Assembly: GCA_903874965.1 (NCBI GenBank)
Contig: CAIQUD010000004.1
Span: forward strand, 1-64,000
From: an uncultured Actinomycetes bacterium
GTDB lineage: Bacteria > Actinomycetota > Acidimicrobiia > Acidimicrobiales > RAAP-2
Direction: 5' to 3'
DNA length: 64,000 nt
Every line of letters begins with the position of its first letter. Positions within the stretch are counted from its first letter, which is position 1. The notes below the pieces were generated by a model. The model made no database searches, was not told the origin of the DNA, and saw only the letters and a program-made list of their open reading frames with translations. Made by a program: the position numbers and the translations under genes. Shown here piece after piece: positions 1 to 64,000 of the stretch.

Positions 1-1500
1 ATCGGTGGTGACAGTGTTGCCACCAGCGTCTTGGACCGTGAAGGCTGGCTGGGTGGTGAAGACCACACCACCAGTGCTCGACGATGGACTGGTTTTCAGA
101 ACCAGCTGAGATGCACTACCTGCAACGGAGAACGAACTTGAGGTTGCACTGGTCAAGACACCGTCGGTCGCGGTGAGCTGATATCCGGCGCCTGGCCCAA
201 CAATCTGACAACCACTGAAGGTAATGACGCCAAGGGTCTCGCTCTGGGTGCAGCCTGAAAGCGTTCCCGGGCCACCAGCAGTTGGGGTGCCTGGCGTGAT
301 GGACAAAGTTACGGTTGACACGTCCGTGGTCACGGTATTGCCGAGGACGTCGACAACTCGGATGACTGGCTGTTGGGCAAACGCGCTACCGCTGACTGAT
401 GCCGACGGAGAAGTAGACATGATGAGTTTGGTTCCATCGCCAGATACCCCAAAGGCCTGCGAACTGGCTGCCACCAGGCTTCCGTCATTTGCCAGTAGTA
501 CGTAACCAACACCAGTGACCGTGACCGTGCAGCCAGAAAAGGTAATGACGCCAAGGGTCTCACTCTGGGTGCAGCCTGAAAGCGTTCCCGGGCCACCAAT
601 GATTGGGCTGCCTGGAGCTATTGACAAGGTCACCAATGAAGCGTCGGTGGTCACAACATTGCCAGAACTGTCTTGCACGGCAACCGATGGTTGTGTTGGA
701 AGAGGGAGTCCCGTACTCGCGTCAGTCGGTTGGGTGACAAACGCCAGCGCTGCGGCCACTCCAGTGTCAACGCTGAACGCCGTGGAGCCGCTGACAGAAG
801 GCGTGCCAACATCGGTAACAAGGAGCGAAGACGCCCCAACAAGACGCGGAACGAAACCGGTAGACGGAATAGCAATGCCGCTCGCAAAAGTAAGCGAGGC
901 CGATGGATACGTCGGAACCATTCCGTTTAGCCCCGGAGACAAGCCGGACCAAAGCACGGATTTAGGACCTATATAGGTGGTATCTACGACGCCTGAGAGT
1001 GTGGCGGACACTTGCGTCACACTGACTGGCACCCCGGCCGTGTAGGGACCAGGCGCCAGCGTCACTTCTAAGGTCGGTGTCGGCGTCGTCTTCGACACCG
1101 TGATCGGGGCGCTCACCCAGTTATACAAGGTTTCTGCAACGGAATAGGTATACGTCGTCGAAGGAGTGAGTCCTGTGTCCGCACAGGTCGCCGTCGGAGC
1201 GCTCACGCTGCAGATCACTTGTGAAGCTCCCGGCGAGGTGCGAGTCACCGTCACCTTGGCTCCAGTGACGGTCTGCGTAGTGTTCGCCCACGAGACGGAG
1301 ATTAAGCCGCTTCCGTTTGCGACGGCCATCGGCGACGTAGGAGACAACAAGGTCGCTGCTGCTCCTTGGGCAGTATTGGTGTTCGAGGCATCGGTCACGA
1401 TGAAGTAGGCAACCGCCACACCGCAACCAAACACCACGAGCGCAATCGCCCCAAGTGACAGGACGGACATTTTGGAAATCAAATGCTTGAAGAACCTCAT
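1..1500 (-). CDS. Secreted/surface Ig-repeat protein, 3' end outside window (partial)
   Basis: This gene is absent from the ORF track because it has no stop inside the window. Reading from the ATG at 1500 gives 500 open codons to base 1. The N-terminus (MRFFKHLISK) leads into a hydrophobic segment ending in VAVAYF, like a SipW-type signal or anchor. Residues about 45-150 resemble a fibronectin type III domain (TGLTPSTTYTYSVAE). From about residue 240 it carries tandem Ig-like units of about 107 residues with QPxxxVQDxxGNxVTTD and GGPGTLSGCTQSETLGVIT motifs. The ATG overlaps the preceding stop as ATGA, so it is translationally coupled to the two upstream secreted-protein genes. A role in adhesion or cell-surface structure is inferred from architecture; no enzymatic motif is visible. 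Confidence 0.8.
   Translation of the reverse strand, partial: MRFFKHLISKMSVLSLGAIALVVFGCGVAVAYFIVTDASNTNTAQGAAATLLSPTSPMAVANGSGLISVSWANTTQTVTGAKVTVTRTSPGASQVICSVSAPTATCADTGLTPSTTYTYSVAETLYNWVSAPITVSKTTPTPTLEVTLAPGPYTAGVPVSVTQVSATLSGVVDTTYIGPKSVLWSGLSPGLNGMVPTYPSASLTFASGIAIPSTGFVPRLVGASSLLVTDVGTPSVSGSTAFSVDTGVAAALAFVTQPTDASTGLPLPTQPSVAVQDSSGNVVTTDASLVTLSIAPGSPIIGGPGTLSGCTQSETLGVITFSGCTVTVTGVGYVLLANDGSLVAASSQAFGVSGDGTKLIMSTSPSASVSGSAFAQQPVIRVVDVLGNTVTTDVSTVTLSITPGTPTAGGPGTLSGCTQSETLGVITFSGCQIVGPGAGYQLTATDGVLTSATSSSFSVAGSASQLVLKTSPSSSTGGVVFTTQPAFTVQDAGGNTVTTD
220..276. repeat. 57-bp direct repeat, copy 2 of Ig-repeat coding sequence
   Basis: This stretch matches 541-597 with one mismatch at 321 bases (107 codons) spacing. 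It encodes the conserved GGPGTLSGCTQSETLGVIT segment of successive Ig-like units. Near-identity at DNA level suggests recent duplication or gene conversion between units. Confidence 0.9.
541..597. repeat. 57-bp direct repeat, copy 1 of Ig-repeat coding sequence
   Basis: Partner of the 220-276 copy (56 of 57 bases identical). The flanking parts of the two Ig-like units have diverged more than this core. Confidence 0.9.
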
Positions 1501-1964
1501 GAGGTTCCTGAAGTGATCGCAACAGGGATTGAGAAGAGTGCGCCTTGGCAACCCGTTGGGGCAGTGCTCGCCATCGAAACCGCCGATGCAAGTCGCACCA
1601 AGGTGGTCGAATTTCCCGGAATTGGCAGCGCTACCGATGGCTGGTCGACAAAGGTCACGTTGGGCGTGTCACAACTTCCGATACCGCCCGTTGCCACAAT
1701 CGTTCCGTTGCCGGTAATCGAATGCAGCACAACCGGATAACTGTTTGGATTGCGGACTCGCAAAATAACTTCCGCCGTGCCCCCAGGTTGGAGTTGAGTA
1801 GCGGGGGCATCACCACCACTCACCGCCGCAACCGTCACCGCACTCATATTGCCCGTCAGCACCGTTGACGACCCTGCTCCTGAGGAGCTCAGAGCGGCCC
1901 ATGCAATACCAATGCCGGAGAGGAGCACCCAGGCACCAAGAACGAAGGCAAAACGCCGGCTCAT
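1497..1964 (-). CDS. Small secreted protein with SipW-like N-terminus
   Basis: A 155-residue protein of unknown function. I place the start at the ATG at 1964 (MSRRFAFVLG) rather than the longer ORF start at 2012, because 1964 makes a clean ATGA overlap with the upstream stop. A hydrophobic segment (about residues 6-25) is followed by a Ser/Thr/Gly-rich stretch and then a beta-rich domain with an NPNSYPVVLHSI motif and two cysteines. This domain resembles the C-terminus of the upstream 479-residue protein and the 187-residue protein at 3522-4085. It is probably exported and anchored or assembled at the cell surface. It overlaps the downstream Ig-repeat gene by 4 bp, so the three genes look like one operon. 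Confidence 0.75.
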   Translation of the reverse strand: MSRRFAFVLGAWVLLSGIGIAWAALSSSGAGSSTVLTGNMSAVTVAAVSGGDAPATQLQPGGTAEVILRVRNPNSYPVVLHSITGNGTIVATGGIGSCDTPNVTFVDQPSVALPIPGNSTTLVRLASAVSMASTAPTGCQGALFSIPVAITSGTS

Positions 1965-3400
1965 CCTCGTGCCCTTGCGCTGACCACGAGGGACAAGGTC
2001 TGGTTGCGGCAACCATCTTGGTTAAACGCGGTATTGCGCATCGAAATCTTTGGCCAGCGAGAAATGTGGGACGAACTTGCCGAGAGATGGATGGTCGCAC
2101 CGCCTGGCACCACGATGTTGGTGCCAAGTGTCGACGAGACAGCGAAGTTGGTAGCCGCACACTGCGAGTTCGAAAGGATCGAGACGTTCAGGGAATTTCC
2201 GATCACAGAAATTGGCAACGTGTTCGGATTGGTGACGGTGAGGTCCAATGGGACTGTCACACCGGGACGTAACGTTCCAACGGCTTGGACGTCAATCTTG
2301 AAGGCCACTGACGTATACGCCGAAAGATCAATCGCCGTTGGTGCCAATGGTGAAGTCACCGATACAACAAATGGGCCAGAATTCGCATTCGGAGTGAATG
2401 GTGCGGTGATCGCAACGCCATACGCATCGGTACGAACGGTGCAGCTTTGACCATCGATTGCGGTAGTGATTGCGCATGGTGAGAAAACCCCTCCGGGCCC
2501 AATGGCTGGAGCAAGGAAGGTCACAGGTTGGTTTGACAACCCGACGCCATGTGCGTCCACCAACCGAATTGAGAACGGCCGACGCTTCGGTGCACCTGAG
2601 CTCAACTCCGTGACACCGCCACTTCGAGCGACAAGCCTTGCCGGGGTGATGAGCCAACAATACGAAGCTTGCTTGCTGACGTTGCCCGCCAGGTCAGTCG
2701 CCGCCACTGCAAAGCAGTGGGAACCAATCTCGAGCCCGTCATATTCCACTTCTGCTTGCACCGGGCCTGCGTCATGATCAGGGTCACCTGTGCATGGCGT
2801 CAGAGACGCACCATCGAGCCCACAAGAAAACGTCACCGCAGAACGACTTCCAAGTTTGATGCCAAAGTCAGCACTTCGCCGAGTCGTCTCTCGCTTCGGC
2901 GCTTCAAGAATGACAGGGACGCCAGGTGCGATTGAATCGATGACAAACGATGTAGAGGATTGAACAGTGCTGGAAAATCCACCAGGATTCGAATATCGCC
3001 CAGTCGCTACAACGAGGTAAGTGCCGTCGGCAGGACGCTTTGGTATCACCAAGCTCCAGGTCGAACCGGGTCGTACCGATATCGACCGAACTTTCGCAGC
3101 AACGAACGCATGCCCGTCGAAGTAGCGACGAGTGGCGCTGTTTTGGATCGACACCTGAAGTGCCGTCAGCGATGACGCCGCTGTCGCTGACCCACAGATG
3201 CCGGCTGGGTGACATGCCTGCTGCCAAGTGCCTGCATTGAAGATATTTGAGGAAGTTGGTTGGTTGATCGACAGCTTTGGGATACTTGACTCACCGAATG
3301 CGCGACTTGCGAATGCCAAAAACGTCACGACCAGCGCGACGACAAACAAGCCGACGGCGACTCTCACTTGCGTTCGGCGCAAATGCGCTCGCGTTTCCAT
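1961..3400 (-). CDS. Secreted/membrane-anchored multidomain surface protein
   Basis: A 479-residue protein. The ORF track starts at a TTG (3403); I prefer the adjacent ATG at 3400. A short basic N-terminus precedes one transmembrane segment (VGLFVVALVVTFLAFA). The extracellular part has a beta-rich region, a region resembling Ig-like 'Big' repeats (IDSIAPGVP, DLAGNVSKQ), an invasin-like segment (VDAHGVGLSNQPVTF), and a C-terminal domain of about 110 residues with VTNPNTLPISV and FNQDGC motifs shared with the neighbouring small proteins. There are no catalytic motifs. It is the first gene of the ATGA-coupled operon. A structural surface role is inferred. Confidence 0.75.
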   Translation of the reverse strand: METRAHLRRTQVRVAVGLFVVALVVTFLAFASRAFGESSIPKLSINQPTSSNIFNAGTWQQACHPAGICGSATAASSLTALQVSIQNSATRRYFDGHAFVAAKVRSISVRPGSTWSLVIPKRPADGTYLVVATGRYSNPGGFSSTVQSSTSFVIDSIAPGVPVILEAPKRETTRRSADFGIKLGSRSAVTFSCGLDGASLTPCTGDPDHDAGPVQAEVEYDGLEIGSHCFAVAATDLAGNVSKQASYCWLITPARLVARSGGVTELSSGAPKRRPFSIRLVDAHGVGLSNQPVTFLAPAIGPGGVFSPCAITTAIDGQSCTVRTDAYGVAITAPFTPNANSGPFVVSVTSPLAPTAIDLSAYTSVAFKIDVQAVGTLRPGVTVPLDLTVTNPNTLPISVIGNSLNVSILSNSQCAATNFAVSSTLGTNIVVPGGATIHLSASSSHISRWPKISMRNTAFNQDGCRNQTLSLVVSARARG

Positions 3401-3469
3401 CAAATCTGCCGATCAGTGAGGGGACGACCATTGAAGCCCCGCGCAACGACATTGGATAAAGGCACGGAT

Positions 3470-3507
3470 GCAGTGCCGCCAGGCCCAATGAAGCCTGACG
3501 GCACTGC
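3470..3507 (-). terminator. Strong hairpin between secreted-protein genes
   Basis: GCAGTGCCGCCAGGC and GCCTGACGGCACTGC form a 15-bp stem with one mismatch and an 8-nt loop. It lies just 3' of the 3522-4085 gene on the minus strand. There is no long U-tract, so it may act as a partial terminator or mRNA 3'-end stabiliser that lets the upstream small gene be expressed above the downstream operon. Confidence 0.6.
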
Positions 3508-3521
3508 CACCAGAGTGCTAC

Positions 3522-4085
3522 TTAGCTTGCGGCGATGAAAAGCGGAACTGTTGCAGCTTGGCAACTGTCTTGATTCGCGCTGTTGTCAATCATCTGAAGG
3601 GTAACGGTGCCGCTGTATACCTGACCAGGGGTGAGGTCAACATTCGGGTGGATGGTGAAAGAGCCTGAGCCTGCGGTGATGCCATCACCGACGGCTGAAC
3701 CACCAACCGAGAAGTCGTGTGAGCTGCAAGCTGGATTTGCTCCAACGGTCTTCGTCCAGTTTGTCTCGACGAGCGAAGGCGAGGTGCCTGTGGAACTTCC
3801 GACGGAGATGACGACCGAGGAAAGATACTGATTTCCTGCGCTTGGGTTCGTCACGGTGTAACTCACCGTGTCTTTGACGCCGGTACCAATTGTCGATGAC
3901 GGAACGAGGTCACCGGAGGTAACCGCTGGTGCAGAGACGGTGAACGCAGTACTGGTACCGGTTGTCGCCGATCCCGTTCCTTGCCCGGTTGACGTGAAGT
4001 ATGCGTAGGCAACTCCTGAAATGCCGAGGACAGCGACGGAAGCGACGCTGACCACCGCTGTCTTCTTAAAGGTAAAGCGCTTCAT
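3522..4085 (-). CDS. SipW-type signal-peptide (camelysin-like) secreted protein
   Basis: A 187-residue exported protein. I choose the ATG at 4085 (MKRFTFKKTA) because GGAGAA precedes it at good spacing; the track's longer start lacks this. The N-terminus has Lys/Arg residues, a hydrophobic core and GVAYAYFTSTGQGTG, a close match to the SipW-cognate signal motif (xxGTxAYFTD). The mature part is a threonine/serine-rich beta domain with VTNPSAGNQYLSSV and a C-terminal NQDSC motif. Proteins of this type in Firmicutes (TasA, camelysin) are biofilm fibre or surface proteins; transfer of that role here is inference. No SipW peptidase gene is visible in the window. Confidence 0.75.
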   Translation of the reverse strand: MKRFTFKKTAVVSVASVAVLGISGVAYAYFTSTGQGTGSATTGTSTAFTVSAPAVTSGDLVPSSTIGTGVKDTVSYTVTNPSAGNQYLSSVVISVGSSTGTSPSLVETNWTKTVGANPACSSHDFSVGGSAVGDGITAGSGSFTIHPNVDLTPGQVYSGTVTLQMIDNSANQDSCQAATVPLFIAAS

Positions 4086-4293
4086 TTGGGTTCTCCAACG
4101 AGTTGGGACAGCGGACGCTGTCGCTTCTAGCAGTCGCATTGACCTCAAAAGGCGTCAATGATCGAGTGACTGTCTATCAGAGAGTCGCACTTGCAAAGTG
4201 GCACCAGAGTGAATTCTTGGTGACGCACTAGGCTTTGGGTGTGCAGGAACATGGGTCAAGAAGTCGACCCCATGAACTGGTGCTGTTGCAGTC

Positions 4294-4938
4294 TTAGCGC
4301 TTACCGTACTTCGCGTTGTGCCCCTTGACCGCTTGATAGCGGTGGCGGTAGAAGACCACGAGTGCAACGAAGACTGCTGCTGCAACGAGGTAACCGGCGT
4401 AGCTGAAGCCCTTCACCGTTGACTGGTACGTGGCTGCCGCGTTGTAGCCAATCGTTGTCAGCACGGAAACCCAAACTGCGACACCGATTGTGGTGAGGAC
4501 TGTGAAGCTGAGCGGGTTCATTTCAGCAATACCGGCAGGTAGCGAAATGAAGGTTCGAATGACCGGCACGACCCGTCCGACAAGCACCGTGACCCCTCCA
4601 CGCTTGGCAAACCAGGCTTCAGATTTGTCGAGATCTGCGTGGCTCAACAAGATGTACTTTCCGTATTTTTCGACGACGCTCCGTCCAAGAGTGCGACCGA
4701 CTCCGTAGGCGAGCAGCGAACCGATCAGCGAGCCAAGAACTCCGACCATGATGACCGCCCAAATTTGCAAGTGCTTTGCATCGGCATTCGAACCATCAGC
4801 GAAGAAGGCGGTAGAGCAGAGCGCTCCGCCGAGACCGAAGGTCAGCTCCGATGGAATTGGAATGCAGGCGGACTCAAGAATCGCAAAGATGAAAAGTGCG
4901 GCATAGCCGTAGTGGAGAAGGAAGGAAGTCACCATCAT
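4294..4938 (-). CDS. DedA/SNARE-associated family membrane protein
   Basis: A 214-residue integral membrane protein. The N-terminal ESACIPIPSE segment and the later GRVVPVIRTFISLPAGIAEM block are hallmarks of the DedA family (VTT domain). Four to five hydrophobic segments are visible. Family members act in lipid (undecaprenyl-phosphate or phospholipid) translocation and membrane homeostasis. The two tandem Met codons (4938, 4935) leave the exact start ambiguous. It stands alone, divergent from tldD. Confidence 0.9.
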   Translation of the reverse strand: MMVTSFLLHYGYAALFIFAILESACIPIPSELTFGLGGALCSTAFFADGSNADAKHLQIWAVIMVGVLGSLIGSLLAYGVGRTLGRSVVEKYGKYILLSHADLDKSEAWFAKRGGVTVLVGRVVPVIRTFISLPAGIAEMNPLSFTVLTTIGVAVWVSVLTTIGYNAAATYQSTVKGFSYAGYLVAAAVFVALVVFYRHRYQAVKGHNAKYGKR

Positions 4939-5004
4939 GTTCTAGCCGACGGCATAGCCCTCTCAATGGAACCCACACCATGTGCGTGGCAAAGAGCAAT
5001 TCTC

Positions 5005-5010
5005 TAGAGT
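5005..5010 (+). promoter_or_regulatory. Putative -10 box of leaderless tldD promoter
   Basis: TAGAGT lies exactly six bases before the tldD ATG and no Shine-Dalgarno sequence is present, so transcription probably starts at or beside the A of the start codon. No clear -35 is seen. Confidence 0.5.
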
Positions 5011-5016
5011 GGCGTC

Positions 5017-6522
5017 ATGACCGACCTGTTCTCGATCCTCGATGAGGATCACTCACGGCGCCTTTCAGCTGCAGCACTCGAAGCTGCAGCGGCCGCAGGA
5101 GCCTCGCATACGCAAGTTCGAGTGGAGTCGATCCGCTCGCAAGAGGTAGGGCTTCGCGATGCAGCACTCGAGTCGTCAAGCGACTCAACCGAGTTTGGCG
5201 TCGGCGTTCGAGTGCTCGTCGATGGTGTCTTCGGCTTTGCCGCAACGGTTGAGCGTGAAGTTGACGACATCGCCAATCTCGCTCGACGAGCCGTGGCAAC
5301 CGCAAGGGCCGTTGCACGAGCACAGCGAAGAGCAGTGGAACTCGCCGCTGAGCCAAGTCACGGTGAAGTTCGATGGTCCTCCCCTTATCGGATCGATCCA
5401 ACGTCGGTGAGCCTTGCTGAGAAGGTTGAACTGCTCGAACGTTGGAGCCGACAGATTCTTGCGGTGGACGGTATTTCTCACGTCAGTGCCAACGTCATGT
5501 GTGTTTCCGAAGAGAAGCACTATGCAGATTCATCAGGAACAACTGCCTTTCAGCGTCGGGTTCGACTCCAGCCAGCCGTGGAAGCCATCGCAACTCATGA
5601 CACGGCCGGATTCGAATCCATGAGGACCGTGGCACCTCCTGTTGGACGCGGCTGGGAGTACCTCCTTGGCGAGGGATGGGACTTCGAAGCCGAACTGGCA
5701 AAACTCCCGTCGGACTTGCTCGAGAAGTTGCACTCCCCTTCGGTCGAGGCGGGTCGCTACGACCTCGTCGTTGACCCAACCAACTTGTGGCTAACCATCC
5801 ACGAGTCCATTGGGCACGCAACGGAACTCGACAGGGCGCTCGGTTACGAGGCGGCCTACGCAGGCACGTCGTTTGCAACACCAGACAAACTCGGAACCTT
5901 GCGCTACGGATCAAGCATCATGAATGTCACGGGAGACCGGACCGCGGAATATGGCCTTGCGACCACAGCGATCGATGACGAAGGCGTTGCGGGGCAATCC
6001 TTCGATCTCATTCGAGATGGCGTTCTTGTTGGCTACCAATTGGACCGAGCTACGGCTTCGGTCGCAGGGAGAGATCGCTCCAATGGATGCGCGTATGCCG
6101 ACTCTCCGCTCCATGTGCCGATTCAGCGCATGGCCAATGTCTCACTTCAACCGGCTCCCGGTGATGGCCCATCAACCGAAGAACTGATTGCTCGAGTTGA
6201 TCGAGGGATCTATGTCGTTGGCGACAAGAGTTGGTCGATTGACATGCAGCGCTACAACTTCCAATTCACCGGCCAGCGCTTCTACCGAATTGAAAAGGGT
6301 GCACTCGTCGGACAATTGCGTGACGTTGCCTACCAGGCCACCACGACTGATTTCTGGGGCTCAATGGAAGCAGTTGGCGGCAAACAGACCTATCTCCTTG
6401 CCGGCGCCTTCAATTGTGGAAAGGGCCAACCGGGCCAAGTTGCTCCAGTGAGCCACGGGTGCCCAAGTGCACTTGTTCGTAATGTTGCAATCCTCAATGC
6501 ACGGTCAGAAGGTGGACGATGA
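5017..6522 (+). CDS. tldD: Metalloprotease TldD
   Basis: A 501-residue TldD-family protein. The zinc-binding HExxxH motif is intact as HESIGH at residues 262-267, followed by ATELD. C-terminal motifs such as GDKSWSIDMQRYNFQF and NCGKGQPGQ fit TldD. With TldE it forms a heterodimeric zinc protease that trims unfolded peptides, for example leader-peptide removal in RiPP maturation or toxin/antitoxin processing in other bacteria. It overlaps tldE by 4 bp (ATGA), the usual pairing. No RiPP precursor or biosynthetic enzyme is evident nearby. Confidence 0.95.
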   Translation: MTDLFSILDEDHSRRLSAAALEAAAAAGASHTQVRVESIRSQEVGLRDAALESSSDSTEFGVGVRVLVDGVFGFAATVEREVDDIANLARRAVATARAVARAQRRAVELAAEPSHGEVRWSSPYRIDPTSVSLAEKVELLERWSRQILAVDGISHVSANVMCVSEEKHYADSSGTTAFQRRVRLQPAVEAIATHDTAGFESMRTVAPPVGRGWEYLLGEGWDFEAELAKLPSDLLEKLHSPSVEAGRYDLVVDPTNLWLTIHESIGHATELDRALGYEAAYAGTSFATPDKLGTLRYGSSIMNVTGDRTAEYGLATTAIDDEGVAGQSFDLIRDGVLVGYQLDRATASVAGRDRSNGCAYADSPLHVPIQRMANVSLQPAPGDGPSTEELIARVDRGIYVVGDKSWSIDMQRYNFQFTGQRFYRIEKGALVGQLRDVAYQATTTDFWGSMEAVGGKQTYLLAGAFNCGKGQPGQVAPVSHGCPSALVRNVAILNARSEGGR

Positions 6523-7904
6523 GCAGCCTGATTCCTGCTGATGTGGTGATTGAACAAGGCCTCAAGGCTCTCGGCAGCGATCGCGGCATCGTGATTGTTC
6601 GAGATGGCAGTCAGGCAGAGATTCGATTCGCCAACAACACCGTCACCACCAATGGTGTGCGGCGGTCAAGAGATGTAACCGTGATTGCGGTCGTCAATCG
6701 CGAAGGTGGGGTTGCCACGGGAATTGCATCTCGATCCGGCGACGTCGACATTGTTTCCCTGGTCAATGCTGCCAAGGCGGAAGCTTCAACCGCACCGCTT
6801 TCAACTGATGCCTTTGCCTTTGTCGAAGCAATCGTCGACGCCGACTTTGAGGCCCCGCCTGCCATCAATGACCTCGACATTCTCGATCCAGTGCTCGGAG
6901 GTCTCGGTGCCTCAATGGAGAAGGCCGAAGATCGTGGCGTCACCTTGGCCGGTTTCGCTGAACACGCGCTTGAGACCATTTCCGTTGGCTCTACGAGCGG
7001 GCTCAGGCGTCGTCATGTGCAACCAACGGGCGCGTTCCAGCTCGTGGGCAGAGCTGACGGGGGCAAGCGGTCCTCATGGGTGGGCATGGCAACGCCTGAT
7101 TTCAAGGACGTCAACCTCGACCATATTGAGGAGAACCTCTATCGTCGCCTCGAGTGGGCAACCAAGCAACTCGAGTTCCCAGCGGGAAGATACGAGACGC
7201 TGCTCCCATCAAGCGCCGTAGCTGACCTCACTGCATTCGCCGTGTGGATGGCCGGTGGCCAAGACTCAGAAGACGGCGGCACGGTGTTCTCGAAGACTGG
7301 CGGTGGAACACGAATTGGCGAGAAGCTCAGCACCTTGCCGTTCTCGGTGCGATCCAATCCATTCGAAAAGGGACTCGAGGCCCTTCCTTTTGTGGTGGCT
7401 CGATCATCGAGCGCCGCAGAGTCCGTCTTCGATAACGGGCTCAGCTTGGCGCCCACGTCATGGATCGAAAATGGCACACTCACCAATCTCCACTATCACC
7501 GAGCGGGAGCGGCCAGAAGCGGTCGGCCGGCGACTCCACCAATCGACAACTTGATTGTTGAGGTTCCAGGAGCAACTGGCACGATCGACGACATGATCAA
7601 GAACACTGAACGAGCACTCCTCGTCACCTGTCTTTGGTACATCCGAGTCGTCGACCCCACCACGCTGCTCGTAACTGGGCTCACCCGCGATGGTGTCTAC
7701 CTCGTTGAGAATGGGTCGGTCGTTGGCCAAGTGAACAACTTCCGTTTCAACGAGAGCCCAATCGACATGCTCGCTCGATCAACCGAAGCTGGAGCTCCGA
7801 GCCGAACTTTGGCCCGAGAATTCGGCGAATACCTCAATCGTGCAGCAACGTGCCCACTTCGGGTAGCCGACTTCAACATGAGTTCGGTTTCCCAAGCGAG
7901 TTAA
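6519..7904 (+). CDS. tldE: TldE/PmbA, non-catalytic partner of TldD
   Basis: A 461-residue PmbA/TldE homologue. It starts inside the tldD stop codon (ATGA). It lacks the HExxxH motif that marks TldD, as expected for the partner subunit that shapes the active-site chamber. Recognisable segments include GRADGGKRSSWVG and the C-terminal NGSVVGQVNNFRFNESP. Translational coupling implies 1:1 expression with TldD. Confidence 0.93.
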   Translation: MSSLIPADVVIEQGLKALGSDRGIVIVRDGSQAEIRFANNTVTTNGVRRSRDVTVIAVVNREGGVATGIASRSGDVDIVSLVNAAKAEASTAPLSTDAFAFVEAIVDADFEAPPAINDLDILDPVLGGLGASMEKAEDRGVTLAGFAEHALETISVGSTSGLRRRHVQPTGAFQLVGRADGGKRSSWVGMATPDFKDVNLDHIEENLYRRLEWATKQLEFPAGRYETLLPSSAVADLTAFAVWMAGGQDSEDGGTVFSKTGGGTRIGEKLSTLPFSVRSNPFEKGLEALPFVVARSSSAAESVFDNGLSLAPTSWIENGTLTNLHYHRAGAARSGRPATPPIDNLIVEVPGATGTIDDMIKNTERALLVTCLWYIRVVDPTTLLVTGLTRDGVYLVENGSVVGQVNNFRFNESPIDMLARSTEAGAPSRTLAREFGEYLNRAATCPLRVADFNMSSVSQAS

Positions 7905-7963
7905 GTAGCCGCTTGGCCCCAAGGGAGTTCAAGTCCGAAGCAGCGTGCCTTCGAACACGGAGT

Positions 7964-8737
7964 TCACTGTTGTTCGTTTCGACAGGCATAGGTCGTTCGA
8001 CCGCCGACGGTTGATCGGGTGAGGAGTACTCCACAATTCGGACAACAACCACCGGCATGACGAGCGTCTTGAAGGGCACCGGTGTCCGAGCCTCCCCTTG
8101 CGCCAAGCTCTCGGAGGGTCGTCCCAATCTGGGCGATAAGGGTGAAGAGCTCATTGTCAGTGAGAAGCGCTGCCGGCCGCGCGGGATCAAGGTGTGCCTG
8201 AAAGCAGATCTCGTCGACGAGTAAGTTCCCGAGACCTGAGAGTCGAGATTGGTCAAGGAGCCTCGCCTTGAGCGCAACCTTGCTGTGTGTGCCGATTTCG
8301 AGAGCTCGCTGAAGGATCTCGGTCGTCACCGTTGTCGCATCGGGGCCGAGTGCCTCTTCATCTGGGTCGAGGGTCACCCGCGCCAAACGACGTGGGTCGT
8401 GCAGGGCAATGACACGACCATCCTCGAGGTGAACTCGAAGACGAACGAATGCTTCATTACTGACCGTTGGTGCATAGCGAAGCTTGGCGAATGCTGAGGT
8501 GCCGTCGAGGAGTACCGAACCTGTCATCCGAGCGTGAAGGCCAACAACGTGATCAGCCAGATCAAACAGGAGCAACTTGCCCTTCCGCCGAATACCCAAA
8601 ATTTGTTGACCTTCGCAGGGGCACCTCCCAGGAAGTCCGCTACAGACAAGATTGTCGGCTTCAACGCGAAGAATTCTCGCGCCAATGGTGGGGAGCAGCA
8701 GTTGGCGATAGGCCTCAACCTCGAGCAACTCCGGCAT
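7964..8737 (-). CDS. Formamidopyrimidine-DNA glycosylase (Fpg/MutM-Nei family)
   Basis: A 257-residue DNA glycosylase of the Fpg/Nei family, excising oxidised bases with beta,delta-lyase activity. The start at 8737 gives MPELLEVE, exposing the catalytic Pro2/Glu3; the track's longer ORF start is rejected. Motifs include GLHARMTGSVLL, HDPRRLARV and SGLGNLLVDEICFQA. The C-terminal zinc finger is imperfect: CPNC is present, but the second pair reads YACRNEQQ, with one cysteine missing. The GLL/LLE changes and the finger loss suggest a divergent Fpg/Nei paralogue rather than orthodox MutM. Substrate range cannot be assigned. It is divergent from the FrhB-like gene with only 58 bp between starts. 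Confidence 0.85.
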   Translation of the reverse strand: MPELLEVEAYRQLLLPTIGARILRVEADNLVCSGLPGRCPCEGQQILGIRRKGKLLLFDLADHVVGLHARMTGSVLLDGTSAFAKLRYAPTVSNEAFVRLRVHLEDGRVIALHDPRRLARVTLDPDEEALGPDATTVTTEILQRALEIGTHSKVALKARLLDQSRLSGLGNLLVDEICFQAHLDPARPAALLTDNELFTLIAQIGTTLRELGARGGSDTGALQDARHAGGCCPNCGVLLTRSTVGGRTTYACRNEQQ

Positions 8738-8743
8738 GGTCGG

Positions 8744-8749
8744 GATGGT
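8744..8749 (-). promoter_or_regulatory. Putative -10 box, leaderless fpg promoter
   Basis: On the minus strand TACCAT is followed by six bases and the ATG of the glycosylase gene, supporting both the chosen start and a leaderless transcript. Confidence 0.45.
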
Positions 8750-8783
8750 ACTTGGGAACGAGCAACAAGCCTTCTCCAGTCGG

Positions 8784-8789
8784 TAGGGT
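8784..8789 (+). promoter_or_regulatory. Putative -10 box, leaderless promoter of FrhB-like gene
   Basis: TAGGGT is followed by six bases and the GTG start at 8796. Together with the fpg -10 on the other strand this makes a compact divergent promoter pair. Confidence 0.4.
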
Positions 8790-8795
8790 TGGAGC

Positions 8796-9947
8796 GTGTC
8801 TGAGACCCCCGTGAAGCCAGAAAAGCCCCAGTGGAAAGAACTCTTCCTTGAGGTGGTGACCTCAGGACTGTGCACTGGATGTGCGGGCTGCATCATTGCT
8901 TGCCCACACGACGTCCTGAACTATGACGACAAGCTTGGCAACTACAAGCCCTTCCACTTAGACATCGACGGTGGACGAGAGGACTGCACCCATGGCCAAA
9001 AGGGCTGCACGATGTGCACTCGAGCGTGCCCTCGTTTTCGCTCTTGGGAAACCGAAATCGACACCCACCTTCACGGGCGCGAGCGATCCGACGAAGACGT
9101 TGCTGGGCTTTCCCTCGACATCTTCTTGGCTCGGGCCACCGATCCAGAACTCTTGGAAGCTGGACAAGACGGCGGCTTTGTTTCGGCACTGCTGACGTTC
9201 GCACTCGAGAACGATGTCATTGATGCAGCGCTCGTTTCTGACCTAGAGGGCGATGGCACTTCGTGGAAAGCCGAACCAGCGGTCGTCACCGACCGAGCAG
9301 GCGTTCTCCGCACGGCGGGGTCTCGCTACACGTACTCCGCAAACACCCTTGCCTATCCGCAAGCGGTTGAAGGTGGCGCAGAACGGATTGCGCTCGTTGG
9401 CATGGGTTGCCAAGCCTCAGCACCTGGAGCGATGCAGGCACGCAAGGCAGGAAAGATTGCTCGTCGCCTGTCATTGACGATTGGTCTCTTGTGCTCGAAG
9501 ACCTTCGACGACGCAATCTTCGAAGAATTGTTCGAGGCAAAGTACAGCCTGACGAGATCAATGATCAAGAAGATGAACATCAAGGGTGTCTTCCAGATTT
9601 GGACCCATGACGGCGGCTACCACGAGGTTCCACTCAAAGAAGCCCATGCCTGGACCCGAGAGGGTTGCAAGGCGTGCCCTGACTTCGCAGCAGAACACGC
9701 AGACATCTCAACTGGCGGCATTGGCACGTTCTCCGATTGGACACTGACCATTGTTCGCACCGAAAAGGGTCGCGATCTCCTCAACCAGATGATCGAAGTC
9801 GGTGCTGTTGAAGTTCGCCCTGGAGACGACGATCCCGCTGCGCTGGCACTCCTTCGTCGCCTCGCAGGTGTGAGTCGCAAGCGTTGGCCCGCAACAGCAG
9901 TCCCAATGCCTGGTCGACTTCCCGCTCCTGCCGCACCGACTGCCTAA
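8796..9947 (+). CDS. Coenzyme F420 hydrogenase/dehydrogenase beta-subunit-like iron-sulfur protein (FrhB family)
   Basis: A 383-residue FrhB-family protein, starting at GTG. Two 4Fe-4S clusters are predicted near the N-terminus: C26-x2-C29-x2-C32-x3-C36-P and C64...C71-x2-C74-x3-C78-P. The C-terminal FrhB domain includes AGQDGGFVSALLTFAL and VGMGCQASAPGAM. Members bind FAD and oxidise or reduce F420 or pass electrons from ferredoxin. The redox partner is unknown; F420-type LLM enzymes occur elsewhere in the window, so F420 use by this organism is plausible. It precedes the phosphatase gene by 4 bp, so the two are probably cotranscribed. Confidence 0.85.
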   Translation: MSETPVKPEKPQWKELFLEVVTSGLCTGCAGCIIACPHDVLNYDDKLGNYKPFHLDIDGGREDCTHGQKGCTMCTRACPRFRSWETEIDTHLHGRERSDEDVAGLSLDIFLARATDPELLEAGQDGGFVSALLTFALENDVIDAALVSDLEGDGTSWKAEPAVVTDRAGVLRTAGSRYTYSANTLAYPQAVEGGAERIALVGMGCQASAPGAMQARKAGKIARRLSLTIGLLCSKTFDDAIFEELFEAKYSLTRSMIKKMNIKGVFQIWTHDGGYHEVPLKEAHAWTREGCKACPDFAAEHADISTGGIGTFSDWTLTIVRTEKGRDLLNQMIEVGAVEVRPGDDDPAALALLRRLAGVSRKRWPATAVPMPGRLPAPAAPTA

Positions 9948-9951
9948 GCGC

Positions 9952-10608
9952 ATGCCACGAACCAAGAAGACTGCAAGCCCGCCGTCAATGACGGTTGTCC
10001 ATCTTGTGCGTCACGGTCAGACACCGTCGACCGGCAAGGTGCTTCCCGGCCGAGCGAAAGGCCTTCACTTGGCCGAGACCGGGAGAGTTCAAGCCGAGCG
10101 CGCGGCGAAAAGGTTCCAAGAACTCGCTGTCGCTCCAACCGCTGTCTACGCCTCACCACTCGAGCGCACTCGAGAGACAGCAAAGCCAATTGCGAAGGCA
10201 CTTGGACTCACGACCAAAATTCATCGCGGCTTGCTCGAATGCGAATTTGGCGAATGGACGGGCAAGGAATTGAAGGAGCTCATGAAGTTGCCTGAATGGG
10301 AAACCGTTCAACGAGCGCCTTCGCTCTTCCGTTTCCCCGGAGGCGAGTCGTTCTCCGAGATGCAGACCCGGGCATTTGGAGCCGTCACCGAAATCGCTGA
10401 TGCTCACCGTGGCGAGTCAGTGGTTCTCGTGAGCCACGCAGATCCCATCAAGGCGATCGTCGCCGCTGCCGTCGGAACCCCACTGGACCTTTTCCAGCGT
10501 CTGGTCATTTCGCCCTGCTCGATCACGACGCTCGGCTTTTCTCGTCAAGGAGTCATTGTGCTTTCTGTCAACACCACGCCATCGCTTTCGGAATTGGTTC
10601 CGTCATGA
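9952..10608 (+). CDS. Histidine phosphatase, MSMEG_4193-type putative phosphomutase
   Basis: A 218-residue histidine phosphatase superfamily protein. The catalytic LVRHGQT motif lies near the N-terminus, followed by SPLERTRETA, ECEFGEWTG and VVLVSHADPIKAI with the second catalytic His. The order phosphatase - DUF3090 - SCO1664 is a conserved actinobacterial cluster often ending in mshC (mycothiol ligase); the substrate is not established. It overlaps the DUF3090 gene by 4 bp (ATGA). Confidence 0.88.
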   Translation: MPRTKKTASPPSMTVVHLVRHGQTPSTGKVLPGRAKGLHLAETGRVQAERAAKRFQELAVAPTAVYASPLERTRETAKPIAKALGLTTKIHRGLLECEFGEWTGKELKELMKLPEWETVQRAPSLFRFPGGESFSEMQTRAFGAVTEIADAHRGESVVLVSHADPIKAIVAAAVGTPLDLFQRLVISPCSITTLGFSRQGVIVLSVNTTPSLSELVPS

Positions 10609-11099
10609 CCATGCATTCCTTCGAAAATCCTGAGCGCTGCACCGTTGGAACCATTGGTGAAGTTGGGGCACGCCTGTTTCTGATTCAAGTTCGTGAAGGG
10701 CGACGCCTCTTGACCGTGAAAGTCGAGAAAATTCAAGTCGCGACCCTCGCGACCTACCTTGCTCGGCTGGTGAAGGAAATGGGAAGACCTCAACATCTTC
10801 CAGACGACCTCAACCTTGAAGCGGAACTCGACATTGACTTCACCGTTGGCGATGTCAATGTCATGGCCGTAGAGGACCAACTTCGGATCGTGCTCGAACT
10901 CGATGAGCTCGTTGCCGAAGATGAAGAGGGGGACGCGGCGATCATCTCACTCACGAGGGAACAGGCGGCTGCCTTCGCTATTCACGCCACACGACTCGTC
11001 GAAGGTGGACGTCCTCCATGTCCGCTGTGTTCACTGCCGCTTGACCCCCGTGGGCATGACTGCCCACGGACGAATGGCCACCGCGCGCCAATCACCTGA
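10605..11099 (+). CDS. DUF3090 family protein
   Basis: A 164-residue protein of the actinobacterial DUF3090 family. Features are GARLFLIQVREGRRLLTVKVEK at the start, an acidic middle, and a C-terminal CPLCSLPLDPRGHDCPRTNGH zinc-ribbon-like stretch. The function is unknown. It is tightly coupled to the phosphatase upstream and the SCO1664 kinase-like gene downstream, so a shared pathway is likely. Confidence 0.88.
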   Translation: MTMHSFENPERCTVGTIGEVGARLFLIQVREGRRLLTVKVEKIQVATLATYLARLVKEMGRPQHLPDDLNLEAELDIDFTVGDVNVMAVEDQLRIVLELDELVAEDEEGDAAIISLTREQAAAFAIHATRLVEGGRPPCPLCSLPLDPRGHDCPRTNGHRAPIT

Positions 11100-11811
11100 G
11101 GTGGACCACGATTCCTTCGTTCACCTGCTCGCCACGGGAACGCTTGAAGTTCACGGTCGAGTCACGGGTTCCTCAAATTCGACGCTCCTCTGCACCGTCA
11201 GGCTCGGAGAAGCATCATCACTCGCCATTTTCAAACCAGAACGAGGCGAACGCCCTCTGTGGGACTTCCCTGCGGGGCTCTGGCGCAGAGAAGTCGCAGC
11301 GGCCATCCTGGCGGAGAAGTTTGATCTCCCGCTTCTTCCAACGACCATCATTCGAGATGATCCCGATCTTGGGATTGGTTCAATTTCCGCGTATATCGAC
11401 CACGATCCTGAAGAGCACTACTTCATGCTCCGAGACGACGAGGCGCTCGCTGATTGGTTTCAAACCCTCGCGGCCTTCGATGTCATCGCCAACAATTCAG
11501 ATCGCAAAGCTGGGCACATCCTTCGTGGCGAAAACGGTCTCTTTGCGATCGACCATGGCCTCTGCTTCCACGAGGACGACAAACTCCGAACCGTTGTTTG
11601 GGACTTCTCTGACGAACCGCTGCTGCCGGGAGTAACAACAACGCTGGAGGAACTCAAGCGGTTCGGACTCCCCGACGAACTTGAGTCGCTTCTAGCCCCG
11701 GAGGAGATCGAAGCGCTGATGCGCAGAGTTGAGGAACTCCTTGAAGCGGGCTCGCTTCCAATTCCCGATGAAGAGGGAAACTGGCCACCGTATCCATGGC
11801 CTTTGATCTAA
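11074..11811 (+). CDS. SCO1664 family protein (PI3/4-kinase-like fold)
   Basis: A kinase-fold protein of about 245 residues. The ORF track starts far upstream at 10903, inside DUF3090. Plausible starts are ATG 11074 (MATARQSPEV, overlapping DUF3090 by 26 bp) or GTG 11101, one base after the DUF3090 stop; neither has a strong RBS. Kinase-like motifs include AIFKPERGERPLWDF (nucleotide-binding lysine), FDVIANNSDRKAGHIL (catalytic loop) and AIDHGLCFH (metal-binding loop). The family is the third member of the phosphatase-DUF3090-SCO1664 cluster. No mshC follows; the next gene is etfA on the opposite strand. Confidence 0.82.
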   Translation: MATARQSPEVDHDSFVHLLATGTLEVHGRVTGSSNSTLLCTVRLGEASSLAIFKPERGERPLWDFPAGLWRREVAAAILAEKFDLPLLPTTIIRDDPDLGIGSISAYIDHDPEEHYFMLRDDEALADWFQTLAAFDVIANNSDRKAGHILRGENGLFAIDHGLCFHEDDKLRTVVWDFSDEPLLPGVTTTLEELKRFGLPDELESLLAPEEIEALMRRVEELLEAGSLPIPDEEGNWPPYPWPLI

Positions 11812-11858
11812 CTCCGGTCGATTTGGTCGTTCAGCCCATTCAGCAGTAGCGGGCAAAA

Positions 11859-11894
11859 GGAGAACTCCCGCCCTCTTTCGAGAACGGGAGCTCC
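11859..11894 (-). terminator. Terminator hairpin downstream of etfA
   Basis: CTCCCG and CGGGAG arms, extended by GGAG/CTCC with a two-base bulge, lie just past the etfA stop. On the minus strand the stem is followed by TTTTG, a short U-tract. It also lies between two convergent genes, so it may serve both. Confidence 0.6.
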
Positions 11895-11919
11895 AAAACT
11901 TCGAGAGCAACGAGGCGAA

Positions 11920-12885
11920 TTAGCCGCGTGACTTGAGCGCTTCAATCAGTGCTGGCACGACCTTGTTGACGTCGCCAACAATGCCGAGGTCTGCAACGCT
12001 GAAGATTGGCGCCTCTTGGTCCTTGTTGATGGCGATGATGTTCTTGGAACCCTTCATGCCAACGAGGTGCTGCGTCGCACCTGAAATGCCGCAGGCAAGG
12101 TAGACAGTCGGCTTGACGGTCTTTCCGGTCTGGCCAACTTGGTGGCTGTACGGAACCCAACCAGCATCGACAATTGCTCGACTTGCTCCTGCAGCGCCAT
12201 TGAGCAACTTGGCAAGGTCATTGATCCATGCGTAGTTGTTGGCAGATCCAAGGCCACGGCCACCAGAAACGACAACAGCCGCTTCATCCAACTTGGGTCC
12301 AGAACGCTCTTCCACGTGGCGAGCGACGATCGTCGCCGTCCCCGTGTTGCCTGCTGCGGGTGCTGCTGCAGCAACAACAGCTGCGGCAGCGCCACCGGCT
12401 GGCTCCGCGGTGAAGGACTTCGCCCGGATGACGTAGATACCAACGCCGGTGCCGGTGAACTTGGCGTGCACAATTTGGGTGCCACCGAAGATCGGGTGCT
12501 CGGTCGAAAGGCCATCGTCGTTGTTGAGTCCGGTCACGTTCGTCAACACGGGAACGTTGAGCTTTGCCGAGAGGCGCCCAGCAATGTCCCGACCGTCATA
12601 GGAGGTAGGGATGAGGAGTGCACTTGCGCCACTGGTGCTCAGCACCGAGACAAGAGCGCCGGCAACTGGCACGCCAGGCAGCGCACCGCCGAGGTCACCA
12701 ATGTCATACAGCGTCGTTGCACCGTACTCACCAATGGTGCCTGCTGCCGCAGCAACACCAGGGCCCCATGAGGCAGCTTCGACCGTCGTGGCAAGGCCAC
12801 GAGCGGCGGTGAGGAGTTCAAGCGAGGTGGCCGTCGGGCCGGACTCGGTGAGTTCTACGAGGACCAGAATCTTGTCGATCGCCAT
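11920..12885 (-). CDS. etfA: Electron transfer flavoprotein alpha subunit
   Basis: A 321-residue ETF-alpha. I place the start at the ATG at 12885 ([12 protein letters not shown]), preceded by AAGGAG at good spacing. The C-terminal FAD domain shows [44 protein letters not shown] and [11 protein letters not shown], all typical. With EtfB it accepts electrons from acyl-CoA dehydrogenases and passes them to the quinone pool. It follows etfB by about 65 bp in the same operon. A central Ala-rich linker ([16 protein letters not shown]) joins the N- and C-domains. Confidence 0.95.
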
Positions 12886-12951
12886 TTCGAGGTGCTCCTT
12901 CAAGCAAATACTGCAGAGTAGATGGATGTCTTGTTTGGCCCAGGGCCAGAA

Positions 12952-13731
12952 TTAGATGAGCTTCAGGCCCTCAAGGAAGGTAACGATGCGCTGGGCACCA
13001 TCGCCCTCATCAACGACAATCTCGCCAGAAGCACGGGCTTCTGCATCGACGACCTTGGTAATCGTCTGACCCGAGCCAGCCGCACCAATGTCCGATGGGG
13101 AGAGTCCGAGGTCGGCAACGGTGACTTGGTCAACCGGCTTCGACTTTGCCGCCATGATCCCCTTGAACGAAGGGTAGCGAGGCTCCACCACGCCAGCCGT
13201 CACGGTCACAACCGCAGGGAGGGGCGAGGTGACCTCGTCGTAGCCAGCTTCAGTCTGACGGTCGACCTTGACGGTTGAGCCATCAATGGTCACCGACTTG
13301 GCGAAGGTGATCGACGGAAGGTCGAGCAACTCAGCGAGCTGGACAGGCGTCGTTCCGGTGTAGCCATCGGAGGATTCAGTGGCGGCGAGGATGAGGTCGA
13401 ACTGCGTGCGCTTGATCGCCGCAGCCAGCACCTTGGCAGTCCCGAGTGCATCGGAGCCCTTCAGTGCATCATCGGAGACGAGAATCGCTTTCGCCGCGCC
13501 CATCGCAAGCGCCGTGCGAAGGCCAGAGACCTCGCCATTGGCAGCCATGGAAACGAGCGTGACTTCTCCACCGCCGGCCTTGTCAACCAGTTGGAGCGCC
13601 ATTTCAACGCCATAGGCGTCCGAGTCATCCATGATCAACTTGCCCGTGCGATTGAGCGTGTTGGTGGATGCCTCGAGCGACTGCGGGGCGGCTGGATCGG
13701 GAATTTGCTTCACACAGACGACAACGTTCAT
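12952..13731 (-). CDS. etfB: Electron transfer flavoprotein beta subunit
   Basis: A 259-residue ETF-beta. The start at 13731 (MNVVVCVKQIPDP) fits the family, and TAAGAT sits seven bases upstream, suggesting a leaderless transcript; the track's earlier ATG at 13740 would overlap this box. Motifs include DDSDAYGVEMALQL, LAATESSDGYTGTTPVQLAE and PLPAVVTVTAGVVEPRYPSF. It is the first gene of the etfBA operon. Confidence 0.95.
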   Translation of the reverse strand: MNVVVCVKQIPDPAAPQSLEASTNTLNRTGKLIMDDSDAYGVEMALQLVDKAGGGEVTLVSMAANGEVSGLRTALAMGAAKAILVSDDALKGSDALGTAKVLAAAIKRTQFDLILAATESSDGYTGTTPVQLAELLDLPSITFAKSVTIDGSTVKVDRQTEAGYDEVTSPLPAVVTVTAGVVEPRYPSFKGIMAAKSKPVDQVTVADLGLSPSDIGAAGSGQTITKVVDAEARASGEIVVDEGDGAQRIVTFLEGLKLI

Positions 13732-13738
13732 GGCGAGC

Positions 13739-13744
13739 ATCTTA
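13739..13744 (-). promoter_or_regulatory. Putative -10 box of etfBA
   Basis: TAAGAT on the minus strand, seven bases before the ATG at 13731. It helps decide the etfB start. Confidence 0.45.
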
Positions 13745-13779
13745 GAGCGTCTCGCGGGAGGTCAATCCGGCCCCCTCGG

Positions 13780-14478
13780 CTAGTCGCCGAATGACTCCAT
13801 TTTGACGGCCAACAGACCCCAATCGGGGCGATCGGTGATGATGCAGTCAACGCCGAGTTCAACCATTCGCTTGAGATCATCAGGTCCATTCACGGTCCAG
13901 GTGTTGATCTCGAGACCGGCATCGTGAGCCAACTCGAGCGCCTCTTCCTTGACTGACCAGACGAAGGGATGCAGCGCACTAAATCCTGCATCTCTGGCAG
14001 AAAGCACCGCTTCGGCTAGGTCAGTTCCTGGATTGAGCAGCCATCCCACTTGCACGGTTGGATCAAGTGCCACGACGCGCTCAATGGTGGGCCGGTGAAA
14101 GCTCGAGTAGATCACTCGATCCGTCGCTCCAGACTGTTCGACCACTCCGAGGACGGCCGCAGCGAAGGCATCAGTTGGATCAAAGTTCGGGTCATCTGGG
14201 TCGACCTTCAACTCAACATTGCAGCGAAGACTTCCGAGAACCTCGAGGACCTCTTCGAGCGTCGGAACAAATGGCGGAAGATCTGCGCATCGAGTGTCCG
14301 CAATTGCTCTCCCGTCACTCAGCTCAGCGTCATGGTGCACCACAATTGCGCCGTCACTCGTGCGATGCACATCGAGTTCAACGCCGTCACATCCGAGTTC
14401 CACTGCGGCGGTAAACGCCTCAAGGGTGTTCTCCAAGGCATTGAGTGTGCACCCTCGGTGGGCATAGATCGCGGTCAC
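13780..14478 (-). CDS. Glycerophosphodiester phosphodiesterase
   Basis: A 232-residue GDPD-family enzyme hydrolysing glycerophosphodiesters to glycerol-3-phosphate and an alcohol. I use the GTG at 14478 (MTAIYAHRGC), which has AGGGAG five bases upstream; the track's ORF extends 114 codons further without support. Catalytic and metal motifs are AHRG, ENTLEAF, GVELDVHRTSDGAIVVHHD and NVELKVD. No signal peptide, so it is cytoplasmic. It is divergent from whiB. Confidence 0.92.
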   Translation of the reverse strand: MTAIYAHRGCTLNALENTLEAFTAAVELGCDGVELDVHRTSDGAIVVHHDAELSDGRAIADTRCADLPPFVPTLEEVLEVLGSLRCNVELKVDPDDPNFDPTDAFAAAVLGVVEQSGATDRVIYSSFHRPTIERVVALDPTVQVGWLLNPGTDLAEAVLSARDAGFSALHPFVWSVKEEALELAHDAGLEINTWTVNGPDDLKRMVELGVDCIITDRPDWGLLAVKMESFGD

Positions 14479-14681
14479 AGTTTCTCCCTTGGTTGTCCTC
14501 GTCCATCGTCGCGCAACAATGCCCAAAACCCTTGGCAAGTTCGGCTTACATCCGAATTGTTTCCAATTCAGTCTTGGCTTGTGCGCGGATGCACAAGTGC
14601 GTAAGGTTGCCTCTGCACAGCTCCACCGGCTCCAAGCGAGGGCGGGGTGCATGTGACGTTGAGTGTGAGGGGAAGAACCCA
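14479..14681. promoter_or_regulatory. Divergent glpQ/whiB intergenic region
   Basis: About 200 bp between two divergent starts. It holds the RBS AGGGAG for the phosphodiesterase and GAGGGGAAG for whiB. I see no convincing paired -35/-10 or inverted repeat. Confidence 0.4.
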
Positions 14682-14981
14682 ATGGCGCTGATCTGGAACC
14701 GGTCGATTGACTGGGATGCGGACGACTGGCGAGATGCTGCTGCGTGTCGAAACACCACGGCCGACATGTTCTTTCCGATTGGAGCGACGGGAGTCGCTGT
14801 CGATCAGATCGAGTCGGCAAAGCGTCTCTGTCGGCAGTGTGAAGTTACCGAGCCATGTCTTGAGTTTGCGTTAGCAACGAATCAAGAGTGTGGAGTCTGG
14901 GGAGGCACCTCAGAAGAGGAGCGCCGCAAGATTCGCAAGCAGTGGCTCGCCGCTCGCCGGAGGGCGAACGCCAACCGTTGA
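14682..14981 (+). CDS. WhiB-family iron-sulfur transcription regulator (WhiB1-like)
   Basis: A 99-residue WhiB protein. The ATG at 14682 follows GAGGGGAAG and gives MALIWNRSIDWD; the track's longer start is rejected. Four conserved cysteines (C22, C50, C53, C59) bind a 4Fe-4S cluster sensitive to NO/O2. GVWGGTSEEERR is the DNA-binding beta-turn, followed by a basic tail (KQWLAARRRAN). Convergent placement next to a PdtaS-like kinase matches whiB1-pdtaS in mycobacteria, supporting a WhiB1-type assignment. Confidence 0.93.
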   Translation: MALIWNRSIDWDADDWRDAAACRNTTADMFFPIGATGVAVDQIESAKRLCRQCEVTEPCLEFALATNQECGVWGGTSEEERRKIRKQWLAARRRANANR

Positions 14982-14985
14982 CGTC

Positions 14986-16491
14986 TTAGTCAGCGTCATT
15001 GAGCGGAACCGTGAATCGAACGAGCGTTCCCCCACCGAGTTCGGTTGGTGCGCTCATCATCTCGATCGTTCCGCCAAGTTGGCTCTGAAGGAGATCTCGA
15101 ACGATCGAGAGCCCAAGCGACGTCGTTGTTTGAATGGAGAAGTCGTCGGGAAGTCCTCTGCCGTTGTCGGTGATCACGACTTCAATTCCCTCGTCATCGT
15201 GGCGAAGTCCCAAGTGCACGCGACCAATCAACTCTTCGTGACGAATCACCCACTGTCCATCGACTTCAACTGCAGCATCAGGCAACGCAAACGCATGCTC
15301 CACGGCGTTCTGCAGCAACTCGGCAAGGGCAACGGCCAGGGGCGTTGCGATCTCCGCGCCAACTTCACCGAGGTCCCCCTCGACCACGATTTCAACCGAT
15401 TGCTCGGTCACGACCGAGTCATGCGCCATGGCGACAAGTGACGTAACAATGTCGTCAAAGGGCACCTGGTCGTTGGGCTCACGTGACAACACTTCATGAA
15501 CGAGCGCTATCGACCGCACTCTGCGCTCGGCCTCTAAGAGCGCCGACCTGCCCTCTGGACCCGAGACGCGCCGGGCTTGGAGTGAGAGCAATGAAGAAAT
15601 GGTTTGGAGGTTGTTCTTCACTCGGTGATGCACTTCACGAATCGCCGTATCTTTCGAGAGGACCAACCGGTCCAGTCGTCGAACGTCAGTGACATCTCGA
15701 ATGAGCACGATGGCACCAGTCACTTCGCCACTGGCGACCAACGGGATTGCTTGGATCAACACCGCGACTTCAGATCGTCGACCAACTTCGGCGACAAAAG
15801 GCTCGACCACTTCGAGCGCCTTCGACACCACAAGCAATTCATCGCTCAAGTCAACGAGATACCGACCTTCCGGTGGCGAAAAAATGCCAAGGCGGTGTAA
15901 GGCATTCACGGCGTTCGGAGATGCGAATTCCACCTGCGTTGCCTCATCGACCACGATCACGCCATCGCCAACTCGAGGACTTCCCTCGACGTAGACGTCG
16001 GCTTCGGCGAAGGGAAAAGCACCTTCAACCACCATGCGGCTGAGGCGGTTATAGGCGTCTGCGTAGAGCTGCTCATACAGCGAGACCGTGTGCTGATGTC
16101 CACCGGTGAGTCGAAGCACCGTGGCGATTTCATTTCCCTCGAAGCGGACAGGGAACGACTCAATGCGAAGCGACGGCGCGAAGACCTCCTGATGGAGCAT
16201 CCACGATTCGGACCGACCGTGAGCTGAGGCCCCTTCGCGCACGTTGTAGTCGAGTGTTTGGCCGACGAGGTCAACCGAAAGCCTTGTTGGGCAGTTGTTC
16301 GGTCGAATCTGCCCAACAATCACAAAGCCAGTCGATGAGTCCGCCGCAGTTGCCACTGGGGCAAGCAGCAGCAAATCAGAAAAAGACAGGTCCGACATGA
16401 GCGACCAAGAACCAAGAAGTCGCTGGAGGTGGTCAATCTCGGTTGGGTTGAGGTCGGTCCGAAGCGCAGCTAATTCGGCCAGCGTCGCCAT
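14986..16491 (-). CDS. pdtaS: Sensor histidine kinase, PdtaS type
   Basis: A 501-residue soluble kinase. It has an N-terminal GAF-like region (about 1-140), a PAS-like region (about 165-275), an H-box of the HisKA_2 type at about 286-296 (REVHHRVKNNLQ) and a C-terminal ATPase domain (ELLQNAVEHAF, ITDNGRGLPDDF, SLGLSIVRDLL). There are no transmembrane segments. PdtaS phosphorylates PdtaR, an ANTAR RNA-binding regulator; pdtaR is not in this window. It overlaps the upstream PHP gene by 1 bp (TAATG). Confidence 0.92.
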   Translation of the reverse strand: MATLAELAALRTDLNPTEIDHLQRLLGSWSLMSDLSFSDLLLLAPVATAADSSTGFVIVGQIRPNNCPTRLSVDLVGQTLDYNVREGASAHGRSESWMLHQEVFAPSLRIESFPVRFEGNEIATVLRLTGGHQHTVSLYEQLYADAYNRLSRMVVEGAFPFAEADVYVEGSPRVGDGVIVVDEATQVEFASPNAVNALHRLGIFSPPEGRYLVDLSDELLVVSKALEVVEPFVAEVGRRSEVAVLIQAIPLVASGEVTGAIVLIRDVTDVRRLDRLVLSKDTAIREVHHRVKNNLQTISSLLSLQARRVSGPEGRSALLEAERRVRSIALVHEVLSREPNDQVPFDDIVTSLVAMAHDSVVTEQSVEIVVEGDLGEVGAEIATPLAVALAELLQNAVEHAFALPDAAVEVDGQWVIRHEELIGRVHLGLRHDDEGIEVVITDNGRGLPDDFSIQTTTSLGLSIVRDLLQSQLGGTIEMMSAPTELGGGTLVRFTVPLNDAD

Positions 16492-17384
16492 TACGCGTTG
16501 TCTCCGATTGATGGGCGAAGTGGCACAGCATGTGGCGAGCGCTCGAGGTAGCCCTGAAGTTCCGTCACTCCCGCCGCAGTCAAGATCGCATGGAGATCAC
16601 CAGCCCGATCCGCCACATGCTCGAGCCGGTGTGCGTCAGACGCGGTGGTGAGCGGCACGCCTTTCGCCACAAGTCGCTCGAGAAGACCCGGTGCCGGATA
16701 GAGCTCATTTGCTGGCTTTCGCCAGCCAGCGGAAGAAACCTCAGCCGCCATCTTGGAGGTTGAAGCCGCTTCAGCAATTCGGTCCCACCATTCCGTGGGG
16801 GCGCCTGGACGATAGCCAGCGACCTTCACGAGATCGGGATGCGCCAGAACGTCACAGCTCTTGGTCGCCGCCAACTCCTCAAGTGCTTCGGTATAGGCAT
16901 CCCAACAGGCATCGACATCTCTGGTTTCCCATTCGGCCATTGCAACCTGACCATCAACGTCGTCGAACTGCCAAATACCAATCCAATGGATTGATCCAAG
17001 TAACACATCAAAGGGATACTGAGCCAGAAGCTCTGCAACGCCGTCCATCTGCCCGCGGTAGTAATCAACCTCCATGCCCATGACGACCGGGAGTCCCTGA
17101 CGCTTGGCTTCTAGGCATAATTCAACATAGGCATCGAGATCAGCTTGGACATGGTGGTCAAAGTACGAAGCCATTGACGCCTCAAGATGCGCTTCACCGG
17201 GAGCACCTTCCCAAAACTTCCCCACCACCGAATCGAGTTGGGTGAAGCGATGGAGGTGCTCGGTGAGCGCAATCTCAACGACGCCCTTTTCTTGAGCTCG
17301 TTCGCAGTAGGCCGCCAACTGGTCAAGGACCATTGGCGTCTCACGCTTTGAGTGTGGCCAGAGATGAAGGTGGTAGTCGAGCAT
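16491..17384 (-). CDS. PHP-domain phosphatase, histidinol-phosphatase-like
   Basis: A 297-residue PHP-superfamily metal-dependent phosphatase. Motifs are DYHLHLWPHS (HxH), ALTEHLHRF, GMEVDYYRG, LGSIHWI, DVLAHPDLVK and TTASDAHRLEHV. The arrangement is like HisK-type histidinol phosphatases, but no histidine biosynthesis genes are nearby, so the substrate is uncertain. It is coupled to pdtaS through a TAATG overlap. Confidence 0.82.
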   Translation of the reverse strand: MLDYHLHLWPHSKRETPMVLDQLAAYCERAQEKGVVEIALTEHLHRFTQLDSVVGKFWEGAPGEAHLEASMASYFDHHVQADLDAYVELCLEAKRQGLPVVMGMEVDYYRGQMDGVAELLAQYPFDVLLGSIHWIGIWQFDDVDGQVAMAEWETRDVDACWDAYTEALEELAATKSCDVLAHPDLVKVAGYRPGAPTEWWDRIAEAASTSKMAAEVSSAGWRKPANELYPAPGLLERLVAKGVPLTTASDAHRLEHVADRAGDLHAILTAAGVTELQGYLERSPHAVPLRPSIGDNA

Positions 17385-17434
17385 GGATTACTCACCCTGC
17401 TTTGCGCTTGAGAACCTACCCAGCGCCATGCGAC

Positions 17435-17668
17435 TTAGGAGTTGCCGAAGCCGACTCGGCGACCCTCAGTCGATGCTCCAACTTCCACGTAGGCAACTTT
17501 GGCAACCGGCACCACGATGGTCTTGCCCCGCTTGTCGGTCAACGTCAACACCCCATCACCAGCGAGCTCCGCCGTGACCTGGGCCAGAACGTCATCACGA
17601 AGAATCTCGTCTCCGAGTTCGACTTCCAACTCCTTCGGCGTCTGCGAGATTCCGATGCGAACGTCCAC
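17435..17668 (-). CDS. DUF3107 family protein
   Basis: A 77-residue protein starting at GTG after GGAGG. Features are GISQTPKELEVELGD, VLTLTDKRGKTIVVPVAKVAYVEVG and a short acidic-to-basic tail. DUF3107 is a small actinobacterial family without a settled role. It lies just upstream of the PHP gene and divergent from the HD-domain gene. Confidence 0.85.
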   Translation of the reverse strand: MDVRIGISQTPKELEVELGDEILRDDVLAQVTAELAGDGVLTLTDKRGKTIVVPVAKVAYVEVGASTEGRRVGFGNS

Positions 17669-17736
17669 GAGTTGTCCTCCACTCTCTGCCCTGTCTGGGC
17701 ATTCCCAAGTTACAGGGCTGAGGCAGACTGGTGGTC

Positions 17737-18879
17737 ATGAGTGACAAGAACCTTGAGGAAGGTCTTACCGAACGAGGTAAAACCTGGGCGTCCACCATGG
17801 GTGGCTATGCCCCAAGTCCAGAGATTCGCGTGGCCCACTCGGACTCTTCGGCGGTTTTTCAACCCTTAGCCAATGATCGAGACCGGAGGATTTTGGCGGA
17901 AGGTCAGCTCTTGGCGGTCGGCGCAACCGCATCAAGCGCTCACGGCACACGGGCCAGGGAAGAAGAGCCCGATGGATGGAGGACGTGCTTTGAGCGTGAC
18001 CGAGACCGGATTCTTCACGCCGCTGCCTTCCGACGACTTGCGGGAAAGACGCAGGTCTTCGTGTATCCCGAAGATCACCAGCGGACTCGCCTCACCCATG
18101 CCTTGGAAGTTGCGCAGGTCGCAACGGGTATCGCACGGGCGCTTGCGCTCAACGTTGCCCTCACTGAGGCCATCGCGTTGGGGCATGACTGTGGCCATGG
18201 TCCAGGCGGCCATGCCAGCGAAGATGCGCTCGATCCATACGTCGACGGTGGATTCAACCACGCCCAATGGGGAGCAGATGTCACGCTGGCGCCACTCAAT
18301 CTGTGCGTAGAGACCTTGGATGGGATCCGAAACCACTCGTGGTCACGTCCTGCCCCATCAACCCCAGAGGGTGAAGTGGTGTCATGGGCCGACCGGATCG
18401 CCTATGTCTGTCATGACTTTGAAGACGCCGTTGGTGCAGGAATCGTCGCACCAGGGCAACTGCCGTCCTTAGTGACCGAGCGCTGTGGATTGACGAGATC
18501 AAGCCAACTTGGCACCTTCGTCCAAGCAGTCATCGCCACGTCACTCAACTCAGGTCAAATTGGCATGGACCCAGACACCGCAGAAGCACTGGCGGCATTT
18601 CGCCGACACAACTACGAGCAGATCTACCTCCGCGATGCCGCAAAGGCGCAAGCGAACGCGGTTGTTGAGGTCCTCCGGGCGCTCGTCGAGCACTTCAGCG
18701 ACAGCCCAAATCTGATTCCCGATGTGGTGGCGATTGGCGGACTTCACGCAGGCGAGTCTGCTGCGGTCATGGCGTCCGTCAACTACGTCGCTGGCATGAC
18801 GGACCGATTCGCGTTTCGAACTGCCGTCAGCCAGCTCGGTTGGGATCCCGCACGATTGCCCAAGAGCATCATTGGCTGA
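17737..18879 (+). CDS. dGTPase-like HD-domain phosphohydrolase
   Basis: A deoxyguanosinetriphosphate triphosphohydrolase-like protein of about 380 residues. The HD motifs are present: RRLAGKTQVF, TRLTHALEVAQVA, ALGHDCGHGPGGH, and WADRIAYVCHDFEDA. It probably hydrolyses dNTPs to the nucleoside plus triphosphate. Start is either the GTG at 17731 or the ATG at 17737; I use the ATG. It is monocistronic and convergent with mrp. Confidence 0.9.
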   Translation: MSDKNLEEGLTERGKTWASTMGGYAPSPEIRVAHSDSSAVFQPLANDRDRRILAEGQLLAVGATASSAHGTRAREEEPDGWRTCFERDRDRILHAAAFRRLAGKTQVFVYPEDHQRTRLTHALEVAQVATGIARALALNVALTEAIALGHDCGHGPGGHASEDALDPYVDGGFNHAQWGADVTLAPLNLCVETLDGIRNHSWSRPAPSTPEGEVVSWADRIAYVCHDFEDAVGAGIVAPGQLPSLVTERCGLTRSSQLGTFVQAVIATSLNSGQIGMDPDTAEALAAFRRHNYEQIYLRDAAKAQANAVVEVLRALVEHFSDSPNLIPDVVAIGGLHAGESAAVMASVNYVAGMTDRFAFRTAVSQLGWDPARLPKSIIG

Positions 18880-18947
18880 CACTGGTAGTCGACCTTCGAA
18901 CGTGGTCGAGAGATCTTGGCGCGTTGAACGCTTCGACCTAGTGAGAA

Positions 18948-20072
18948 TCAGCTGAGTTTCAGTTCCTGTCGGTACACACGAGCTGGACCCTGCGCCACGA
19001 TCTTCGTCGCCAACTGGTCAAACGCAACTGAAGCGTCGGAGGTTGGATCAACAACGGTGATCGGCAGTCCCTCATCGCCACCAGAACGAAGGGCAGGCAC
19101 AAGAGGAATCTGGGCGAGCAATGGAATACCGAGATCCTCCGCCAAGGTCTGACCGCCACCTTCGCCAAAGAGTTCATAACGCTTGCCGTCATCGCCGGTA
19201 AAGAAGCTCATGTTCTCAATGACGCCTCGAACGGAAAGCTTCAACTTCCGTGCGGCATATGCCGAACGTTGTGCCACTCGTTGTGCTGCAGCCTGCGGAG
19301 TCGTCACCACGTAGATCTCGACCTTTGGGACTACTTGACTCAAGGTGAGGGCCACGTCTCCAGTCCCAGGCGGCATGTCAATAAGGAGGTAGTCAACCGG
19401 TCCCCAGAACGCATCACCAAAGAACTGCTCAATGGTCTTGTGCAGCATCGGACCTCGCCAGATCACTGGCTGGTCTTCTGGCACGAAAAAGCCCATCGAG
19501 AGGCACCGCACGCCGTGGGTTGACGTCGGAATCACCATGTCGGCGAGCACGACTGGATCGTGATCGCACCCAAGCATCTTCGGAATTGAGAAGCCATAGA
19601 CGTCGGCATCAAGGATGGCGACGTTTTTTCCTAACTTCGACAAGGCAATCGCAAGGTTGACCGTGACCGACGACTTGCCAACGCCACCCTTGCCGGAAGA
19701 AATTCCGAGAATGCGGGTCGGTGAATCCGACTTCAGGATCTTGGGTGATGGGTCATTGTGATGGTGACCCTCGTGCTCATCTTCCATCTGAGCGCGCAGG
19801 GCATGGCGAAGCGTCAACCGCTCGTCATCAGTCATCGTCGCCTGGAGGACTACGGAACCCGGAAATCCAAGTTCGCTCAGAAGTGACCGAACCGCACCTG
19901 TGACGGCGTCAGCGGTTGGCCAAGCCCCAATCGGAAATGCAAGGGTGACTTCAGCTGAACCCTTCTTGACCGACAGCGCACGGAGGTAACCCAACTCACC
20001 AATCGGAAGCGTGAGTTCTGGATCGATGATCGCACCGAGCTGGGTAGACAACGGGACGTCGTTGGTGTCCAT
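18948..20072 (-). CDS. mrp: Mrp/ApbC family Fe-S carrier ATPase
   Basis: A 374-residue Mrp-family P-loop ATPase. I use the ATG at 20072, preceded by AGAAGG at 8-base spacing. The N-terminal MIP18-like domain (about 5-95) is followed by a His/Asp linker and the deviant Walker A SSGKGGVGKSS (127-135), DADVYGFSIPKML and LIDMPPGTGDVALTLSQ. The CxxC motif of E. coli ApbC is absent (ENMSFFTGDDGKRY), as in other actinobacterial Mrp proteins. It likely delivers 4Fe-4S clusters. It is divergent from a SufR-like regulator, consistent with an Fe-S theme. Confidence 0.92.
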   Translation of the reverse strand: MDTNDVPLSTQLGAIIDPELTLPIGELGYLRALSVKKGSAEVTLAFPIGAWPTADAVTGAVRSLLSELGFPGSVVLQATMTDDERLTLRHALRAQMEDEHEGHHHNDPSPKILKSDSPTRILGISSGKGGVGKSSVTVNLAIALSKLGKNVAILDADVYGFSIPKMLGCDHDPVVLADMVIPTSTHGVRCLSMGFFVPEDQPVIWRGPMLHKTIEQFFGDAFWGPVDYLLIDMPPGTGDVALTLSQVVPKVEIYVVTTPQAAAQRVAQRSAYAARKLKLSVRGVIENMSFFTGDDGKRYELFGEGGGQTLAEDLGIPLLAQIPLVPALRSGGDEGLPITVVDPTSDASVAFDQLATKIVAQGPARVYRQELKLS

Positions 20073-20118
20073 TCGAGAGCCTTCTCTAAGCAAGGGGCTC
20101 TATTTCGAGCCGCCTCGG

Positions 20119-20128
20119 TACACTAGTG
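20119..20128 (+). promoter_or_regulatory. sufR-like promoter: -10 TACACT overlapping palindrome CACTAGTG
   Basis: TACACT (20119-20124) is seven bases before the regulator's ATG, with no RBS, so a leaderless start is likely. The perfect palindrome CACTAGTG (20121-20128) overlaps the -10 and is a candidate autoregulatory operator. The upstream GGCTC-N6-GAGCC inverted repeat (from about 20096) could also be an operator. Confidence 0.4.
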
Positions 20129-20131
20129 ACC

Positions 20132-20881
20132 ATGGCGACCACCACGAACGGACGACGACCGAGCGTTGAGGCACCTGACCCAAGTGACGGGAAGGCGACC
20201 TTCACCAGTTTCGTCACTGCCGTCACGGCTGCATTTGGTGATCCAACTCGCCGAGAGATTTACCTTCGACTCCGCTCTGAGCCAGGAATGACCGTCGCGG
20301 AACTCGCTGATGCTTTTCAACTGCACCCAAACGCCGCCCGGCATCATCTCGATCGACTCGTTGACGGTGGCTATGTCCGGGCAGAGACCATGCATCGCCC
20401 CGGTGAAGTTGGGCGCCCAGCCAAGCAGTATCACTGTGCAACCGAGACTCTTGGACTCGAGGATCTCACCCATCGTGAAGATCTCATTGTTCGCTTGCTC
20501 CAACGCTCGTTGGAAGTCCTTGGACCATCATTGGCCGAGAAAATTGCCACTGAAGTTGGAGATGCCTATGGACGCGACCTCGCCCGTTCAATGGGCAAGG
20601 CAGACGGCCAGCGATCGATCAAGGCCGCCATGGAATCAGTGGCCTCTGCCATGACCTCCCATGGATTCGCCGCACACACCGAAGATGACGGCAACACGTT
20701 GACCTTGGTTGCCGATCAGTGTCCATTTGGCGAAGCCGCTATGCACCAACCAGTCCTCTGTGCAGTTGATCGAGGAATGGTTGCCGGCCTGCTCGACGAA
20801 CTCTCTGGTGGCGACCTTGTGACCCCAGTGGTGCTCTCGTCAAAGGCTCGCGGCGACGCCGACTGTCGCACGGCCTACTGA
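20132..20881 (+). CDS. SufR-like HTH transcriptional regulator
   Basis: A 249-residue regulator. The N-terminal winged helix covers about residues 20-95 (GDPTRREIYLRL, FQLHPNAARHHLDRLVDGGYV). The C-terminal domain ends with cysteines spaced C-x12-C (DQCPFGEAAMHQPVLC) and another Cys five residues from the end (DADC), like the Fe-S ligands of SufR-type sensors. Family members repress suf genes when clusters are plentiful. The downstream gene, four bases on, is a NifS-like protein, and mrp is divergent, both supporting an Fe-S role. The canonical sufBDCSU cluster is not in the window. Confidence 0.82.
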   Translation: MATTTNGRRPSVEAPDPSDGKATFTSFVTAVTAAFGDPTRREIYLRLRSEPGMTVAELADAFQLHPNAARHHLDRLVDGGYVRAETMHRPGEVGRPAKQYHCATETLGLEDLTHREDLIVRLLQRSLEVLGPSLAEKIATEVGDAYGRDLARSMGKADGQRSIKAAMESVASAMTSHGFAAHTEDDGNTLTLVADQCPFGEAAMHQPVLCAVDRGMVAGLLDELSGGDLVTPVVLSSKARGDADCRTAY

Positions 20882-20885
20882 GCCC

Positions 20886-21998
20886 TTGGGTCGGATTCAG
20901 CTCGACGCCGCCTCGGCGGTTCCGCTCCGGCCAACTGCGAGAGCGGCCATGGCCGATGCTCTCGAGCTCCCAGCAGCGGACCCAGGTCGAAACCATGAAG
21001 AAGGTCGACTCGTGCGTGCCCATCTCGAGCATGCTCGCAGCCAGGTAGCCGCAGCCATTGGGCTCCAAAACTCTCGCATTACCTTCACCTCGGGACTGGC
21101 GGAAAGTGTCCGGACCGTTCTCGCAAACCTCCAACAGCGATCACCAGGTGTCACGGTGGTCTCGGCAGTAGAACGAGAGACCTTCCACGCGTCAGCTGCT
21201 GCCCTCGGAACGTCAACCGTGGTGCGGGTCGACGCCGAAGGTTTCCTCGACCTCGAAGAACTCAACACAGCTCTCCAACGTTCTCCCGCCGCACTTTGCT
21301 GCCAATGGGCTAACCAAGAAGTGGGAACGATCCAGCCAATTGAGGAGATCTCCGAGCTCGCCGCCAGCCATGGCGTTCCCCTGATTGTCGATGCGACCGC
21401 CGCGGGACGCCTCCAACCAGCTCCATGGATGGCAGCAGCATGGGTTTTGCTGTCGAGTGAGGGTCTCGGGGGTCCTCCCGGCATCGGCGCCATTACGGTC
21501 CCACAAGGGCATGTCCTTCGACCACTCTTGCTCGGAGGCGCTCAGGAGCGAGGCCGGAGGGCATCACTCGAAGCAATTCTGCTCGCGCTTGGGTTCGGAG
21601 CGGCAGCCGAGGAAAATGCTGGAGCTCGGGCCGAAGAGTCGACTCGACTCGCTGCCCTCACCAACCGCTTGGTCGACGCAGCAAGGGCAATTGGCGGCGT
21701 CACCCGAATTGGGCCGAGCGCGCCGCGCGACCGCCTGCCGGACGTTGTCTGCCTCGAGGTTGAAGGCGTCAGCAGCGAAGCCATCGTTGTTGGTCTTGAT
21801 CGACGTGGTGTGGCGGCACATTCAGGTGCGGCATGTGCGAGCGAGACCTTTGAACCGAGCCCTGTGCTCTTGGCCATGGGGCTCGACGTCGAGCACTCCG
21901 TTCGACTGTCGGTGTCGTGGAAAAACGACGAGTCTGAAGTTGCCGAATTTGGCGAGCGGTTCGCTGCAGCGGTCGACGAACTTCGCGCGCTCCGTTAG
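20886..21998 (+). CDS. Cysteine-desulfurase-like protein lacking the PLP lysine
   Basis: A 370-residue NifS/IscS-like fold-type I protein. It is recognisable from its N-terminus (IQLDAASAVPLRP), TFTSGLAESV, NQEVGTIQP, VDATAAGRLQP, GGAQERGRRAS and the catalytic-cysteine loop HSGAACAS (C317). The PLP-binding motif, normally SxHKxxGPxG, reads SSEGLGGPPG: the His and Lys are Glu192 and Gly193. DNAA is DAAS and DAVQ is DATA. Without the Schiff-base lysine, ordinary desulfurase chemistry is not expected. It may be a pseudoenzyme, scaffold or sulfur-relay protein. It starts four bases after the SufR-like gene, so it is probably cotranscribed. Family call is firm; function is not. Confidence 0.82.
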   Translation: MGRIQLDAASAVPLRPTARAAMADALELPAADPGRNHEEGRLVRAHLEHARSQVAAAIGLQNSRITFTSGLAESVRTVLANLQQRSPGVTVVSAVERETFHASAAALGTSTVVRVDAEGFLDLEELNTALQRSPAALCCQWANQEVGTIQPIEEISELAASHGVPLIVDATAAGRLQPAPWMAAAWVLLSSEGLGGPPGIGAITVPQGHVLRPLLLGGAQERGRRASLEAILLALGFGAAAEENAGARAEESTRLAALTNRLVDAARAIGGVTRIGPSAPRDRLPDVVCLEVEGVSSEAIVVGLDRRGVAAHSGAACASETFEPSPVLLAMGLDVEHSVRLSVSWKNDESEVAEFGERFAAAVDELRALR

Positions 21999-22002
21999 CG
22001 AA

Positions 22003-22755
22003 CTACGACTTGAGGCGGACGCCGTAGGAAGCAAGAAATGGCTTGGCAAGAGTGATCAGCCACTTTTGCGGGTGACCTGCCGCAAACGCCGTCAACTCCG
22101 CCAAGACCGTCGAACGCGCCGCCCCGTCATTGGACTTGATGATGGCCGCGTAGAGATGTCCAGCCGGCGCACCAGGGTCAATGGTGATTGAGCGGTAGAC
22201 CAACTGGGCTCCCGCCTTCCTAACCTCAGGCAACTTCCCAACGACGCCTGACTGATAGGTCAACCACCCAGATTCAGCTAGCGCCTCTGCGTTGGTTGGC
22301 TCGAGGGCGAGGACTTTGGTGAACAGCGCTAATGCTCCTCCGGTATCTCCATTCGCTGCTGCAGCCTCTCCTTGTGCAGTGAGATCGGCAACGCGCTGGA
22401 TCTTGTTGACCACAGCCCCACCAGTGCCTGTCGACCCTGGTAATCGGATGCCAGTGAAGGCAAGAAGGGCAACCACAACCGCCGCAACAATGAGCACGAT
22501 CCCGACATTCCGCTTCCAGACTGTTCGGCCTGGAGGTGCCATTTCGGCTGGTTGGGGTTCCGACACAGCTTCTGGTCCAAGGAGCGCAAGCTCGGCCTCG
22601 AGTTCGGAAAGCAGTGCAGAGTCCCGACGAACAATTCGGTCGAGTTCGTCGCTCCCGAGCTCGCCGGCGGCATATTCGAGCTCGGCGTCGGCTATCGAAC
22701 GCCGGAGTGAGGAAATGCCATCGTCGAGTTGCCACCGGCGTTCGCTCGAACTCAT
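22003..22755 (-). CDS. ccmI: CcmI/CycH-like cytochrome c biogenesis TPR protein
   Basis: A 250-residue protein. An N-terminal soluble segment (RRWQLDDGISSLRRSI, ELEYAAGELGSDELDRI) resembles the CcmI linker, followed by one transmembrane helix (VGIVLIVAAVVVALLAFTG) and a TPR region (GDTGGALALFTKVLALEPTNAEALAESGW). CcmI presents apocytochrome to the CcmFH heme lyase. It is the last gene of the ccm run and overlaps ccmH by 4 bp (ATGA). Confidence 0.8.
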   Translation of the reverse strand: MSSSERRWQLDDGISSLRRSIADAELEYAAGELGSDELDRIVRRDSALLSELEAELALLGPEAVSEPQPAEMAPPGRTVWKRNVGIVLIVAAVVVALLAFTGIRLPGSTGTGGAVVNKIQRVADLTAQGEAAAANGDTGGALALFTKVLALEPTNAEALAESGWLTYQSGVVGKLPEVRKAGAQLVYRSITIDPGAPAGHLYAAIIKSNDGAARSTVLAELTAFAAGHPQKWLITLAKPFLASYGVRLKS

Positions 22756-23150
22756 GTGCGTCGACGCTTTCTCAAGAGCGCGACGAGGATCACGCCACTC
22801 ACAAGCACCACCACGATCGGCGCGATCCAGAGCACCGCGGTAAGGCCATGCTTGGGCGGGTTGAGCAAAATCGTTGGTCCGTAGGTCGCTACAAGTGACG
22901 ACGTAATTTCCTCATTCGATTGTCCGTTTCGGATTGCCGCTTCAATTTGATGGCGAACGGCGATTGCGGATGGGGCATTGGACTGCGCAACGGAGAGGCC
23001 TTCGCAACTTGGACACTTAATCGTCGCCTCAATCTGGGAGGCACGGTCAGCCTTCGTTGGAGGAGCACCATCAAGGGCACCAGAGGCGACGAACAAGGTG
23101 ACCGCCACCACGACAAGGAGCAGCACTGGCGACAACACTCTCCTCATCAT
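22752..23150 (-). CDS. ccmH: Cytochrome c biogenesis protein CcmH
   Basis: A 132-residue CcmH/CcmL-type thioredox protein. An N-terminal transmembrane segment is followed by KCPSCEGLSVAQSNAP, the (R/K)CxxC motif at C46/C49, a helical region, and a C-terminal transmembrane helix (LWIAPIVVVLVSGVILVALL). It keeps apocytochrome cysteines reduced. It overlaps ccmG by 4 bp and ccmI by 4 bp. Confidence 0.92.
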   Translation of the reverse strand: MMRRVLSPVLLLVVVAVTLFVASGALDGAPPTKADRASQIEATIKCPSCEGLSVAQSNAPSAIAVRHQIEAAIRNGQSNEEITSSLVATYGPTILLNPPKHGLTAVLWIAPIVVVLVSGVILVALLRKRRRT

Positions 23151-23710
23151 CGAGCCGCCGCATCCAATTGCGTGGCGATACGAAGGAGTTGGGCTGGCGT
23201 CGATGGCCCGAGAAGCACCTCGGCGACCTTCCCCGTTGGATCAATGACGACGGTTGTCGGCGGTGACGTCACTCCATAACTCGCTGCAATTCGTCCGCCT
23301 GGATCGACGGCAACCGGCCACGTCAGCCCAACCGTCTGGACGAATTGCTTCGCCGCCGCGTTCGAATCGTTGAACACGACCGAGAGCAAATCAACAGAGA
23401 GGCCGGCTGCTTTCGCCTCATACTGAAAGGTCACGAGATCGGGTGCTTCCTTTTGGCACGGGCCACACCAACTGGCAAAGAAATTCACGATGACCGTGCG
23501 GTGAAGATGTTCACTGAGAGAAACAGGTGCACCATCGAGCGTTGTTGTTGCAAAGGCCGGGGCGGTCTTGCCAATAAGCGGACTCTCTTCGACCGACGCC
23601 TCAAAGTTCGGCCGAGTTGCGGCCACGACGGCAAAAGCACAGGTGAGAATCGCCAGTCCACCAGCCAACCAGCGAATTGGATGAGCGACCCGACGCGTGC
23701 CGTTGGTCAT
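23147..23710 (-). CDS. ccmG: CcmG/DsbE-type thioredoxin
   Basis: A 187-residue membrane-anchored thioredoxin-fold protein. The N-terminal transmembrane anchor (GGLAILTCAFAVVAAT) is followed by an AhpC/TSA-like fold with the WCGPC active site (C82/C85) and the cis-proline region TSPPTTVVID. It reduces CcmH and apocytochrome thiols using electrons from CcdA, encoded upstream. It overlaps both ccmF and ccmH by 4 bp. Confidence 0.92.
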   Translation of the reverse strand: MTNGTRRVAHPIRWLAGGLAILTCAFAVVAATRPNFEASVEESPLIGKTAPAFATTTLDGAPVSLSEHLHRTVIVNFFASWCGPCQKEAPDLVTFQYEAKAAGLSVDLLSVVFNDSNAAAKQFVQTVGLTWPVAVDPGGRIAASYGVTSPPTTVVIDPTGKVAEVLLGPSTPAQLLRIATQLDAAAR

Positions 23711-25740
23711 GACTGCACCAAGTCAATCGAAGGACTCGTGCCTGGGGATGCTGCCTGTGCTGCACCACCAACATCATCTCGACGCTTTCGGCGTGGAGCA
23801 ACGGCGAGCAACCCACCAATTCCGACGATGAGGCCGCCGATCCAGATCCATCCAATGAGGGGCTCCACGACGATTCCAAGCGCTACGGCACCGTTAGGCA
23901 AGTTTGGAATCAATTGCGGTCCCGATTGGGAACCTGTTCCTCCAACGGCATCGAAGGTGAGATAGACGTCACCCCGGAACGACGCATCGATTGCAGGTGT
24001 GCCAACTGACGGCACCGGGCGACCGTAGTAACTCGACACCGCAGGTCGGAAGATGCCACCTTGATCGACCTTGACGAGCACTTCGGTCCCGCTTTTCACG
24101 CTGTCCTTGAAGTCATGCAATCCAAGGAACTCAAATTGGTGGCCGTCAAAGTGCTTCACCTGGCCTGGCAACAACACGAGCTCGGTGCGTTGAACAAACG
24201 CAGACGATGCGGAGATGCCAAGTGCAAGGACGATGACACCAAGATGGACAACCATTCCGCCTGCCGTCGGACCGCTCACTGCTCGAGCCCAACTGGATCC
24301 TTGGCGGCGAACCGTCCTGACCGTGAGCGCCAACGTCCGCAGTGCAGAAGCAGCGGCAAATGCTCCAAGACCGAATGCCGCAATGGGGAGGACGCCTCTC
24401 ACCCCTGCGAGAACCGTGACCAACATGGTCACCGCCGCAAACCATGAAGGGAGTTGCAATCGCTTCCAAAGAACTGCTCCTGAAGCGCTTCGCCAACTCA
24501 TTGCGGGGGCAACCGCCATGACAAACAGCAAGAAGATTGCCGCTGGCATCGCAACCACATTGAAGTACTGCCCGCCAACGGTTACCTGCTGGCCTTTGAG
24601 CGCTTCATACAACAGCGGGAACACGGTGCCAAGAAGGACAACCAGGGTGAAACCAACAAAGAGCAAGTTGTTGACGACGAAAGCTCCTTCTCGGCCAAAT
24701 GGCTGATCAATGCCCACTGGGGAGCGCATTCGGTCGCCCCGCCAGGCAATCAACCCAAACCCAACAACGACGACCACGGTGAACGCCGTGATGAGGAGTG
24801 GTCCAAGTGTTGACGCGCTAAACGCGTGAACGGATTGGATGACCCCAGAACGGGTTAAGAACGTCGCAAGCACCGTCAGCGCGAAGGCGGCGACTGCAAG
24901 GGACAAGTTCCACACCCGGAAGAGTCCGCGCCGCTCTTGGACGACAACGGAGTGCAGAAACGCTGTCCCAATGAGCCATGGCATGAGCGCTGCGTTTTCA
25001 ACAGGATCCCATGCCCAGAACCCGCCCCATCCAAGCACTTGATAACTCCACCAAGCTCCAAGCACGATGCCGACCGACAATGCCGTCCAACAGACGAGCA
25101 TCCATTTTCGCGTTGCAACAAGCCATTCTTCTCCAACTCGCCCGGTGATGAGCATGGCGATGGCGAAGGCAAAGGGAACGGTGCAGCCAACAAACCCTAA
25201 GTAGAGAAGCGGCGGGTGAATCGCAACGAGTGGATTGTTCTGGAGGAGCGCATTCGGACCTGCTCCATCAGCTGGTGGCGCCCCAACCGTCTTCGAGAAT
25301 GGATTCGCTGGCCCCACCATGATGCCGAAGAAGAATAGGCAAACCGTGAAGAGCACGGCAGTCGCCCACCGAACAACCGAGTCTTCTCGTCGTTTGGCGT
25401 AGACCAGAATGACCGACGCCGACACGAGTGACAAGAGCACGGCCCAAAGGAGAATCGAACCCTCGAGTGCCGACCACATCCCAGAGAGGTTGTACAAGAA
25501 CGGCGTTTCTCTCGCATTGTTCTCCGCGACATACGACAGCGTGAAGTCATGAGTGACAAAAGCATGTTCCATCGCAAACAACGCGAGGAACCCTCCCGAA
25601 ACGACGACAGCGATCGCAACGACCGGACGAAACCGAGGAAACGTTGCGGGTCGCAGCAGTGAACCAATTGCCCAGACAGCGCTCGTCAGTGCACCAACGA
25701 ACCCAACCCAGACGCCAATACTCCCGAGTAGTCCATTCAT
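23707..25740 (-). CDS. ccmF: Cytochrome c heme lyase subunit CcmF
   Basis: A 677-residue polytopic membrane protein of the heme handling family. The tryptophan-rich WWD motif is present (WGGFWAWDPVENAALMPW), with conserved histidines such as VAIHPPLLYLG and FLHSVVVQERRG. About fifteen hydrophobic segments are seen. CcmF with CcmH(I) ligates heme to apocytochrome CxxCH. It follows ccmE by about 25 bp, the largest gap within the ccm genes. Confidence 0.95.
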   Translation of the reverse strand: MNGLLGSIGVWVGFVGALTSAVWAIGSLLRPATFPRFRPVVAIAVVVSGGFLALFAMEHAFVTHDFTLSYVAENNARETPFLYNLSGMWSALEGSILLWAVLLSLVSASVILVYAKRREDSVVRWATAVLFTVCLFFFGIMVGPANPFSKTVGAPPADGAGPNALLQNNPLVAIHPPLLYLGFVGCTVPFAFAIAMLITGRVGEEWLVATRKWMLVCWTALSVGIVLGAWWSYQVLGWGGFWAWDPVENAALMPWLIGTAFLHSVVVQERRGLFRVWNLSLAVAAFALTVLATFLTRSGVIQSVHAFSASTLGPLLITAFTVVVVVGFGLIAWRGDRMRSPVGIDQPFGREGAFVVNNLLFVGFTLVVLLGTVFPLLYEALKGQQVTVGGQYFNVVAMPAAIFLLFVMAVAPAMSWRSASGAVLWKRLQLPSWFAAVTMLVTVLAGVRGVLPIAAFGLGAFAAASALRTLALTVRTVRRQGSSWARAVSGPTAGGMVVHLGVIVLALGISASSAFVQRTELVLLPGQVKHFDGHQFEFLGLHDFKDSVKSGTEVLVKVDQGGIFRPAVSSYYGRPVPSVGTPAIDASFRGDVYLTFDAVGGTGSQSGPQLIPNLPNGAVALGIVVEPLIGWIWIGGLIVGIGGLLAVAPRRKRRDDVGGAAQAASPGTSPSIDLVQS

Positions 25741-25765
25741 GGAGCGAGGCGCCCCGCAGTACCAA

Positions 25766-26245
25766 TCACCGGACCGTACCGTTCTGCGCCTTCACCCGAT
25801 CCGGGTGATCGGCAATGTAGGTCGAACTGTGCTTCACCAGAATCTGGCTCGACACAAAGGTCGAACTTTGCTTCGAGGCGAAGTGACCAGAAACGACCAC
25901 AGGGATGTTCCCTTGGAACAACTGGGGTGGCGTGCCGGTATTCACCACATCAATGTGGTTGTTGCCTTGCACCAAGGTGAATGATGCACCGGTTGCCGTT
26001 GCCACAATCGAACCTGGCTTGACGACGCCCTCCAGTCGGAAGGTAGACGTCCCGAGCGAAGCCTGCTGCTTCAAGGCCTCATTCACCGTTTCATAGAAAT
26101 TCAGTGATCCGCTGATGCCTTTGACAAGGAGAAAGACCACTGCTCCTGCAATCACGACCATCGCGGCGAGGTTTCGGCGTCGATGGGGTGCTGCTCCACG
26201 CGTTGGTGCGGGCGGCGTTGACGGCGTCAAGTCAGTAGCCGTCAC
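25766..26245 (-). CDS. ccmE: Heme chaperone CcmE
   Basis: A 159-residue CcmE. One N-terminal transmembrane helix (MVVIAGAVVFLLVKGIS) anchors an OB-fold beta-barrel. The heme-binding motif is VKHSSTYIADHP, with His139 and Tyr143 (HxxxY); some archaeal-type CcmE carry Cys here, so this is the standard His form. It starts at GTG, overlapping the ccmD stop (GTGA). Confidence 0.95.
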   Translation of the reverse strand: MTATDLTPSTPPAPTRGAAPHRRRNLAAMVVIAGAVVFLLVKGISGSLNFYETVNEALKQQASLGTSTFRLEGVVKPGSIVATATGASFTLVQGNNHIDVVNTGTPPQLFQGNIPVVVSGHFASKQSSTFVSSQILVKHSSTYIADHPDRVKAQNGTVR

Positions 26246-26367
26246 CCCTCACGCTCCACGCTCTCCGCAGCACGCTGCTTGGCCCTCCGAGTTCGAATGA
26301 GGAGCGAGAGTGAATAAGCACCGAGGACAACCGCCGAAAGTGCATAGGCGCCAACAACGTTCTTCAT
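26242..26367 (-). CDS. ccmD: CcmD-like small membrane protein
   Basis: A 41-residue ORF too short for the ORF track: MKNVVGAYALSAVVLGAYSL followed by a basic tail (IRTRRAKQRAAESVEREG). It has one transmembrane helix and a charged C-terminus, the typical CcmD pattern. It is fixed by ATGA overlap with the ccmC stop and GTGA overlap with the ccmE start. In E. coli, CcmD helps release holo-CcmE from CcmABC. Confidence 0.82.
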   Translation of the reverse strand: MKNVVGAYALSAVVLGAYSLSLLIRTRRAKQRAAESVEREG

Positions 26368-27098
26368 GCTCCAACCTCAACCGAAGTGCCTTCGGCGCGA
26401 CGAGCTGCAATTGCTTCTTGCAGCTCCGACCCTCCCGCCGATGCACGAAGCCGTTCTAGGGCCGTTCGACGGCCCACCATCCAGCAGAACAAGAGCGTGA
26501 ACGCAACGAAGCTGAGCAGCATGGTCCAGGCCATTGAGCCATGCACTCCTTGTGCACTCAGTCCAGGTGTCAACACTGAGGGTCCCTGATGAAGGGTGTT
26601 CCACCACAGCACGGAGAAGTGAACGATTGGTACATCAATGAAGGAAACCAGCGCGACAATCGCTGACCTTCGAGCGATGTTCTGTTTCGTTCCGCCCGTC
26701 CGGCGAAACGCGAGGTAGCCAAGAAACAAAACGAACATCAGCGCCGTGGCGGTGAGGCGCGCATCCCAGACCCAATAGGTTCCCCATACCGGCTCGGCCC
26801 ACATTGATCCCGTGACAAGGACCAGTCCAGTAAACAAGACGCCCGCTTCAACGGAGGCAAGCGCTAAGTGGTCAAACGCCTCACGTCGAGTCCGCGGCCA
26901 AAGGTAAAGCACCGAACTCAGCGCTGCGACACCGAAGGCCAAGTAGGCAACCCATGCCATTGGCGGATGCAGGTAGAGAAAACGGGAGTACTCCTTTTGG
27001 GTGACATCTTGCGGCGTCACGAGAATCCCAAGGATGGCGGTGGCGATAAGAGTCACGGCGGCGGCCCAGCCGGTGATGGTCAAGCGATGACGCTTCAT
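26364..27098 (-). CDS. ccmC: Heme exporter/holo-CcmE synthase subunit CcmC
   Basis: A 244-residue six-helix membrane protein. I start at the ATG at 27098 (MKRHRLTITG), which overlaps the ccmB stop as ATGA; the track's ORF extends further into ccmB. The WWD motif appears as WGTYWVWDARLTATALM, flanked by FLYLHPPMAWVAYLAF and IVHFSVLWWNTLHQG, whose histidines are heme ligands. CcmC transfers heme to CcmE. Confidence 0.94.
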   Translation of the reverse strand: MKRHRLTITGWAAAVTLIATAILGILVTPQDVTQKEYSRFLYLHPPMAWVAYLAFGVAALSSVLYLWPRTRREAFDHLALASVEAGVLFTGLVLVTGSMWAEPVWGTYWVWDARLTATALMFVLFLGYLAFRRTGGTKQNIARRSAIVALVSFIDVPIVHFSVLWWNTLHQGPSVLTPGLSAQGVHGSMAWTMLLSFVAFTLLFCWMVGRRTALERLRASAGGSELQEAIAARRAEGTSVEVGA

Positions 27099-27763
27099 GA
27101 ATGCTCCTGGACTTGCCCGTAGAAGAGAATGCCGGCTGCGGTGTAGATCACGGCGAAGGTTCCGAGAATACTGAGCCAACCAGCAAGCCCTTGACCCTCA
27201 GCGACACCCGACGCCTGCCAGAGTCGGACCACTGCGATGAGCACTGGAACGAGCACGGGCAGAACCAGCATAGGAAGCAACGTCTCTCTTGCCCGCGTCG
27301 CTCCAACGAGGGCGCCGTAGAGGGTTCCGGCGGCAGAGAGTCCAATCGTGGCCAGCAGGGACGCAACGACTACGAGCCACCATCGTGCGCAGTGAAAGTC
27401 AAGCAACAGCCTTGCTCCAACCCCAAGAAGTCCTTCTACAGCCAGGAGTTGCACGGCTACGGCGCCAGCCTTGCCAAGAAAGACTCCCGCAGGATCGACC
27501 CCAGCGAGGCGCTGCGACTCAGCAATGCCGGCCCCGGCTTCAATGCTTTGACTTCGGCCAACGATAAGGAACGTGGCGAAGACCACGCCAACCCAGGTCA
27601 CGCCCGCAGCCCCCGAAGCCAGTACCCGGTGAGACGGACCGAGGGCAAAGGCGAAGAGCAGGAGTGCAATGGCTGCGAAAGGAAGGACTTGCCAAAGCCC
27701 AACACGAGAAGCGGCTTCAATTCGGAGGTCCTTCACGAACACGGCCCAAGCATCACGAAACAT
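27095..27763 (-). CDS. ccmB: Heme ABC exporter permease CcmB
   Basis: A 222-residue polytopic membrane protein. The ATG at 27763 (MFRDAWAVFVKDLRIE) has GGGAGG seven bases upstream; the track's longer start is rejected. The N-terminal KDLRIEAASR block and RSQSIEAGAGIAESQRLAGVDPAG are typical of CcmB. It overlaps ccmA by 11 bp and ccmC by 4 bp, and forms the CcmAB transporter that releases holo-CcmE. Confidence 0.9.
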   Translation of the reverse strand: MFRDAWAVFVKDLRIEAASRVGLWQVLPFAAIALLLFAFALGPSHRVLASGAAGVTWVGVVFATFLIVGRSQSIEAGAGIAESQRLAGVDPAGVFLGKAGAVAVQLLAVEGLLGVGARLLLDFHCARWWLVVVASLLATIGLSAAGTLYGALVGATRARETLLPMLVLPVLVPVLIAVVRLWQASGVAEGQGLAGWLSILGTFAVIYTAAGILFYGQVQEHS

Positions 27764-28424
27764 GATGGATACCTCCCCCACCACTTCGTGCGCCACTCGT
27801 CGCTCCACCAACGAGTTCTACGACCAAATCCGCTGCGGCACTGGCCTCATTCGGGTCATGACTGGTGAGCACCACTGTCGATCCCCGCCAAATTGCCTCG
27901 GCAATGAGTGCATCAACGAGGGCTCGACCACCAGCATCCAAGCTGGCGTGAGGTTCGTCCATGAGCCAGAGCGCTGGCGACCTGAGGATGAGGGATGCAA
28001 GTGCCGCACGGCGACGTTGACCGGCTGAAAGCTGCTGGAGCGGTGTTGTTGCCATACGACCGGTCAAACCAACGCGGTCAAGGGCCGAGGCAACTCCCGA
28101 GCGGTTGAGACGTCCAATGGTTGCCAGGTACTTCAAGTTCGCCTGAGGGCTCAATTCTTCATAGAGCCCTGTGCCATGCCCGAGGAGGCACACGTTGCCG
28201 ACCAGTCCGGAGGCTTTTGTTGACAGATCAAATCCGAGTACTTGCCCAGAACCTTCAACAATGGTGGTGAGGCCCGCAAGGGTCCTCAACAAGCTGGTCT
28301 TGCCTGCACCATTGCCACCGAGAACGGCAACAAGGCTGCCTTGCGGCGCTTCAAGCGAGGCGCCAGCCAAGACCGGGAAGGTGCCATCGAGGGCAACCAC
28401 GTTGTGCAGCGCCAAGGCCTCCAT
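27753..28424 (-). CDS. ccmA: Heme ABC exporter ATP-binding protein CcmA
   Basis: A 223-residue ABC ATPase. Walker A is GGNGAGKTS, the signature is QLSAGQRRRAALASL, Walker B is LWLMDEP and the H-loop is VVLTSHDP. I take the ATG at 28424 (MEALALHNVV); the track's start overlaps ccdA by 34 bp and lacks support. ATP hydrolysis by CcmAB releases heme-loaded CcmE from CcmC. Confidence 0.92.
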   Translation of the reverse strand: MEALALHNVVALDGTFPVLAGASLEAPQGSLVAVLGGNGAGKTSLLRTLAGLTTIVEGSGQVLGFDLSTKASGLVGNVCLLGHGTGLYEELSPQANLKYLATIGRLNRSGVASALDRVGLTGRMATTPLQQLSAGQRRRAALASLILRSPALWLMDEPHASLDAGGRALVDALIAEAIWRGSTVVLTSHDPNEASAAADLVVELVGGATSGARSGGGGIHHVS

Positions 28425-28462
28425 CTCGGCCCATCGTACCGCCAGCACCCCTCTGCTCCATT

Positions 28463-29272
28463 TCAGCTCGTAGTGAGCCCACTCAGATGGAGCCAATTGA
28501 GGAGATGAGAAAACTGGGTAGATAACCAGCTCACGTTGTCCGTCAGCAACAAGATCCCGAAGATGATCAGAATGATGGAGCCGACGAGTTGCAAGATCGA
28601 CAACAATTTCCCAAATCGCTGGGTAAAGGTCGTCAGGTAGTCAATGGCGAGGCCTGCAGCCAAGAAGGGAACGGCAAGGCCCAACGAATACGCCAACAAG
28701 AGTCCAACTCCCCCAAGCAAGGTGGTTGACTGCGCCGCCAAGGCAAGGACGGCACCAAGGACGGGACCAATACACGGTGTCCAAGCGAACGCGAACGCCA
28801 TCCCGAGAATGACGCCGGCCCAAGGACCAAAGCGCTTGGTTCCTGCCGAGAGCCTTCGCTCTTGGGTGAGGGCGATGGCCCAAGAAGCAGGCCTTGCACC
28901 AAGGCGGCTCCAAACCGACGCTGGAAGCGACACGAGGAGGAGCAGGAGGCCAAAGATGAGGACAATCCCTCCCGAGAGGTGCGCAAAGAATGTCTTGTGT
29001 TGATTGAGGCGTTGACCGACCGACGAAGCAACAGCGCCAAGCGCGATGAATACCAAGGTGAATCCGCCAACAAATGCCCCCATCGAGGCGAGCGTTCGAC
29101 CTCTGGCACCTGGTTCACCCACTGTCGCAACAGACATGCCCGTCACCATTGAGCAATACCCAGGGACAAGCGGCAAGACGCAAGGGCTAAGGAATGATGC
29201 AATCCCCGCACCGAAGGCAATGAGGAACCCAGACGGACTGGCAGTCACGCTGGCGACGAGTTCGCCGCCCAT
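28463..29272 (-). CDS. ccdA: Thiol-disulfide transporter CcdA
   Basis: A 269-residue membrane protein of the CcdA/DsbD family. The two redox cysteines occur as SPCVLPLVPG and WTPCIGPVLG. It passes electrons from cytoplasmic thioredoxin to CcmG. It begins five bases after the gmd stop and is followed by ccmA after about 38 bp, so it looks cotranscribed with both. Confidence 0.93.
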   Translation of the reverse strand: MGGELVASVTASPSGFLIAFGAGIASFLSPCVLPLVPGYCSMVTGMSVATVGEPGARGRTLASMGAFVGGFTLVFIALGAVASSVGQRLNQHKTFFAHLSGGIVLIFGLLLLLVSLPASVWSRLGARPASWAIALTQERRLSAGTKRFGPWAGVILGMAFAFAWTPCIGPVLGAVLALAAQSTTLLGGVGLLLAYSLGLAVPFLAAGLAIDYLTTFTQRFGKLLSILQLVGSIILIIFGILLLTDNVSWLSTQFSHLLNWLHLSGLTTS

Positions 29273-29277
29273 CGTCG

Positions 29278-30249
29278 TTAGGCCATCTGGCGAGTAACGG
29301 CAGCGAGGTCCGACTCCACCATCATCTCTACGAGCTCACGGAAGCCAACCTTGCGCTCCCAGCCGAGCTTTTGCTCCGCCTTGCTCGCATCTCCGACCAA
29401 GAGGTCGACTTCGGCGGGTCGCAAGAACCGCTCATCAAGGACGACGTGATCCTCCATCTGGAGGCCGACTGCCGTAAAGGCGACTTCGCACAACTCTCGA
29501 ACTGTGTGGGTCTCACCAGTTGCGATGACGTAGTCATCAGGAGCATCTGCTTGGACCATCAGCCACATGGCCTCCACGTAGTCAGCGGCATAGCCCCAGT
29601 CACGCTGTGCATCGAGATTGCCCAGCGAGACCGTGTCTTGCAGTCCCAACTTGATACGAGCCACCGCATTGGTCACCTTTCGGGTAACAAATTCGAGGCC
29701 TCGACGAGGGGATTCGTGGTTGAAGAGGATCCCCGAAGACGCGTGGAGGTCATAGCTCTCGCGATAGTTGATGGTCATCCAGTGGCCATAGACCTTGGCA
29801 ACGCCATACGGGCTTCGCGGATAGAGCGGTGTCGCTTCACTCTGGGGGACCTCAACGACCTTGCCGAACATCTCTGACGAACTGGCTTGATAGAAGCGGA
29901 CGTCACGATTGGTAAATCGAATGGCTTCGAGCATTCGAGTCACGCCAAGAGCGGTCGTCTCACCAGTCAGCACCGGCTGACCAAAGGAAGTTTGCACGAA
30001 ACTCTGAGCGGCGAGGTTGTAGATCTCGTCGGGTTTGTACTCCGAAAGAACGGAAATGAGGGAACCTTCATCAAGGAGGTCTCCAGGAGCGAGGGTCAAC
30101 TTGTCTTGAATATGGGCGATGCGCTCGAAGTTGAGCGTCGAGGATCGTCGAACCATGCCGATGACCTCATAATCCCTCTCAAGGAGAAATTCAGCGAGAT
30201 AGGACCCGTCTTGGCCGGTCACCCCGGTGATGAGTGCTCGTTTCGCCAT
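29278..30249 (-). CDS. gmd: GDP-mannose 4,6-dehydratase
   Basis: A 323-residue extended SDR. The ATG at 30249 ([15 protein letters not shown]) has GAGGAG seven bases upstream. The NAD(P) motif is [13 protein letters not shown], the substrate region is [15 protein letters not shown], and the catalytic YGVAK and QASSSEMFG are intact. It converts GDP-mannose to GDP-4-keto-6-deoxymannose, a precursor of GDP-fucose or GDP-rhamnose for surface glycans. It is the first gene of the run leading into ccdA-ccm, and divergent from a glycosyltransferase. Confidence 0.95.
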
Positions 30250-30339
30250 GCCATTCGCTCCTCTGTAGTGCGTCCAAATCGGGCAGCGCACTTCCCTTAA
30301 ACCTAGCCGACCTCCCTCTCTCATTGAAGATGAGGGTTC

Positions 30340-30345
30340 TACGAT
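30340..30345 (+). promoter_or_regulatory. Putative -10 box of the glycosyltransferase/TetR operon
   Basis: TACGAT is followed by AGAAGG and the ATG. AGAAGG could act as a close RBS, but the TANNNT-N6-ATG layout matches the leaderless pattern seen elsewhere in the window. Confidence 0.35.
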
Positions 30346-30351
30346 AGAAGG

Positions 30352-31386
30352 ATGCCAACGGTCGCCTTCGTCTCCTTTCGACTTGGTGGTCGGGATGGGG
30401 TAGCGATTGAGACAGCGAAGTGGGGAAATGCCCTGTCAACACTTGGTTATGACGTCCGCACTGTCGCCGGTGACGGACCCGTACATGTGCTCGTCGAAGG
30501 GCTCGGAATTCGAGATGAGCGACCATTAGATCATCAGGCGCTCGATGAGGGTCTCGATGCTGATCTCGTCATTGTCGAAAACCTGCTCTCACTCCCCCTC
30601 AACCCTGACGCGGCCCAAGCTGTTTCGGAACGCTTGGAGGGCCGGGCGGCGATTCTTCATCATCACGATCTCCCTTGGCAGAGACCTCAATTTCTCAATG
30701 CACCTTCACCGCCTGACGATGCCAACTGGGTTCACGTTGCCATCAATCAACGTTCGGTGGCCGAACTTCAAGAACGCGGCATCTCCGCAACGCTCCTCTA
30801 CAACTCCTTCGACCCAACGCCACCGGCAGGAGATCGAGATGGCGTCCGACAAGCGCTTTCCGCACGACCTGGCGAACGGATCGCCCTCCAGCCAACGAGA
30901 GCCCTAGAACGCAAAGGCATCGAGGCCGCGGCGAACGCATGTACCGAGATTGGCGCATCGTTTTGGTTGCTTGGCGATGCGGAGGATGGATTCGACGAGG
31001 AGTTGGAACGGGTCATCGCTGCCGCATCGTGCCCAGTCATCCTTGGTATGCCGCCTGGAGGATTCTCCATCCACGACGCGTATGCGGCATCTGATCTCGT
31101 GGTGATGGGTTCATCCTGGGAGGGATTTGGGAACCCAGTTCTCGAAGCTGCGACCCATCGCCGCCCCCTGTTGCTCAATCGCTACCCAATCGCGAGGGAG
31201 CTCGAGGCACATGGATTCGAATGGTTTGGCTTCGATGAAACAGAAGCATTTGAGCAACGCTTGGCCAATGGCACTGATGACCTCGTAGCCAACAATGCCG
31301 CCGTGGCAGCCGAACACTTCTCCCTTCTTGACCTACCAAGCCGCCTACGCGCGATCATCGACCTCGTTCCCGGAGGGCCCTTATGA
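30352..31386 (+). CDS. GT4-type glycosyltransferase (GT-B fold)
   Basis: A 344-residue glycosyltransferase. The Rossmann N-terminus ([21 protein letters not shown]) and the C-terminal donor domain ([29 protein letters not shown]) are typical of GT4 enzymes, with the second glutamate of the E-x7-E motif visible. Acceptor and donor sugars are unknown; divergence from gmd suggests a GDP-sugar link. It overlaps the TetR gene by 4 bp (ATGA). Confidence 0.85.
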
Positions 31387-32030
31387 CGAATTCACCTCGC
31401 CAACGTCTTTCGGCGAGTAACCGACGTGCCCAATTACTTGAGGTTGCCATGTCGGTCTTCGCCGACGGCGGCTTCGCGTCGACAACGATGGACGAGATCG
31501 CTCATCGGGCTGGCGTCACCAAGCCCGTGCTCTATCAACACTTCCCATCAAAGGCTGCGCTCTATCGGGAACTCTTGGCGACCATTACCGCCGAAGTCTC
31601 TGCGGCGATTCTTGGTGCAGCAAGTGACGCAGACGGGCCTCGTGACCAAGTCGTTAAGGGATTCACTGCATTCTTCTCCTACGTTGCTTCCCACAATCCG
31701 GAATTTCTTCTTCTCTATGACCGCACGGGTTGGCATGACGCTCACGCGAGTGATCCCGTCCATTCAATTGAAGACGAGCTGATTGAGCGAATCGACCCAC
31801 TCATTGACGCTGGACTTCACCCAATGCATCGAAGGGTGCTTGCTGCAGCGGTCGTGTCAATGGCTGAAGGCGTTGGAAGGCGTTGGCTTGTCGGAGGACC
31901 GCCGGTAGCACCCGAGGTCATGCAAGAGCGAAGCGAAGGACTGGCCAACGTCGTTGCGCAACTCGCGTGGAGTGGGCTTCGAGGCATCGAGCCAACCGCA
32001 GCAGACGCTTCACCAGACCTCTCGTCCTAG
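31383..32030 (+). CDS. TetR/AcrR family regulator
   Basis: A 215-residue regulator. The TetR helix-turn-helix spans about residues 15-62 (RRAQLLEVAMSVFADGGF, TTMDEIAHRAGVTKPVLYQHFPSKAALYRELL). The ligand-binding C-domain is less conserved. It is coupled to the glycosyltransferase. Its target and inducer are unknown. Its stop shares CTAG with the convergent phosphatase stop. Confidence 0.92.
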   Translation: MTNSPRQRLSASNRRAQLLEVAMSVFADGGFASTTMDEIAHRAGVTKPVLYQHFPSKAALYRELLATITAEVSAAILGAASDADGPRDQVVKGFTAFFSYVASHNPEFLLLYDRTGWHDAHASDPVHSIEDELIERIDPLIDAGLHPMHRRVLAAAVVSMAEGVGRRWLVGGPPVAPEVMQERSEGLANVVAQLAWSGLRGIEPTAADASPDLSS

Positions 32031-32560
32031 AGGCGAGGTACTAACTGCTGGCAGTAGGCAAAGACCTGCCTGGCACAGGAGTGATACTGATCCTGTTCGC
32101 CACCCGCGGGGTCATCAACTTCCGCACTTCCTGTGAGATCGAGTTCTTGCAGCTGCATTCCACGGACCCGATCGACAAGCGGTTGGTCACCACCTTCAAG
32201 TGCTTCAGCCACATGAATGATGATCGCCGCCTTGGCTGCTGCTTCGGGATGTACTCGCCGAACGTAGCGAACATGGTCCGCCTCCATGCAGAGGATCAGG
32301 TCTGCCCACTCAACGTCACCCTCGGTCAGTTGATGACTTCGATGGCGCCCAAGTGGGAGATCGTCAAGACCTGGAAGCGCGGCAATCGCGGTCTTTGTTC
32401 TGATGCTCATCGGTTGACCTTCCAGCGCGTGCGTTCCGGCCGTCACGAGGTCAATGGAGCGGCCTTCAACGTCGGCCAGAAAGCCGAGCATGAACCCACC
32501 CATGACGGACCGGGCGGCATTGCCGGTGCAGAGCACCACGACCCGTGACGCCCGCGTCAT
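32027..32560 (-). CDS. Low-molecular-weight protein-tyrosine phosphatase-like protein
   Basis: A 177-residue protein from the ATG at 32560 (MTRASRVVVL). The P-loop is VLCTGNAARS (Cx5RS) and the general-acid region is EVDDPAGGEQDQY. LMW-PTPs act on tyrosine-phosphorylated kinases or polysaccharide machinery. The active-site loop has Ala-Ala in place of the usual Ile/Cys residues, so the ArsC side of the family is not excluded. It overlaps the TetR gene by 4 bp at the 3' ends. Confidence 0.82.
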   Translation of the reverse strand: MTRASRVVVLCTGNAARSVMGGFMLGFLADVEGRSIDLVTAGTHALEGQPMSIRTKTAIAALPGLDDLPLGRHRSHQLTEGDVEWADLILCMEADHVRYVRRVHPEAAAKAAIIIHVAEALEGGDQPLVDRVRGMQLQELDLTGSAEVDDPAGGEQDQYHSCARQVFAYCQQLVPRL

Positions 32561-32574
32561 GAAGAGCGCCCATG

Positions 32575-32589
32575 TGCATTCCGAATGCA
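32575..32589 (-). terminator. Small hairpin TGCATT-CCG-AATGCA
   Basis: A 6-bp perfect stem next to the longer 13-bp hairpin at 32593-32623. Together they may form a tandem terminator. Confidence 0.3.
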
Positions 32590-32592
32590 GAA

Positions 32593-32623
32593 CACCCGTT
32601 GTCGCGAAAAGCGACAACGGGTG
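32593..32623 (-). terminator. 13-bp perfect hairpin between DUF5684 gene and phosphatase
   Basis: CACCCGTTGTCGC-GAAAA-GCGACAACGGGTG. It lies about 170 bp past the DUF5684 stop and about 30 bp before the phosphatase start on the minus strand. There is no U-run, so it may be a terminator, a processing site or an mRNA cap for the phosphatase. Confidence 0.5.
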
Positions 32624-32794
32624 CCAGCCCTACCAAGAAGTCGATTGTTCGGCTTGACCTCTGCTTCTCTCGCGTTGGTCAACGTTGCACTCGGCCTCTG
32701 CACCATGGTGCCGAGGCTACTTGGCTCCTTCAGGTCGTTTGCGAACGGAATCGCTCATCCAACGCGATCATCGTTCGCCAAACGAACGAATTGG
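32624..32794. other. Intergenic stretch without recognisable gene
   Basis: About 170 bp between the hairpin and the DUF5684 stop. Short ORFs here overlap in several frames and show no RBS or conserved motif. I see no tRNA-like cloverleaf. Confidence 0.4.
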
Positions 32795-33157
32795 CTACGC
32801 CGCCTTCTCGTACGTCGAACTTCCAAAAGCGAGGATGCCAGCGAAGATGAAGTTGAGGAAAATCAAGCCAATGCCGAAGCCAACGCCCTTGCCAAACTTC
32901 TTCGCCACATCGATCCAGATGATGATTCCGGCGATGATGTTGACGATTGGGATGAGCATGAAGATCAACCACCATCCAGAGTGGCCAGAGATTTTGATCA
33001 GGGTGTACACGTTGTAAATCGGGACAATTGATGCCCATCCGGGCTTCCCCGCCTTCACAAAGAGCATCCACCATTCAATGATGGCAATTACCACAAGGAA
33101 AAGTGGTCCAATGAAATAATTGGGACTCAGACTCGACGATGCAAGCAGGTGGTTCAT
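32795..33157 (-). CDS. DUF5684 small membrane protein
   Basis: A 120-residue protein with three or four transmembrane helices. The segment KAGKPGWASIVPIYNVYTLIKISGH is the DUF5684 hallmark, followed by WWLIFMLIPIVNIIAGIIIWIDVAKKFGKG. It has a good RBS (GAGGAG). The family is often found near signal peptidase genes, but none is adjacent here. Function unknown. Confidence 0.85.
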   Translation of the reverse strand: MNHLLASSSLSPNYFIGPLFLVVIAIIEWWMLFVKAGKPGWASIVPIYNVYTLIKISGHSGWWLIFMLIPIVNIIAGIIIWIDVAKKFGKGVGFGIGLIFLNFIFAGILAFGSSTYEKAA

Positions 33158-33292
33158 AGCGCTCCTCTACCCTTCAGTGGTTGACAGAAGGAGAGCCGAG
33201 TTCACGACGCAAACCCTCAATCAAAGCGGCCGGTCGACCGCCTAAAACCACCGAATCAACTTACCGCTCGACCGTCAAGAAAACTGGGACGA

Positions 33293-34477
33293 TCAAGGCG
33301 TGACGAGAGGAGTCACGGTCGAATTTGGTGAAACTTGGAACCCATTGGAGGCGGTTGCAACAAAGCGAGTTGCCCGACCATGAGTGAGACTGGTGACGGT
33401 GCAACTGAGTGCCGTTGTAACGCAGGACTTCGGAACGCCGCTCGTTGATGTCACGGTGAAGCTGACCGAAGCGGTTGTCGATCTCGTCCAAGCAAGGGTG
33501 ACGGCTCCGCGAGAAACGGAAGTCACGTGGAGTCCCGTCGGGGCGAGATTTCTCAAGACCAACCGGTTGATCGTGATGACGTTGGGGACGCTTTGGATCG
33601 TGCTGTCGGTGGTGCCGAGGAAGGTAACCGAACCGGTTGCATCGACCACCGGATCGTGTATCTCATCAAATCCTGTCGCCAGTTGCGTTCGTCCAGTCCC
33701 GTCTGCATTGAGACGAAGCAATTGCCCAGTTCCTGGAGTACTCGTCGCAACCGTGCCGACGTAGAGCCGGGCCAGCCGATCGATCGATCCAAGATCCGGT
33801 TGCCCAAGAACGCTGGCGATCGGCCGTTGTCCAAGTCCATCGGTCCCAACCCGAGAAATCGTGTCGTAACCATTCGTGAAGAAGAGGGACGTTCCTGACG
33901 GCGCATACGAGACACTCAGGGAACTCGTTCCTCGTTGCAGGCTGATCGTCTTTGGCGCCCCGAGCGTCGTTGGGATGACCTGAATCGCGCCACCAACGGC
34001 AAGCGCCAAATGTGAGCCATCAGGAGCAATACCAATGCCATACGCAAAGGAATTTTGGATGCTCGCCTCTGGAACAGTGAGACCGGCTGGAGTCCCAGAC
34101 GTCCCGATGGCATAAACATTCGGTGTCGTTGTTTGCGAGGCAACGTAGGTCATCGCTTCGGACTTAGAGAGCGCAACTCCATAAAACCTTGGGGTCGAGT
34201 TGCTCGGGTTTCTCAGAACCTTGAGATTGGCTCCGCCTGCACTGAATCGATAGAGGCCGCCACTGCTCGTGGTGAGAAAAATGGTCGTTCCTGTCGATGA
34301 CGTTGCGAGACCTGATGCAAATTGCGCATCAGTGCCAATTCCTGAAGGGGGGAGATAGGTGAAGACCGGTACATAGGCAGAGAGCGGTGGTGGCGTCGCT
34401 CCACCGGAAGTGCCAAATGAAAGTGAAACTCCTGCGGCGGCACCGAGCAGCAACGACACTCTGCTGATCCGACCCAT
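33293..34477 (-). CDS. Secreted beta-propeller-like protein with C-terminal FN3 domain
   Basis: A 394-residue exported protein. I use the ATG at 34477, with GGAGG just upstream; the track starts one codon earlier at GTG. The N-terminus is a signal peptide (VSLLLGAAAGVSLSFGTSGGA). Residues about 40-300 contain propeller-like repeats (GIAPDGSHLALAV, YAPSGTSLFFTN). Residues about 305-394 look like a fibronectin type III domain (APTGLHVTSVSRGAVTLAWTRS). Its role is unknown; a cell-surface or extracellular binding function is inferred. Confidence 0.75.
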   Translation of the reverse strand: MGRISRVSLLLGAAAGVSLSFGTSGGATPPPLSAYVPVFTYLPPSGIGTDAQFASGLATSSTGTTIFLTTSSGGLYRFSAGGANLKVLRNPSNSTPRFYGVALSKSEAMTYVASQTTTPNVYAIGTSGTPAGLTVPEASIQNSFAYGIGIAPDGSHLALAVGGAIQVIPTTLGAPKTISLQRGTSSLSVSYAPSGTSLFFTNGYDTISRVGTDGLGQRPIASVLGQPDLGSIDRLARLYVGTVATSTPGTGQLLRLNADGTGRTQLATGFDEIHDPVVDATGSVTFLGTTDSTIQSVPNVITINRLVLRNLAPTGLHVTSVSRGAVTLAWTRSTTASVSFTVTSTSGVPKSCVTTALSCTVTSLTHGRATRFVATASNGFQVSPNSTVTPLVTP

Positions 34478-34569
34478 CACCCCTCCGTTTGATCGATCAC
34501 GGAACTGCGACCGCTTTGTAGTGGGAAGTTACCCGATGTAGTCAACATTTGGCGACCGGCGGTACTTGC

Positions 34570-37005
34570 CTAGAGCAACTCTCGGCGACGCATCGCCATC
34601 AAGGTGAACCAACCCCAAACCGGCGGGAGGTACGACGTGAAGAGACGTTGGACAAAGACTGCCGACACGGCAATGGAGTCGGGCACTCCGGCGGCAGTAA
34701 GCGCCAGGATCATTCCTGCCTCAACCACTCCCATTCCACCTGGAACTGGCGACAGGCCACCAAGCACGGACCCGAGGGTCAATGCCACGATGCAGACCGC
34801 AAGCGAAAGATGGGCGCCGAAGGCGTGGAGGGCGCTCCCGAGCGCAAGCGCCACCAGTACTTGGGCAAGGAGTGAACCACCAAAGATGAGTACCAACTTC
34901 GATGGTTGGCTGGCGAGCACTCGAAGGTGCCCAATTGATTCGTCCCACTTTGGTCGGAGTTTTGAGGCCGCAGCGCGACGGAGCTTCGGCACGAAAACTG
35001 CAACACCAAGAATCACGCCGAGTCCAAGGACGACCAGCAAGATCATGTGAATCAACTTTGCGGTTGCTCCTCCTGAGGAGAGGCTGTCTTGGAAGTTGAA
35101 ACTTCCAAAGGCAAAGGGAAGCGCCAAACCCAAGGTGAGGGTCTTCGCCACCCATGAAGCAGTTGACGAAACAACGGCCGAAGAGACCGCCATGGTGGCG
35201 TCGTAACCCTGGCGCTGGAAGAACCGCACCCGCGTGCCAATCACCGCAACATTTCCTCCGGCCAAGGAACTGAAGGAGTTCGACATTTCAAGCGCCAGAA
35301 CCTTCATGTAGCCAAGCGGCTTCACGACCGATCCCAAGGTCGTGGCCGCCACCGAGACCGTACACAACTGCGCAAAAATGAACGTGAGGATGACCCAGCC
35401 CCACGCTGCGGACTTTAGCGTTGAGAATGCTCCGGCTACGTGCACAAAGACCGCGAGGAGCGCCCACCCACCAATGAGTGAGCCAACCGTCATGAGAATG
35501 GTTCCCCACGAGATCCGCCGGGGTTCGTAGAGCTCCGGGGGTTCAATACCAGCAGCCAATGCACCTGCGGTCCGAAGCCGAGTCAAGAGACCTTTATTCG
35601 CCTTCAACAATGGCGAAAGCCCAGCTGGAAGGGCGGCACGTTGGAGGAACGGCAACGCATTCGCGAGTTCGTCCGGTCCAACCACCTCAATGGCGGCAGC
35701 CACTGCTTCCTCAATCCCCGACTCCGCAGAGCCAATGAGCGCGGCACATGCGAGCGCAGCCGCGAGGTCTCGATATCGGCGTTCATTGCTCGGTGTCGCC
35801 GTCGATCGCTCAAAGCCAACGAGCGAAACCTTCGCGTTCTCATCCACGAGAATGGTTGAGCCGGCAATCGCTCCGTGCGCCATTGCTGCACTGAGTGCAC
35901 TCACCGTTTCAATGATGGACTTCGCAGTCCCTGCAGGAACAGCATCTGGCAAGAGCGCGTCGAGACGACTACCTGCGGGTCGTTCAAGCAGGAGTACTGC
36001 ATTGCCTCCCACCTCTCCAGCGGTGATGACGACCGGCGCCCGTTCTTCAAGAACTCTCGACGCCATCATCGTGGCGAAGGCTTCGTGCTCGACCTGCTGG
36101 AGGCTCGTCGTCGCGAGACTGGGTCCAGAGTCCCTGAAGAACAAGGACCGACCAAGTTTCGAAAGCAACTGAGCCTCCGTCGCATCTCGCCCAACGACGA
36201 CCGCCTCAATGGCCATTCCATCGAGTGTTCCCCAGTAGCGGACCGCTCCCCATCCGCGTGAAGGCTGCCGCACAAGACCTTCAACCGAAGCCCCAATTCC
36301 AGAGAACAGTGAGGCCACATCCTCAAGGGAAGGAAGTCCTTCTGGTGATCCAACGAGGAGGTGCATAGCCGAGACGGCAGTCCACCCAAGTACCACCGAC
36401 GTCAGCACTGCGGTCGTCACGCCTTCGCCATGGATCACGCCAACGACAGCCCCAAAGGTGATGACCAACCGAACCATGCGTCGAAGGCTCCGGCTGAGAT
36501 AGGGAGCAACCGCCAACTGAATCGCTGCTGCGGTGGTGAGGAGAAGCACCACCGATTGCGTCTTTACGCCGTCATACCCTGCGTTGTTTGCCCCGGGGGT
36601 TGCCGGACCCAGGAGCGCTCGATACGCAATCGCTCCAAGAATGCCAAGTGCAACTGCGACGACGCCGTCTCGGAGTAACGCCATCGTTCTCGCCATCACT
36701 CCAGCAACGCCGACCGCAATGATCGCACCGGCAGTGCTCAAGAACCACAACGCCGAGAGCAGCCATGCCATGCCAAAGGGCAACGGCAAGACCGCACTCG
36801 TTACCTCGGCTTGAAGGGATGCCCCAGCCCTGGCCATCACCGCCAATCCAATGACACTCAGCAGCCCAATGGCAACCCGAATCCCGTCGCCGCCTCGACG
36901 GTGCCGTTGTCCGCTCGAGAATGGCGCGAAGAACACGTCCTTTATCGGACGCGCATCGACTGCCCGATCTAGATCAATTGATTGGCTGAAGGCGGGTCGC
37001 TGCAT
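34570..37005 (-). CDS. Lysylphosphatidylglycerol-synthase-type (flippase domain) membrane protein with central pseudokinase-like region
   Basis: An 811-residue protein. The N-terminal third has about six transmembrane helices. The middle, about residues 220-480, is soluble with degenerate kinase-like motifs: AMAHGAIAGSTILVDENAKVSLVGFERS replaces the HRD...DFG pattern. The C-terminal region (about 500-805) is the LPG synthase transmembrane domain (UPF0104-like), with LGSVLGGLSPVPGGMGVVEAGM and RLFTSYLPPVWGW. The last resembles lipid flippase regions. Start 37005 has TAGCGT eight bases upstream. It may transport or modify a lipid-linked molecule; the pseudokinase role is inference. Confidence 0.75.
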   Translation of the reverse strand: MQRPAFSQSIDLDRAVDARPIKDVFFAPFSSGQRHRRGGDGIRVAIGLLSVIGLAVMARAGASLQAEVTSAVLPLPFGMAWLLSALWFLSTAGAIIAVGVAGVMARTMALLRDGVVAVALGILGAIAYRALLGPATPGANNAGYDGVKTQSVVLLLTTAAAIQLAVAPYLSRSLRRMVRLVITFGAVVGVIHGEGVTTAVLTSVVLGWTAVSAMHLLVGSPEGLPSLEDVASLFSGIGASVEGLVRQPSRGWGAVRYWGTLDGMAIEAVVVGRDATEAQLLSKLGRSLFFRDSGPSLATTSLQQVEHEAFATMMASRVLEERAPVVITAGEVGGNAVLLLERPAGSRLDALLPDAVPAGTAKSIIETVSALSAAMAHGAIAGSTILVDENAKVSLVGFERSTATPSNERRYRDLAAALACAALIGSAESGIEEAVAAAIEVVGPDELANALPFLQRAALPAGLSPLLKANKGLLTRLRTAGALAAGIEPPELYEPRRISWGTILMTVGSLIGGWALLAVFVHVAGAFSTLKSAAWGWVILTFIFAQLCTVSVAATTLGSVVKPLGYMKVLALEMSNSFSSLAGGNVAVIGTRVRFFQRQGYDATMAVSSAVVSSTASWVAKTLTLGLALPFAFGSFNFQDSLSSGGATAKLIHMILLVVLGLGVILGVAVFVPKLRRAAASKLRPKWDESIGHLRVLASQPSKLVLIFGGSLLAQVLVALALGSALHAFGAHLSLAVCIVALTLGSVLGGLSPVPGGMGVVEAGMILALTAAGVPDSIAVSAVFVQRLFTSYLPPVWGWFTLMAMRRRELL

Positions 37006-37146
37006 GGTGCATCACGCTAGTAGGGCAGTTGACGCGTGACACCTGCGACAGGGCACCCTTTGGAGTGAATTCCAAGCCGTGTCATTCAGGGTCGACGCTG
37101 ACACCCACGTAAGAGTGACCTGCAGGAAGTTCTGGTCATTCGCCGA

Positions 37147-37159
37147 TGCACGAATATTT
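37147..37159 (+). promoter_or_regulatory. hipB: HipB operator half-site 1
   Basis: TGCACGAATATTT is an exact inverted repeat of half-site 2 at 37189-37201, separated by 29 bases. Start-to-start distance is 42 bases, four helical turns. Confidence 0.65.
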
Positions 37160-37188
37160 ATACATTGCTCACCTTGGAAAGGATGTTC

Positions 37189-37201
37189 AAATATTCGTGC
37201 A
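37189..37201 (-). promoter_or_regulatory. hipB: HipB operator half-site 2
   Basis: AAATATTCGTGCA, the exact reverse complement of half-site 1. Confidence 0.65.
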
Positions 37202-37215
37202 GTTTGTGATTCTGC

Positions 37216-37221
37216 TACACT
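37216..37221 (+). promoter_or_regulatory. hipB: Putative -10 box of hipBA
   Basis: TACACT is eight bases before the hipB ATG, giving a nearly leaderless transcript. It sits between half-sites 2 and 3, so bound HipB would block RNA polymerase. Confidence 0.5.
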
Positions 37222-37231
37222 GCACGAATAT
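37221..37231 (+). promoter_or_regulatory. hipB: HipB operator half-site 3 overlapping the start codon
   Basis: TGCACGAATAT matches the first 11 bases of half-site 1 in the same orientation and includes the A and T of the hipB ATG. It lies 32 bases from half-site 2, three helical turns. Confidence 0.6.
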
Positions 37232-37481
37232 GAGTGCATCTGCTAGCGATTTCAAGGACAACCGTTTTAGGGTTTACAGCGCTTCTACGTTGGGGGCGGC
37301 AATCCGCCACTACCGCACCAAGCTGGGATTCTCACAGGCTGAACTCGCGGCCCGAACTGGAATGCCCCGCAATTATGTCAATGCTCTTGAAAACGGACTT
37401 GAGACCGAACAGCTGAAGCGAACGCTCGAAATCTTGAGGGAACTCGGCGTTCGGCTCACCCTCGATCACGAGGATTGGTAA
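37230..37481 (+). CDS. hipB: HipB-like antitoxin, XRE-family DNA-binding protein
   Basis: An 83-residue protein from the ATG at 37230 (MSASASDFKD). The XRE helix-turn-helix is LGAAIRHYRTKLGFSQAELAARTGMPRNYVNALENGLET. It should neutralise HipA and autorepress via the half-sites upstream. It overlaps hipA by 1 bp (TAATG). Confidence 0.9.
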   Translation: MSASASDFKDNRFRVYSASTLGAAIRHYRTKLGFSQAELAARTGMPRNYVNALENGLETEQLKRTLEILRELGVRLTLDHEDW

Positions 37482-38707
37482 TGGCCGAAGTATTGGCACT
37501 CTGGCTCTACGGCGAACGTGTCGCAACGGTCTCGCGGGAACCAGGCGGTCGGATTCGACTTCGCTACACGGAAGAGGCCCTCGCCAACTACGAACTTGGA
37601 ACACCACTCCTCTCAATTGGACTTCCCCTCACAGACCTTGCTTCTTCCAACGCGAAAACACGATCGTTTCTCGACGGACTGTTGCCCGAGGGCGAGCCGC
37701 GCCGAGCGATAGCAGAACAACTCGATCTCAATGCCAATGACACGTTTGGTTTACTTCGTGCTCTCGGGCTTGATTGCGCAGGTGCCATCGTCGTGCAAGC
37801 AAGCGAACAACCTGCACCAATTGAGGCCACAACGTTGAGTGCACTACCGCTAGATGATCGGGAGATTGCAGACCGCGTTGCAAATCTCAGGAGCGCTCCT
37901 CTCGGCCTCACCGACCGCGTGAGGATTTCACTTGCTGGCGTTCAGGAGAAACTTCTTCTCACTCGCATGCCCGACGGCTCTTGGGGAGCACCCGTCGACG
38001 GCACACCTTCGACACATCTTCTTAAGCCAGAAATTCGTGACTTCCCTGAGACCGTCGAGAACGAGGCGTTCTGCATGCGCCTTGCACACAACCTCGGCAT
38101 CCAAACCGCAACAGTCGGAACCACCGAATACGGAGGACGAAAACTCCTCGTCGTCGAACGATTTGACCGAGTCGTCTCTCGTGCGGGCGATGTGGAGCGC
38201 ATTCACCAAGAAGACTTCTGTCAGTTCCTCTCCCTGTCTCCAAAGAAGAAATACCAAAGTGAGGGCGGTCCATCGCTTAAGCAGATCGCCACTGTTCTTA
38301 GGCAGTTTGCTCGTCCGGACTCTCTCAACAGACTGCTGAAGGCGACATTCGTCAATGTGCTCGTTGGCAACGGCGATGCCCATGGAAAGAACTTCTCCGT
38401 GCTGCACCATCGTGACGGGTCGATCGAATTGACGCCCCTCTATGACACGCTTTCGACGTTGTACTACATCGACGGAGAACTTTCGATGTACGTCGACAAT
38501 GTCCGAAAGACCGCGAGCGTCACCGGAGAGCGGCTGGTGAACGAGGCTGTTTCATGGGGAATCCGAGAGGAGTCAGCACGGCAGACGATCAGCGAATTGA
38601 CCGAACGCGTACCTGAAGCCCTTGGAGCAGCTCTCGAAGCTACCCCTGGGCTCCCAACGAAGATCCCAAAGATCATTGCGACGCAGCTGAAGCAACTCAA
38701 GAAATAG
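37481..38707 (+). CDS. hipA: HipA-type serine/threonine kinase toxin
   Basis: A 408-residue HipA. The N-subdomain contains FLDGLLPEGEPRRAIAE; VRISLAGVQEKLLLTR carries Ser150 at the autophosphorylation loop; the catalytic loop is NVLVGNGDAHGKNF with Asp299; the metal loop is LTPLYDTLST. Key residues are intact, so the toxin is probably active. E. coli HipA phosphorylates glutamyl-tRNA synthetase; the target here is unknown. GC is slightly lower than neighbours and the pair sits alone, suggesting acquisition by transfer. Confidence 0.93.
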   Translation: MAEVLALWLYGERVATVSREPGGRIRLRYTEEALANYELGTPLLSIGLPLTDLASSNAKTRSFLDGLLPEGEPRRAIAEQLDLNANDTFGLLRALGLDCAGAIVVQASEQPAPIEATTLSALPLDDREIADRVANLRSAPLGLTDRVRISLAGVQEKLLLTRMPDGSWGAPVDGTPSTHLLKPEIRDFPETVENEAFCMRLAHNLGIQTATVGTTEYGGRKLLVVERFDRVVSRAGDVERIHQEDFCQFLSLSPKKKYQSEGGPSLKQIATVLRQFARPDSLNRLLKATFVNVLVGNGDAHGKNFSVLHHRDGSIELTPLYDTLSTLYYIDGELSMYVDNVRKTASVTGERLVNEAVSWGIREESARQTISELTERVPEALGAALEATPGLPTKIPKIIATQLKQLKK

Positions 38708-38735
38708 GCGGCCCTTAAGAATCCGGGACCTCGTG

Positions 38736-39950
38736 CTACTTAATGTGGATCCCTGAGATCGCACGAGCAATGATCAACTGCTGAATCTCGCTCGTTCCTT
38801 CGAAGATGGTGAAGATCTTTGAATCACGGTGCCAACGCTCTACTGGGTACTCGCGCACATAGCCGTACCCACCGAGAATCTGGATGGCATCTTCGGTGAC
38901 TCGCACTGCAGTCTCGCCTGCATAGAGCTTCGACATTGAACCTTCACCATTGAGGAAGGGCTTGCCAGTCGCACCCATCCACGCCGCACGCCAGACGAGA
39001 AGTCGGGCTGCGTCAATGTGCATCTTCATGTTTGCCAACTTGAAGGCAATGGCTTGGTTCTCAATGATCGGACGGCCAAACTGCTGACGCTCCTTGGCGT
39101 ACTCAAGCGAGTACTCATACGCTGCCCGTGCAATGCCGAGTGCCTGAGCACCAACCGAAGGTCGGGTGGTCTCAAAGGTCTTCATTGCGGCCTGGACACC
39201 TGACTTCTTGCCTTCGCGGGCACGACCAAGGCGCTCGTCGAGCTTCTCTTTGCCACCAAGAAGCATGCGACCTGGGATGCGGCAGTCCTGAAGGACGACT
39301 TCAGCAGTGTGGCTTGCTCGAATGCCCATCTTCTGGAACTTCTGTCCCATGGAGATACCCTTCGTGCCCTCAGGGATCACGAAGCTTGCCTGGCCACGAC
39401 CGGCGAGCTCTGGGTCAACCGAGGCAACAATGACGTGGGTATTGGCAATGCCACCGTTGGTAATCCAGGTCTTCGTTCCGTTGAGGACCCACTCATCAGT
39501 CGCTGCGTCATAGACGGCACGGGTCTTGAGTGAGGAGACATCAGAACCAGCATCGGGCTCGGACACACCGAACGCAGCAAGCTTCAAATCATCAGGAGTC
39601 CCAAAGCACTGCGGCACCCACTCCATTGCCTGCTCTGGGGTTCCATTGGCCATGATGCCCGCCACCGCAAGCGTCGTTCCCATGAGCGCGAGCGTGATGC
39701 CCGCGTCGCCCCATGCCAACTCTTCGAGCGCAATGACCATCTTGAGACCCATGGGGTCGGAGAACGCATCGGCCATGAAGTCCATTGAGTACAAACCAAT
39801 GTTGGCCGCCTCTTGGATGATTGGCCAAGGCGTCTCTTCGCGCTCATCCCATTCGTGAGCTGCAGGACGCATCACGTTCTCTGCGAAGTCATGCACCCAT
39901 GACTGAACGGTCAACTGGTCTTCGTTGAGCTCCATTGAGAAGTCAGCCAT
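38736..39950 (-). CDS. Acyl-CoA dehydrogenase
   Basis: A 404-residue acyl-CoA dehydrogenase. Motifs are FGVSEPDAGSDVSS, WVLNGTKTWITNGG, RQQFGRPIIENQAIAFKLANM, AIQILGGYGYVREYPVERWHRD and the catalytic Glu in FTIFEGTSEIQQ. Substrate chain length is not predictable. Electrons would go to the ETF encoded at 11920-13731. RBS AAAGG precedes the start. Confidence 0.94.
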   Translation of the reverse strand: MADFSMELNEDQLTVQSWVHDFAENVMRPAAHEWDEREETPWPIIQEAANIGLYSMDFMADAFSDPMGLKMVIALEELAWGDAGITLALMGTTLAVAGIMANGTPEQAMEWVPQCFGTPDDLKLAAFGVSEPDAGSDVSSLKTRAVYDAATDEWVLNGTKTWITNGGIANTHVIVASVDPELAGRGQASFVIPEGTKGISMGQKFQKMGIRASHTAEVVLQDCRIPGRMLLGGKEKLDERLGRAREGKKSGVQAAMKTFETTRPSVGAQALGIARAAYEYSLEYAKERQQFGRPIIENQAIAFKLANMKMHIDAARLLVWRAAWMGATGKPFLNGEGSMSKLYAGETAVRVTEDAIQILGGYGYVREYPVERWHRDSKIFTIFEGTSEIQQLIIARAISGIHIK

Positions 39951-40260
39951 GTGAATGGACCTTTCGGCATCCGTTGCGGAACGGCGCTCGAACCGCAGTA
40001 GTTACCCCATAGTAACCAAGAAGGCCACTGCATCGGTCAATCCCCTCTCACATTCCCCAACTTCCGGAACGTCCAGGGGGATTTGGGCTCGTTCCTCACT
40101 GAGGGATGTCGGCGGCATAGCGCCGGAGTTGTCGCCGACGGATGTTGCCTGCAAGGCGCGTACTTCCTCGTTCGCGCTTTTCAGGATGGAAGGAGAGACC
40201 CTATGGACGCGAAAAAGGGGCACCGCGAACGGTGCCCCTCTTCAGTCTTAAGGCAGATAC
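39951..40260. other. 310-bp intergenic region, acd 5' side to csp 3' side
   Basis: It holds the acyl-CoA dehydrogenase promoter region and the csp terminator at 40217-40238. A 7-bp stem GTCGGCG/CGCCGAC lies at 40108-40139. ORFs on both strands have no recognisable product. A small RNA cannot be excluded, but nothing supports one directly. Confidence 0.4.
40217..40238 (-). terminator. Rho-independent terminator of the cold-shock gene
   Basis: GGGGCACCG-CGAA-CGGTGCCCC: a 9-bp perfect stem and tetraloop followed on the minus strand by TTTTTC. Classic intrinsic terminator, 22 bp past the csp stop. Confidence 0.85.
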
Positions 40261-40464
40261 TTAGATGGGACGGACGTCCTTGGCCATGAGGCCCTTAGGA
40301 CCCTGCTCGACCTCGAACTCCACTGCCTGGCCCTCTTCGAGGACGCGGTAGCCCTGCATCTGCACTGCGGTGTGGTGCACGAACACGTCGCTTCCACCAT
40401 CAGGCTGCGAGATAAACCCGAAACCCTTTTCCGCGTTGAACCACTTGACCGTTCCGGATGCCAC
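40261..40464 (-). CDS. Cold-shock protein (CspA family)
   Basis: A 67-residue single cold-shock domain. RNP1 is KGFGFISQ and RNP2 is VFVHHTAVQ. It binds single-stranded nucleic acid and acts as an RNA chaperone. It is monocistronic, with its own terminator. RBS GGATCG is close but modest; AGGAGG lies further upstream (AAGGAGGATCGC). Confidence 0.95.
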
Positions 40465-40572
40465 TGGAGCGATCCTCCTTCACTTGTACTGTCTGGCGGA
40501 CGCCAGCACTGCAAGAGGACACGCACAGCGAACCTCGGTTGCGAACCACAACGCTAGCCTGAAAAGTTCCGT
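40465..40572. promoter_or_regulatory. csp upstream region
   Basis: About 108 bp between csp and cysS on the same strand. It contains the AAGGAGGATCG RBS of csp. A structured 5' UTR is usual for cold-shock genes, but I do not see a strong fold. Confidence 0.35.
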
Positions 40573-41967
40573 TCAGTCCCCAAACGGTCCTCTGCGACTC
40601 AGCGAAGTCTCTCCATTGCGATCCTCAACCGTGTAACCGAGCGCTTCAAGCTCAGCTCGCATCCGGTCAGCCGCCGCCCAATCCTTGGCCGCTCGGGCTT
40701 CATCCCGGGATCGAGCCAAGCTCTGGGCGTTGTCGTCAATGTCACCGAGACCAGATCGCAAGGAAATACCGAGCGAGGCAAGTAGCACGGCAACCGACTG
40801 TGCCAACGCTGTACCCGCTGCTTCGTCGCCCGCATCGGCCGACGCGTTTGCCGCTGAGACCGCAAGGGCCAGACTGGCAAATGCTCTTGGCGTGTCAAGG
40901 TCATTCTCCATTGCCTCGACGAACGTCTGAAGGAGTTCTGGGTCAACGGCAAAGTCTGCGAGCACGACTGGTTCTGGGCCAAGAGGCGTGAGTCGAAAGC
41001 GTCGAGCCAAGTTGTCGAGGCGCTGCAGAGCAGCTTCTGCTTGAGCAATGGTCTCTGGGGTCACCTCAACCGGCGCACGGTAATGGGACTGGAGACACAG
41101 CAACCGATACGCACGGGCATCGCAACGCACAAGGAGATCGGTGAGCGACGTGAAGTTCTTGAGTGACTTGGACATCTTTTCGCCGTCGACAACGACCCAA
41201 CCAGAGTGGGCCCAGTGTGTGGCGAACACTTTCCCGTCACCAACTGCTTGCGCACGCTCATTCTCATGATGGGGGAACTTCAGGTCCTGTCCGCCCACGT
41301 GAAGATCAAAACCCTCACCCAAAAGGTCAAGACTCATGACGACACATTCGGTATGCCAACCAGGCCGACCAGCGCCGAAAGGTGCCTCCCAAGTTGGCTC
41401 TCCGGGCTTCGCCGCCTTCCAAAGCGCGAAGTCGAGCGGGCTTCGCTTTTCCGGATGAGCTTCAATCCGGGCTCCAGCACGAAGTTGATCGAGGGGTTGT
41501 CCAGCAAGGACCCCATAGTCAGCGATCATTGCTACATCGAGATAGACGCCATCTGAGGTTTGGTATGCCACGCCTGTTGCCAACAGGCGCTCGAGGAGCG
41601 CAACCATGCCCGGGATGAAGGCCGTTGCATGCGGAGTTGCATCGGGACGCAGCACGGAGAGCAGGTCCATTGCCGAAAACCATGCAGCTTCGAATTCCTG
41701 AGCAACGTCTTGTTCAGTCCGTCCATGCTCGGCCGCCCGTTCAATGATGTGGTCATCAATGTCGGTGATGTTGGACACAAACGTGACCTCGAGGCCCTGA
41801 CTGATGAGAAATCGGCGAACAACGTCCCACACCAAGACATACCGTCCGTGGCCAATGTGTGGGAGGTCGTAGACTGTAGGTCCACACGCATATATCGACA
41901 CCTTGCCCGCATCGCGAAGACCGAGTGGGCGCACGGTATTGGTCATCGTGTCGTGCAACCTGAGCAT
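40573..41967 (-). CDS. cysS: Cysteinyl-tRNA synthetase
   Basis: A 464-residue class I synthetase. ATG 41967 (MLRLHDTMTN) is used, not the GTG at 41985 that abuts valS. Motifs are ACGPTVYDLPHIGHGR, SNITDIDDHII, GRPGWHTECVVM, HVGGQDLKFPHHENERAQ and KMSKSLKN. Length and full anticodon-side domain fit CysS; the shorter MshC paralogue is excluded. It is divergent from valS. Confidence 0.94.
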   Translation of the reverse strand: MLRLHDTMTNTVRPLGLRDAGKVSIYACGPTVYDLPHIGHGRYVLVWDVVRRFLISQGLEVTFVSNITDIDDHIIERAAEHGRTEQDVAQEFEAAWFSAMDLLSVLRPDATPHATAFIPGMVALLERLLATGVAYQTSDGVYLDVAMIADYGVLAGQPLDQLRAGARIEAHPEKRSPLDFALWKAAKPGEPTWEAPFGAGRPGWHTECVVMSLDLLGEGFDLHVGGQDLKFPHHENERAQAVGDGKVFATHWAHSGWVVVDGEKMSKSLKNFTSLTDLLVRCDARAYRLLCLQSHYRAPVEVTPETIAQAEAALQRLDNLARRFRLTPLGPEPVVLADFAVDPELLQTFVEAMENDLDTPRAFASLALAVSAANASADAGDEAAGTALAQSVAVLLASLGISLRSGLGDIDDNAQSLARSRDEARAAKDWAAADRMRAELEALGYTVEDRNGETSLSRRGPFGD

Positions 41968-41972
41968 CCCAC

Positions 41973-41979
41973 TACGGTA
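41973..41979. promoter_or_regulatory. Shared divergent -10 for cysS and valS
   Basis: TACGGTA reads TACGGT on the plus strand (nine bases before valS) and TACCGT on the minus strand (six bases before cysS ATG). Both starts lack an RBS. Divergent leaderless promoters appear to overlap. Confidence 0.35.
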
Positions 41980-41987
41980 AACCACTC

Positions 41988-44591
41988 ATGACCCCTCCTC
42001 CACCGCCACCGAACCCCGAGATGCCGGCATCGCGAATCCCGGATAAGGCTGGCCTCGAGGGCCTCGAGACCAAGTGGGCTCGTGGCTGGGAGGCTGAGGG
42101 AACCTATACATTCGACCGAACAAAGACTCGAGCAGAGGTGTACTCGATTGACACACCTCCTCCGACGGTCTCGGGCGAACTTCACTTAGGCCATATTTCG
42201 AGCTACACCCATGCCGACACCATCGCTCGATTCCAGCGAATGGCCGGCAAAGAAGTCTTCTATCCAATGGGATGGGACGACAACGGCCTGCCGACGGAAC
42301 GACGGGTCCAGAACTACTTCGGCGTCCGATGCGACCCTTCGCTTCCCTACGATCCAGATTTCTTTCCTCCTGCGGAGCCTGCAACGCCTCCCATTCCAAT
42401 TTCTCGGCCTAACTTTGTCGCCCTCTGCGCCCAACTCACTGAACGAGATGAAGCGGCTTTTGAAGCGCTCTGGCGCACGCTTGGGCTCTCCATTGATTGG
42501 TCGATGACTTACGCCACGGTTGGCGAGAAAGCCCGCCGAATTTCTCAGCGGTCATTCTTAGAACTCTTGAAGGGCGGAAAGGTCTATCAAGCAACTTCGC
42601 CAACCCTTTGGGATGTCGACTTCCAAACTGCGGTGAGCCAAGCAGAACTTGAAGACCGTGAACGACCCGGTGCCTACCACCGACTTGCCTTCTTGAAGGC
42701 GGACGGCTCGGGCACTGTTGAGATCGAAACCACGAGACCGGAACTCCTTCCGTCATGTGTTGCGTTGGTCGCTCACCCGGATGATGCTCGCTATCAACCG
42801 TTGTTCGGCACCAAGGTTCGAACGCCGCTCTTCCAGGTCGAAGTTCCCGTGCTCGCCCACACCCTTGCCGACCCCGAAAAGGGATCCGGGATTGCCATGA
42901 TCTGCACCTTCGGCGACACGACGGACGTGATCTGGTGGCGAGAATTGAACCTTCCGGCCAGGACCACCATCGGACGCAATGGTCGATTCGAAACAAATCC
43001 TTTCGCCAATGGCACCATTGCTTCAACGGATCTCGATGCCGCGACTGCCAACTACGCCGAACTTGAGTTCAAGACGGTGAAGTCAGCGCAAGATCGAATC
43101 GTCGAGCTCCTGAGGGAGAGCGGCTCCCTCATTGGTGAGCCGAGAGTCATCACGCACCCCGTCAAGTTCTTTGAAAAGGGTGATCGACCCTTAGAAATTG
43201 TTTCCTCTCGTCAGTGGTTCATCGCCACGCTTGGACTACGAGAAGCCCTACTCGAGCGTGGAAGAGAGCTCCATTGGCATCCGGGCTTCATGGGGCACCG
43301 CTACAGCAACTGGGTTGAGGGGCTTAATCAGGACTGGAACATCTCACGCCAGCGATTCTTCGGTGTCCCGATTCCGCTTTGGTACAGCATTCGTGAGGAC
43401 GGAAGCATCAACTTCGACGCTCCACTCGTTCCAATTGAGCAGCAGTTGCCGGTTGACCCTTCCTCAGACGTCCCCGTTGGGTTCAGCGAAGCCCAACGTG
43501 ATCAGCCAGGTGGGTTCACAGGTGATCCGGATGTCATGGACACGTGGGCAACGTCGTCGTTGACGCCACAAATCGCCACTGGGTATGGCGAAGACGATGA
43601 CCTGTTCGCTCGCACCTATCCAATGGATCTTCGACCCCAGGCGCACGAGATCATCCGCACCTGGCTGTTCTCAACCGTGGTCCGAGCGCATCTCGAACAC
43701 GGGAACCTCCCCTTCACCGACGCCCTCATCTCTGGATGGGTTCTCGATCCCAATCGCAAGAAGATGAGCAAGTCCAAGGGTAATGTCATCACTCCCCTTC
43801 CGCTCTTAGAAGCCCATGGAGCCGATGCTGTCCGCTACTGGGCCGCTTCAGCCCGTCCCGGGACTGACCTTGCGGTTGATGAGTCGCAGATGAAGGTTGG
43901 ACGCAGACTTGCCATCAAGTTGCTCAATGCCTCCCGCTTTGTTCTCGGTCGATTGGAAGAGCAAGACATCAAGGGCATCGAGGCAGTCACCCAACCGGTC
44001 GATCTCGCCCTCATGGAAGCGCTCGCACTCGTAATTGACGAGACGACGACTGCCTTCACGAACTATGACTACGCCCGGGCACTCGAGCGCACTGAAGCAT
44101 TTTTCTGGTCCTTCTGTGATGACTACTTAGAGCTCGTGAAGGGGCGCGCCTATGCAGAGCCTTCTGCCGGCTCGGACTCAGCAAGAGCGACCCTGGCGCT
44201 GACACTCTCGGTGCTCCTCCGGCTCTTCGCGCCGTTCCTTCCCTTTGCAACCGAGGAAGTCTGGCGGTGGACCAATGAAGGATCAATCCATCGTTCCGCC
44301 TGGCCAACACGCGGCGAACTCCCGACCCTGAAGGGAAACCCTGACGTTCTTGAGATGGCGACCAGAATTCTCCTCGACGTTCGACGAGCAAAGACGACCG
44401 AGAAGCGCTCGATGCGAGCAAAGGTCACGCGCTTGACCGTTGCCGGTCCAGAACACCTTATGAGCGCACTCGCAGAAGTTGCGAGTGATCTCGAAGAGGC
44501 GGGTGGTGTCGAGGCATTCGATACCTCGGTGGCACCGGAACTCAATGTGGTTGTTGAACTTGCTCCGGAGGAGCTTCAGCCGCCCAAGTAA
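41988..44591 (+). CDS. valS: Valyl-tRNA synthetase, archaeal-like type
   Basis: An 867-residue class I synthetase. The HIGH motif is TVSGELHLGHISSYTHADTIARF, followed by FYPMGWDDNGLPTERRVQ; KMSKS is KKMSKSKGNVI. The WDDNGLPTE signature and the C-terminal region marks the archaeal/rickettsial ValS lineage rather than the common bacterial GSLHMGHA type. The CP1 editing domain is present (ETTRPELLPSCVALVAHPDD). It overlaps the convergent livF gene by 16 bp. Confidence 0.93.
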   Translation: MTPPPPPPNPEMPASRIPDKAGLEGLETKWARGWEAEGTYTFDRTKTRAEVYSIDTPPPTVSGELHLGHISSYTHADTIARFQRMAGKEVFYPMGWDDNGLPTERRVQNYFGVRCDPSLPYDPDFFPPAEPATPPIPISRPNFVALCAQLTERDEAAFEALWRTLGLSIDWSMTYATVGEKARRISQRSFLELLKGGKVYQATSPTLWDVDFQTAVSQAELEDRERPGAYHRLAFLKADGSGTVEIETTRPELLPSCVALVAHPDDARYQPLFGTKVRTPLFQVEVPVLAHTLADPEKGSGIAMICTFGDTTDVIWWRELNLPARTTIGRNGRFETNPFANGTIASTDLDAATANYAELEFKTVKSAQDRIVELLRESGSLIGEPRVITHPVKFFEKGDRPLEIVSSRQWFIATLGLREALLERGRELHWHPGFMGHRYSNWVEGLNQDWNISRQRFFGVPIPLWYSIREDGSINFDAPLVPIEQQLPVDPSSDVPVGFSEAQRDQPGGFTGDPDVMDTWATSSLTPQIATGYGEDDDLFARTYPMDLRPQAHEIIRTWLFSTVVRAHLEHGNLPFTDALISGWVLDPNRKKMSKSKGNVITPLPLLEAHGADAVRYWAASARPGTDLAVDESQMKVGRRLAIKLLNASRFVLGRLEEQDIKGIEAVTQPVDLALMEALALVIDETTTAFTNYDYARALERTEAFFWSFCDDYLELVKGRAYAEPSAGSDSARATLALTLSVLLRLFAPFLPFATEEVWRWTNEGSIHRSAWPTRGELPTLKGNPDVLEMATRILLDVRRAKTTEKRSMRAKVTRLTVAGPEHLMSALAEVASDLEEAGGVEAFDTSVAPELNVVVELAPEELQPPK

Positions 44592-45271
44592 GACGAAGAG
44601 AGTTCGGCCTCAATCGTGGCTGGATCTCCAACATGAGTGATAACACCGTGCGCCATGATCGCGGCTCGATGCGCCAGCGGAAGAATGGTCCGAGCAAACT
44701 GCTCCACCACAAGGAGCGCCATGCCCTCTGCGGCAAGGGCGGCAACGCGGCCGTAGAGGTCTTCAACAATGAGTGGGGCCAACCCCATGGATAACTCATC
44801 AAGAATCAAGAGCTTTGGACTCACGACAAAGGCTCGGGCCAAAGCAAGCATCTGCTGCTCTCCACCGGACATCGTTCCAGCCAATTGACTCTTCCGCTCG
44901 GCGAGGCGTGGGAAGCGGTCAAAGGCAATCGCTTCTACCTCGGCGGTCTTGACGCCGGAATACGTCGCGAGCCGAAGATTCTCCCTGACTGTCAGGTTAG
45001 GGAAGATCCCTCGACCTTCTGGGATTGCACAGACGCCTGCGGCGACTCTCTCTGGAGCATCAGCCTTGGTGACATCTTTTCCATTAAAGGTGATCGTCCC
45101 TTCGGTCGGCGCATGGAGACCCGAGATCACATTCATCAACGTTGACTTACCGCCACCATTGCTTCCGAGCAACGCCACGACTTCGCCAGGCTCAACAGTG
45201 AGGGAAACTCCATGGACAACTTCAATAGCTCCATAGGCAGCAGATACGCCTGAAAGTTCCAACAGTGCCAT
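44576..45271 (-). CDS. livF: Branched-chain amino acid ABC transporter ATPase LivF
   Basis: A 231-residue ABC ATPase. Walker A is LGSNGGGKSTLMN, signature MSGGEQQMLALARA, Walker B LLILDELSMGLAP. It pairs with LivG. Substrate may be a branched-chain amino acid, amide or another small molecule. It starts at the ATG overlapping the livG stop by 1 bp. Confidence 0.93.
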   Translation of the reverse strand: MALLELSGVSAAYGAIEVVHGVSLTVEPGEVVALLGSNGGGKSTLMNVISGLHAPTEGTITFNGKDVTKADAPERVAAGVCAIPEGRGIFPNLTVRENLRLATYSGVKTAEVEAIAFDRFPRLAERKSQLAGTMSGGEQQMLALARAFVVSPKLLILDELSMGLAPLIVEDLYGRVAALAAEGMALLVVEQFARTILPLAHRAAIMAHGVITHVGDPATIEAELSSSYLGG

Positions 45272-46014
45272 CAGATGGTCTCCTCAGGTGAGCCGAGGTA
45301 GGCGTCAGCAACCGCTGCATTCTGTCGGATCTCCATTGGAGTTCCCGATGCGAGCATGGAGCCGAAATTGAGCACGTGAATGTGATCGCAAAGGTTCATC
45401 ACGAGCGGGACATCGTGCTCAACCAAGCACACGGAGAGTCCACGATCGTTCACCAATCGACGGAGGAGCACGCCGAAGTGCTCCGTTTCTTCTTCTGATT
45501 GACCAGAGGCTGGCTCATCGAGCAACACGAGTTTTGGCCGCGTCATGAGCGCTCTTGCCACCTCAACGACTCGTGCCCTCCCTGTTGGCAACGAAGCAAC
45601 GTCAATCTCGGCAACATCGGTGAGATCGAGGAGATGAAGCACCTCATCAGCCTCGCTCTTGACGTTGAATCGATCTTTGCGACCGATCGAGTTTCGGATC
45701 TCTCCAGCGACGACGAGGTTCTCTCGGACGGTGAGTGACGTGAAGAGTTCCAGCCGTTGAAAGGTTCGAGAAATTCCGTGACGTGCTCGCCGTGCAGGCT
45801 TCGCCTTCGACAAGTCAACGCCATTCAGCACGACTGAACCTGCAGTTGGCTTGAGCAACCCAGAGATGACATTGAACATGGTGGTCTTGCCAGCTCCGTT
45901 TGGTCCGATGAGACCGGTGATCTCACCAGCAGCGCAACCGAACGACACATCAACCAGAGCCTTCGTGCCCTTGAAGGAAACGGAAACGTTTGCGACCTCA
46001 AGCAAATTCGTCAT
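45271..46014 (-). CDS. livG: Branched-chain amino acid ABC transporter ATPase LivG
   Basis: A 247-residue ABC ATPase. Walker A is IGPNGAGKTTMFNV, the Q-loop region RTFQRLELFTSLTVREN, signature LPTGRARVVEVARAL (atypical LSGGQ), Walker B LVLLDEPASGQ. It overlaps the fused permease by 4 bp. Confidence 0.92.
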   Translation of the reverse strand: MTNLLEVANVSVSFKGTKALVDVSFGCAAGEITGLIGPNGAGKTTMFNVISGLLKPTAGSVVLNGVDLSKAKPARRARHGISRTFQRLELFTSLTVRENLVVAGEIRNSIGRKDRFNVKSEADEVLHLLDLTDVAEIDVASLPTGRARVVEVARALMTRPKLVLLDEPASGQSEEETEHFGVLLRRLVNDRGLSVCLVEHDVPLVMNLCDHIHVLNFGSMLASGTPMEIRQNAAVADAYLGSPEETI

Positions 46015-48203
46015 GAGTTGAGCGCCATTTCAGCCTGGAACTGTTCTGGTTCGGCAAGGTCATGGTCAGTTGATGCTTTCATGCGACGTTCTGCAGCAAG
46101 TGGCGCGAGTAGGCCAATCATGCCGACACAGAAGACGAACCACCAGTTCCCCCAAACGTGCGTTGCCGTCATGGCATAGGTCACTCCTATGGCAAGGAGC
46201 GTGCCAATGAGCACCACACGATCTTCAACCACCGGTCGATAGCCCTCAACAATCTTTGAAATGGATCCGCTTGGGTTCGAACCGAGGGTGATGCCAATGG
46301 TGGCAGGCAGGAGCGCAGCCAAGTGATAGGCGGTTGCCCAACTGAAGAGCTGCCCCCACGAGTTATGTGCATTGGCGAGGTTGAACAAGGTGTGTTGCAC
46401 GGCGGTGAGTCCAACTCCGAAGAAGACGCCACCAAAAAGTGCTCCCGACACATTGCCCATGCCACCGACAACGGTTGCCATCACGAGTCCGAAGGACAAG
46501 AAGATGTCGAACGTCGTCGTTTGCACCGATCCAAGTGCAATGCAGTAGAGAATTCCTCCAACTGCCGCAAGACCAGACGAGAGCATGAACGCTGAAACCT
46601 TGAGCCAGAGAATGCTCTGACCAAGCGTCGCCGACGCAGCTGGGCTGTCCTTCATCGCAACCAAACGACGCCCATACGGGCTCCGACGAAGCGCCACCAA
46701 ACCAACGCCAAGGAAGATGAACAGCGCGGTCGACGAGAGCAACTGTGCTTTTGGTGAGACGAGCGACCATGCAAGGAACTTGACTGGCGGCAACGTCATT
46801 GCACCACCGACGAAGGCCAAGTGCAGGTGAATCAAGGGAATCGTCACCACGCCGGTGAACGAGAGGATGAACGTCGAGAGAAAGATACCGAACGCCATCG
46901 TGCCGAGCGCTAGGTGCAGTCCTCTTAGTCGAAGTGCAGGAAGTGCAACAAGACCCCCAAGCACCATCGTGATGACGATCCCGATACCAATACCCCAGAG
47001 ACTTGTCCGCTGGTCAGGGAACCCTGGCCCGATGAGTCCATGGTGATACGCAACGATGGCCCCAATTGCACCAAAGGAGATCGGCGCAAGGTTGATCTCG
47101 CCTGCATAACCAGTGAGCAACGTCAGCGAGAGCGCAATAATTGAGAGTGCCATTCCGGCCGCCAGCATGCTCGTATCGCTGATCCCCATGATCTGTCCCA
47201 TACCAATGACAAAGATCATGAGCGCAAGCCCACTTACCCAGGCAGTCTTCATGGTAGGGACGGTGTACCGCTCTCGAAGTCTCGACAATGTTGCCCCTCG
47301 AAGGCGATCCTGAGGCAGCACGAGCAGCACCACGAACAAACTCAAGACAGGAATTGCTACACCGAATTGTGGCGACCAACTCGTCCACTCTTGGTGCTGC
47401 GAGGCGTAACCCGTGAAGAACGCTATTTCGAGACCGATGAGAATTCCACCAAAGACGGTGACGGGTATCGATCGAAGTCGCCCGATCATGGCGGCCGTCA
47501 CACCGCACGTGATCAGCAGAATCGTGAGCGAGGTGGCGTCGACGGACCCCTGAACCTGTGCAATGAGAATTCCGGCAACGGCTGCCATTGATCCACCAAC
47601 TGCCCAGCTGATTGCGGCAACCCGCTCAGGGACACCGCCGTTGAGCTTCAAGAGGTCTGGGCTGTCAACGACAGCCCGCATGGCAATGCCGATTCTCGTT
47701 CGCTTGAACAGAATGCTGAGGCCAATCCCCATGACCGCCGCGACGCCAATGGCGAAAACTTGGAAGTACTGCAAGTAGACATCATGCGAACCAACGTGGA
47801 ACGTCCATTCGGCAGTCACGCCCCAAAACAACGACAGTGGGTAGGAGGTGTCAGGAGGCCAGCCCCACGCAGCCAGCCCGAAGATTGCCAGCATCAAGGC
47901 GATCGTGACGACAATCTTCGTGATGTCCGACGTCCCAGTGAGGCGCCTCATGATGACTCGGTACACGCCAATTTGAAACAGTGGGGCAAGAACGAACGCG
48001 ACCAAGATGAACGAGATCCAGTTCGGCCACATCCAGACTGCGGTCATTTGGTAGAAGACGAAGGCGCTCAACATTGCAACGCCGCCGTGGGCGAAGTTGA
48101 AGATCCCAGACGTCGTGTAGGTAAGGACGAGACCTGACGCAACGAGTGCGTAGAGCACACCTGAGGTGGTGCCAGCAATCAGGTAGACGAGGAAATTGGC
48201 CAC
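46011..48203 (-). CDS. Fused LivH-LivM permease of a branched-chain amino acid-type ABC transporter
   Basis: A 730-residue polytopic protein. The first ~310 residues match LivH (NFLVYLIAGTTSGVLYALVASGLVLTYTTSGIFNFAHG). The remainder matches LivM (ALSLTLLTGYAGEINLAPISFGAIGAIVAYH, SPYGRRLVAMKDSPAASATLG). The join is around residue 320, where the LivH C-terminus passes straight into a basic linker (RLRERYTVPTMK). One polypeptide thus supplies both membrane subunits. It is followed by livG and livF. Confidence 0.93.
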   Translation of the reverse strand: MANFLVYLIAGTTSGVLYALVASGLVLTYTTSGIFNFAHGGVAMLSAFVFYQMTAVWMWPNWISFILVAFVLAPLFQIGVYRVIMRRLTGTSDITKIVVTIALMLAIFGLAAWGWPPDTSYPLSLFWGVTAEWTFHVGSHDVYLQYFQVFAIGVAAVMGIGLSILFKRTRIGIAMRAVVDSPDLLKLNGGVPERVAAISWAVGGSMAAVAGILIAQVQGSVDATSLTILLITCGVTAAMIGRLRSIPVTVFGGILIGLEIAFFTGYASQHQEWTSWSPQFGVAIPVLSLFVVLLVLPQDRLRGATLSRLRERYTVPTMKTAWVSGLALMIFVIGMGQIMGISDTSMLAAGMALSIIALSLTLLTGYAGEINLAPISFGAIGAIVAYHHGLIGPGFPDQRTSLWGIGIGIVITMVLGGLVALPALRLRGLHLALGTMAFGIFLSTFILSFTGVVTIPLIHLHLAFVGGAMTLPPVKFLAWSLVSPKAQLLSSTALFIFLGVGLVALRRSPYGRRLVAMKDSPAASATLGQSILWLKVSAFMLSSGLAAVGGILYCIALGSVQTTTFDIFLSFGLVMATVVGGMGNVSGALFGGVFFGVGLTAVQHTLFNLANAHNSWGQLFSWATAYHLAALLPATIGITLGSNPSGSISKIVEGYRPVVEDRVVLIGTLLAIGVTYAMTATHVWGNWWFVFCVGMIGLLAPLAAERRMKASTDHDLAEPEQFQAEMALNS

Positions 48204-48250
48204 GAGTCCTTGGTTCTCCGCTTGACGAGGTTTGAATGGTGATTCACGAG

Positions 48251-48284
48251 AGCGGACCCCGGTGGTCTCCCACCGGGGTCCGCT
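48251..48284 (-). terminator. 15-bp perfect hairpin between binding-protein and permease genes
   Basis: AGCGGACCCCGGTGG-TCTC-CCACCGGGGTCCGCT. It lies between the substrate-binding protein stop and the permease start. Without a U-tract it probably acts as a processing or partial termination site that keeps binding-protein mRNA in excess. Confidence 0.65.
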
Positions 48285-48296
48285 GCGTGAACTCCT

Positions 48297-48314
48297 GACC
48301 TACAACCGTAGGTC
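48297..48314 (-). terminator. Second hairpin GACCTAC-AACC-GTAGGTC
   Basis: A 7-bp perfect stem just past the binding-protein stop and before the 15-bp hairpin. Confidence 0.5.
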
Positions 48315-48332
48315 CGTTGCAACTGCTTGTGG

Positions 48333-49796
48333 TTACGGCTTGATCAGTCCGGAGCCTGAACCAACGTGACGGTTGTTGAGCGTGATGCCCGTCGAGTTCC
48401 CATTAGGGAGAATCGGCAGAACTGCTGAGGTGTCCGTTGGGTACTTTGAAGCGCAGTCAAACGCACCGCTCTTCGTGGGCAGGGCCTGAACCCACTTGGT
48501 TCCCTTCAGGTGCATGACGATTCCGCAACTCGCTGAGATGTTGGTCGCTGGGTTGGTTGGTCCCTGAAGACCACCACCAGTCCACGCCTTGGATCCAGCA
48601 AAGTTCGATGGCGTGCCAAGGTAGGTAACCATGCACTGACGAGTCAAATCGTTGCCACATGACTTCGCAGCCGTTGCCCACAGCAGGAAGGCCGAAGCAG
48701 CTTGCTCGCCAATGGCGCTTGCGTTAGCAGAACCAACCAACTTCACGTAGTCCTTGACTGCAGGAACCGACGTTGCCTCCATTGGCTCAAAACCAATTCG
48801 GGTGTACAGGTTGTCGCCGTACTTGTGGGTGTTCCACTTGGCGAGGCTTGGGTCATACGTGGAAGCCTCAGTCATGATGAACGGCGCGTAGTGGTTCGCG
48901 GCATTGTTGGCCAAGAGTCCCATCAGCGCCGAGTTCGGCGTTGCCGCCCAGTACAGAACCTTCGCTCCAGCGTTCTTGAAGTTGTTCGAGGCAACACCGA
49001 GCGCAGGAGATGCACTCGTGGTGAGGAACGTGACATTCTGGTCGCAGCCGTAGGTGGCAAAGTCCGAAACCGAGGTCTTGTTCCCACCGAAACCGCCGCC
49101 GGTGCCATCGCCGAACTTCCAGCCCGCTTGGGTGTAGGAGTACTCGACCTTGATGTCCGAGGACTTCGATGCTCCACCTGGGAGGTCGTCGGTGCGGAAG
49201 GTACAGGCCTTCGCCGTCGCTGCTGCACCAAAGAGCTTCGTGCCTTCGTACGCAGATGAAGCAGGGTTGTAGTCAGCCGGGTTTGGCATTGGCTGGTACA
49301 TCTCCCATGCATTCTGGGTGTCCGTTGAGGCGGTGAATCCAGGAACGGCAACCAGGTTATGAGCCAGTCGGTCAGCCTCGCCTGCACTGTCGAAGGCATA
49401 GCCCTCACCGGCCATCATGAAGTCGCCGTTGCTGATCATGTTGTCGACCGCAGTCTTGGCGTTGAAGATCGCGGCGTCTTGGTAGTCGCCCTTGATCGTG
49501 CGTCCGTTGATGCCACCTTGGGCGTTGCACCATGCGATCAGCGCGGTAACTGCCTTACCCATGTTTTGGTTGGTCTTGTTGTAACCAGCGTCATCGCCAT
49601 ACCCAAGTTTAATCTGGGTGGCGGTGACGCCAGTATCCGAGTTGCTTGTCATCGTGCCTTTGCCACAAGGTGACGCAAGCGTTCCGAACTTGACCGGCGC
49701 GGCTGCCGAGGCAGCCCCCGTTGCGATTGCCACTCCACCAGCTGTCATTGACAGCGTGGCGAGAGCCGCCATTGCCTTCATGCGACCGTTGCGCAT
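48333..49796 (-). CDS. Periplasmic/lipoprotein substrate-binding protein of the Liv-type ABC transporter
   Basis: A 487-residue exported binding protein. I start at the ATG at 49796 (MRNGRMKAMAAL), with GGGGGG upstream. The signal sequence is ATLSMTAGGVAIATGAASAAA, without a lipobox cysteine. The Peripla_BP_6-like body includes NAQGGINGRTIKGDYQD and VAVPGFTAS. About eight cysteines suggest disulfides. It is the first gene of this transporter cluster. Substrate not predictable. Confidence 0.88.
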   Translation of the reverse strand: MRNGRMKAMAALATLSMTAGGVAIATGAASAAAPVKFGTLASPCGKGTMTSNSDTGVTATQIKLGYGDDAGYNKTNQNMGKAVTALIAWCNAQGGINGRTIKGDYQDAAIFNAKTAVDNMISNGDFMMAGEGYAFDSAGEADRLAHNLVAVPGFTASTDTQNAWEMYQPMPNPADYNPASSAYEGTKLFGAAATAKACTFRTDDLPGGASKSSDIKVEYSYTQAGWKFGDGTGGGFGGNKTSVSDFATYGCDQNVTFLTTSASPALGVASNNFKNAGAKVLYWAATPNSALMGLLANNAANHYAPFIMTEASTYDPSLAKWNTHKYGDNLYTRIGFEPMEATSVPAVKDYVKLVGSANASAIGEQAASAFLLWATAAKSCGNDLTRQCMVTYLGTPSNFAGSKAWTGGGLQGPTNPATNISASCGIVMHLKGTKWVQALPTKSGAFDCASKYPTDTSAVLPILPNGNSTGITLNNRHVGSGSGLIKP

Positions 49797-50013
49797 CTGT
49801 ACCCCCCCTGAGGTCCTACCGCATCTCTGCAGTAAAAGTTGTTCTATCACTTCTGAAGCACCTTGCAACAGTCGGTGGATTTTCTGCTCAGTGAGTATTC
49901 AGACGTGAGTCTTGCTATTTTGCCCTCCCTAACAATTGACGGGTGGCCTAGAAGCCTGCGACGATGCCGCTGACGCTTCATCGGGGGGATGAGGCGACCA
50001 AGGAGAACCAGCC
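49797..50013. promoter_or_regulatory. Divergent promoter region, binding protein / decarboxylase-like gene
   Basis: About 217 bp containing the RBS sequences of both genes (GGGGGG, minus; AAGGAGAACC, plus). No convincing -35/-10 pair or inverted repeat could be assigned. Confidence 0.4.
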
Positions 50014-50784
50014 ATGGCCGTACGATATGCAGCGAAGTCAGCGGAGCAACTCGCTGAGCGGGCAGAGCAGAAGAAGTCAGTTGATGCGTGGTCGACCATG
50101 GTGGTCGCCACCTATGAAACCGACGCCGACATCGTGGCCTCGGTATTGCCCCGACCGCTAACGCCAAGTGATCAACCTCTTGTCAAGGTCACCTTCGCCT
50201 CGGTTGACATTCCCGGCTACGGCTCTTTCGGAGCGGGGAGCTTCTCGGTTCAATGTCGCCATGAAGACACCTTGGGCTACTACTGCCTTGTCATGGTCAT
50301 GACGACCGAACAACCGGTCATCAGTGGGCGTGAGACGTTCGGTGAACCGAAGAAGATCGGTCAGGTGAGCGTCAAGGTTGAGGGTGACCAGGTGACTGCC
50401 ACCATGGGTCGCATGGGGGTGACCTGGGCTGAGTTCAACGGCACCACCACCACTGAGATTGCCAACCCTGCACCAGAAACTCGCACCGACTTTTACTTCA
50501 AACCACTCCCTTCGCCCGATGGCATTGGCCTCGACGGCGATCCATCCCTCGTCTACTGCACTCGAGAAGAGACGACCAAGTGGGCGAAGTCCTGCAGTGG
50601 GGTGCTCACACTCCGCGAATCTCCAGTCGACCCAGTCGCCGACCTACCCGTGCGTCGACTCCTCGACGTCAGCGTTGGGCTACGCAATGCCATCCAAAAA
50701 GGTCGAATCCACTCGAAGGTTCCAGCCGAGTGGATCGTGCCTTTCCTTCACCAGCGTTACGACGAAGCAACTCCGCCGTCGTAG
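50014..50784 (+). CDS. Acetoacetate decarboxylase family protein
   Basis: A 256-residue ADC-fold protein. The signature GRETFGEPKKIGQV contains the catalytic Schiff-base lysine (Lys113 or Lys114). Family members include decarboxylases and aldolase-like enzymes, so acetoacetate is only a candidate substrate. The RBS AAGGAG is eight bases upstream of the ATG. It is convergent with the alpha/beta hydrolase gene. Confidence 0.85.
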   Translation: MAVRYAAKSAEQLAERAEQKKSVDAWSTMVVATYETDADIVASVLPRPLTPSDQPLVKVTFASVDIPGYGSFGAGSFSVQCRHEDTLGYYCLVMVMTTEQPVISGRETFGEPKKIGQVSVKVEGDQVTATMGRMGVTWAEFNGTTTTEIANPAPETRTDFYFKPLPSPDGIGLDGDPSLVYCTREETTKWAKSCSGVLTLRESPVDPVADLPVRRLLDVSVGLRNAIQKGRIHSKVPAEWIVPFLHQRYDEATPPS

Positions 50785-50791
50785 GACGCGG

Positions 50792-52036
50792 TCACCCGAC
50801 TGCGGCGTCTCGACGCAGTTGCTCTACGAACGCGACCACACCCGCAGTCGTTGCCGTGCAGCGCGGGGAAGAAAAAATGTCGAAGGCATGCTGCGCGAAG
50901 GGCAGCTCCACATACACACATCGCGCCGTGGCCGTCGCGCGGTAGCGACGCACAAACTGGCGCGCCACCTCGACAGGAACGAGTGTGTCATTTCGGCCTT
51001 GGAGCACGAGAAATGGCGGAGCACTCGGTGTCATGCGGTGCAGTGGCGACGCCCCTTCAAATTTGGCGCGTTCATTTGCCAAGGTGGTCTTCATCACTTG
51101 CCGCTCAAGCAAATGCAACATGGCATCCCCATGGCGACCGGAACTCTCTTTGTCACCCGTCATCTCAAGGACGCCATAGATCGAGACACATCCCTGAACA
51201 GCAGTATCTTCGCTCTCGAATCCAGGCTGGAACTCTGGAGCTCCAGGCGTCAGCGCACAAAGCGAGGCAAGGTGCCCTCCTGCGGAACCTCCAGCGAGGA
51301 CGATCAGCGATGGGTCGCCACCGAAATCGGCAACGTGGTCCTTTGCCCAAGCAATAGCCCGTTTGCAATCGACGACATGTTCGGGCCACGTCGCTTTCGG
51401 GCTGAGCGAGTAGTTGACCGACAGGCAGAGCCAGCCTCTAGCCGCTAGTTCGAAGAGCATTGGTTTGGCCTGCTCTCGCTTGTCGCCAATGACCCAGGCT
51501 CCTCCGTGGATGTAGAGAAGCACTGGCCGGAGGGGACTGTTGGACTCAGCCTTTGAGAAGTACACATCGAGTCGGTGATGTTTGCGCCCATCACCGACGT
51601 AATCAATGTCCTTCACGACCTTGACGGTTCGAAGTGGCAGCGGCAGTGCCAGCGTTCGACGGACAAGGTTCCCATAGCGAGGCGCCAGATGACTCGGATC
51701 GAGTGGAATCGGTTCCGGAGTTGCCGACTGAAGGGCGTTCTTAACGGCCTGGGCTGACTGGTGCGCGATGACATAGAGACCGAGATCTCCAAGTACTGCA
51801 GCAGCCAGCAGCCCTGATCCAATAATGGCGAGTCCACCATGGATGCCAACGGTGAAGGCAACAATGAGCCATCCACCTGAGAGAACAAAGGCCAGTTGGA
51901 GCGAGAGTTCACTGGTCAACCATCCAATGGTGAACACGATGGAGGAGACCAAATCCGGCTTCGGGGGAAGGTAAGTCAGAATCGTTCCAAGGGCCGCTAG
52001 CAGGCCAACGATAAAGATCACGATTCCCATTGACAC
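50792..52036 (-). CDS. Membrane-associated alpha/beta hydrolase (lipase/esterase type)
   Basis: A 414-residue protein. The N-terminal ~100 residues have three or four transmembrane helices. The C-terminal hydrolase shows HGGAW (oxyanion), GGSAGG (nucleophile Ser), GRNDTLVPV (Asp) and FAQHAFD (His). The fold is that of BD-FAE/hormone-sensitive-lipase-like enzymes. It likely acts on esters in or near the membrane. Confidence 0.85.
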   Translation of the reverse strand: MSMGIVIFIVGLLAALGTILTYLPPKPDLVSSIVFTIGWLTSELSLQLAFVLSGGWLIVAFTVGIHGGLAIIGSGLLAAAVLGDLGLYVIAHQSAQAVKNALQSATPEPIPLDPSHLAPRYGNLVRRTLALPLPLRTVKVVKDIDYVGDGRKHHRLDVYFSKAESNSPLRPVLLYIHGGAWVIGDKREQAKPMLFELAARGWLCLSVNYSLSPKATWPEHVVDCKRAIAWAKDHVADFGGDPSLIVLAGGSAGGHLASLCALTPGAPEFQPGFESEDTAVQGCVSIYGVLEMTGDKESSGRHGDAMLHLLERQVMKTTLANERAKFEGASPLHRMTPSAPPFLVLQGRNDTLVPVEVARQFVRRYRATATARCVYVELPFAQHAFDIFSSPRCTATTAGVVAFVEQLRRDAAVG

Positions 52037-52045
52037 TTGCTCCTC

Positions 52046-53056
52046 TCAGCGTCCAAGCCTACGCACCGACGCAACCAACGATCCGAGGGTGGCGTCGTCG
52101 ACCTGATGAGGAATGAACAGCGACAGTCGATCGGCTAATCCGCCGAATCGAGCACATAAACGCTTCGCAACATCATCTGGCGTGCCAACGGTCGCAACTG
52201 CGGCCACGAGTTCATCTGGAACGAGTGCGATGAGACTCCCCCAGTCTCCTGCTCGAACCGCCATCCTGAGCTCGTCATGGAGTTCTCCAAGCCCTTCAGC
52301 GCGGAGGACTTCCGAATAGGCAGGTGTCGAGCCATAGAACCCAAGCAGTCCTCGAACCCCAAGATTGGCCGCTTCGAGGGACGTCTCGTCAGTTCCGACA
52401 CCAACAATGGTGCCGCAGACCATTTCAAACGGTCGACCTTCGGCTCGAAGGCGGCCGCGCTCAATCGCCGGAAGCGTGATGGATTCGAGGAGGCGCTGGC
52501 TGTGAAAGGGGAGAACAAGGAGCCCATCAGCGACCTCACCAGCCATCTCCGCCATCTTCGGCCCCTGTGCCCCGAGGAAGATCGGCGGAGGCGGGAGCTC
52601 CATGAGCGGTGGCGTGAACATGGGCGTCATGAGCTCATGGCGGTAGAACTTCCCCGAATACGAAAGGGGCGCTCCGGTTGACCACGTGGTCGTGATCGCT
52701 CGCACCGCTTCAACGACTTCACGCATTCGTTCGACGGGCTGCGACCAGGTGAGTCCAAATCGACGCTCAATGTGCGAGCGAACCTGCGGTGCGAGACCCA
52801 AACGGAACTTGCCTTCCGAAAGTCGCTGCAAGTCAAATGCCGCGTGGGCGAGATGGATTGGATTTCGTGGGAAGGCAATCGCCGCATTGGTCATCAGCGC
52901 GAGATCTGAAGAAATTCCCGCAGCAACAAGAGGGAAAAAGACGTCCGCCGGGCCCTCAGCAGTGAAGCATCCATCAGCTCCAAGTGCTTGAAGTGCCGAA
53001 GCACGTTCACCGACCGCCTCAAGCGGCGTACCCATGAGTGAAAGGTCGAGTTGCAC
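52046..53056 (-). CDS. LLM-class (F420-type) flavin-dependent oxidoreductase
   Basis: A 336-residue luciferase-like monooxygenase family protein. I use the GTG at 53056 (VQLDLSLMGTPLEAVG), which places the first beta strand at the N-terminus; the track's ORF adds 42 codons. Typical features: ALGADGCFTAEGPADVFFPLV, TNAAIAFPRNPIHLA, GPKMAEMAGEVADGLLV. Cofactor F420 or FMN is predicted by family. It is divergent from a second LLM gene. Confidence 0.85.
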   Translation of the reverse strand: MQLDLSLMGTPLEAVGERASALQALGADGCFTAEGPADVFFPLVAAGISSDLALMTNAAIAFPRNPIHLAHAAFDLQRLSEGKFRLGLAPQVRSHIERRFGLTWSQPVERMREVVEAVRAITTTWSTGAPLSYSGKFYRHELMTPMFTPPLMELPPPPIFLGAQGPKMAEMAGEVADGLLVLPFHSQRLLESITLPAIERGRLRAEGRPFEMVCGTIVGVGTDETSLEAANLGVRGLLGFYGSTPAYSEVLRAEGLGELHDELRMAVRAGDWGSLIALVPDELVAAVATVGTPDDVAKRLCARFGGLADRLSLFIPHQVDDATLGSLVASVRRLGR

Positions 53057-53141
53057 CGCCCCACTGTTGCACTTCGAGGAGAACTTGATGGCAAAGGCTC
53101 GCTTGTAGGGTGAGACGGAGAGGTCCGAAAGGAGACAGCGA

Positions 53142-54065
53142 ATGCCAGAGCCGGTTGCGAGTTCACCGTTTGACCAGCTCAAAGGGACCGTTGGTCTTTG
53201 GACCTTCGCTCACGAGTTTGTTGCACCACAAGCCGCTGGAGATTTTGCCAAGAAGATCGAAGATCTTGGCTATAGCTCGTTGTGGTTCCCTGAGCTCATT
53301 GGTCGTGAGGCATTCACCAGCGCCGCACTGTTGCTGGCGGGCACGTCATCACTCATTGTTGGCACCGGTATTGCCTCGATCTATGGCAGAGACGCACTCG
53401 CAACTGCCGCAGCTGGACGAACGCTCGCTTCAGTGAGCTCCAATCGATTCATCGCGGGTCTCGGAGTTAGCCACCGACCAACCGTTGAAGGATCGAGGGG
53501 GCACACCTACGAGCCACCGCTCGCGGCAATGGAGAACTATCTCGATGCCCTTGGCGCCGCAACGAGTTTCTCCGTTGAGGCAAAGGTCAAGCTGCCCGTC
53601 GTGCTCGCTGCCCTCGGTCCAAAGATGTTGACGCTTGCACGCGACAAGGCCGATGGTGCACTGCCCTATCTCGTCACCGAGGCCCACACCGCAAGCGCTC
53701 GAGCAACGCTTGGACCAAATGCCTTTCTCGCCGTTGAACAAGCGGTCGTCTTGAGCAATGACAAGGACGAAGTCAAGCGCCTTGCTCAAGAGCATCTCGG
53801 CATTTACACCGGTCTCGAGAACTATCGCAATAGTTGGAGGCGCCTTGGTTTCGGCGACGCTGACTTTGTTCGTGGAGGCAGTGAAGCGCTACAACAAGCT
53901 CTCGTTGCCTCCGGCGACGTCGAGCAGATCAGCGCCAAGGTCGATGCACATTTTGCTGCCGGTGCCGATCATGTCTGCCTTCAGGTCCTTGGGACTGGAA
54001 CGTCCGAACTCGCACCAATGGAGCAATGGAAGACGCTCAGTGAACTGACGAAGGCGAAGCGGTGA
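53142..54065 (+). CDS. LLM-class F420-type oxidoreductase
   Basis: A 307-residue LLM-family protein. Features: LWFPELIGREAFTSAALLLAGT, VGTGIASIYGRDALATAAAGRTLAS, VLAALGPKMLTLARDKADGAL. The GGAGACAGCGA RBS precedes the ATG. It overlaps the SRPBCC gene by 4 bp (GTGA), suggesting shared substrates. Confidence 0.88.
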   Translation: MPEPVASSPFDQLKGTVGLWTFAHEFVAPQAAGDFAKKIEDLGYSSLWFPELIGREAFTSAALLLAGTSSLIVGTGIASIYGRDALATAAAGRTLASVSSNRFIAGLGVSHRPTVEGSRGHTYEPPLAAMENYLDALGAATSFSVEAKVKLPVVLAALGPKMLTLARDKADGALPYLVTEAHTASARATLGPNAFLAVEQAVVLSNDKDEVKRLAQEHLGIYTGLENYRNSWRRLGFGDADFVRGGSEALQQALVASGDVEQISAKVDAHFAAGADHVCLQVLGTGTSELAPMEQWKTLSELTKAKR

Positions 54066-54583
54066 GCTCAATGACGAGACGATTCACTCGGATCAGAATT
54101 TCCCAGACGATTGAGGCACCCCTCGCGGTCGTTTGGGAAGAACTTCGACAAATCGACCGCCACGTGCTCTGGATGAAGGACGCCGTCTCAATCACCTTCA
54201 CCACCGACCAGCATGAAGGCGCCGGCACCGCGTTCATCTGCAAGACAAAGGTTGGACCATTTCGGACCAACGACAAGATGTGGATCACCGAGTGGATTGA
54301 GGGTCGACAGATTACGGTCCACCATCAGGGACTGATTACCGGCGCCGGACGCTTCGCACTTCGGGGAGAGCACGGACGACACTGTGTGCTGCGTTGGGAA
54401 GAGCGGCTTGAATTTCCCTGGTGGCTCGGCGGTCCGCTCGCAGGGATCGTGGCAAAGCCAATCCTGAAGCAACTTTGGATTCGAAATCTTGATCGGTTTG
54501 GCGAACTCATTCTCAGGGGAATGGAGCAATCTGCCCTCGACAAGCGTGGCGACGAGGATCCTCAGAATCCAGAAGGCGAGTAA
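54062..54583 (+). CDS. SRPBCC-family (START-like) protein
   Basis: A 173-residue SRPBCC protein (polyketide cyclase/dehydrase or START-like fold). SQTIEAPLAVVWEELRQIDRHVLWM begins the fold, ending in a long amphipathic C-terminal helix (WIRNLDRFGELILRGMEQS). It binds a hydrophobic ligand. Start GTG 54062 overlaps the LLM stop; ATG 54071 is the alternative. It overlaps the convergent coiled-coil gene by 22 bp. Confidence 0.8.
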   Translation: MSSMTRRFTRIRISQTIEAPLAVVWEELRQIDRHVLWMKDAVSITFTTDQHEGAGTAFICKTKVGPFRTNDKMWITEWIEGRQITVHHQGLITGAGRFALRGEHGRHCVLRWEERLEFPWWLGGPLAGIVAKPILKQLWIRNLDRFGELILRGMEQSALDKRGDEDPQNPEGE

Positions 54584-56457
54584 CGCTCCTCAGCGCCGTG
54601 TGACTCGGCGACTGGGGTCGCATCAAGTACGTGGTGACCAAGTGTGTCGGCAGTGTTCACCGTCAAGACAGCGCCTTCGGATGCCTCACCTAGTTCTACA
54701 AATGCCAGTGCTGCGGCGGCCTCTGCATCAGCAGCCTCCGCCAATGCTTTGATCTTCGCCGCTTCCTTTGAGGCCGCCTTCTTGGCCTTGGCCTTAGCCT
54801 TCTTCTTCGCTCGCTTCAGCTTGGCCTTGGCCTTCTTCTTGGCCTTCTTCTTCGCCTTGGCCTCCTCCTTGGCGCGATCCTTCGACGATCGCACAATGAC
54901 GACGAGGTGTTCCGGCTCTTCATCGCTGACTACGTCAGGAGCGATCGGCGCGACGTCAAAGGCCTCGAGAAGTTCATGCCAGGCTTCGTCATCTAGCTGC
55001 CGGACAAGCTCAGGGTCAATGGGCTCTTCGGCAAGATTCGCGCTCTCTTTCCAACGCCGGATGAGTTCACGAGCCTCAGTCAGCACGTTCTCGTTACCCT
55101 CTGTCAGCACTTCGAGAAGTGAGATGCATTCGGCGTAGGTGGCCTCCAAGATGCGATGCCGTTCGATCTGGGCTTCGGCATTCACCGAGGCAACTTGACC
55201 TTGAGCAGAGGTCAAAAGGAGCTGGCGTTCGGTGTCGGCTTCTTCCATGATTCGCGCGCACTCAACGCGTGCAGCTTCAACGAGGCCGCTACTCGCCTGC
55301 CTGGCGGCGTCAGTAATCGCCGAAGCCTCTTCTTCGGCTTCAGCGAGGACTTCAGCGGTGATTGGCTTCAAGCGCGTCAAGGCCTCTTGCAGCACTCGCT
55401 CGGCATCAGCTTCGGCCTCGAGGCGAACTTCGTCGGCGATCTTTCGAGCTGCTTCGAGCGCTGCTGCTTGCTCTTCTTCGCTTTCCGTGTTCGCGGAAGC
55501 GAGGACTCCCTCGGTGATGGTCCGTGCACGGAGCAGCGTCTCAATGCGCACTCGTTCCGCATCGGCTTCGGCTTCGGCCATGATTCGGTCGACGATCCTT
55601 GATGCCTCGGCCAACCGTTCCGCTGCTTCCTCCGCAGCCGCCTCCGTCAACTTTTCGGCTGCAAGTTCGGCTGCGGTTGCAAGGTGTTCAGCCGCAGTGC
55701 GTGCAGCAGACGTCAAGTCATCCGCTTCGTGCTTCGCAGCGGTTGCCACGGCAAGCGCCTCTCGCCGTGCGGTTGCTTCGATCGCCAACGCCTCAACTTG
55801 AGCCGAAGCAAGAACGAGCCCAATCGCAGTAGTCGTTTGCTCCACGACGTCTTCGTCCGCGACCTCTTCTGCGTCATCGGCCTGCATGACGTCATTGCCA
55901 TCAAGGAGTAAAGCCCCGGCAGGGGGCGTATTGGAAGCGTCATCAGTGAGCTGATCGATGGAAGTGATGCTTTCGACGTCGGGGGCGTCGTTTGGTGTCG
56001 CGCTGGTGTCGGAAACGGTCAGTGCTTGAACTTCATCGAATGCCGCTGATTCATCAACATCTGCGATGAGTTGGTCGAGACCGAGCGGACCGCTTGTCGC
56101 GACGCGTGCGTGCGAATGAAGGCGATTCTCGCGCTCAATCGCCCAACCTCGAAGTTCCACCATCCGTCGCGAATCCGCAGGTTCCCATTGATTCTTGATG
56201 ATCGCAACCATGAGTGCATCAAGGACTTCAGGATCAACTTCAGTCGACAACAACGGGCGGAGCTCTGCGCTGAACTCTGCGACGCCGCGCTCAGCAATGA
56301 TGTTGATCGCCGCTACTCGGTTTTTTGGATTGGGATCTCGAAGGGCGGAACGGACTCTTCCAGCTCCCTTTGACAGGTAAACGAGCCTCCAAAGCAGGAC
56401 GGCAACTATCAGCACCGCCGCACCGATGACTATCGCGTACTTGATCGTGTTCGACAT
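54562..56457 (-). CDS. Membrane-anchored HEAT-like/coiled-coil protein with Lys-Ala tail region
   Basis: A 631-residue protein with no recognised family. An N-terminal transmembrane helix (KYAIVIGAAVLIVAVLLWRL) precedes a HEAT-like repeat at about 33-90 (LRDPNPKNRVAAINIIAERG, VDPEVLDALMVAIIKN). An acidic linker follows, then an alanine/glutamate-rich coiled coil (about 215-465) with repeated EAEADAERV and AAEEAAERLAEAS heptads. Near the C-terminus (about 535-575) lies a run of alternating Lys and Ala (AKKKAKKKAKAKLKRAKKK). The overall plan resembles DivIVA- or polar-scaffold-like proteins or nucleoid/DNA-tethering proteins. Function is unknown. Confidence 0.75.
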   Translation of the reverse strand: MSNTIKYAIVIGAAVLIVAVLLWRLVYLSKGAGRVRSALRDPNPKNRVAAINIIAERGVAEFSAELRPLLSTEVDPEVLDALMVAIIKNQWEPADSRRMVELRGWAIERENRLHSHARVATSGPLGLDQLIADVDESAAFDEVQALTVSDTSATPNDAPDVESITSIDQLTDDASNTPPAGALLLDGNDVMQADDAEEVADEDVVEQTTTAIGLVLASAQVEALAIEATARREALAVATAAKHEADDLTSAARTAAEHLATAAELAAEKLTEAAAEEAAERLAEASRIVDRIMAEAEADAERVRIETLLRARTITEGVLASANTESEEEQAAALEAARKIADEVRLEAEADAERVLQEALTRLKPITAEVLAEAEEEASAITDAARQASSGLVEAARVECARIMEEADTERQLLLTSAQGQVASVNAEAQIERHRILEATYAECISLLEVLTEGNENVLTEARELIRRWKESANLAEEPIDPELVRQLDDEAWHELLEAFDVAPIAPDVVSDEEPEHLVVIVRSSKDRAKEEAKAKKKAKKKAKAKLKRAKKKAKAKAKKAASKEAAKIKALAEAADAEAAAALAFVELGEASEGAVLTVNTADTLGHHVLDATPVAESHGAEERYSPSGF

Positions 56458-56548
56458 GACCTGCCTCCGTGACCGACGTTCACGCGCAACTACACGCGGA
56501 GGACACCAAAATTTACCAGACGTCGATGGAAAATTCGCCCTTCTCCTC

Positions 56549-56554
56549 TACAGT
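56549..56554 (+). promoter_or_regulatory. Putative -10 box of the small coiled-coil gene
   Basis: TACAGT lies about 22 bases before the GTG at 56577, leaving room for the GGAGAGAGG RBS. Confidence 0.35.
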
Positions 56555-56576
56555 CTCGCTGGAGAGAGGTGTGGAC

Positions 56577-56738
56577 GTGAGTGAGCAAGCCAGTGAACGA
56601 GCACTTCAAGCAACCGTTGAGGCGTTGACGGCCGAAATTGCGGCGCTCAAATTGAAGGTGAAAGAGCTCACGGCGAGAAACGAAGCACTTTCACGTCAAG
56701 CGAATGACCAGCGATTCGAACGTCCTCCGCACTATTGA
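56577..56738 (+). CDS. Small coiled-coil protein
   Basis: A 53-residue protein from the GTG at 56577 (MSEQASERALQATVEAL), preceded by GAGAGG. The ORF track begins 36 codons earlier at another GTG with no RBS. It is a single amphipathic coiled coil (LTAEIAALKLKVKELTARNEALSRQ). It is divergent from the large coiled-coil gene and convergent with a GT2 gene, overlapping it by 7 bp. Small coiled coils like this often act with larger scaffold proteins; that is a suggestion only. Confidence 0.6.
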   Translation: MSEQASERALQATVEALTAEIAALKLKVKELTARNEALSRQANDQRFERPPHY

Positions 56739-58381
56739 TCGCGCCACCGAATTCGGTCGGCAATCATCTCGAGGGCTGAGGGAAACCAAGGGTCCACAAA
56801 GGTGTCGAAAAGTCCCCACTTCGCGATCATTCGAAACACATCATCTGGTGGAATAAGGGAACCTCTCGAACTGCTTTCGGCATGAATCATCCGAACCGAG
56901 GAGGCATAAACCGTCGATTTCCCAAGGACTGCGGCTCGAAGACACAGGTCAATGTCATTACCCACAACCGTCAGCGTCGTGTCCAGTCCACCAAGCTCGT
57001 CCCAGAGTTCCCGACTTAACAGCGTGCAGGCGCCCGTGACGGCCGAAACTTCCTTCGTGGCCTCGAGGTAGCCATCAGGGCGTGTGTAGTTCTGATCTCG
57101 GCGCAAGTGCTGCGGGTAGGGCGCAATGGCAATTCCCTCGTGTTGTGCGGTTCCGTCAGGATTCTCAAGCGCACAGCCGACAATGCCAACGTTCGTCAGA
57201 CACGCGATCGCGACCATTTGCTCAAGCCAGTCTGGCGTCGTAATGGTGACGTCGTTATTCAACGTGACCACGAAGGAAGCTGTCGTCGACGCAACCCCAC
57301 CGTTGACAATTCGCGAGTAGTTGAACGGTCCGGGAGCACGAACAACTTGATAGCCACATTCACTCAGAAATGAGAGGGTCGCTGGCTCGACCGAATCGTT
57401 GTCAACAATCACCACCTCGAAATTTGGATACGTGGATTGCTCAAGTGAGGAGAGGCACCGCTGCAAGAGGTCGAGTCGATCACGCGTAGGAATCACGACG
57501 GCAACCTTCGGAAGCTCACCATTGCTCGCAGCGACCCAGGAGATCGATCCACTCGGACCCACGGTCACGCTGCTTCTTAACCCAAGAGCATTGAGCGACT
57601 TCTCGGTCCACGCAACGTGCTCGGCGAGCGCGGCTGGGGTTCTCGGTGGAGCGATCGCCAAGTGACCAGCAGCCCGCTGCACGGTCCCACCGGCGTTGAG
57701 AATCTGCGCAGCGAGGTTGTGAAGCGCCATGGTTGGAAGATCTGCATCAAACCTTGCCCCCGCGCTCAGTGCGTCACGCTTGACACAGACAACCGGTCCA
57801 ACGGCATCCCAACTGAGCAGACCAACCGGTCCGATTTCCTTGGGTCGAAAGACGCCGAAGAGTCCTTCGTCACTCAGTTCAAGGTGATCGCCATACGTAA
57901 GGTCCGCGTTGGTGGCTTTGGCAACGTCGAGGAGCCTTGACGCTGCACCAGGGAGCAGCGAAACACCGTGAAGCACGAGAACAGCGTGGGTTTCACAGCG
58001 AGCCAGCTCTCTCTCAAGAGCGCTCCACGCTTCTCGTTCATCAGAGGCAGGGAGTTCAAGAACCAGAGGAACTGCAGCCTGCTCCGCCACCTCGATCACG
58101 CCACTTGTCGAGAAGTGATCAGGGAAGTTCTCGGCACTCGTTGGGACAATCGAAGTTGAACGAAGTCCCAGTCGTCTGAGCGAACGAAGGACTGGACCGA
58201 CGACAGAGGTGACGAGACGGAAGGAACGTGATCCCGGCCGGAGTCGCTTGAGCACTGCGCTTCGACTTCGTTCGCCTCGAGCTTCGGCAGTGACCTGCCA
58301 AATTTCCGCACGAAATGCGTCCCAGCGTTCGTGGGCTGCCTGCAGCGATGCCGCATTCACCTCATGGGGAGTCGCGACCAC
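56732..58381 (-). CDS. GT2 family glycosyltransferase
   Basis: A 549-residue protein starting at GTG. The GT2 domain begins at about residue 290 (KVAVVIPTRDRLDLLQRCLSSLEQSTYPNFEVVIVDND) with the DxD-like VTLNNDVTI motif. The N-terminal ~280 residues look like a degenerate second GT2 half (LDVAKATNADLTYGDHLEL). It likely builds surface rhamnan or other polysaccharide. Confidence 0.85.
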   Translation of the reverse strand: MVATPHEVNAASLQAAHERWDAFRAEIWQVTAEARGERSRSAVLKRLRPGSRSFRLVTSVVGPVLRSLRRLGLRSTSIVPTSAENFPDHFSTSGVIEVAEQAAVPLVLELPASDEREAWSALERELARCETHAVLVLHGVSLLPGAASRLLDVAKATNADLTYGDHLELSDEGLFGVFRPKEIGPVGLLSWDAVGPVVCVKRDALSAGARFDADLPTMALHNLAAQILNAGGTVQRAAGHLAIAPPRTPAALAEHVAWTEKSLNALGLRSSVTVGPSGSISWVAASNGELPKVAVVIPTRDRLDLLQRCLSSLEQSTYPNFEVVIVDNDSVEPATLSFLSECGYQVVRAPGPFNYSRIVNGGVASTTASFVVTLNNDVTITTPDWLEQMVAIACLTNVGIVGCALENPDGTAQHEGIAIAPYPQHLRRDQNYTRPDGYLEATKEVSAVTGACTLLSRELWDELGGLDTTLTVVGNDIDLCLRAAVLGKSTVYASSVRMIHAESSSRGSLIPPDDVFRMIAKWGLFDTFVDPWFPSALEMIADRIRWRDQ

Positions 58382-58392
58382 GGTGGGCTTTG

Positions 58393-60549
58393 CTACTCGA
58401 TTCCGGTGTAGCCAGGACTGACTCGCGGCGGATACGCCGGTTCCCAGAGTGGATGACTCAGCGACAGATTCGGGTTGTAGTACGGATCTCGAACTATGCG
58501 ATCAAGCCAACGTCCGCGGAGCCGTTGGACCTCACCATAGAAGCGGACGAGTGCAGGGCCCTTCTCATCGAGGCCACGCGAGATCGACTCGTGGTGGATG
58601 AGTTCAGCTAGAGGTGTGTAGGCAATCTTCTCGCCCGCTTCAGTCAGTCGAAGACAGAAGTCAATGTCATTCCACGCGATCTCGAAGGTCTCATCGAGTC
58701 CACCAAGTCGTTCCCACGTAGTCCTGCGAACGGCCAAACATGCAGCAGTGCAGGCAGTGAACTCCGACGGCAGAAAGAGCCGGCTGAAATACCCGGGGGC
58801 ATTTCGCTCCTCGAGTTTTCCAACATGATCAGCCATGCCAACGGGGCCAAGCACAACGCCGGCATGCTGAATCCGCCCATCGGGATAGAGCAACTTCGCC
58901 CCAACGGCACCATTTCCAGGCTGAAGGAGCAACGCCACCATGTGGGAGAGCCACGACCCATCAATGATCTCGGTGTCGTCATTAAGGAGGAGGAGCACTT
59001 CACCGTTGCAAGAAGGTACCGCTCGATTATGTAACGCGGAGTAGTTGAACGGGCTGTCGTCTCGCAGTACGGTCACGGCGTCGCCAAGGCGCTCGAACAA
59101 TGCCATCGTCGAGGGCTTCACCGAGCCATTGTCGATAACAATGATCTCGAAATTGGGGTAGTTCGTTCGATCGAGTACTGAGGTGAGGCACGTCTCGAGC
59201 AGACGACCATCACGAGTCGGAATGAGAATGGAAACCAGTGGTGGTTCGCTCGGAAGCTGATAGTGAACCCGGCAGAATCCAGTCTGGCCAACGGCTTCAA
59301 TTTCTGCAGCAATGCCACGTCGCTCAATTGCGTCAGCCACTGCGCGAGTTCCTGCCTCGAGCGCCCAAGGCTTCGCCGAGGATGCCTTCGACGTCGAATC
59401 GTCGTGGCTCCTCCAGTGGTACAAGATCGATGGAATGTGAACAATGTCGTCACGATCAAGGATCTCGGTGACCCGAAGAAAGAGGTCCCAGTCCTGAGCC
59501 CCATCAAAACTGCTTCGCAAGCCTCCAACTTCCCTCACGAGGTCGGATCGAAGGGCACTCAAGTGGCAAAGGTAGTTCTGCCCAAGGAGCAGGACTGGAT
59601 CAAAGTCGGTCTTGAAGTGGGGGGTGAACGGACGTCCGACTTCGTCAATCTTGTCCTCATCGGAATAGATGAAACCAACCGAGGGCCTCGACTCAATAGC
59701 GAGCACGATTCGGGCCAACGCGTGACGAACAATGGTGTCATCGTGGTCCATCAGAACGATCCAGTCGCCCTTTGCCGCATCAATTGCCGAGTTGGTCGCC
59801 GCAGAAATCCCACCATTCTCGGAACGCTCGATGAGACGCACCCGTGGATCTCTGGCGACGTACTCCGCGACGATCGATCGAACTTCGGGATCCGTCGAAC
59901 AGTCATCGGCGATGATCAATTCGAAGCGGTCGTAGATCTGATCGAGGACTGAATCGAGAGCTTCTCGAAGAAATTCGTGGTCCGAGTTGTACGTTGCCAT
60001 CACCACCGAGAGCAGTGGAGTCCTCGTCAGCATCGTCAGCCGCCGGCGAAGCATGATCTCGCCAACGTGGTTGAGGTCTCCGAACTGCTCGTACCAACGT
60101 TCGTAGCCAGACTTCGGTCCTTGTACGTGGCGATGCTGTTCAGGATGACCGTGGAGAATGACGGAGAGTGCTTGTCCAAGTTCCTCTACGCCGCGACCAA
60201 ACACTCGAGCAAGACGGGCGGGAAGTGGCCCACCAGGCTTCGCCACTGGCGCCGCTGGAAGCGCCTCGCCAAATGAAACCGGTGGCGGTGCCGCGACGGC
60301 AGGCATCTCACTGCGACGGAGGAGCCGCTTCAGGAATCGCTCTGCAACATTCGACGTTCGAAGTACGAGCATCGCGAGCGGGTAGAGCCGAGATCCTGCA
60401 AAAAGTTGCTGTTCTGCTGCTTCCATCTGGACGCCAGCGGAGGAGAGTTCATACACCCGAAGAACATCTTGCAGTACCGCTAATCGCTGCCGTTCACGCT
60501 CACTCGGGCCATCGTCAACTCCTGGCGATGGCTTGATCGGGTCAGACAC
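58393..60549 (-). CDS. Two-domain GT2 glycosyltransferase
   Basis: A 718-residue protein. I use the GTG at 60549 (MSDPIKPS), preceded by GAGGAAG at eight-base spacing; the track begins 12 codons earlier. It has two GT2 domains: the first begins at about residue 180 (SVVMATYNSDHEFLREALDS, VLMDHDDTI) and the second at about 440 (VSILIPTRDGRLLETCLTS, LLLLNDDTEI). It precedes the second GT2 gene by about 11 bp, so the two are probably cotranscribed. Such two-domain enzymes often polymerise O-antigen-like chains. Confidence 0.88.
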   Translation of the reverse strand: MSDPIKPSPGVDDGPSERERQRLAVLQDVLRVYELSSAGVQMEAAEQQLFAGSRLYPLAMLVLRTSNVAERFLKRLLRRSEMPAVAAPPPVSFGEALPAAPVAKPGGPLPARLARVFGRGVEELGQALSVILHGHPEQHRHVQGPKSGYERWYEQFGDLNHVGEIMLRRRLTMLTRTPLLSVVMATYNSDHEFLREALDSVLDQIYDRFELIIADDCSTDPEVRSIVAEYVARDPRVRLIERSENGGISAATNSAIDAAKGDWIVLMDHDDTIVRHALARIVLAIESRPSVGFIYSDEDKIDEVGRPFTPHFKTDFDPVLLLGQNYLCHLSALRSDLVREVGGLRSSFDGAQDWDLFLRVTEILDRDDIVHIPSILYHWRSHDDSTSKASSAKPWALEAGTRAVADAIERRGIAAEIEAVGQTGFCRVHYQLPSEPPLVSILIPTRDGRLLETCLTSVLDRTNYPNFEIIVIDNGSVKPSTMALFERLGDAVTVLRDDSPFNYSALHNRAVPSCNGEVLLLLNDDTEIIDGSWLSHMVALLLQPGNGAVGAKLLYPDGRIQHAGVVLGPVGMADHVGKLEERNAPGYFSRLFLPSEFTACTAACLAVRRTTWERLGGLDETFEIAWNDIDFCLRLTEAGEKIAYTPLAELIHHESISRGLDEKGPALVRFYGEVQRLRGRWLDRIVRDPYYNPNLSLSHPLWEPAYPPRVSPGYTGIE

Positions 60550-60626
60550 GTAGGGAGCTTCCTCTCGTTGGACGAACCGGCGCACTTCGGTTCCTGCCGG
60601 AAGAACTTAGCCGTCAATTTCCAACT

Positions 60627-60636
60627 CTCCCGGGAG
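60627..60636. promoter_or_regulatory. Palindrome CTCCCGGGAG in the intergenic region
   Basis: A perfect 10-bp palindrome between the divergent GT2 and DUF2142 genes. It may be a regulator site. Evidence is the palindrome only. Confidence 0.25.
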
Positions 60637-60743
60637 GCCCTTTGGTGATCTTCCGACATGTTTGCACCTCTCGACGGCAACTGGCGCAGAACAACTCGTG
60701 TACTTCGAATCACGTTCGACCAAATTTCTGAAAGGGGTAACAG

Positions 60744-60749
60744 TAGACT
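60744..60749 (+). promoter_or_regulatory. Putative -10 box of leaderless DUF2142 gene
   Basis: TAGACT is followed by six bases and the ATG; no RBS. Confidence 0.45.
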
Positions 60750-60755
60750 CGTCCG

Positions 60756-62249
60756 ATGGCGAAGTCTCGAAGTATTGCGCTCTCGGCATTCGCTGGGATC
60801 ATTGGACTGCTCGCCTGTTGGTCAATGATTAGCCCTCTCTTCTCGGCTCCCGATGAAGAGAGTCATGTGGTCTGGGCTGCGGCGCTCAATGCGGGGACCA
60901 GTGGCCTGACCTATACCGCCGCAAATGGCGGAACATTTCGGCTGGTTACCGTTCCTGCAGTTGCAGCGGCCGGAGTCACCGGACCACACGGCGCCTACGC
61001 CAAGTGTTTCAATTCCCAAGACGACGTGCCTGCGACTTGTGCTCCAGCACTTCCAACGTCAACTGCACTCGTTACCGCTGGGACCCACTCGGCTGAATAT
61101 CCACCGATGTACTACCTCGCGGTCGGCGTTCCAATGGCTATTCAGCCGACGGAAGGCGGACTTTGGGCGATGCGCTTCGTCGCGGACTTCCTCGTTGCCA
61201 TCTTCCTTGCCCTCTCGGTCTTGGCAATTCACAAGCACTCTTCGAATCGCTTTCTCTGGCTAGGCCTTCTCTTCGGTGTCACCCCTCAGGTGATCTACCT
61301 CGGCGGCGTCATCAATCCGAGCGGTCTGGAGATTGCCGCGAGCATCTGCTTCTGGGTAACTGCCGTGATCTTGACGACGGAGTGGAAGTCAGATCCCTCC
61401 CGGGGGCTTCTCTCCATCCTGGCGTTTTCGGGGGCCGTACTTGTCTTCTGCCGAAGCCTGTCTCCCATCATGGCGGCGGCGATTGGGATCGTTACGCTCG
61501 TGCAACTTCCCCTCAAGACTTGGGGCACTTTGCTCTGGCATCGTCGAACTGCCCTCACTTGCACGATGGTGTTGGCGCTTGCTTCTCTCGGTGCGGTTGC
61601 CTGGTCGCTGACCCATCGCGGCTTCAAGGTCATTCCACGCCAGGCAGAAGTTGCCGTAATTGCTCATTCGCCGTTCTCCGACATCTTGCTTGGCTCGGCA
61701 AAGCAACTGCACCACTGGATGACCGAGAGCATTGGCCAGTTCGGATGGCTCACGCTCCATCTTCCAAATCCGATCTATGTCGGCTGGATGATTGCCGTGG
61801 TTGGTTTGGTGCTGTGGGGACTGGTGGTCGGCACGTGGCGCCAACGACTTGCACTCCTCCTCGTCAGCGTGTTCGCGATCCTTGGACCAGTGCTTCTCGT
61901 TGCTTCCCAAGCTCGGACCCTCGGTTACGTCTGGCAGGGGCGCGACGGGATGCCGATTCTTGTTGGGATGCCGATTCTCGCAGCCGGCATTATTGGCACT
62001 CGGTCTGCCGCGCGCACCGCCCAGCGACGGCTCTCAAGAATCGCGTTCGTTGTTGTGCCCCTGGTCGATCTCGCAGCGTTCTTCCTTGTGGCGCGACGCT
62101 TCTCGGTTGGCACGTCAGGACCTTGGTCCTATTTCTTGCACCCGTCGTGGCAGCCAATTTTGCCCGAACTCGTGCTCCTGAGCGCAGCGACTTTCTTCAC
62201 GTTGCTGCTGAGTGCGGGGCTCTGGCGAGCCGTCCGTCAGCTGCGATAG
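60756..62249 (+). CDS. DUF2142 family membrane protein
   Basis: A 497-residue polytopic protein with about eleven hydrophobic segments. The DUF2142 hallmark is FSAPDEESHVVWAAAL near the N-terminus and HSAEYPPMYYLAVG. The family resembles GT-C-type membrane glycosyltransferases and is linked to cell-surface polysaccharide loci. It overlaps the convergent rfbC gene by 13 bp. Confidence 0.88.
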   Translation: MAKSRSIALSAFAGIIGLLACWSMISPLFSAPDEESHVVWAAALNAGTSGLTYTAANGGTFRLVTVPAVAAAGVTGPHGAYAKCFNSQDDVPATCAPALPTSTALVTAGTHSAEYPPMYYLAVGVPMAIQPTEGGLWAMRFVADFLVAIFLALSVLAIHKHSSNRFLWLGLLFGVTPQVIYLGGVINPSGLEIAASICFWVTAVILTTEWKSDPSRGLLSILAFSGAVLVFCRSLSPIMAAAIGIVTLVQLPLKTWGTLLWHRRTALTCTMVLALASLGAVAWSLTHRGFKVIPRQAEVAVIAHSPFSDILLGSAKQLHHWMTESIGQFGWLTLHLPNPIYVGWMIAVVGLVLWGLVVGTWRQRLALLLVSVFAILGPVLLVASQARTLGYVWQGRDGMPILVGMPILAAGIIGTRSAARTAQRRLSRIAFVVVPLVDLAAFFLVARRFSVGTSGPWSYFLHPSWQPILPELVLLSAATFFTLLLSAGLWRAVRQLR

Positions 62250-62803
62250 ATCGGCAACTCTCCAGCAGCCTTGCGCTCCGCCAGTGTTGGGGCGGCGGCA
62301 TCTTTTGGTGAGAGCAATGCTTCGCCAACCGTTGGCCACGCAATCGCAAGATCCGGATCAAATGGGTAAATCTCTAGTTCAACGCTCGCATTGAACGGCG
62401 ATGACAAGAGATACGCCAGCGTTGCTTGCTCGCTGGTCACACAGAAACCGTGAGCCACACCTGCAGGCAGGAAGGCGGTCACACCGAGCTCGGCCGCGAG
62501 GGGAATGAGCTCAATGTTTCCGTAGGTCGGCGAACCAACTCGAATGTCAACAACGACATCAAGGAGCGCACCACCCACACAGGTCACCGCCTTTGCCTGA
62601 CCTTCTGGAGCGAGTGAGTAGTGGAGTCCTCGAACAACATCTCGAGCCGAAAGCGAGAGATTGGCTTGTGCGGTTTGGAAGTCCACCGCTGCAGCAGAAA
62701 AGTCTGGTCCCTTGAACCACTCCCGAAAGAATCCGCGGTCATCGCCCCAGACGGGACTCTCGCACCGGTAGCAACCTGCAATAGAGAGCTCAACCAGTTC
62801 CAC
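62237..62803 (-). CDS. rfbC: dTDP-4-dehydrorhamnose 3,5-epimerase
   Basis: A 188-residue RmlC-family cupin epimerase. Motifs are DDRGFFREWFKG, LSARDVVRGLHYSLAP, AKAVTCVGGALLDVVVDIRVGSPTYG and FLPAGVAHGFCVTS; the catalytic His in GLHY and later Asp are present. It converts dTDP-4-keto-6-deoxyglucose to the L-lyxo form in the dTDP-L-rhamnose pathway. The start is one base past the rfbB stop. Confidence 0.93.
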   Translation of the reverse strand: MELVELSIAGCYRCESPVWGDDRGFFREWFKGPDFSAAAVDFQTAQANLSLSARDVVRGLHYSLAPEGQAKAVTCVGGALLDVVVDIRVGSPTYGNIELIPLAAELGVTAFLPAGVAHGFCVTSEQATLAYLLSSPFNASVELEIYPFDPDLAIAWPTVGEALLSPKDAAAPTLAERKAAGELPIYRS

Positions 62804-62804
62804 G

Positions 62805-63788
62805 TCAAATACCCTTCAACGGACGCCACCAGGCTTCGTTGTCCCGGTACCACTGGACCGTCTCTGCAAGTCCTTTCTCAAAGGAAACCATCGGCACGTA
62901 GCCAAGTTCGGATCGAATCTTTGTGCAATCAACGGAATACCGACGGTCATGACCAAGGCGATCAGCTACTCGCTCAATCATCTCGTCACCAAAGCCGCAC
63001 AGGTCAAGAAGCCGCGTCGTCAGTTCTCGATTGGTGAGTTCCGTGCCACCGCCAATGTTGTAAATCTCACCCGGTCGCCCACCGCTCAGCACCAACAAAA
63101 TGCCTTGGCAGTGATCGTCAACGTGGAGCCAGTCTCGAATATTCATGCCATCGCCATAGAGCGGCACCTTCTTGCCGTCGACGAGATTCGAGACAAAGAG
63201 TGGAATGACCTTCTCGGGATACTGACGAGGGCCGTAGTTGTTTGAGCAACGAGTAACCGAAACATCGAGCCCAAAGGTCGAGTGGTAGGCCAATGCGGCG
63301 AGATCCGAGCCAGCCTTGCTGGCCGAATAGGGCGAGTTGGGCTCAAGGATGTGGTCTTCACGCCAAGAACCTTCTGCAATCGACCCGTACACCTCATCGG
63401 TCGAGACGTGAACGAACTTCGTCACGCCGCCTCGCCGTGCGGATTCCAAGAGTTGTTGGGTACCAAGCACGTTGGTGACGAAGAACGGCTGAGCCCCAGC
63501 AATCGAACGATCCACATGACTCTCTGCGGCGAAGTGCACCACGGAGTGCGTCCCAACCATGAGTTCATCAACAAGTTCAGCGTCATTGATCGAACCGTGC
63601 ACGAACTTGATTCGGGGGTCTTGGAGGACGCCTTCGAGGTTTTCCATCCGACCCGAGTAGGTGAGCGCATCAAGCAGGACGATCTCGCTCCAGCCGAGTT
63701 CATCAGCTCTTGCAAGCAGAAGTTCAGTGAACCGAGAACCAATGAAACCGGCAACACCGGTCAGAAGTATGCGCACAGAGGGGTCCAT
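62805..63788 (-). CDS. rfbB: dTDP-glucose 4,6-dehydratase
   Basis: A 327-residue extended SDR. The NAD motif is [13 protein letters not shown], the substrate region [12 protein letters not shown], the catalytic Thr-Asp-Glu is HVSTDEVYG, and YSASK is the Tyr-Lys pair. It produces dTDP-4-keto-6-deoxyglucose. It is the first gene of the rfbBC operon, divergent from rfbA. Confidence 0.95.
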
Positions 63789-63822
63789 TCCGTAGTCGGA
63801 GAGCGAACAACGGCTCCAAGAC

Positions 63823-63828
63823 TACACT
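63823..63828 (+). promoter_or_regulatory. Putative -10 box of leaderless rfbA
   Basis: TACACT is followed by seven bases and the GTG start; identical hexamer and spacing to the SufR-like gene. Confidence 0.5.
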
Positions 63829-63835
63829 CGCCCTC

Positions 63836-64000
63836 GTGAAAGGCATCGTGCTTGCAGGCGGCAGTGGAACACGGCTCTACCCCATAACAAAGGCTGTCTC
63901 GAAGCAGTTGCTTCCGGTCTTCGACAAGCCGATGATTTATTACCCCTTGTCAACACTCATGTTGGCCGGGATCCGGGACATCCTGCTCATCACGACGCCT
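63836..64000 (+). CDS. rfbA: Glucose-1-phosphate thymidylyltransferase, 5' part (partial)
   Basis: The gene begins at GTG 63836 and runs off the right edge; the ORF track omits it. The 55 visible codons give the RmlA nucleotide-binding start [17 protein letters not shown] and [20 protein letters not shown], diagnostic of RmlA. It makes dTDP-glucose, the first step of the dTDP-rhamnose pathway, divergent from rfbB. Confidence 0.93.

Follow-up and report, generated by a model that had tools for sequence, protein, structure and literature searches.

Locus and encoded protein

Does a NifS-like protein that has lost the PLP-binding lysine and kept the active-site cysteine still act as a cysteine desulfurase, and what could it do next to a SufR-type regulator if it does not? 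The question arises from a sequence-only reading of the window, the whole stretch of 64,000 nucleotides that was analyzed, and concerns the following features.

18948..20093, minus strand, mrp, divergent NBP35-type Fe-S carrier P-loop NTPase, conserved neighbor at the locus
20126..20881, plus strand, SufR-like ArsR/HTH regulator, upstream of and coupled to the NifS-like gene, three invariant Cys at alignment columns 212, 225, and 263
20886..21998, plus strand, Lys-less NifS-like gene (370 aa), open reading frame with TTG start
21453..21482, plus strand, SSEGLGGPPG, residues 190 to 199, at the position of SxHKxxGPxG by alignment to NifS/IscS chains
21819..21845, plus strand, active-site Cys loop HSGAACASE, residues 312 to 320, with C317; H312, C317, and E320 invariant in 122/122 homologues

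The initial description of a full-length frame with normal codon use, coupled to a SufR-like gene and with mrp divergent, was borne out: the TTG start lies four bases past the sufR-like stop, no internal stops were present, and the CAI-like value was 0.778 (neighbors, 0.70 to 0.83). The order mrp(<-) sufR(->) nifS-like(->) ccm(<-), the last being a convergent cytochrome c maturation cluster, was shared by the window and the orthologues. Gene fusion, hinted at by long open frames, was found in none of 154 sufR-nifS tandem pairs on the same strand, and a promoter/terminator scan found nothing. For the SufR-like gene, no further SufR homologue was found in any of the six Lys-less genomes examined. 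The three invariant cysteines of the regulator equal in number those needed in Rv1460 (C203/C216/C244) (PMC6034842). Cys240 of SufR was considered as a tracker of Lys loss and rejected, being present in Lys-bearing family members and absent in Lys-bearing outgroups.

By profile search the protein is a class V aminotransferase of fold-type I (PF00266, 116 bits). NifS was the top curated model at 203.5 bits against a cut-off of 530.75, so that the equivalog threshold was not reached. The AF2 model had an intact fold (pLDDT 92.3), matching Mycobacterium tuberculosis IscS (4isy; Foldseek E 2.4e-30) and the Archaeoglobus fulgidus IscS-IscU complex (4eb5) with a TM of ~0.9 each.

Residues of the PLP site

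Alignment to solved NifS/IscS chains, among them NifS of Hydrogenimonas thermophila (5zsp), and to orthologues placed Gly193 at the Schiff-base lysine, as had been read from SSEGLGGPPG. The only lysine in the 370 residues, K346, is not conserved, so no other lysine could stand in. The PLP-stacking histidine was reported lost as well, and it is, but as Arg97, at the position of the acid-base His104 of E. coli; the histidine of SxHK to which that loss had been assigned is a different residue, on the phosphate side of PLP, and is replaced by Glu192. This phosphate-side residue corresponds to E. coli His205. The phosphate-loop threonine is Ala72, and the glutamine of DxxQ (DAVQ) is missing. Retained are D169, R35, E229, H312, and E320, together with Cys317 in SGAACAS and the GGAQERG block (residues 217 to 223), both present as first described. 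Compared with the NifS/IscS desulfurases (TIGR03402, TIGR02006), the fold, Cys loop, and overall length are thus shared, whereas the catalytic Lys, His, and Thr are absent.

In E. coli IscS, the K206A and H104Q substitutions abolish activity; H104Q is the palest variant, and K206A still holds some PLP with zero desulfurase activity (PMC9978102). Taken with these mutant data, the residue losses indicate that the NifS-like protein is very probably non-catalytic, predicted neither to bind PLP productively nor to release sulfur from cysteine.

The Lys-less clade

A search of 172 genomes of the family and of named records recovered the orthologues with the same substitution that had been asked after. 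At least 15 genomes in five related genera carried a Lys-less orthologue at the same locus, every copy being without the lysine, and these formed one clade (support 100/99). His97 was replaced by Arg in 15/15 and His192 by Glu in 14/15, whereas C317, H312, E320, R35, E229, R222, and R225 were each present in 15/15. Loss of the lysine, both PLP-contacting histidines, and the phosphate threonine dates to the ancestor that these few genera share.

No stop or frameshift was found in any of the 15 orthologues, and the catalytic-loop residues were invariant over a deep divergence (identity to the query, ~34 to 81%). The gene is retained in small genomes of 1.6 to 2.7 Mb. The dN/dS ratio was 0.09 to 0.27 in Lys-less pairs, a range that argues against simple decay, and 0.13 to 0.26 in Lys-bearing pairs. 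Relative to mrp, dN was 1.8 to 4.2 in Lys-less pairs versus 0.5 to 3.1 in most Lys-bearing pairs, i.e., evolution was somewhat faster without the lysine.

Genus g10 (L253-L262) nests within the Lys-less clade in the SufR+Mrp tree; no SufR-linked nifS-like gene was found in the genomes examined, and sufR and mrp were kept in most. The likely order of events at the locus was enzyme, pseudoenzyme, deletion. The residual role was therefore dispensable in g10, and SufR does not always need the NifS-like protein, which argues against an indispensable role as its partner. Conversely, a few genomes had the nifS-like gene and no SufR, so the link is not absolute from either side. In L195, L204, L212, L218, and L189, the nifS-like gene and mrp were immediate divergent neighbors, and no sufR match separated them; L189 also lacked the lysine (His) and the stacking histidine (Ser).

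The SufR-linked subfamily across Acidimicrobiia

Among 122 non-redundant SufR-linked orthologues from Acidimicrobiia, Cys317 was present in 122/122 and Lys193 in 95/122; Asp169, His312, Glu320, Glu229, Arg222, and Arg225 were each present in 122/122. In a quick tree of 138 sequences with SH-aLRT support only, parsimony placed about nine or ten losses of the lysine, of which at least eight or nine were forced by supported branches. Outside the clade described above, the lysine alone was lost, being replaced by T, R, S, or H, and the loss was often shared by two related genomes. Some of the singleton losses could be MAG errors; this is unlikely for the paired ones (g20, g8, and L167/L181). The canonical NifS paralogue of the same family, which adjoins mnmA where checked, served as control and had the lysine and the stacking histidine in 31/31 each.

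The subfamily differs from canonical NifS/IscS by the signatures D32-P-G-R35, QERxRR..LE with E229, C289, and H312-SG-xx-C317-xx-E320, which are common to Lys-bearing and Lys-less members and are carried by the window protein. The sequence-only reading flagged the DNAA and DAVQ positions as altered; the changes of the NNE Asn and the DAVQ Gln are, however, subfamily-wide, with Asn replaced by His and the Gln mostly missing in Lys-bearing members too. Mutation of the DxxQ Gln abolished the activity of E. coli IscS (PMC9978102). Since both positions are altered even where the lysine is kept, the whole subfamily may be catalytically unusual.

Lysines are few in the subfamily as a whole, with 0 to 5 in Lys-less members compared to 20 in A. 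fulgidus IscS; Lys-bearing rows average ~2.5, a figure that also takes in canonical paralogues. Four records with an Acidimicrobiia locus (L190, L192, L205, and L198) are titled Bifidobacterium breve or Acidobacteriota and are probably mislabeled or contaminated MAGs. No description of this SufR-linked NifS-like family was found in the open-licence literature.

Comparison with known Lys-less homologues

The best PDB sequence match was A. fulgidus IscS (IscS 2; 4eb5, 4eb7, and 4hvk; E 2.6e-41, TM 0.9), in which the Schiff-base lysine is likewise replaced (D199) and the active-site cysteine kept; it has DATA in place of DAVQ, a motif altered in the NifS-like protein too. PMC7585200 describes this protein as inactive and as ligating the cluster on IscU, with reference to Marinoni 2012, Yamanaka 2013, and Pagnier 2014. 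The window's genome encodes a SufU-type protein, and cluster ligation of this kind would be conceivable here by analogy. Unlike the NifS-like protein, A. fulgidus IscS retains the stacking His and the phosphate Thr and has IscU as its partner. It groups with other IscS/NifS outside the SufR-linked subfamily and is not an orthologue; its lysine was lost independently.

Two further cases were compared by their published descriptions. IscS1 of Methanosarcina acetivorans is also an IscS homologue without the catalytic lysine (PMC7585200) and, unlike the NifS-like protein, is archaeal and encoded with IscU1. Rv3778c of M. tuberculosis is an actinobacterial desulfurase relative without the PLP lysine, judged non-catalytic; it is described as distantly related to desulfurases, and the relevant passages of PMC12910592 mention no link to SufR. 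The closest solved fold, M. tuberculosis IscS (Rv3025c; 4isy), is actinobacterial with no other isc genes alongside. It differs from the NifS-like protein in having the lysine, being a catalytic desulfurase, and not lying beside sufR.

Lys-less desulfurase homologues are thus already known in archaea and M. tuberculosis (Rv3778c; PMC12910592), and the "new class" of PLP-free Fe-S or sulfur protein originally proposed is too strong a term, as such IscS homologues with the cysteine kept have precedents. The novelty here lies in an actinobacterial subfamily, linked to SufR, in which the lysine was lost repeatedly and the Cys loop is invariant, and in one of its clades, which has a rewritten PLP pocket (R97, E192).

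Proposed function and alternatives

The PLP-free part of that proposal stands as the best reading, because the PLP site was lost with the cysteine kept, clade-wide and under purifying selection. The explanation favored, at roughly an even chance, is a PLP-independent pseudo-cysteine-desulfurase whose Cys loop would carry persulfide or ligate an Fe-S cluster in the vicinity of SufR/Mrp. A function based on Cys317, which would sit on a mobile loop, together with H312 and E320, is proposed by analogy and given slightly less than an even chance. Cys317 would either accept persulfide sulfur from SufS or NifS and donate it onward or supply a cysteine ligand to the Fe-S cluster of a partner, in the manner of A. 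fulgidus IscS and IscU. By gene neighborhood, the likeliest clients would be SufR or Mrp, and the protein would tune cluster supply or sensing, not make sulfur. M. tuberculosis IscS, encoded apart from any other isc gene, influences both the SufR regulon and the WhiB3 regulon, and it binds WhiB3 directly, coordinating its 4Fe-4S cluster in vitro (PMC10848736); by this precedent, an Fe-S regulator could plausibly have a desulfurase-like helper. A broader version, held only tentatively, gives the whole subfamily a Cys-based function without need of PLP chemistry, e.g., Cys317 with H312 and E320 serving SufR or Mrp as a ligand or persulfide site. The lysine could then go nine or so times with the Cys loop unchanged, and the sole difference among lineages would be the persistence or absence of the former desulfurase activity.

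Of the competing explanations, slow erosion after loss of desulfurase activity, a transitional, pseudogene-like stage without important function and with gene loss as its end, is rather unlikely and still has to be taken seriously. The deletion in g10 with sufR and mrp kept, the repeated loss of the lysine in the subfamily, and the raised dN relative to mrp all fit it; the intact frames of all 15 orthologues, the low dN/dS, the loop residues unchanged over deep divergence, and retention in small genomes do not. A sequencing, assembly, or frame artefact, conceivable in that the source genome is an 85% complete MAG of 145 contigs, is practically negligible: a sequencing error restoring HK is excluded by the recurrence of these substitutions in 15 genomes across five genera, independently deposited records among them, and the frame has no internal stops.

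It is improbable that the protein pairs with an active desulfurase (NifS-MnmA or SufS) as the non-catalytic half of a heterodimer, activating or restraining it through an interface or a Cys loop contributed in trans. The fold family is dimeric, canonical NifS genes exist in sister genomes, and the loops QERGRR and DPGR, which in proteins of this fold flank the active site of the dimer, are invariant; the subfamily is, however, deeply diverged from the paralogues (~30 to 40% identity) and unlinked to them, and the window's own assembly, 85% complete, yielded no NifS-MnmA gene. Slightly less probable still is a surviving PLP enzyme that holds the cofactor without a Schiff base, through Asp169 and other contacts, and performs slow PLP chemistry. 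Asp169 is kept in 122/122, and the PLP held by E. coli IscS K206A is a precedent, but Thr72, His97, His192, and the Gln are gone too, H104Q alone gives the palest IscS, and K206A is without desulfurase activity (PMC9978102).

At a single locus, the subfamily presents a graded set of natural variants, from active-looking through single-residue-dead and fully PLP-site-dead to deleted, by which the Cys-loop role of desulfurases becomes separable from PLP chemistry. It ties a Lys-less desulfurase homologue to a SufR regulator and could decide whether a scaffold or ligand function is common to A. fulgidus IscS, M. acetivorans IscS1, and Rv3778c. Annotation pipelines would be likely to call the Lys-less proteins cysteine desulfurases, overstating sulfur-mobilizing capacity.

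Genome context

SufB, SufC, SufD, SufS (with PHK), and SufU were encoded on another contig of the window's genome, and with this intact SUF system sulfur mobilization is independent of the NifS-like protein. Co-evolution of SufU with Lys loss, suggested by length differences in the PF01592 table, was rejected; the differences concerned linker length only, and all full-length SufU retain their Cys. Elsewhere in the window, positions 8796-9947 encode a homologue of the FrhB/FdhB-type F420 dehydrogenase beta-subunit with a ferredoxin-like domain, and positions 37475-38707 a HipA-like kinase (PF07804, PF13657), a possible toxin-antitoxin locus in a small genome.

Follow-up and report, generated by a model that had tools for sequence, protein, structure and literature searches.

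A membrane-anchored HEAT-repeat protein of a freshwater actinobacterium and its putative origin in an exosortase operon

An uncultured freshwater actinobacterium carries, within the 64,000-nt stretch of DNA analyzed here (the window), a gene for a protein that combines a transmembrane (TM) helix with HEAT-like repeats, an acidic linker, a coiled coil of about 250 residues and a Lys/Ala-rich (KA) run. The locus raises the question of what such a protein is and where it comes from. The initial annotation knew of no family for it and saw in it a candidate membrane-to-nucleoid tether or polar organizer. Its coordinates and strand for the 631-amino-acid open reading frame were correct, and the domain order it gave was borne out by AlphaFold2, by the HEAT_2 match, by the periodicity of the coil and by the Lys count (Table 1). 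The ATG start codon is preceded by a Shine-Dalgarno-like GGAGG. The gene encodes a real membrane-anchored protein.

Architecture and conservation of the window protein

The AlphaFold2 model of residues 1-120, built from a three-row alignment (mean pLDDT of 81.6), placed the HEAT helix pairs at 44-57/60-72 and 76-88/97-119, with pLDDT values mostly about 90. In the full-length model (mean pLDDT of 70.2, pTM of 0.36), the linker is disordered over residues 118-199, the coil consists of two helices, 199-321 and 327-451, separated by a break at 322-326, and a further helix, 526-604, includes the KA run. The hydrophobic residues of the coil recur with a period of 3.69 (power of 19.0 versus at most 9.1 among 500 shuffles), while the heptad period of 3.5 reached a power of only 1.1; the coil is therefore a hendecad (11/3) and not a heptad. 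The KA run contains 17 Lys per 30 residues, the runner-up among the 61 genes of the window having 5. From the positive-inside rule, the C-terminus is predicted to be cytoplasmic.

Table 1. Coordinates of the features at the TM-HEAT locus (G numbers denote genomes of relatives)
Feature	Position in window	Strand	Basis
Whole gene, TM-HEAT + hendecad coil + Lys tail	54562-56457	-	631 aa; orthologues in G001, G002, G004
TM helix, residues 1-39, followed by basic residues	56341-56457	-	AlphaFold2 helix 3-39 and sequence
Two HEAT repeats, residues 44-119	56101-56328	-	AlphaFold2; HEAT_2 in 12/12 homologues; HEAT/alphaRep as best fold and profile matches
Acidic linker, disordered, fast-evolving, residues 120-198	55864-56100	-	pLDDT <50; 32% identity to G002
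Ala-rich hendecad coiled coil, residues 199-451	55105-55863	-	Model and periodicity
Helical module ER..xLE.TYAE..xLI...G...L..AR.LL, residues 427-478, overlapping the coil end	55024-55179	-	7 orthologues
Acidic tract, then hydrophobic patch LVVIVR, residues 479-523	54889-55023	-	Tract and VVIV(R/K)-type patch in 8/8 orthologues
Lys/Ala tail, residues 524-571, predicted helical	54745-54888	-	Net charge +19 in 45 residues
Ala-rich variable end, residues 572-631	54565-54744	-	41% identity to G002; dN/dS 0.34
SRPBCC-like gene, convergent with TM-HEAT and overlapping its 3' end	54062-54583	+	Weak Pfam Polyketide_cyc2 match; synteny
AATTTACCAGAC, 12-bp element between the divergent genes	56510-56521		Invariant in 4 genomes
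SlyX-like microprotein, about 53 aa, ending FERPPHY	56577-56738 (start 56571 or 56577)	+	Pfam SlyX, E 2.8e-5

The protein is about 80% identical to its orthologue in G002, and this identity is unevenly distributed. It rises to 94% in TM-HEAT and to 99% in residues 381-500, where synonymous sites are saturated, and the KA tail is 83% identical at likewise saturated synonymous divergence. With dN/dS values of 0.029 for the TM+HEAT part and 0.033 for the proximal coil, the comparison with G002 reveals strong purifying selection and therefore a functional protein rather than a chance open reading frame. The Ala-rich end is the least constrained part of the protein, the linker excepted, although its final residues, RYSPSGF, are common to both sequences.

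The whole architecture is shared with the orthologues in G001, G002 and G004. The coil is shorter in those of G022, G031 and G189 and absent from the homologue in G003, a genome of the same genus, and must thus be dispensable for the basic role. The acidic tract, the VVIV(R/K)-type patch and a basic tail were kept in all eight sequences compared; the tail of G031 and that of G189 consist of just KKKKK or KKKKKK. The module at the coil end, which belongs to the 381-500 segment with 99% identity to G002, recurs in seven orthologues, including those of G022, G031 and G189; it was matched by motif, as global alignment of the coil regions puts the short orthologues wrongly. The Ala-rich C-terminal end described in the initial annotation is present but poorly conserved, and the acidic-VVIVR-Lys unit preceding it had been missed.

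The tiny divergent gene noted upstream is also real and is conserved in G001, G002 and G004, and by its C-terminus in G003, but its start probably lies at 56571 or 56577 and not at 56469. Its match to SlyX (PF04102) scored 25.1 bits, below the 30-bit gathering cutoff. The element AATTTACCAGAC in the intergenic region is a candidate promoter or operator that the two divergent genes may possibly share. As a separate observation, a DivIVA-domain protein of about 540 amino acids, found at locus L119 (contig C58 of G000) and also at L117 and L120, ends in GHRHPPVHAGCRC, a sequence that presumably resembles the C-terminal end of minor head proteins of the phage Mu F type.

TM-HEAT and the exosortase operon

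Single-sequence scans of Pfam, NCBIfam and PADLOC yielded no curated family that covers the window protein, in agreement with the initial annotation. Matches to FliH, TolA, V-ATPase G and SR-25 were judged compositional; that to TolA (TIGR02794), for instance, reached 18.7 bits against a cutoff of 59.45 and involved the KA run only. HEAT_2 (PF13646) was matched by all 12 N-terminal homologues at E values of up to 1, each weakly, the best homologue reaching 1.8e-7 and the window protein 2.4e-4 (21.8 bits versus the Pfam cutoff of 27.7). A profile of these 12 homologues matched designed HEAT-like alphaReps in the PDB (best E value of 2.7e-9), and a Foldseek search with the N-terminal domain gave nothing at E <0.001, its top matches being mostly HEAT, ARM or alphaRep folds. 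Having both antiparallel helix pairs and a HEAT profile match, the domain qualifies as a HEAT repeat. Our TM+HEAT profile (A1) matched positions 1-111 of the window protein, which was among its seeds, with an E value of 2.7e-50, and the unseeded G189 protein with an E value of 2.1e-46. The TM and HEAT parts together constitute an actinobacterial module without a name, here referred to as TM-HEAT.

Profile A1 detected the module in 18 of the 172 genomes of the family and, patchily, across the class. Either directly upstream of TM-HEAT or in the same chain, we found an exosortase-like protein with the motifs SPSCSSL, GN..R and HDWVG, which exceeded the TIGR04178 cutoff in the three examples scanned. 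A tblastn search with the cluster of G031 established the usual order in Acidimicrobiia: PIG-L deacetylase, PgaC-like GT2, exosortase, TM-HEAT, PRK12767-like ATP-grasp, WecB and HAD. The ordered operon is seen at L066-L070 and in part at L071 and L072, for which a PIG-L match was absent from the listing. At L022 and L076, TM-HEAT is convergent and placed after HAD. In some genera TM-HEAT is fused to ATP-grasp (L025-L028), and in others (L075, L077 and L078) a single protein of about 840 residues unites the exosortase, two HEAT copies and ATP-grasp; these natural exosortase-HEAT-HEAT-ATP-grasp fusions suggest that the activities work together. A GT2, an exosortase and a HEAT-ATP-grasp fusion were found in G590, which belongs to another class of the phylum. 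At the GC-rich loci L023 and L025-L028, genes were placed by profile and tblastn searches. Overall, loci of the exosortase operon (L066-L072, L075-L078, L022, L025-L028 and L131) were observed in Acidimicrobiia and one other class. A search of a limited collection of papers returned no account of this operon, of an exosortase with a HEAT partner or of exosortases in Acidimicrobiia.

In 61 relatives, the generic exosortase family PF09721 lay next to TM-HEAT in G031 only. Because PF09721 misses this divergent subfamily, we built our own exosortase profile (A2) and took E values below 1e-30 as strong matches. All 19 genomes with a strong match (12 from the family plus a further 7 from the class sample) also carried TM-HEAT, a co-occurrence that is partly ascertained because A2 was seeded with loci adjoining TM-HEAT. 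When the family genomes that seeded A2 were left out, the overlap was 6/6 (hypergeometric p of 3.5e-8, the genomes not being phylogenetically independent). About 10 genomes with only weak A2 matches were without TM-HEAT, except for one marginal match in G298. TM-HEAT recurs as the partner of a single exosortase subfamily. G021, G284, G289 and the window's genus carry TM-HEAT but no strong exosortase match. At the G021 locus (L023:7535-10358), a TM-HEAT gene with no coil converges on a separate gene whose product is an Arg/Ala-rich coiled-coil protein with a weak DivIVA match.

The window's genus and the proposed role

None of the five genomes of the window's genus (G000-G004), one of them 97% complete, encodes an exosortase of this type. 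The operon is absent from the window TM-HEAT locus, where there is no room for it since the SRPBCC-like gene and TM-HEAT overlap by 22 nt, nor was an ATP-grasp partner observed next to TM-HEAT in the genus. Two GT2s, DUF2142, RmlC and a nucleotide-sugar epimerase are encoded next to TM-HEAT, whose neighborhood with GT2 genes, RmlC and the epimerase is conserved. The initial annotation had suggested looking for synteny with division or segregation genes; the context of the module consists instead of exosortase and envelope-glycan genes.

In the tree, the window TM-HEAT grouped with those of G022, G031 and G189 (support of 85/88), which are the closest relatives of the window's genus and all retain the operon. 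In G022, it comes after a homologue of the very SRPBCC gene bordering TM-HEAT in the window. The G022 contig with the operon ends inside the HAD gene, and a second contig opens with a truncated TM-HEAT; the two contigs (C73 and C153) both break off at the expected junction and share no end sequence. The operon therefore likely once lay between SRPBCC and TM-HEAT and was then lost in the window's genus, a reading that takes the G022 contigs to be joined in this way. After the loss, TM-HEAT likely persisted as an orphaned adaptor under strong selection, and its coil expanded. Alternatively, the window gene may never have been part of an exosortase operon, TM-HEAT being a general adaptor that exosortase operons and this lineage each recruited separately. 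The genomes listed above that have TM-HEAT without a strong exosortase would fit such a history, but we consider it unlikely, given that the nearest relatives of the window TM-HEAT have the operon and that in G022 it adjoins the same SRPBCC gene.

On balance, we regard it as probable, by a modest degree, that the gene encodes a cytoplasm-facing membrane HEAT adaptor derived from the TM-HEAT of an exosortase/envelope-glycan operon. The cytoplasmic location of the HEAT domain is suggested by the positive-inside rule together with the fusion to an ATP-using domain. More tentatively, the TM-HEAT family may link, within an envelope-glycan operon, an exosortase of actinobacteria with an ATP-grasp ligase in the cytoplasm, and in the window's genus the adaptor may have outlived the exosortase, been remodeled into an extended membrane scaffold and gained a new partner. 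In the mechanism envisaged for the HEAT adaptor, the N-terminal helix would anchor the protein in the membrane and the HEAT repeats would offer a docking surface for a partner enzyme, while the hendecad coil, at about 18 nm per helix, might oligomerize or serve as a long spacer. The acidic-VVIVR-Lys end could make electrostatic contact with an anionic partner such as membrane lipid, a polyanion or an acidic protein. The net effect would be to organize envelope-glycan enzymes such as those encoded by the neighboring genes. What looked like an orphan with HEAT repeats and a coiled coil would thereby become a testable component of the exosortase system, whose accessory proteins and link to exopolysaccharide have so far been poorly understood, and the window's genus would provide a case of an adaptor that stays under strong selection after the loss of its enzyme.

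Comparison with other scaffolds and known systems

The polar-organizer reading of the initial annotation would make the protein a membrane-anchored hendecad scaffold that gathers the polar growth machinery at the pole or septum, like Scy, FilP or DivIVA. Scy and FilP have an Ala-rich hendecad coil, as does the window protein, while DivIVA, Scy and FilP are defined by an N-terminal DivIVA-like domain with RGYDxxEVD (PMC9858780). The G022 orthologue matches Wag31 weakly (E value of 8e-4), and the separate coil gene convergent with TM-HEAT in G021 would also be in keeping with such a function. Against it, the window protein did not match the DivIVA family of Pfam at an E value of 0.1, and its Wag31 match (E value of 0.43) covers the coil only; on reading the sequence, the RGYDxxEVD-type N-terminus is absent. 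Moreover, the genome already carries two DivIVA-family genes, the coil is missing in G003 and the neighborhoods read showed no linkage to division genes. The reading thus gained no positive support, and we hold it to be distinctly unlikely. It is less likely still that the protein tethers the nucleoid, with the tail bound to DNA or RNA and the TM helix seated in the membrane: the tail has the KA-rich composition of HU/H1-like DNA-binding tails and keeps its basic charge across eight orthologues and its sequence in G002, but the genome's own HU protein lacks such a tail, the run shrinks to KKKKK in orthologues, the preceding acidic tract could pair with it and the gene context is one of envelope glycans; nothing speaks positively for this proposal.

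Returning to the proposed membrane HEAT adaptor, its closest parallels are the exosortase/archaeosortase systems (TIGR04178; XrtS-like) that are associated with exopolysaccharide genes, in that TM-HEAT repeatedly adjoins or is fused to a TIGR04178 exosortase in the company of a PgaC-like GT2, WecB, ATP-grasp and PIG-L. It differs from the enzyme of these systems in not being an exosortase itself, and the window's genus lacks that exosortase. With HEAT_2 proteins, including the designed alphaReps, TM-HEAT shares its two helical pairs; unlike them, it has only two repeats, joined directly to a TM helix. The extended Ala-rich hendecad coil is common to the window protein and Scy, FilP and DivIVA, except that TM and HEAT stand in place of their N-terminal DivIVA-like domain. 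Finally, the small divergent gene resembles the SlyX family, its short coil and PPHY-type end aligning to the end of the profile.
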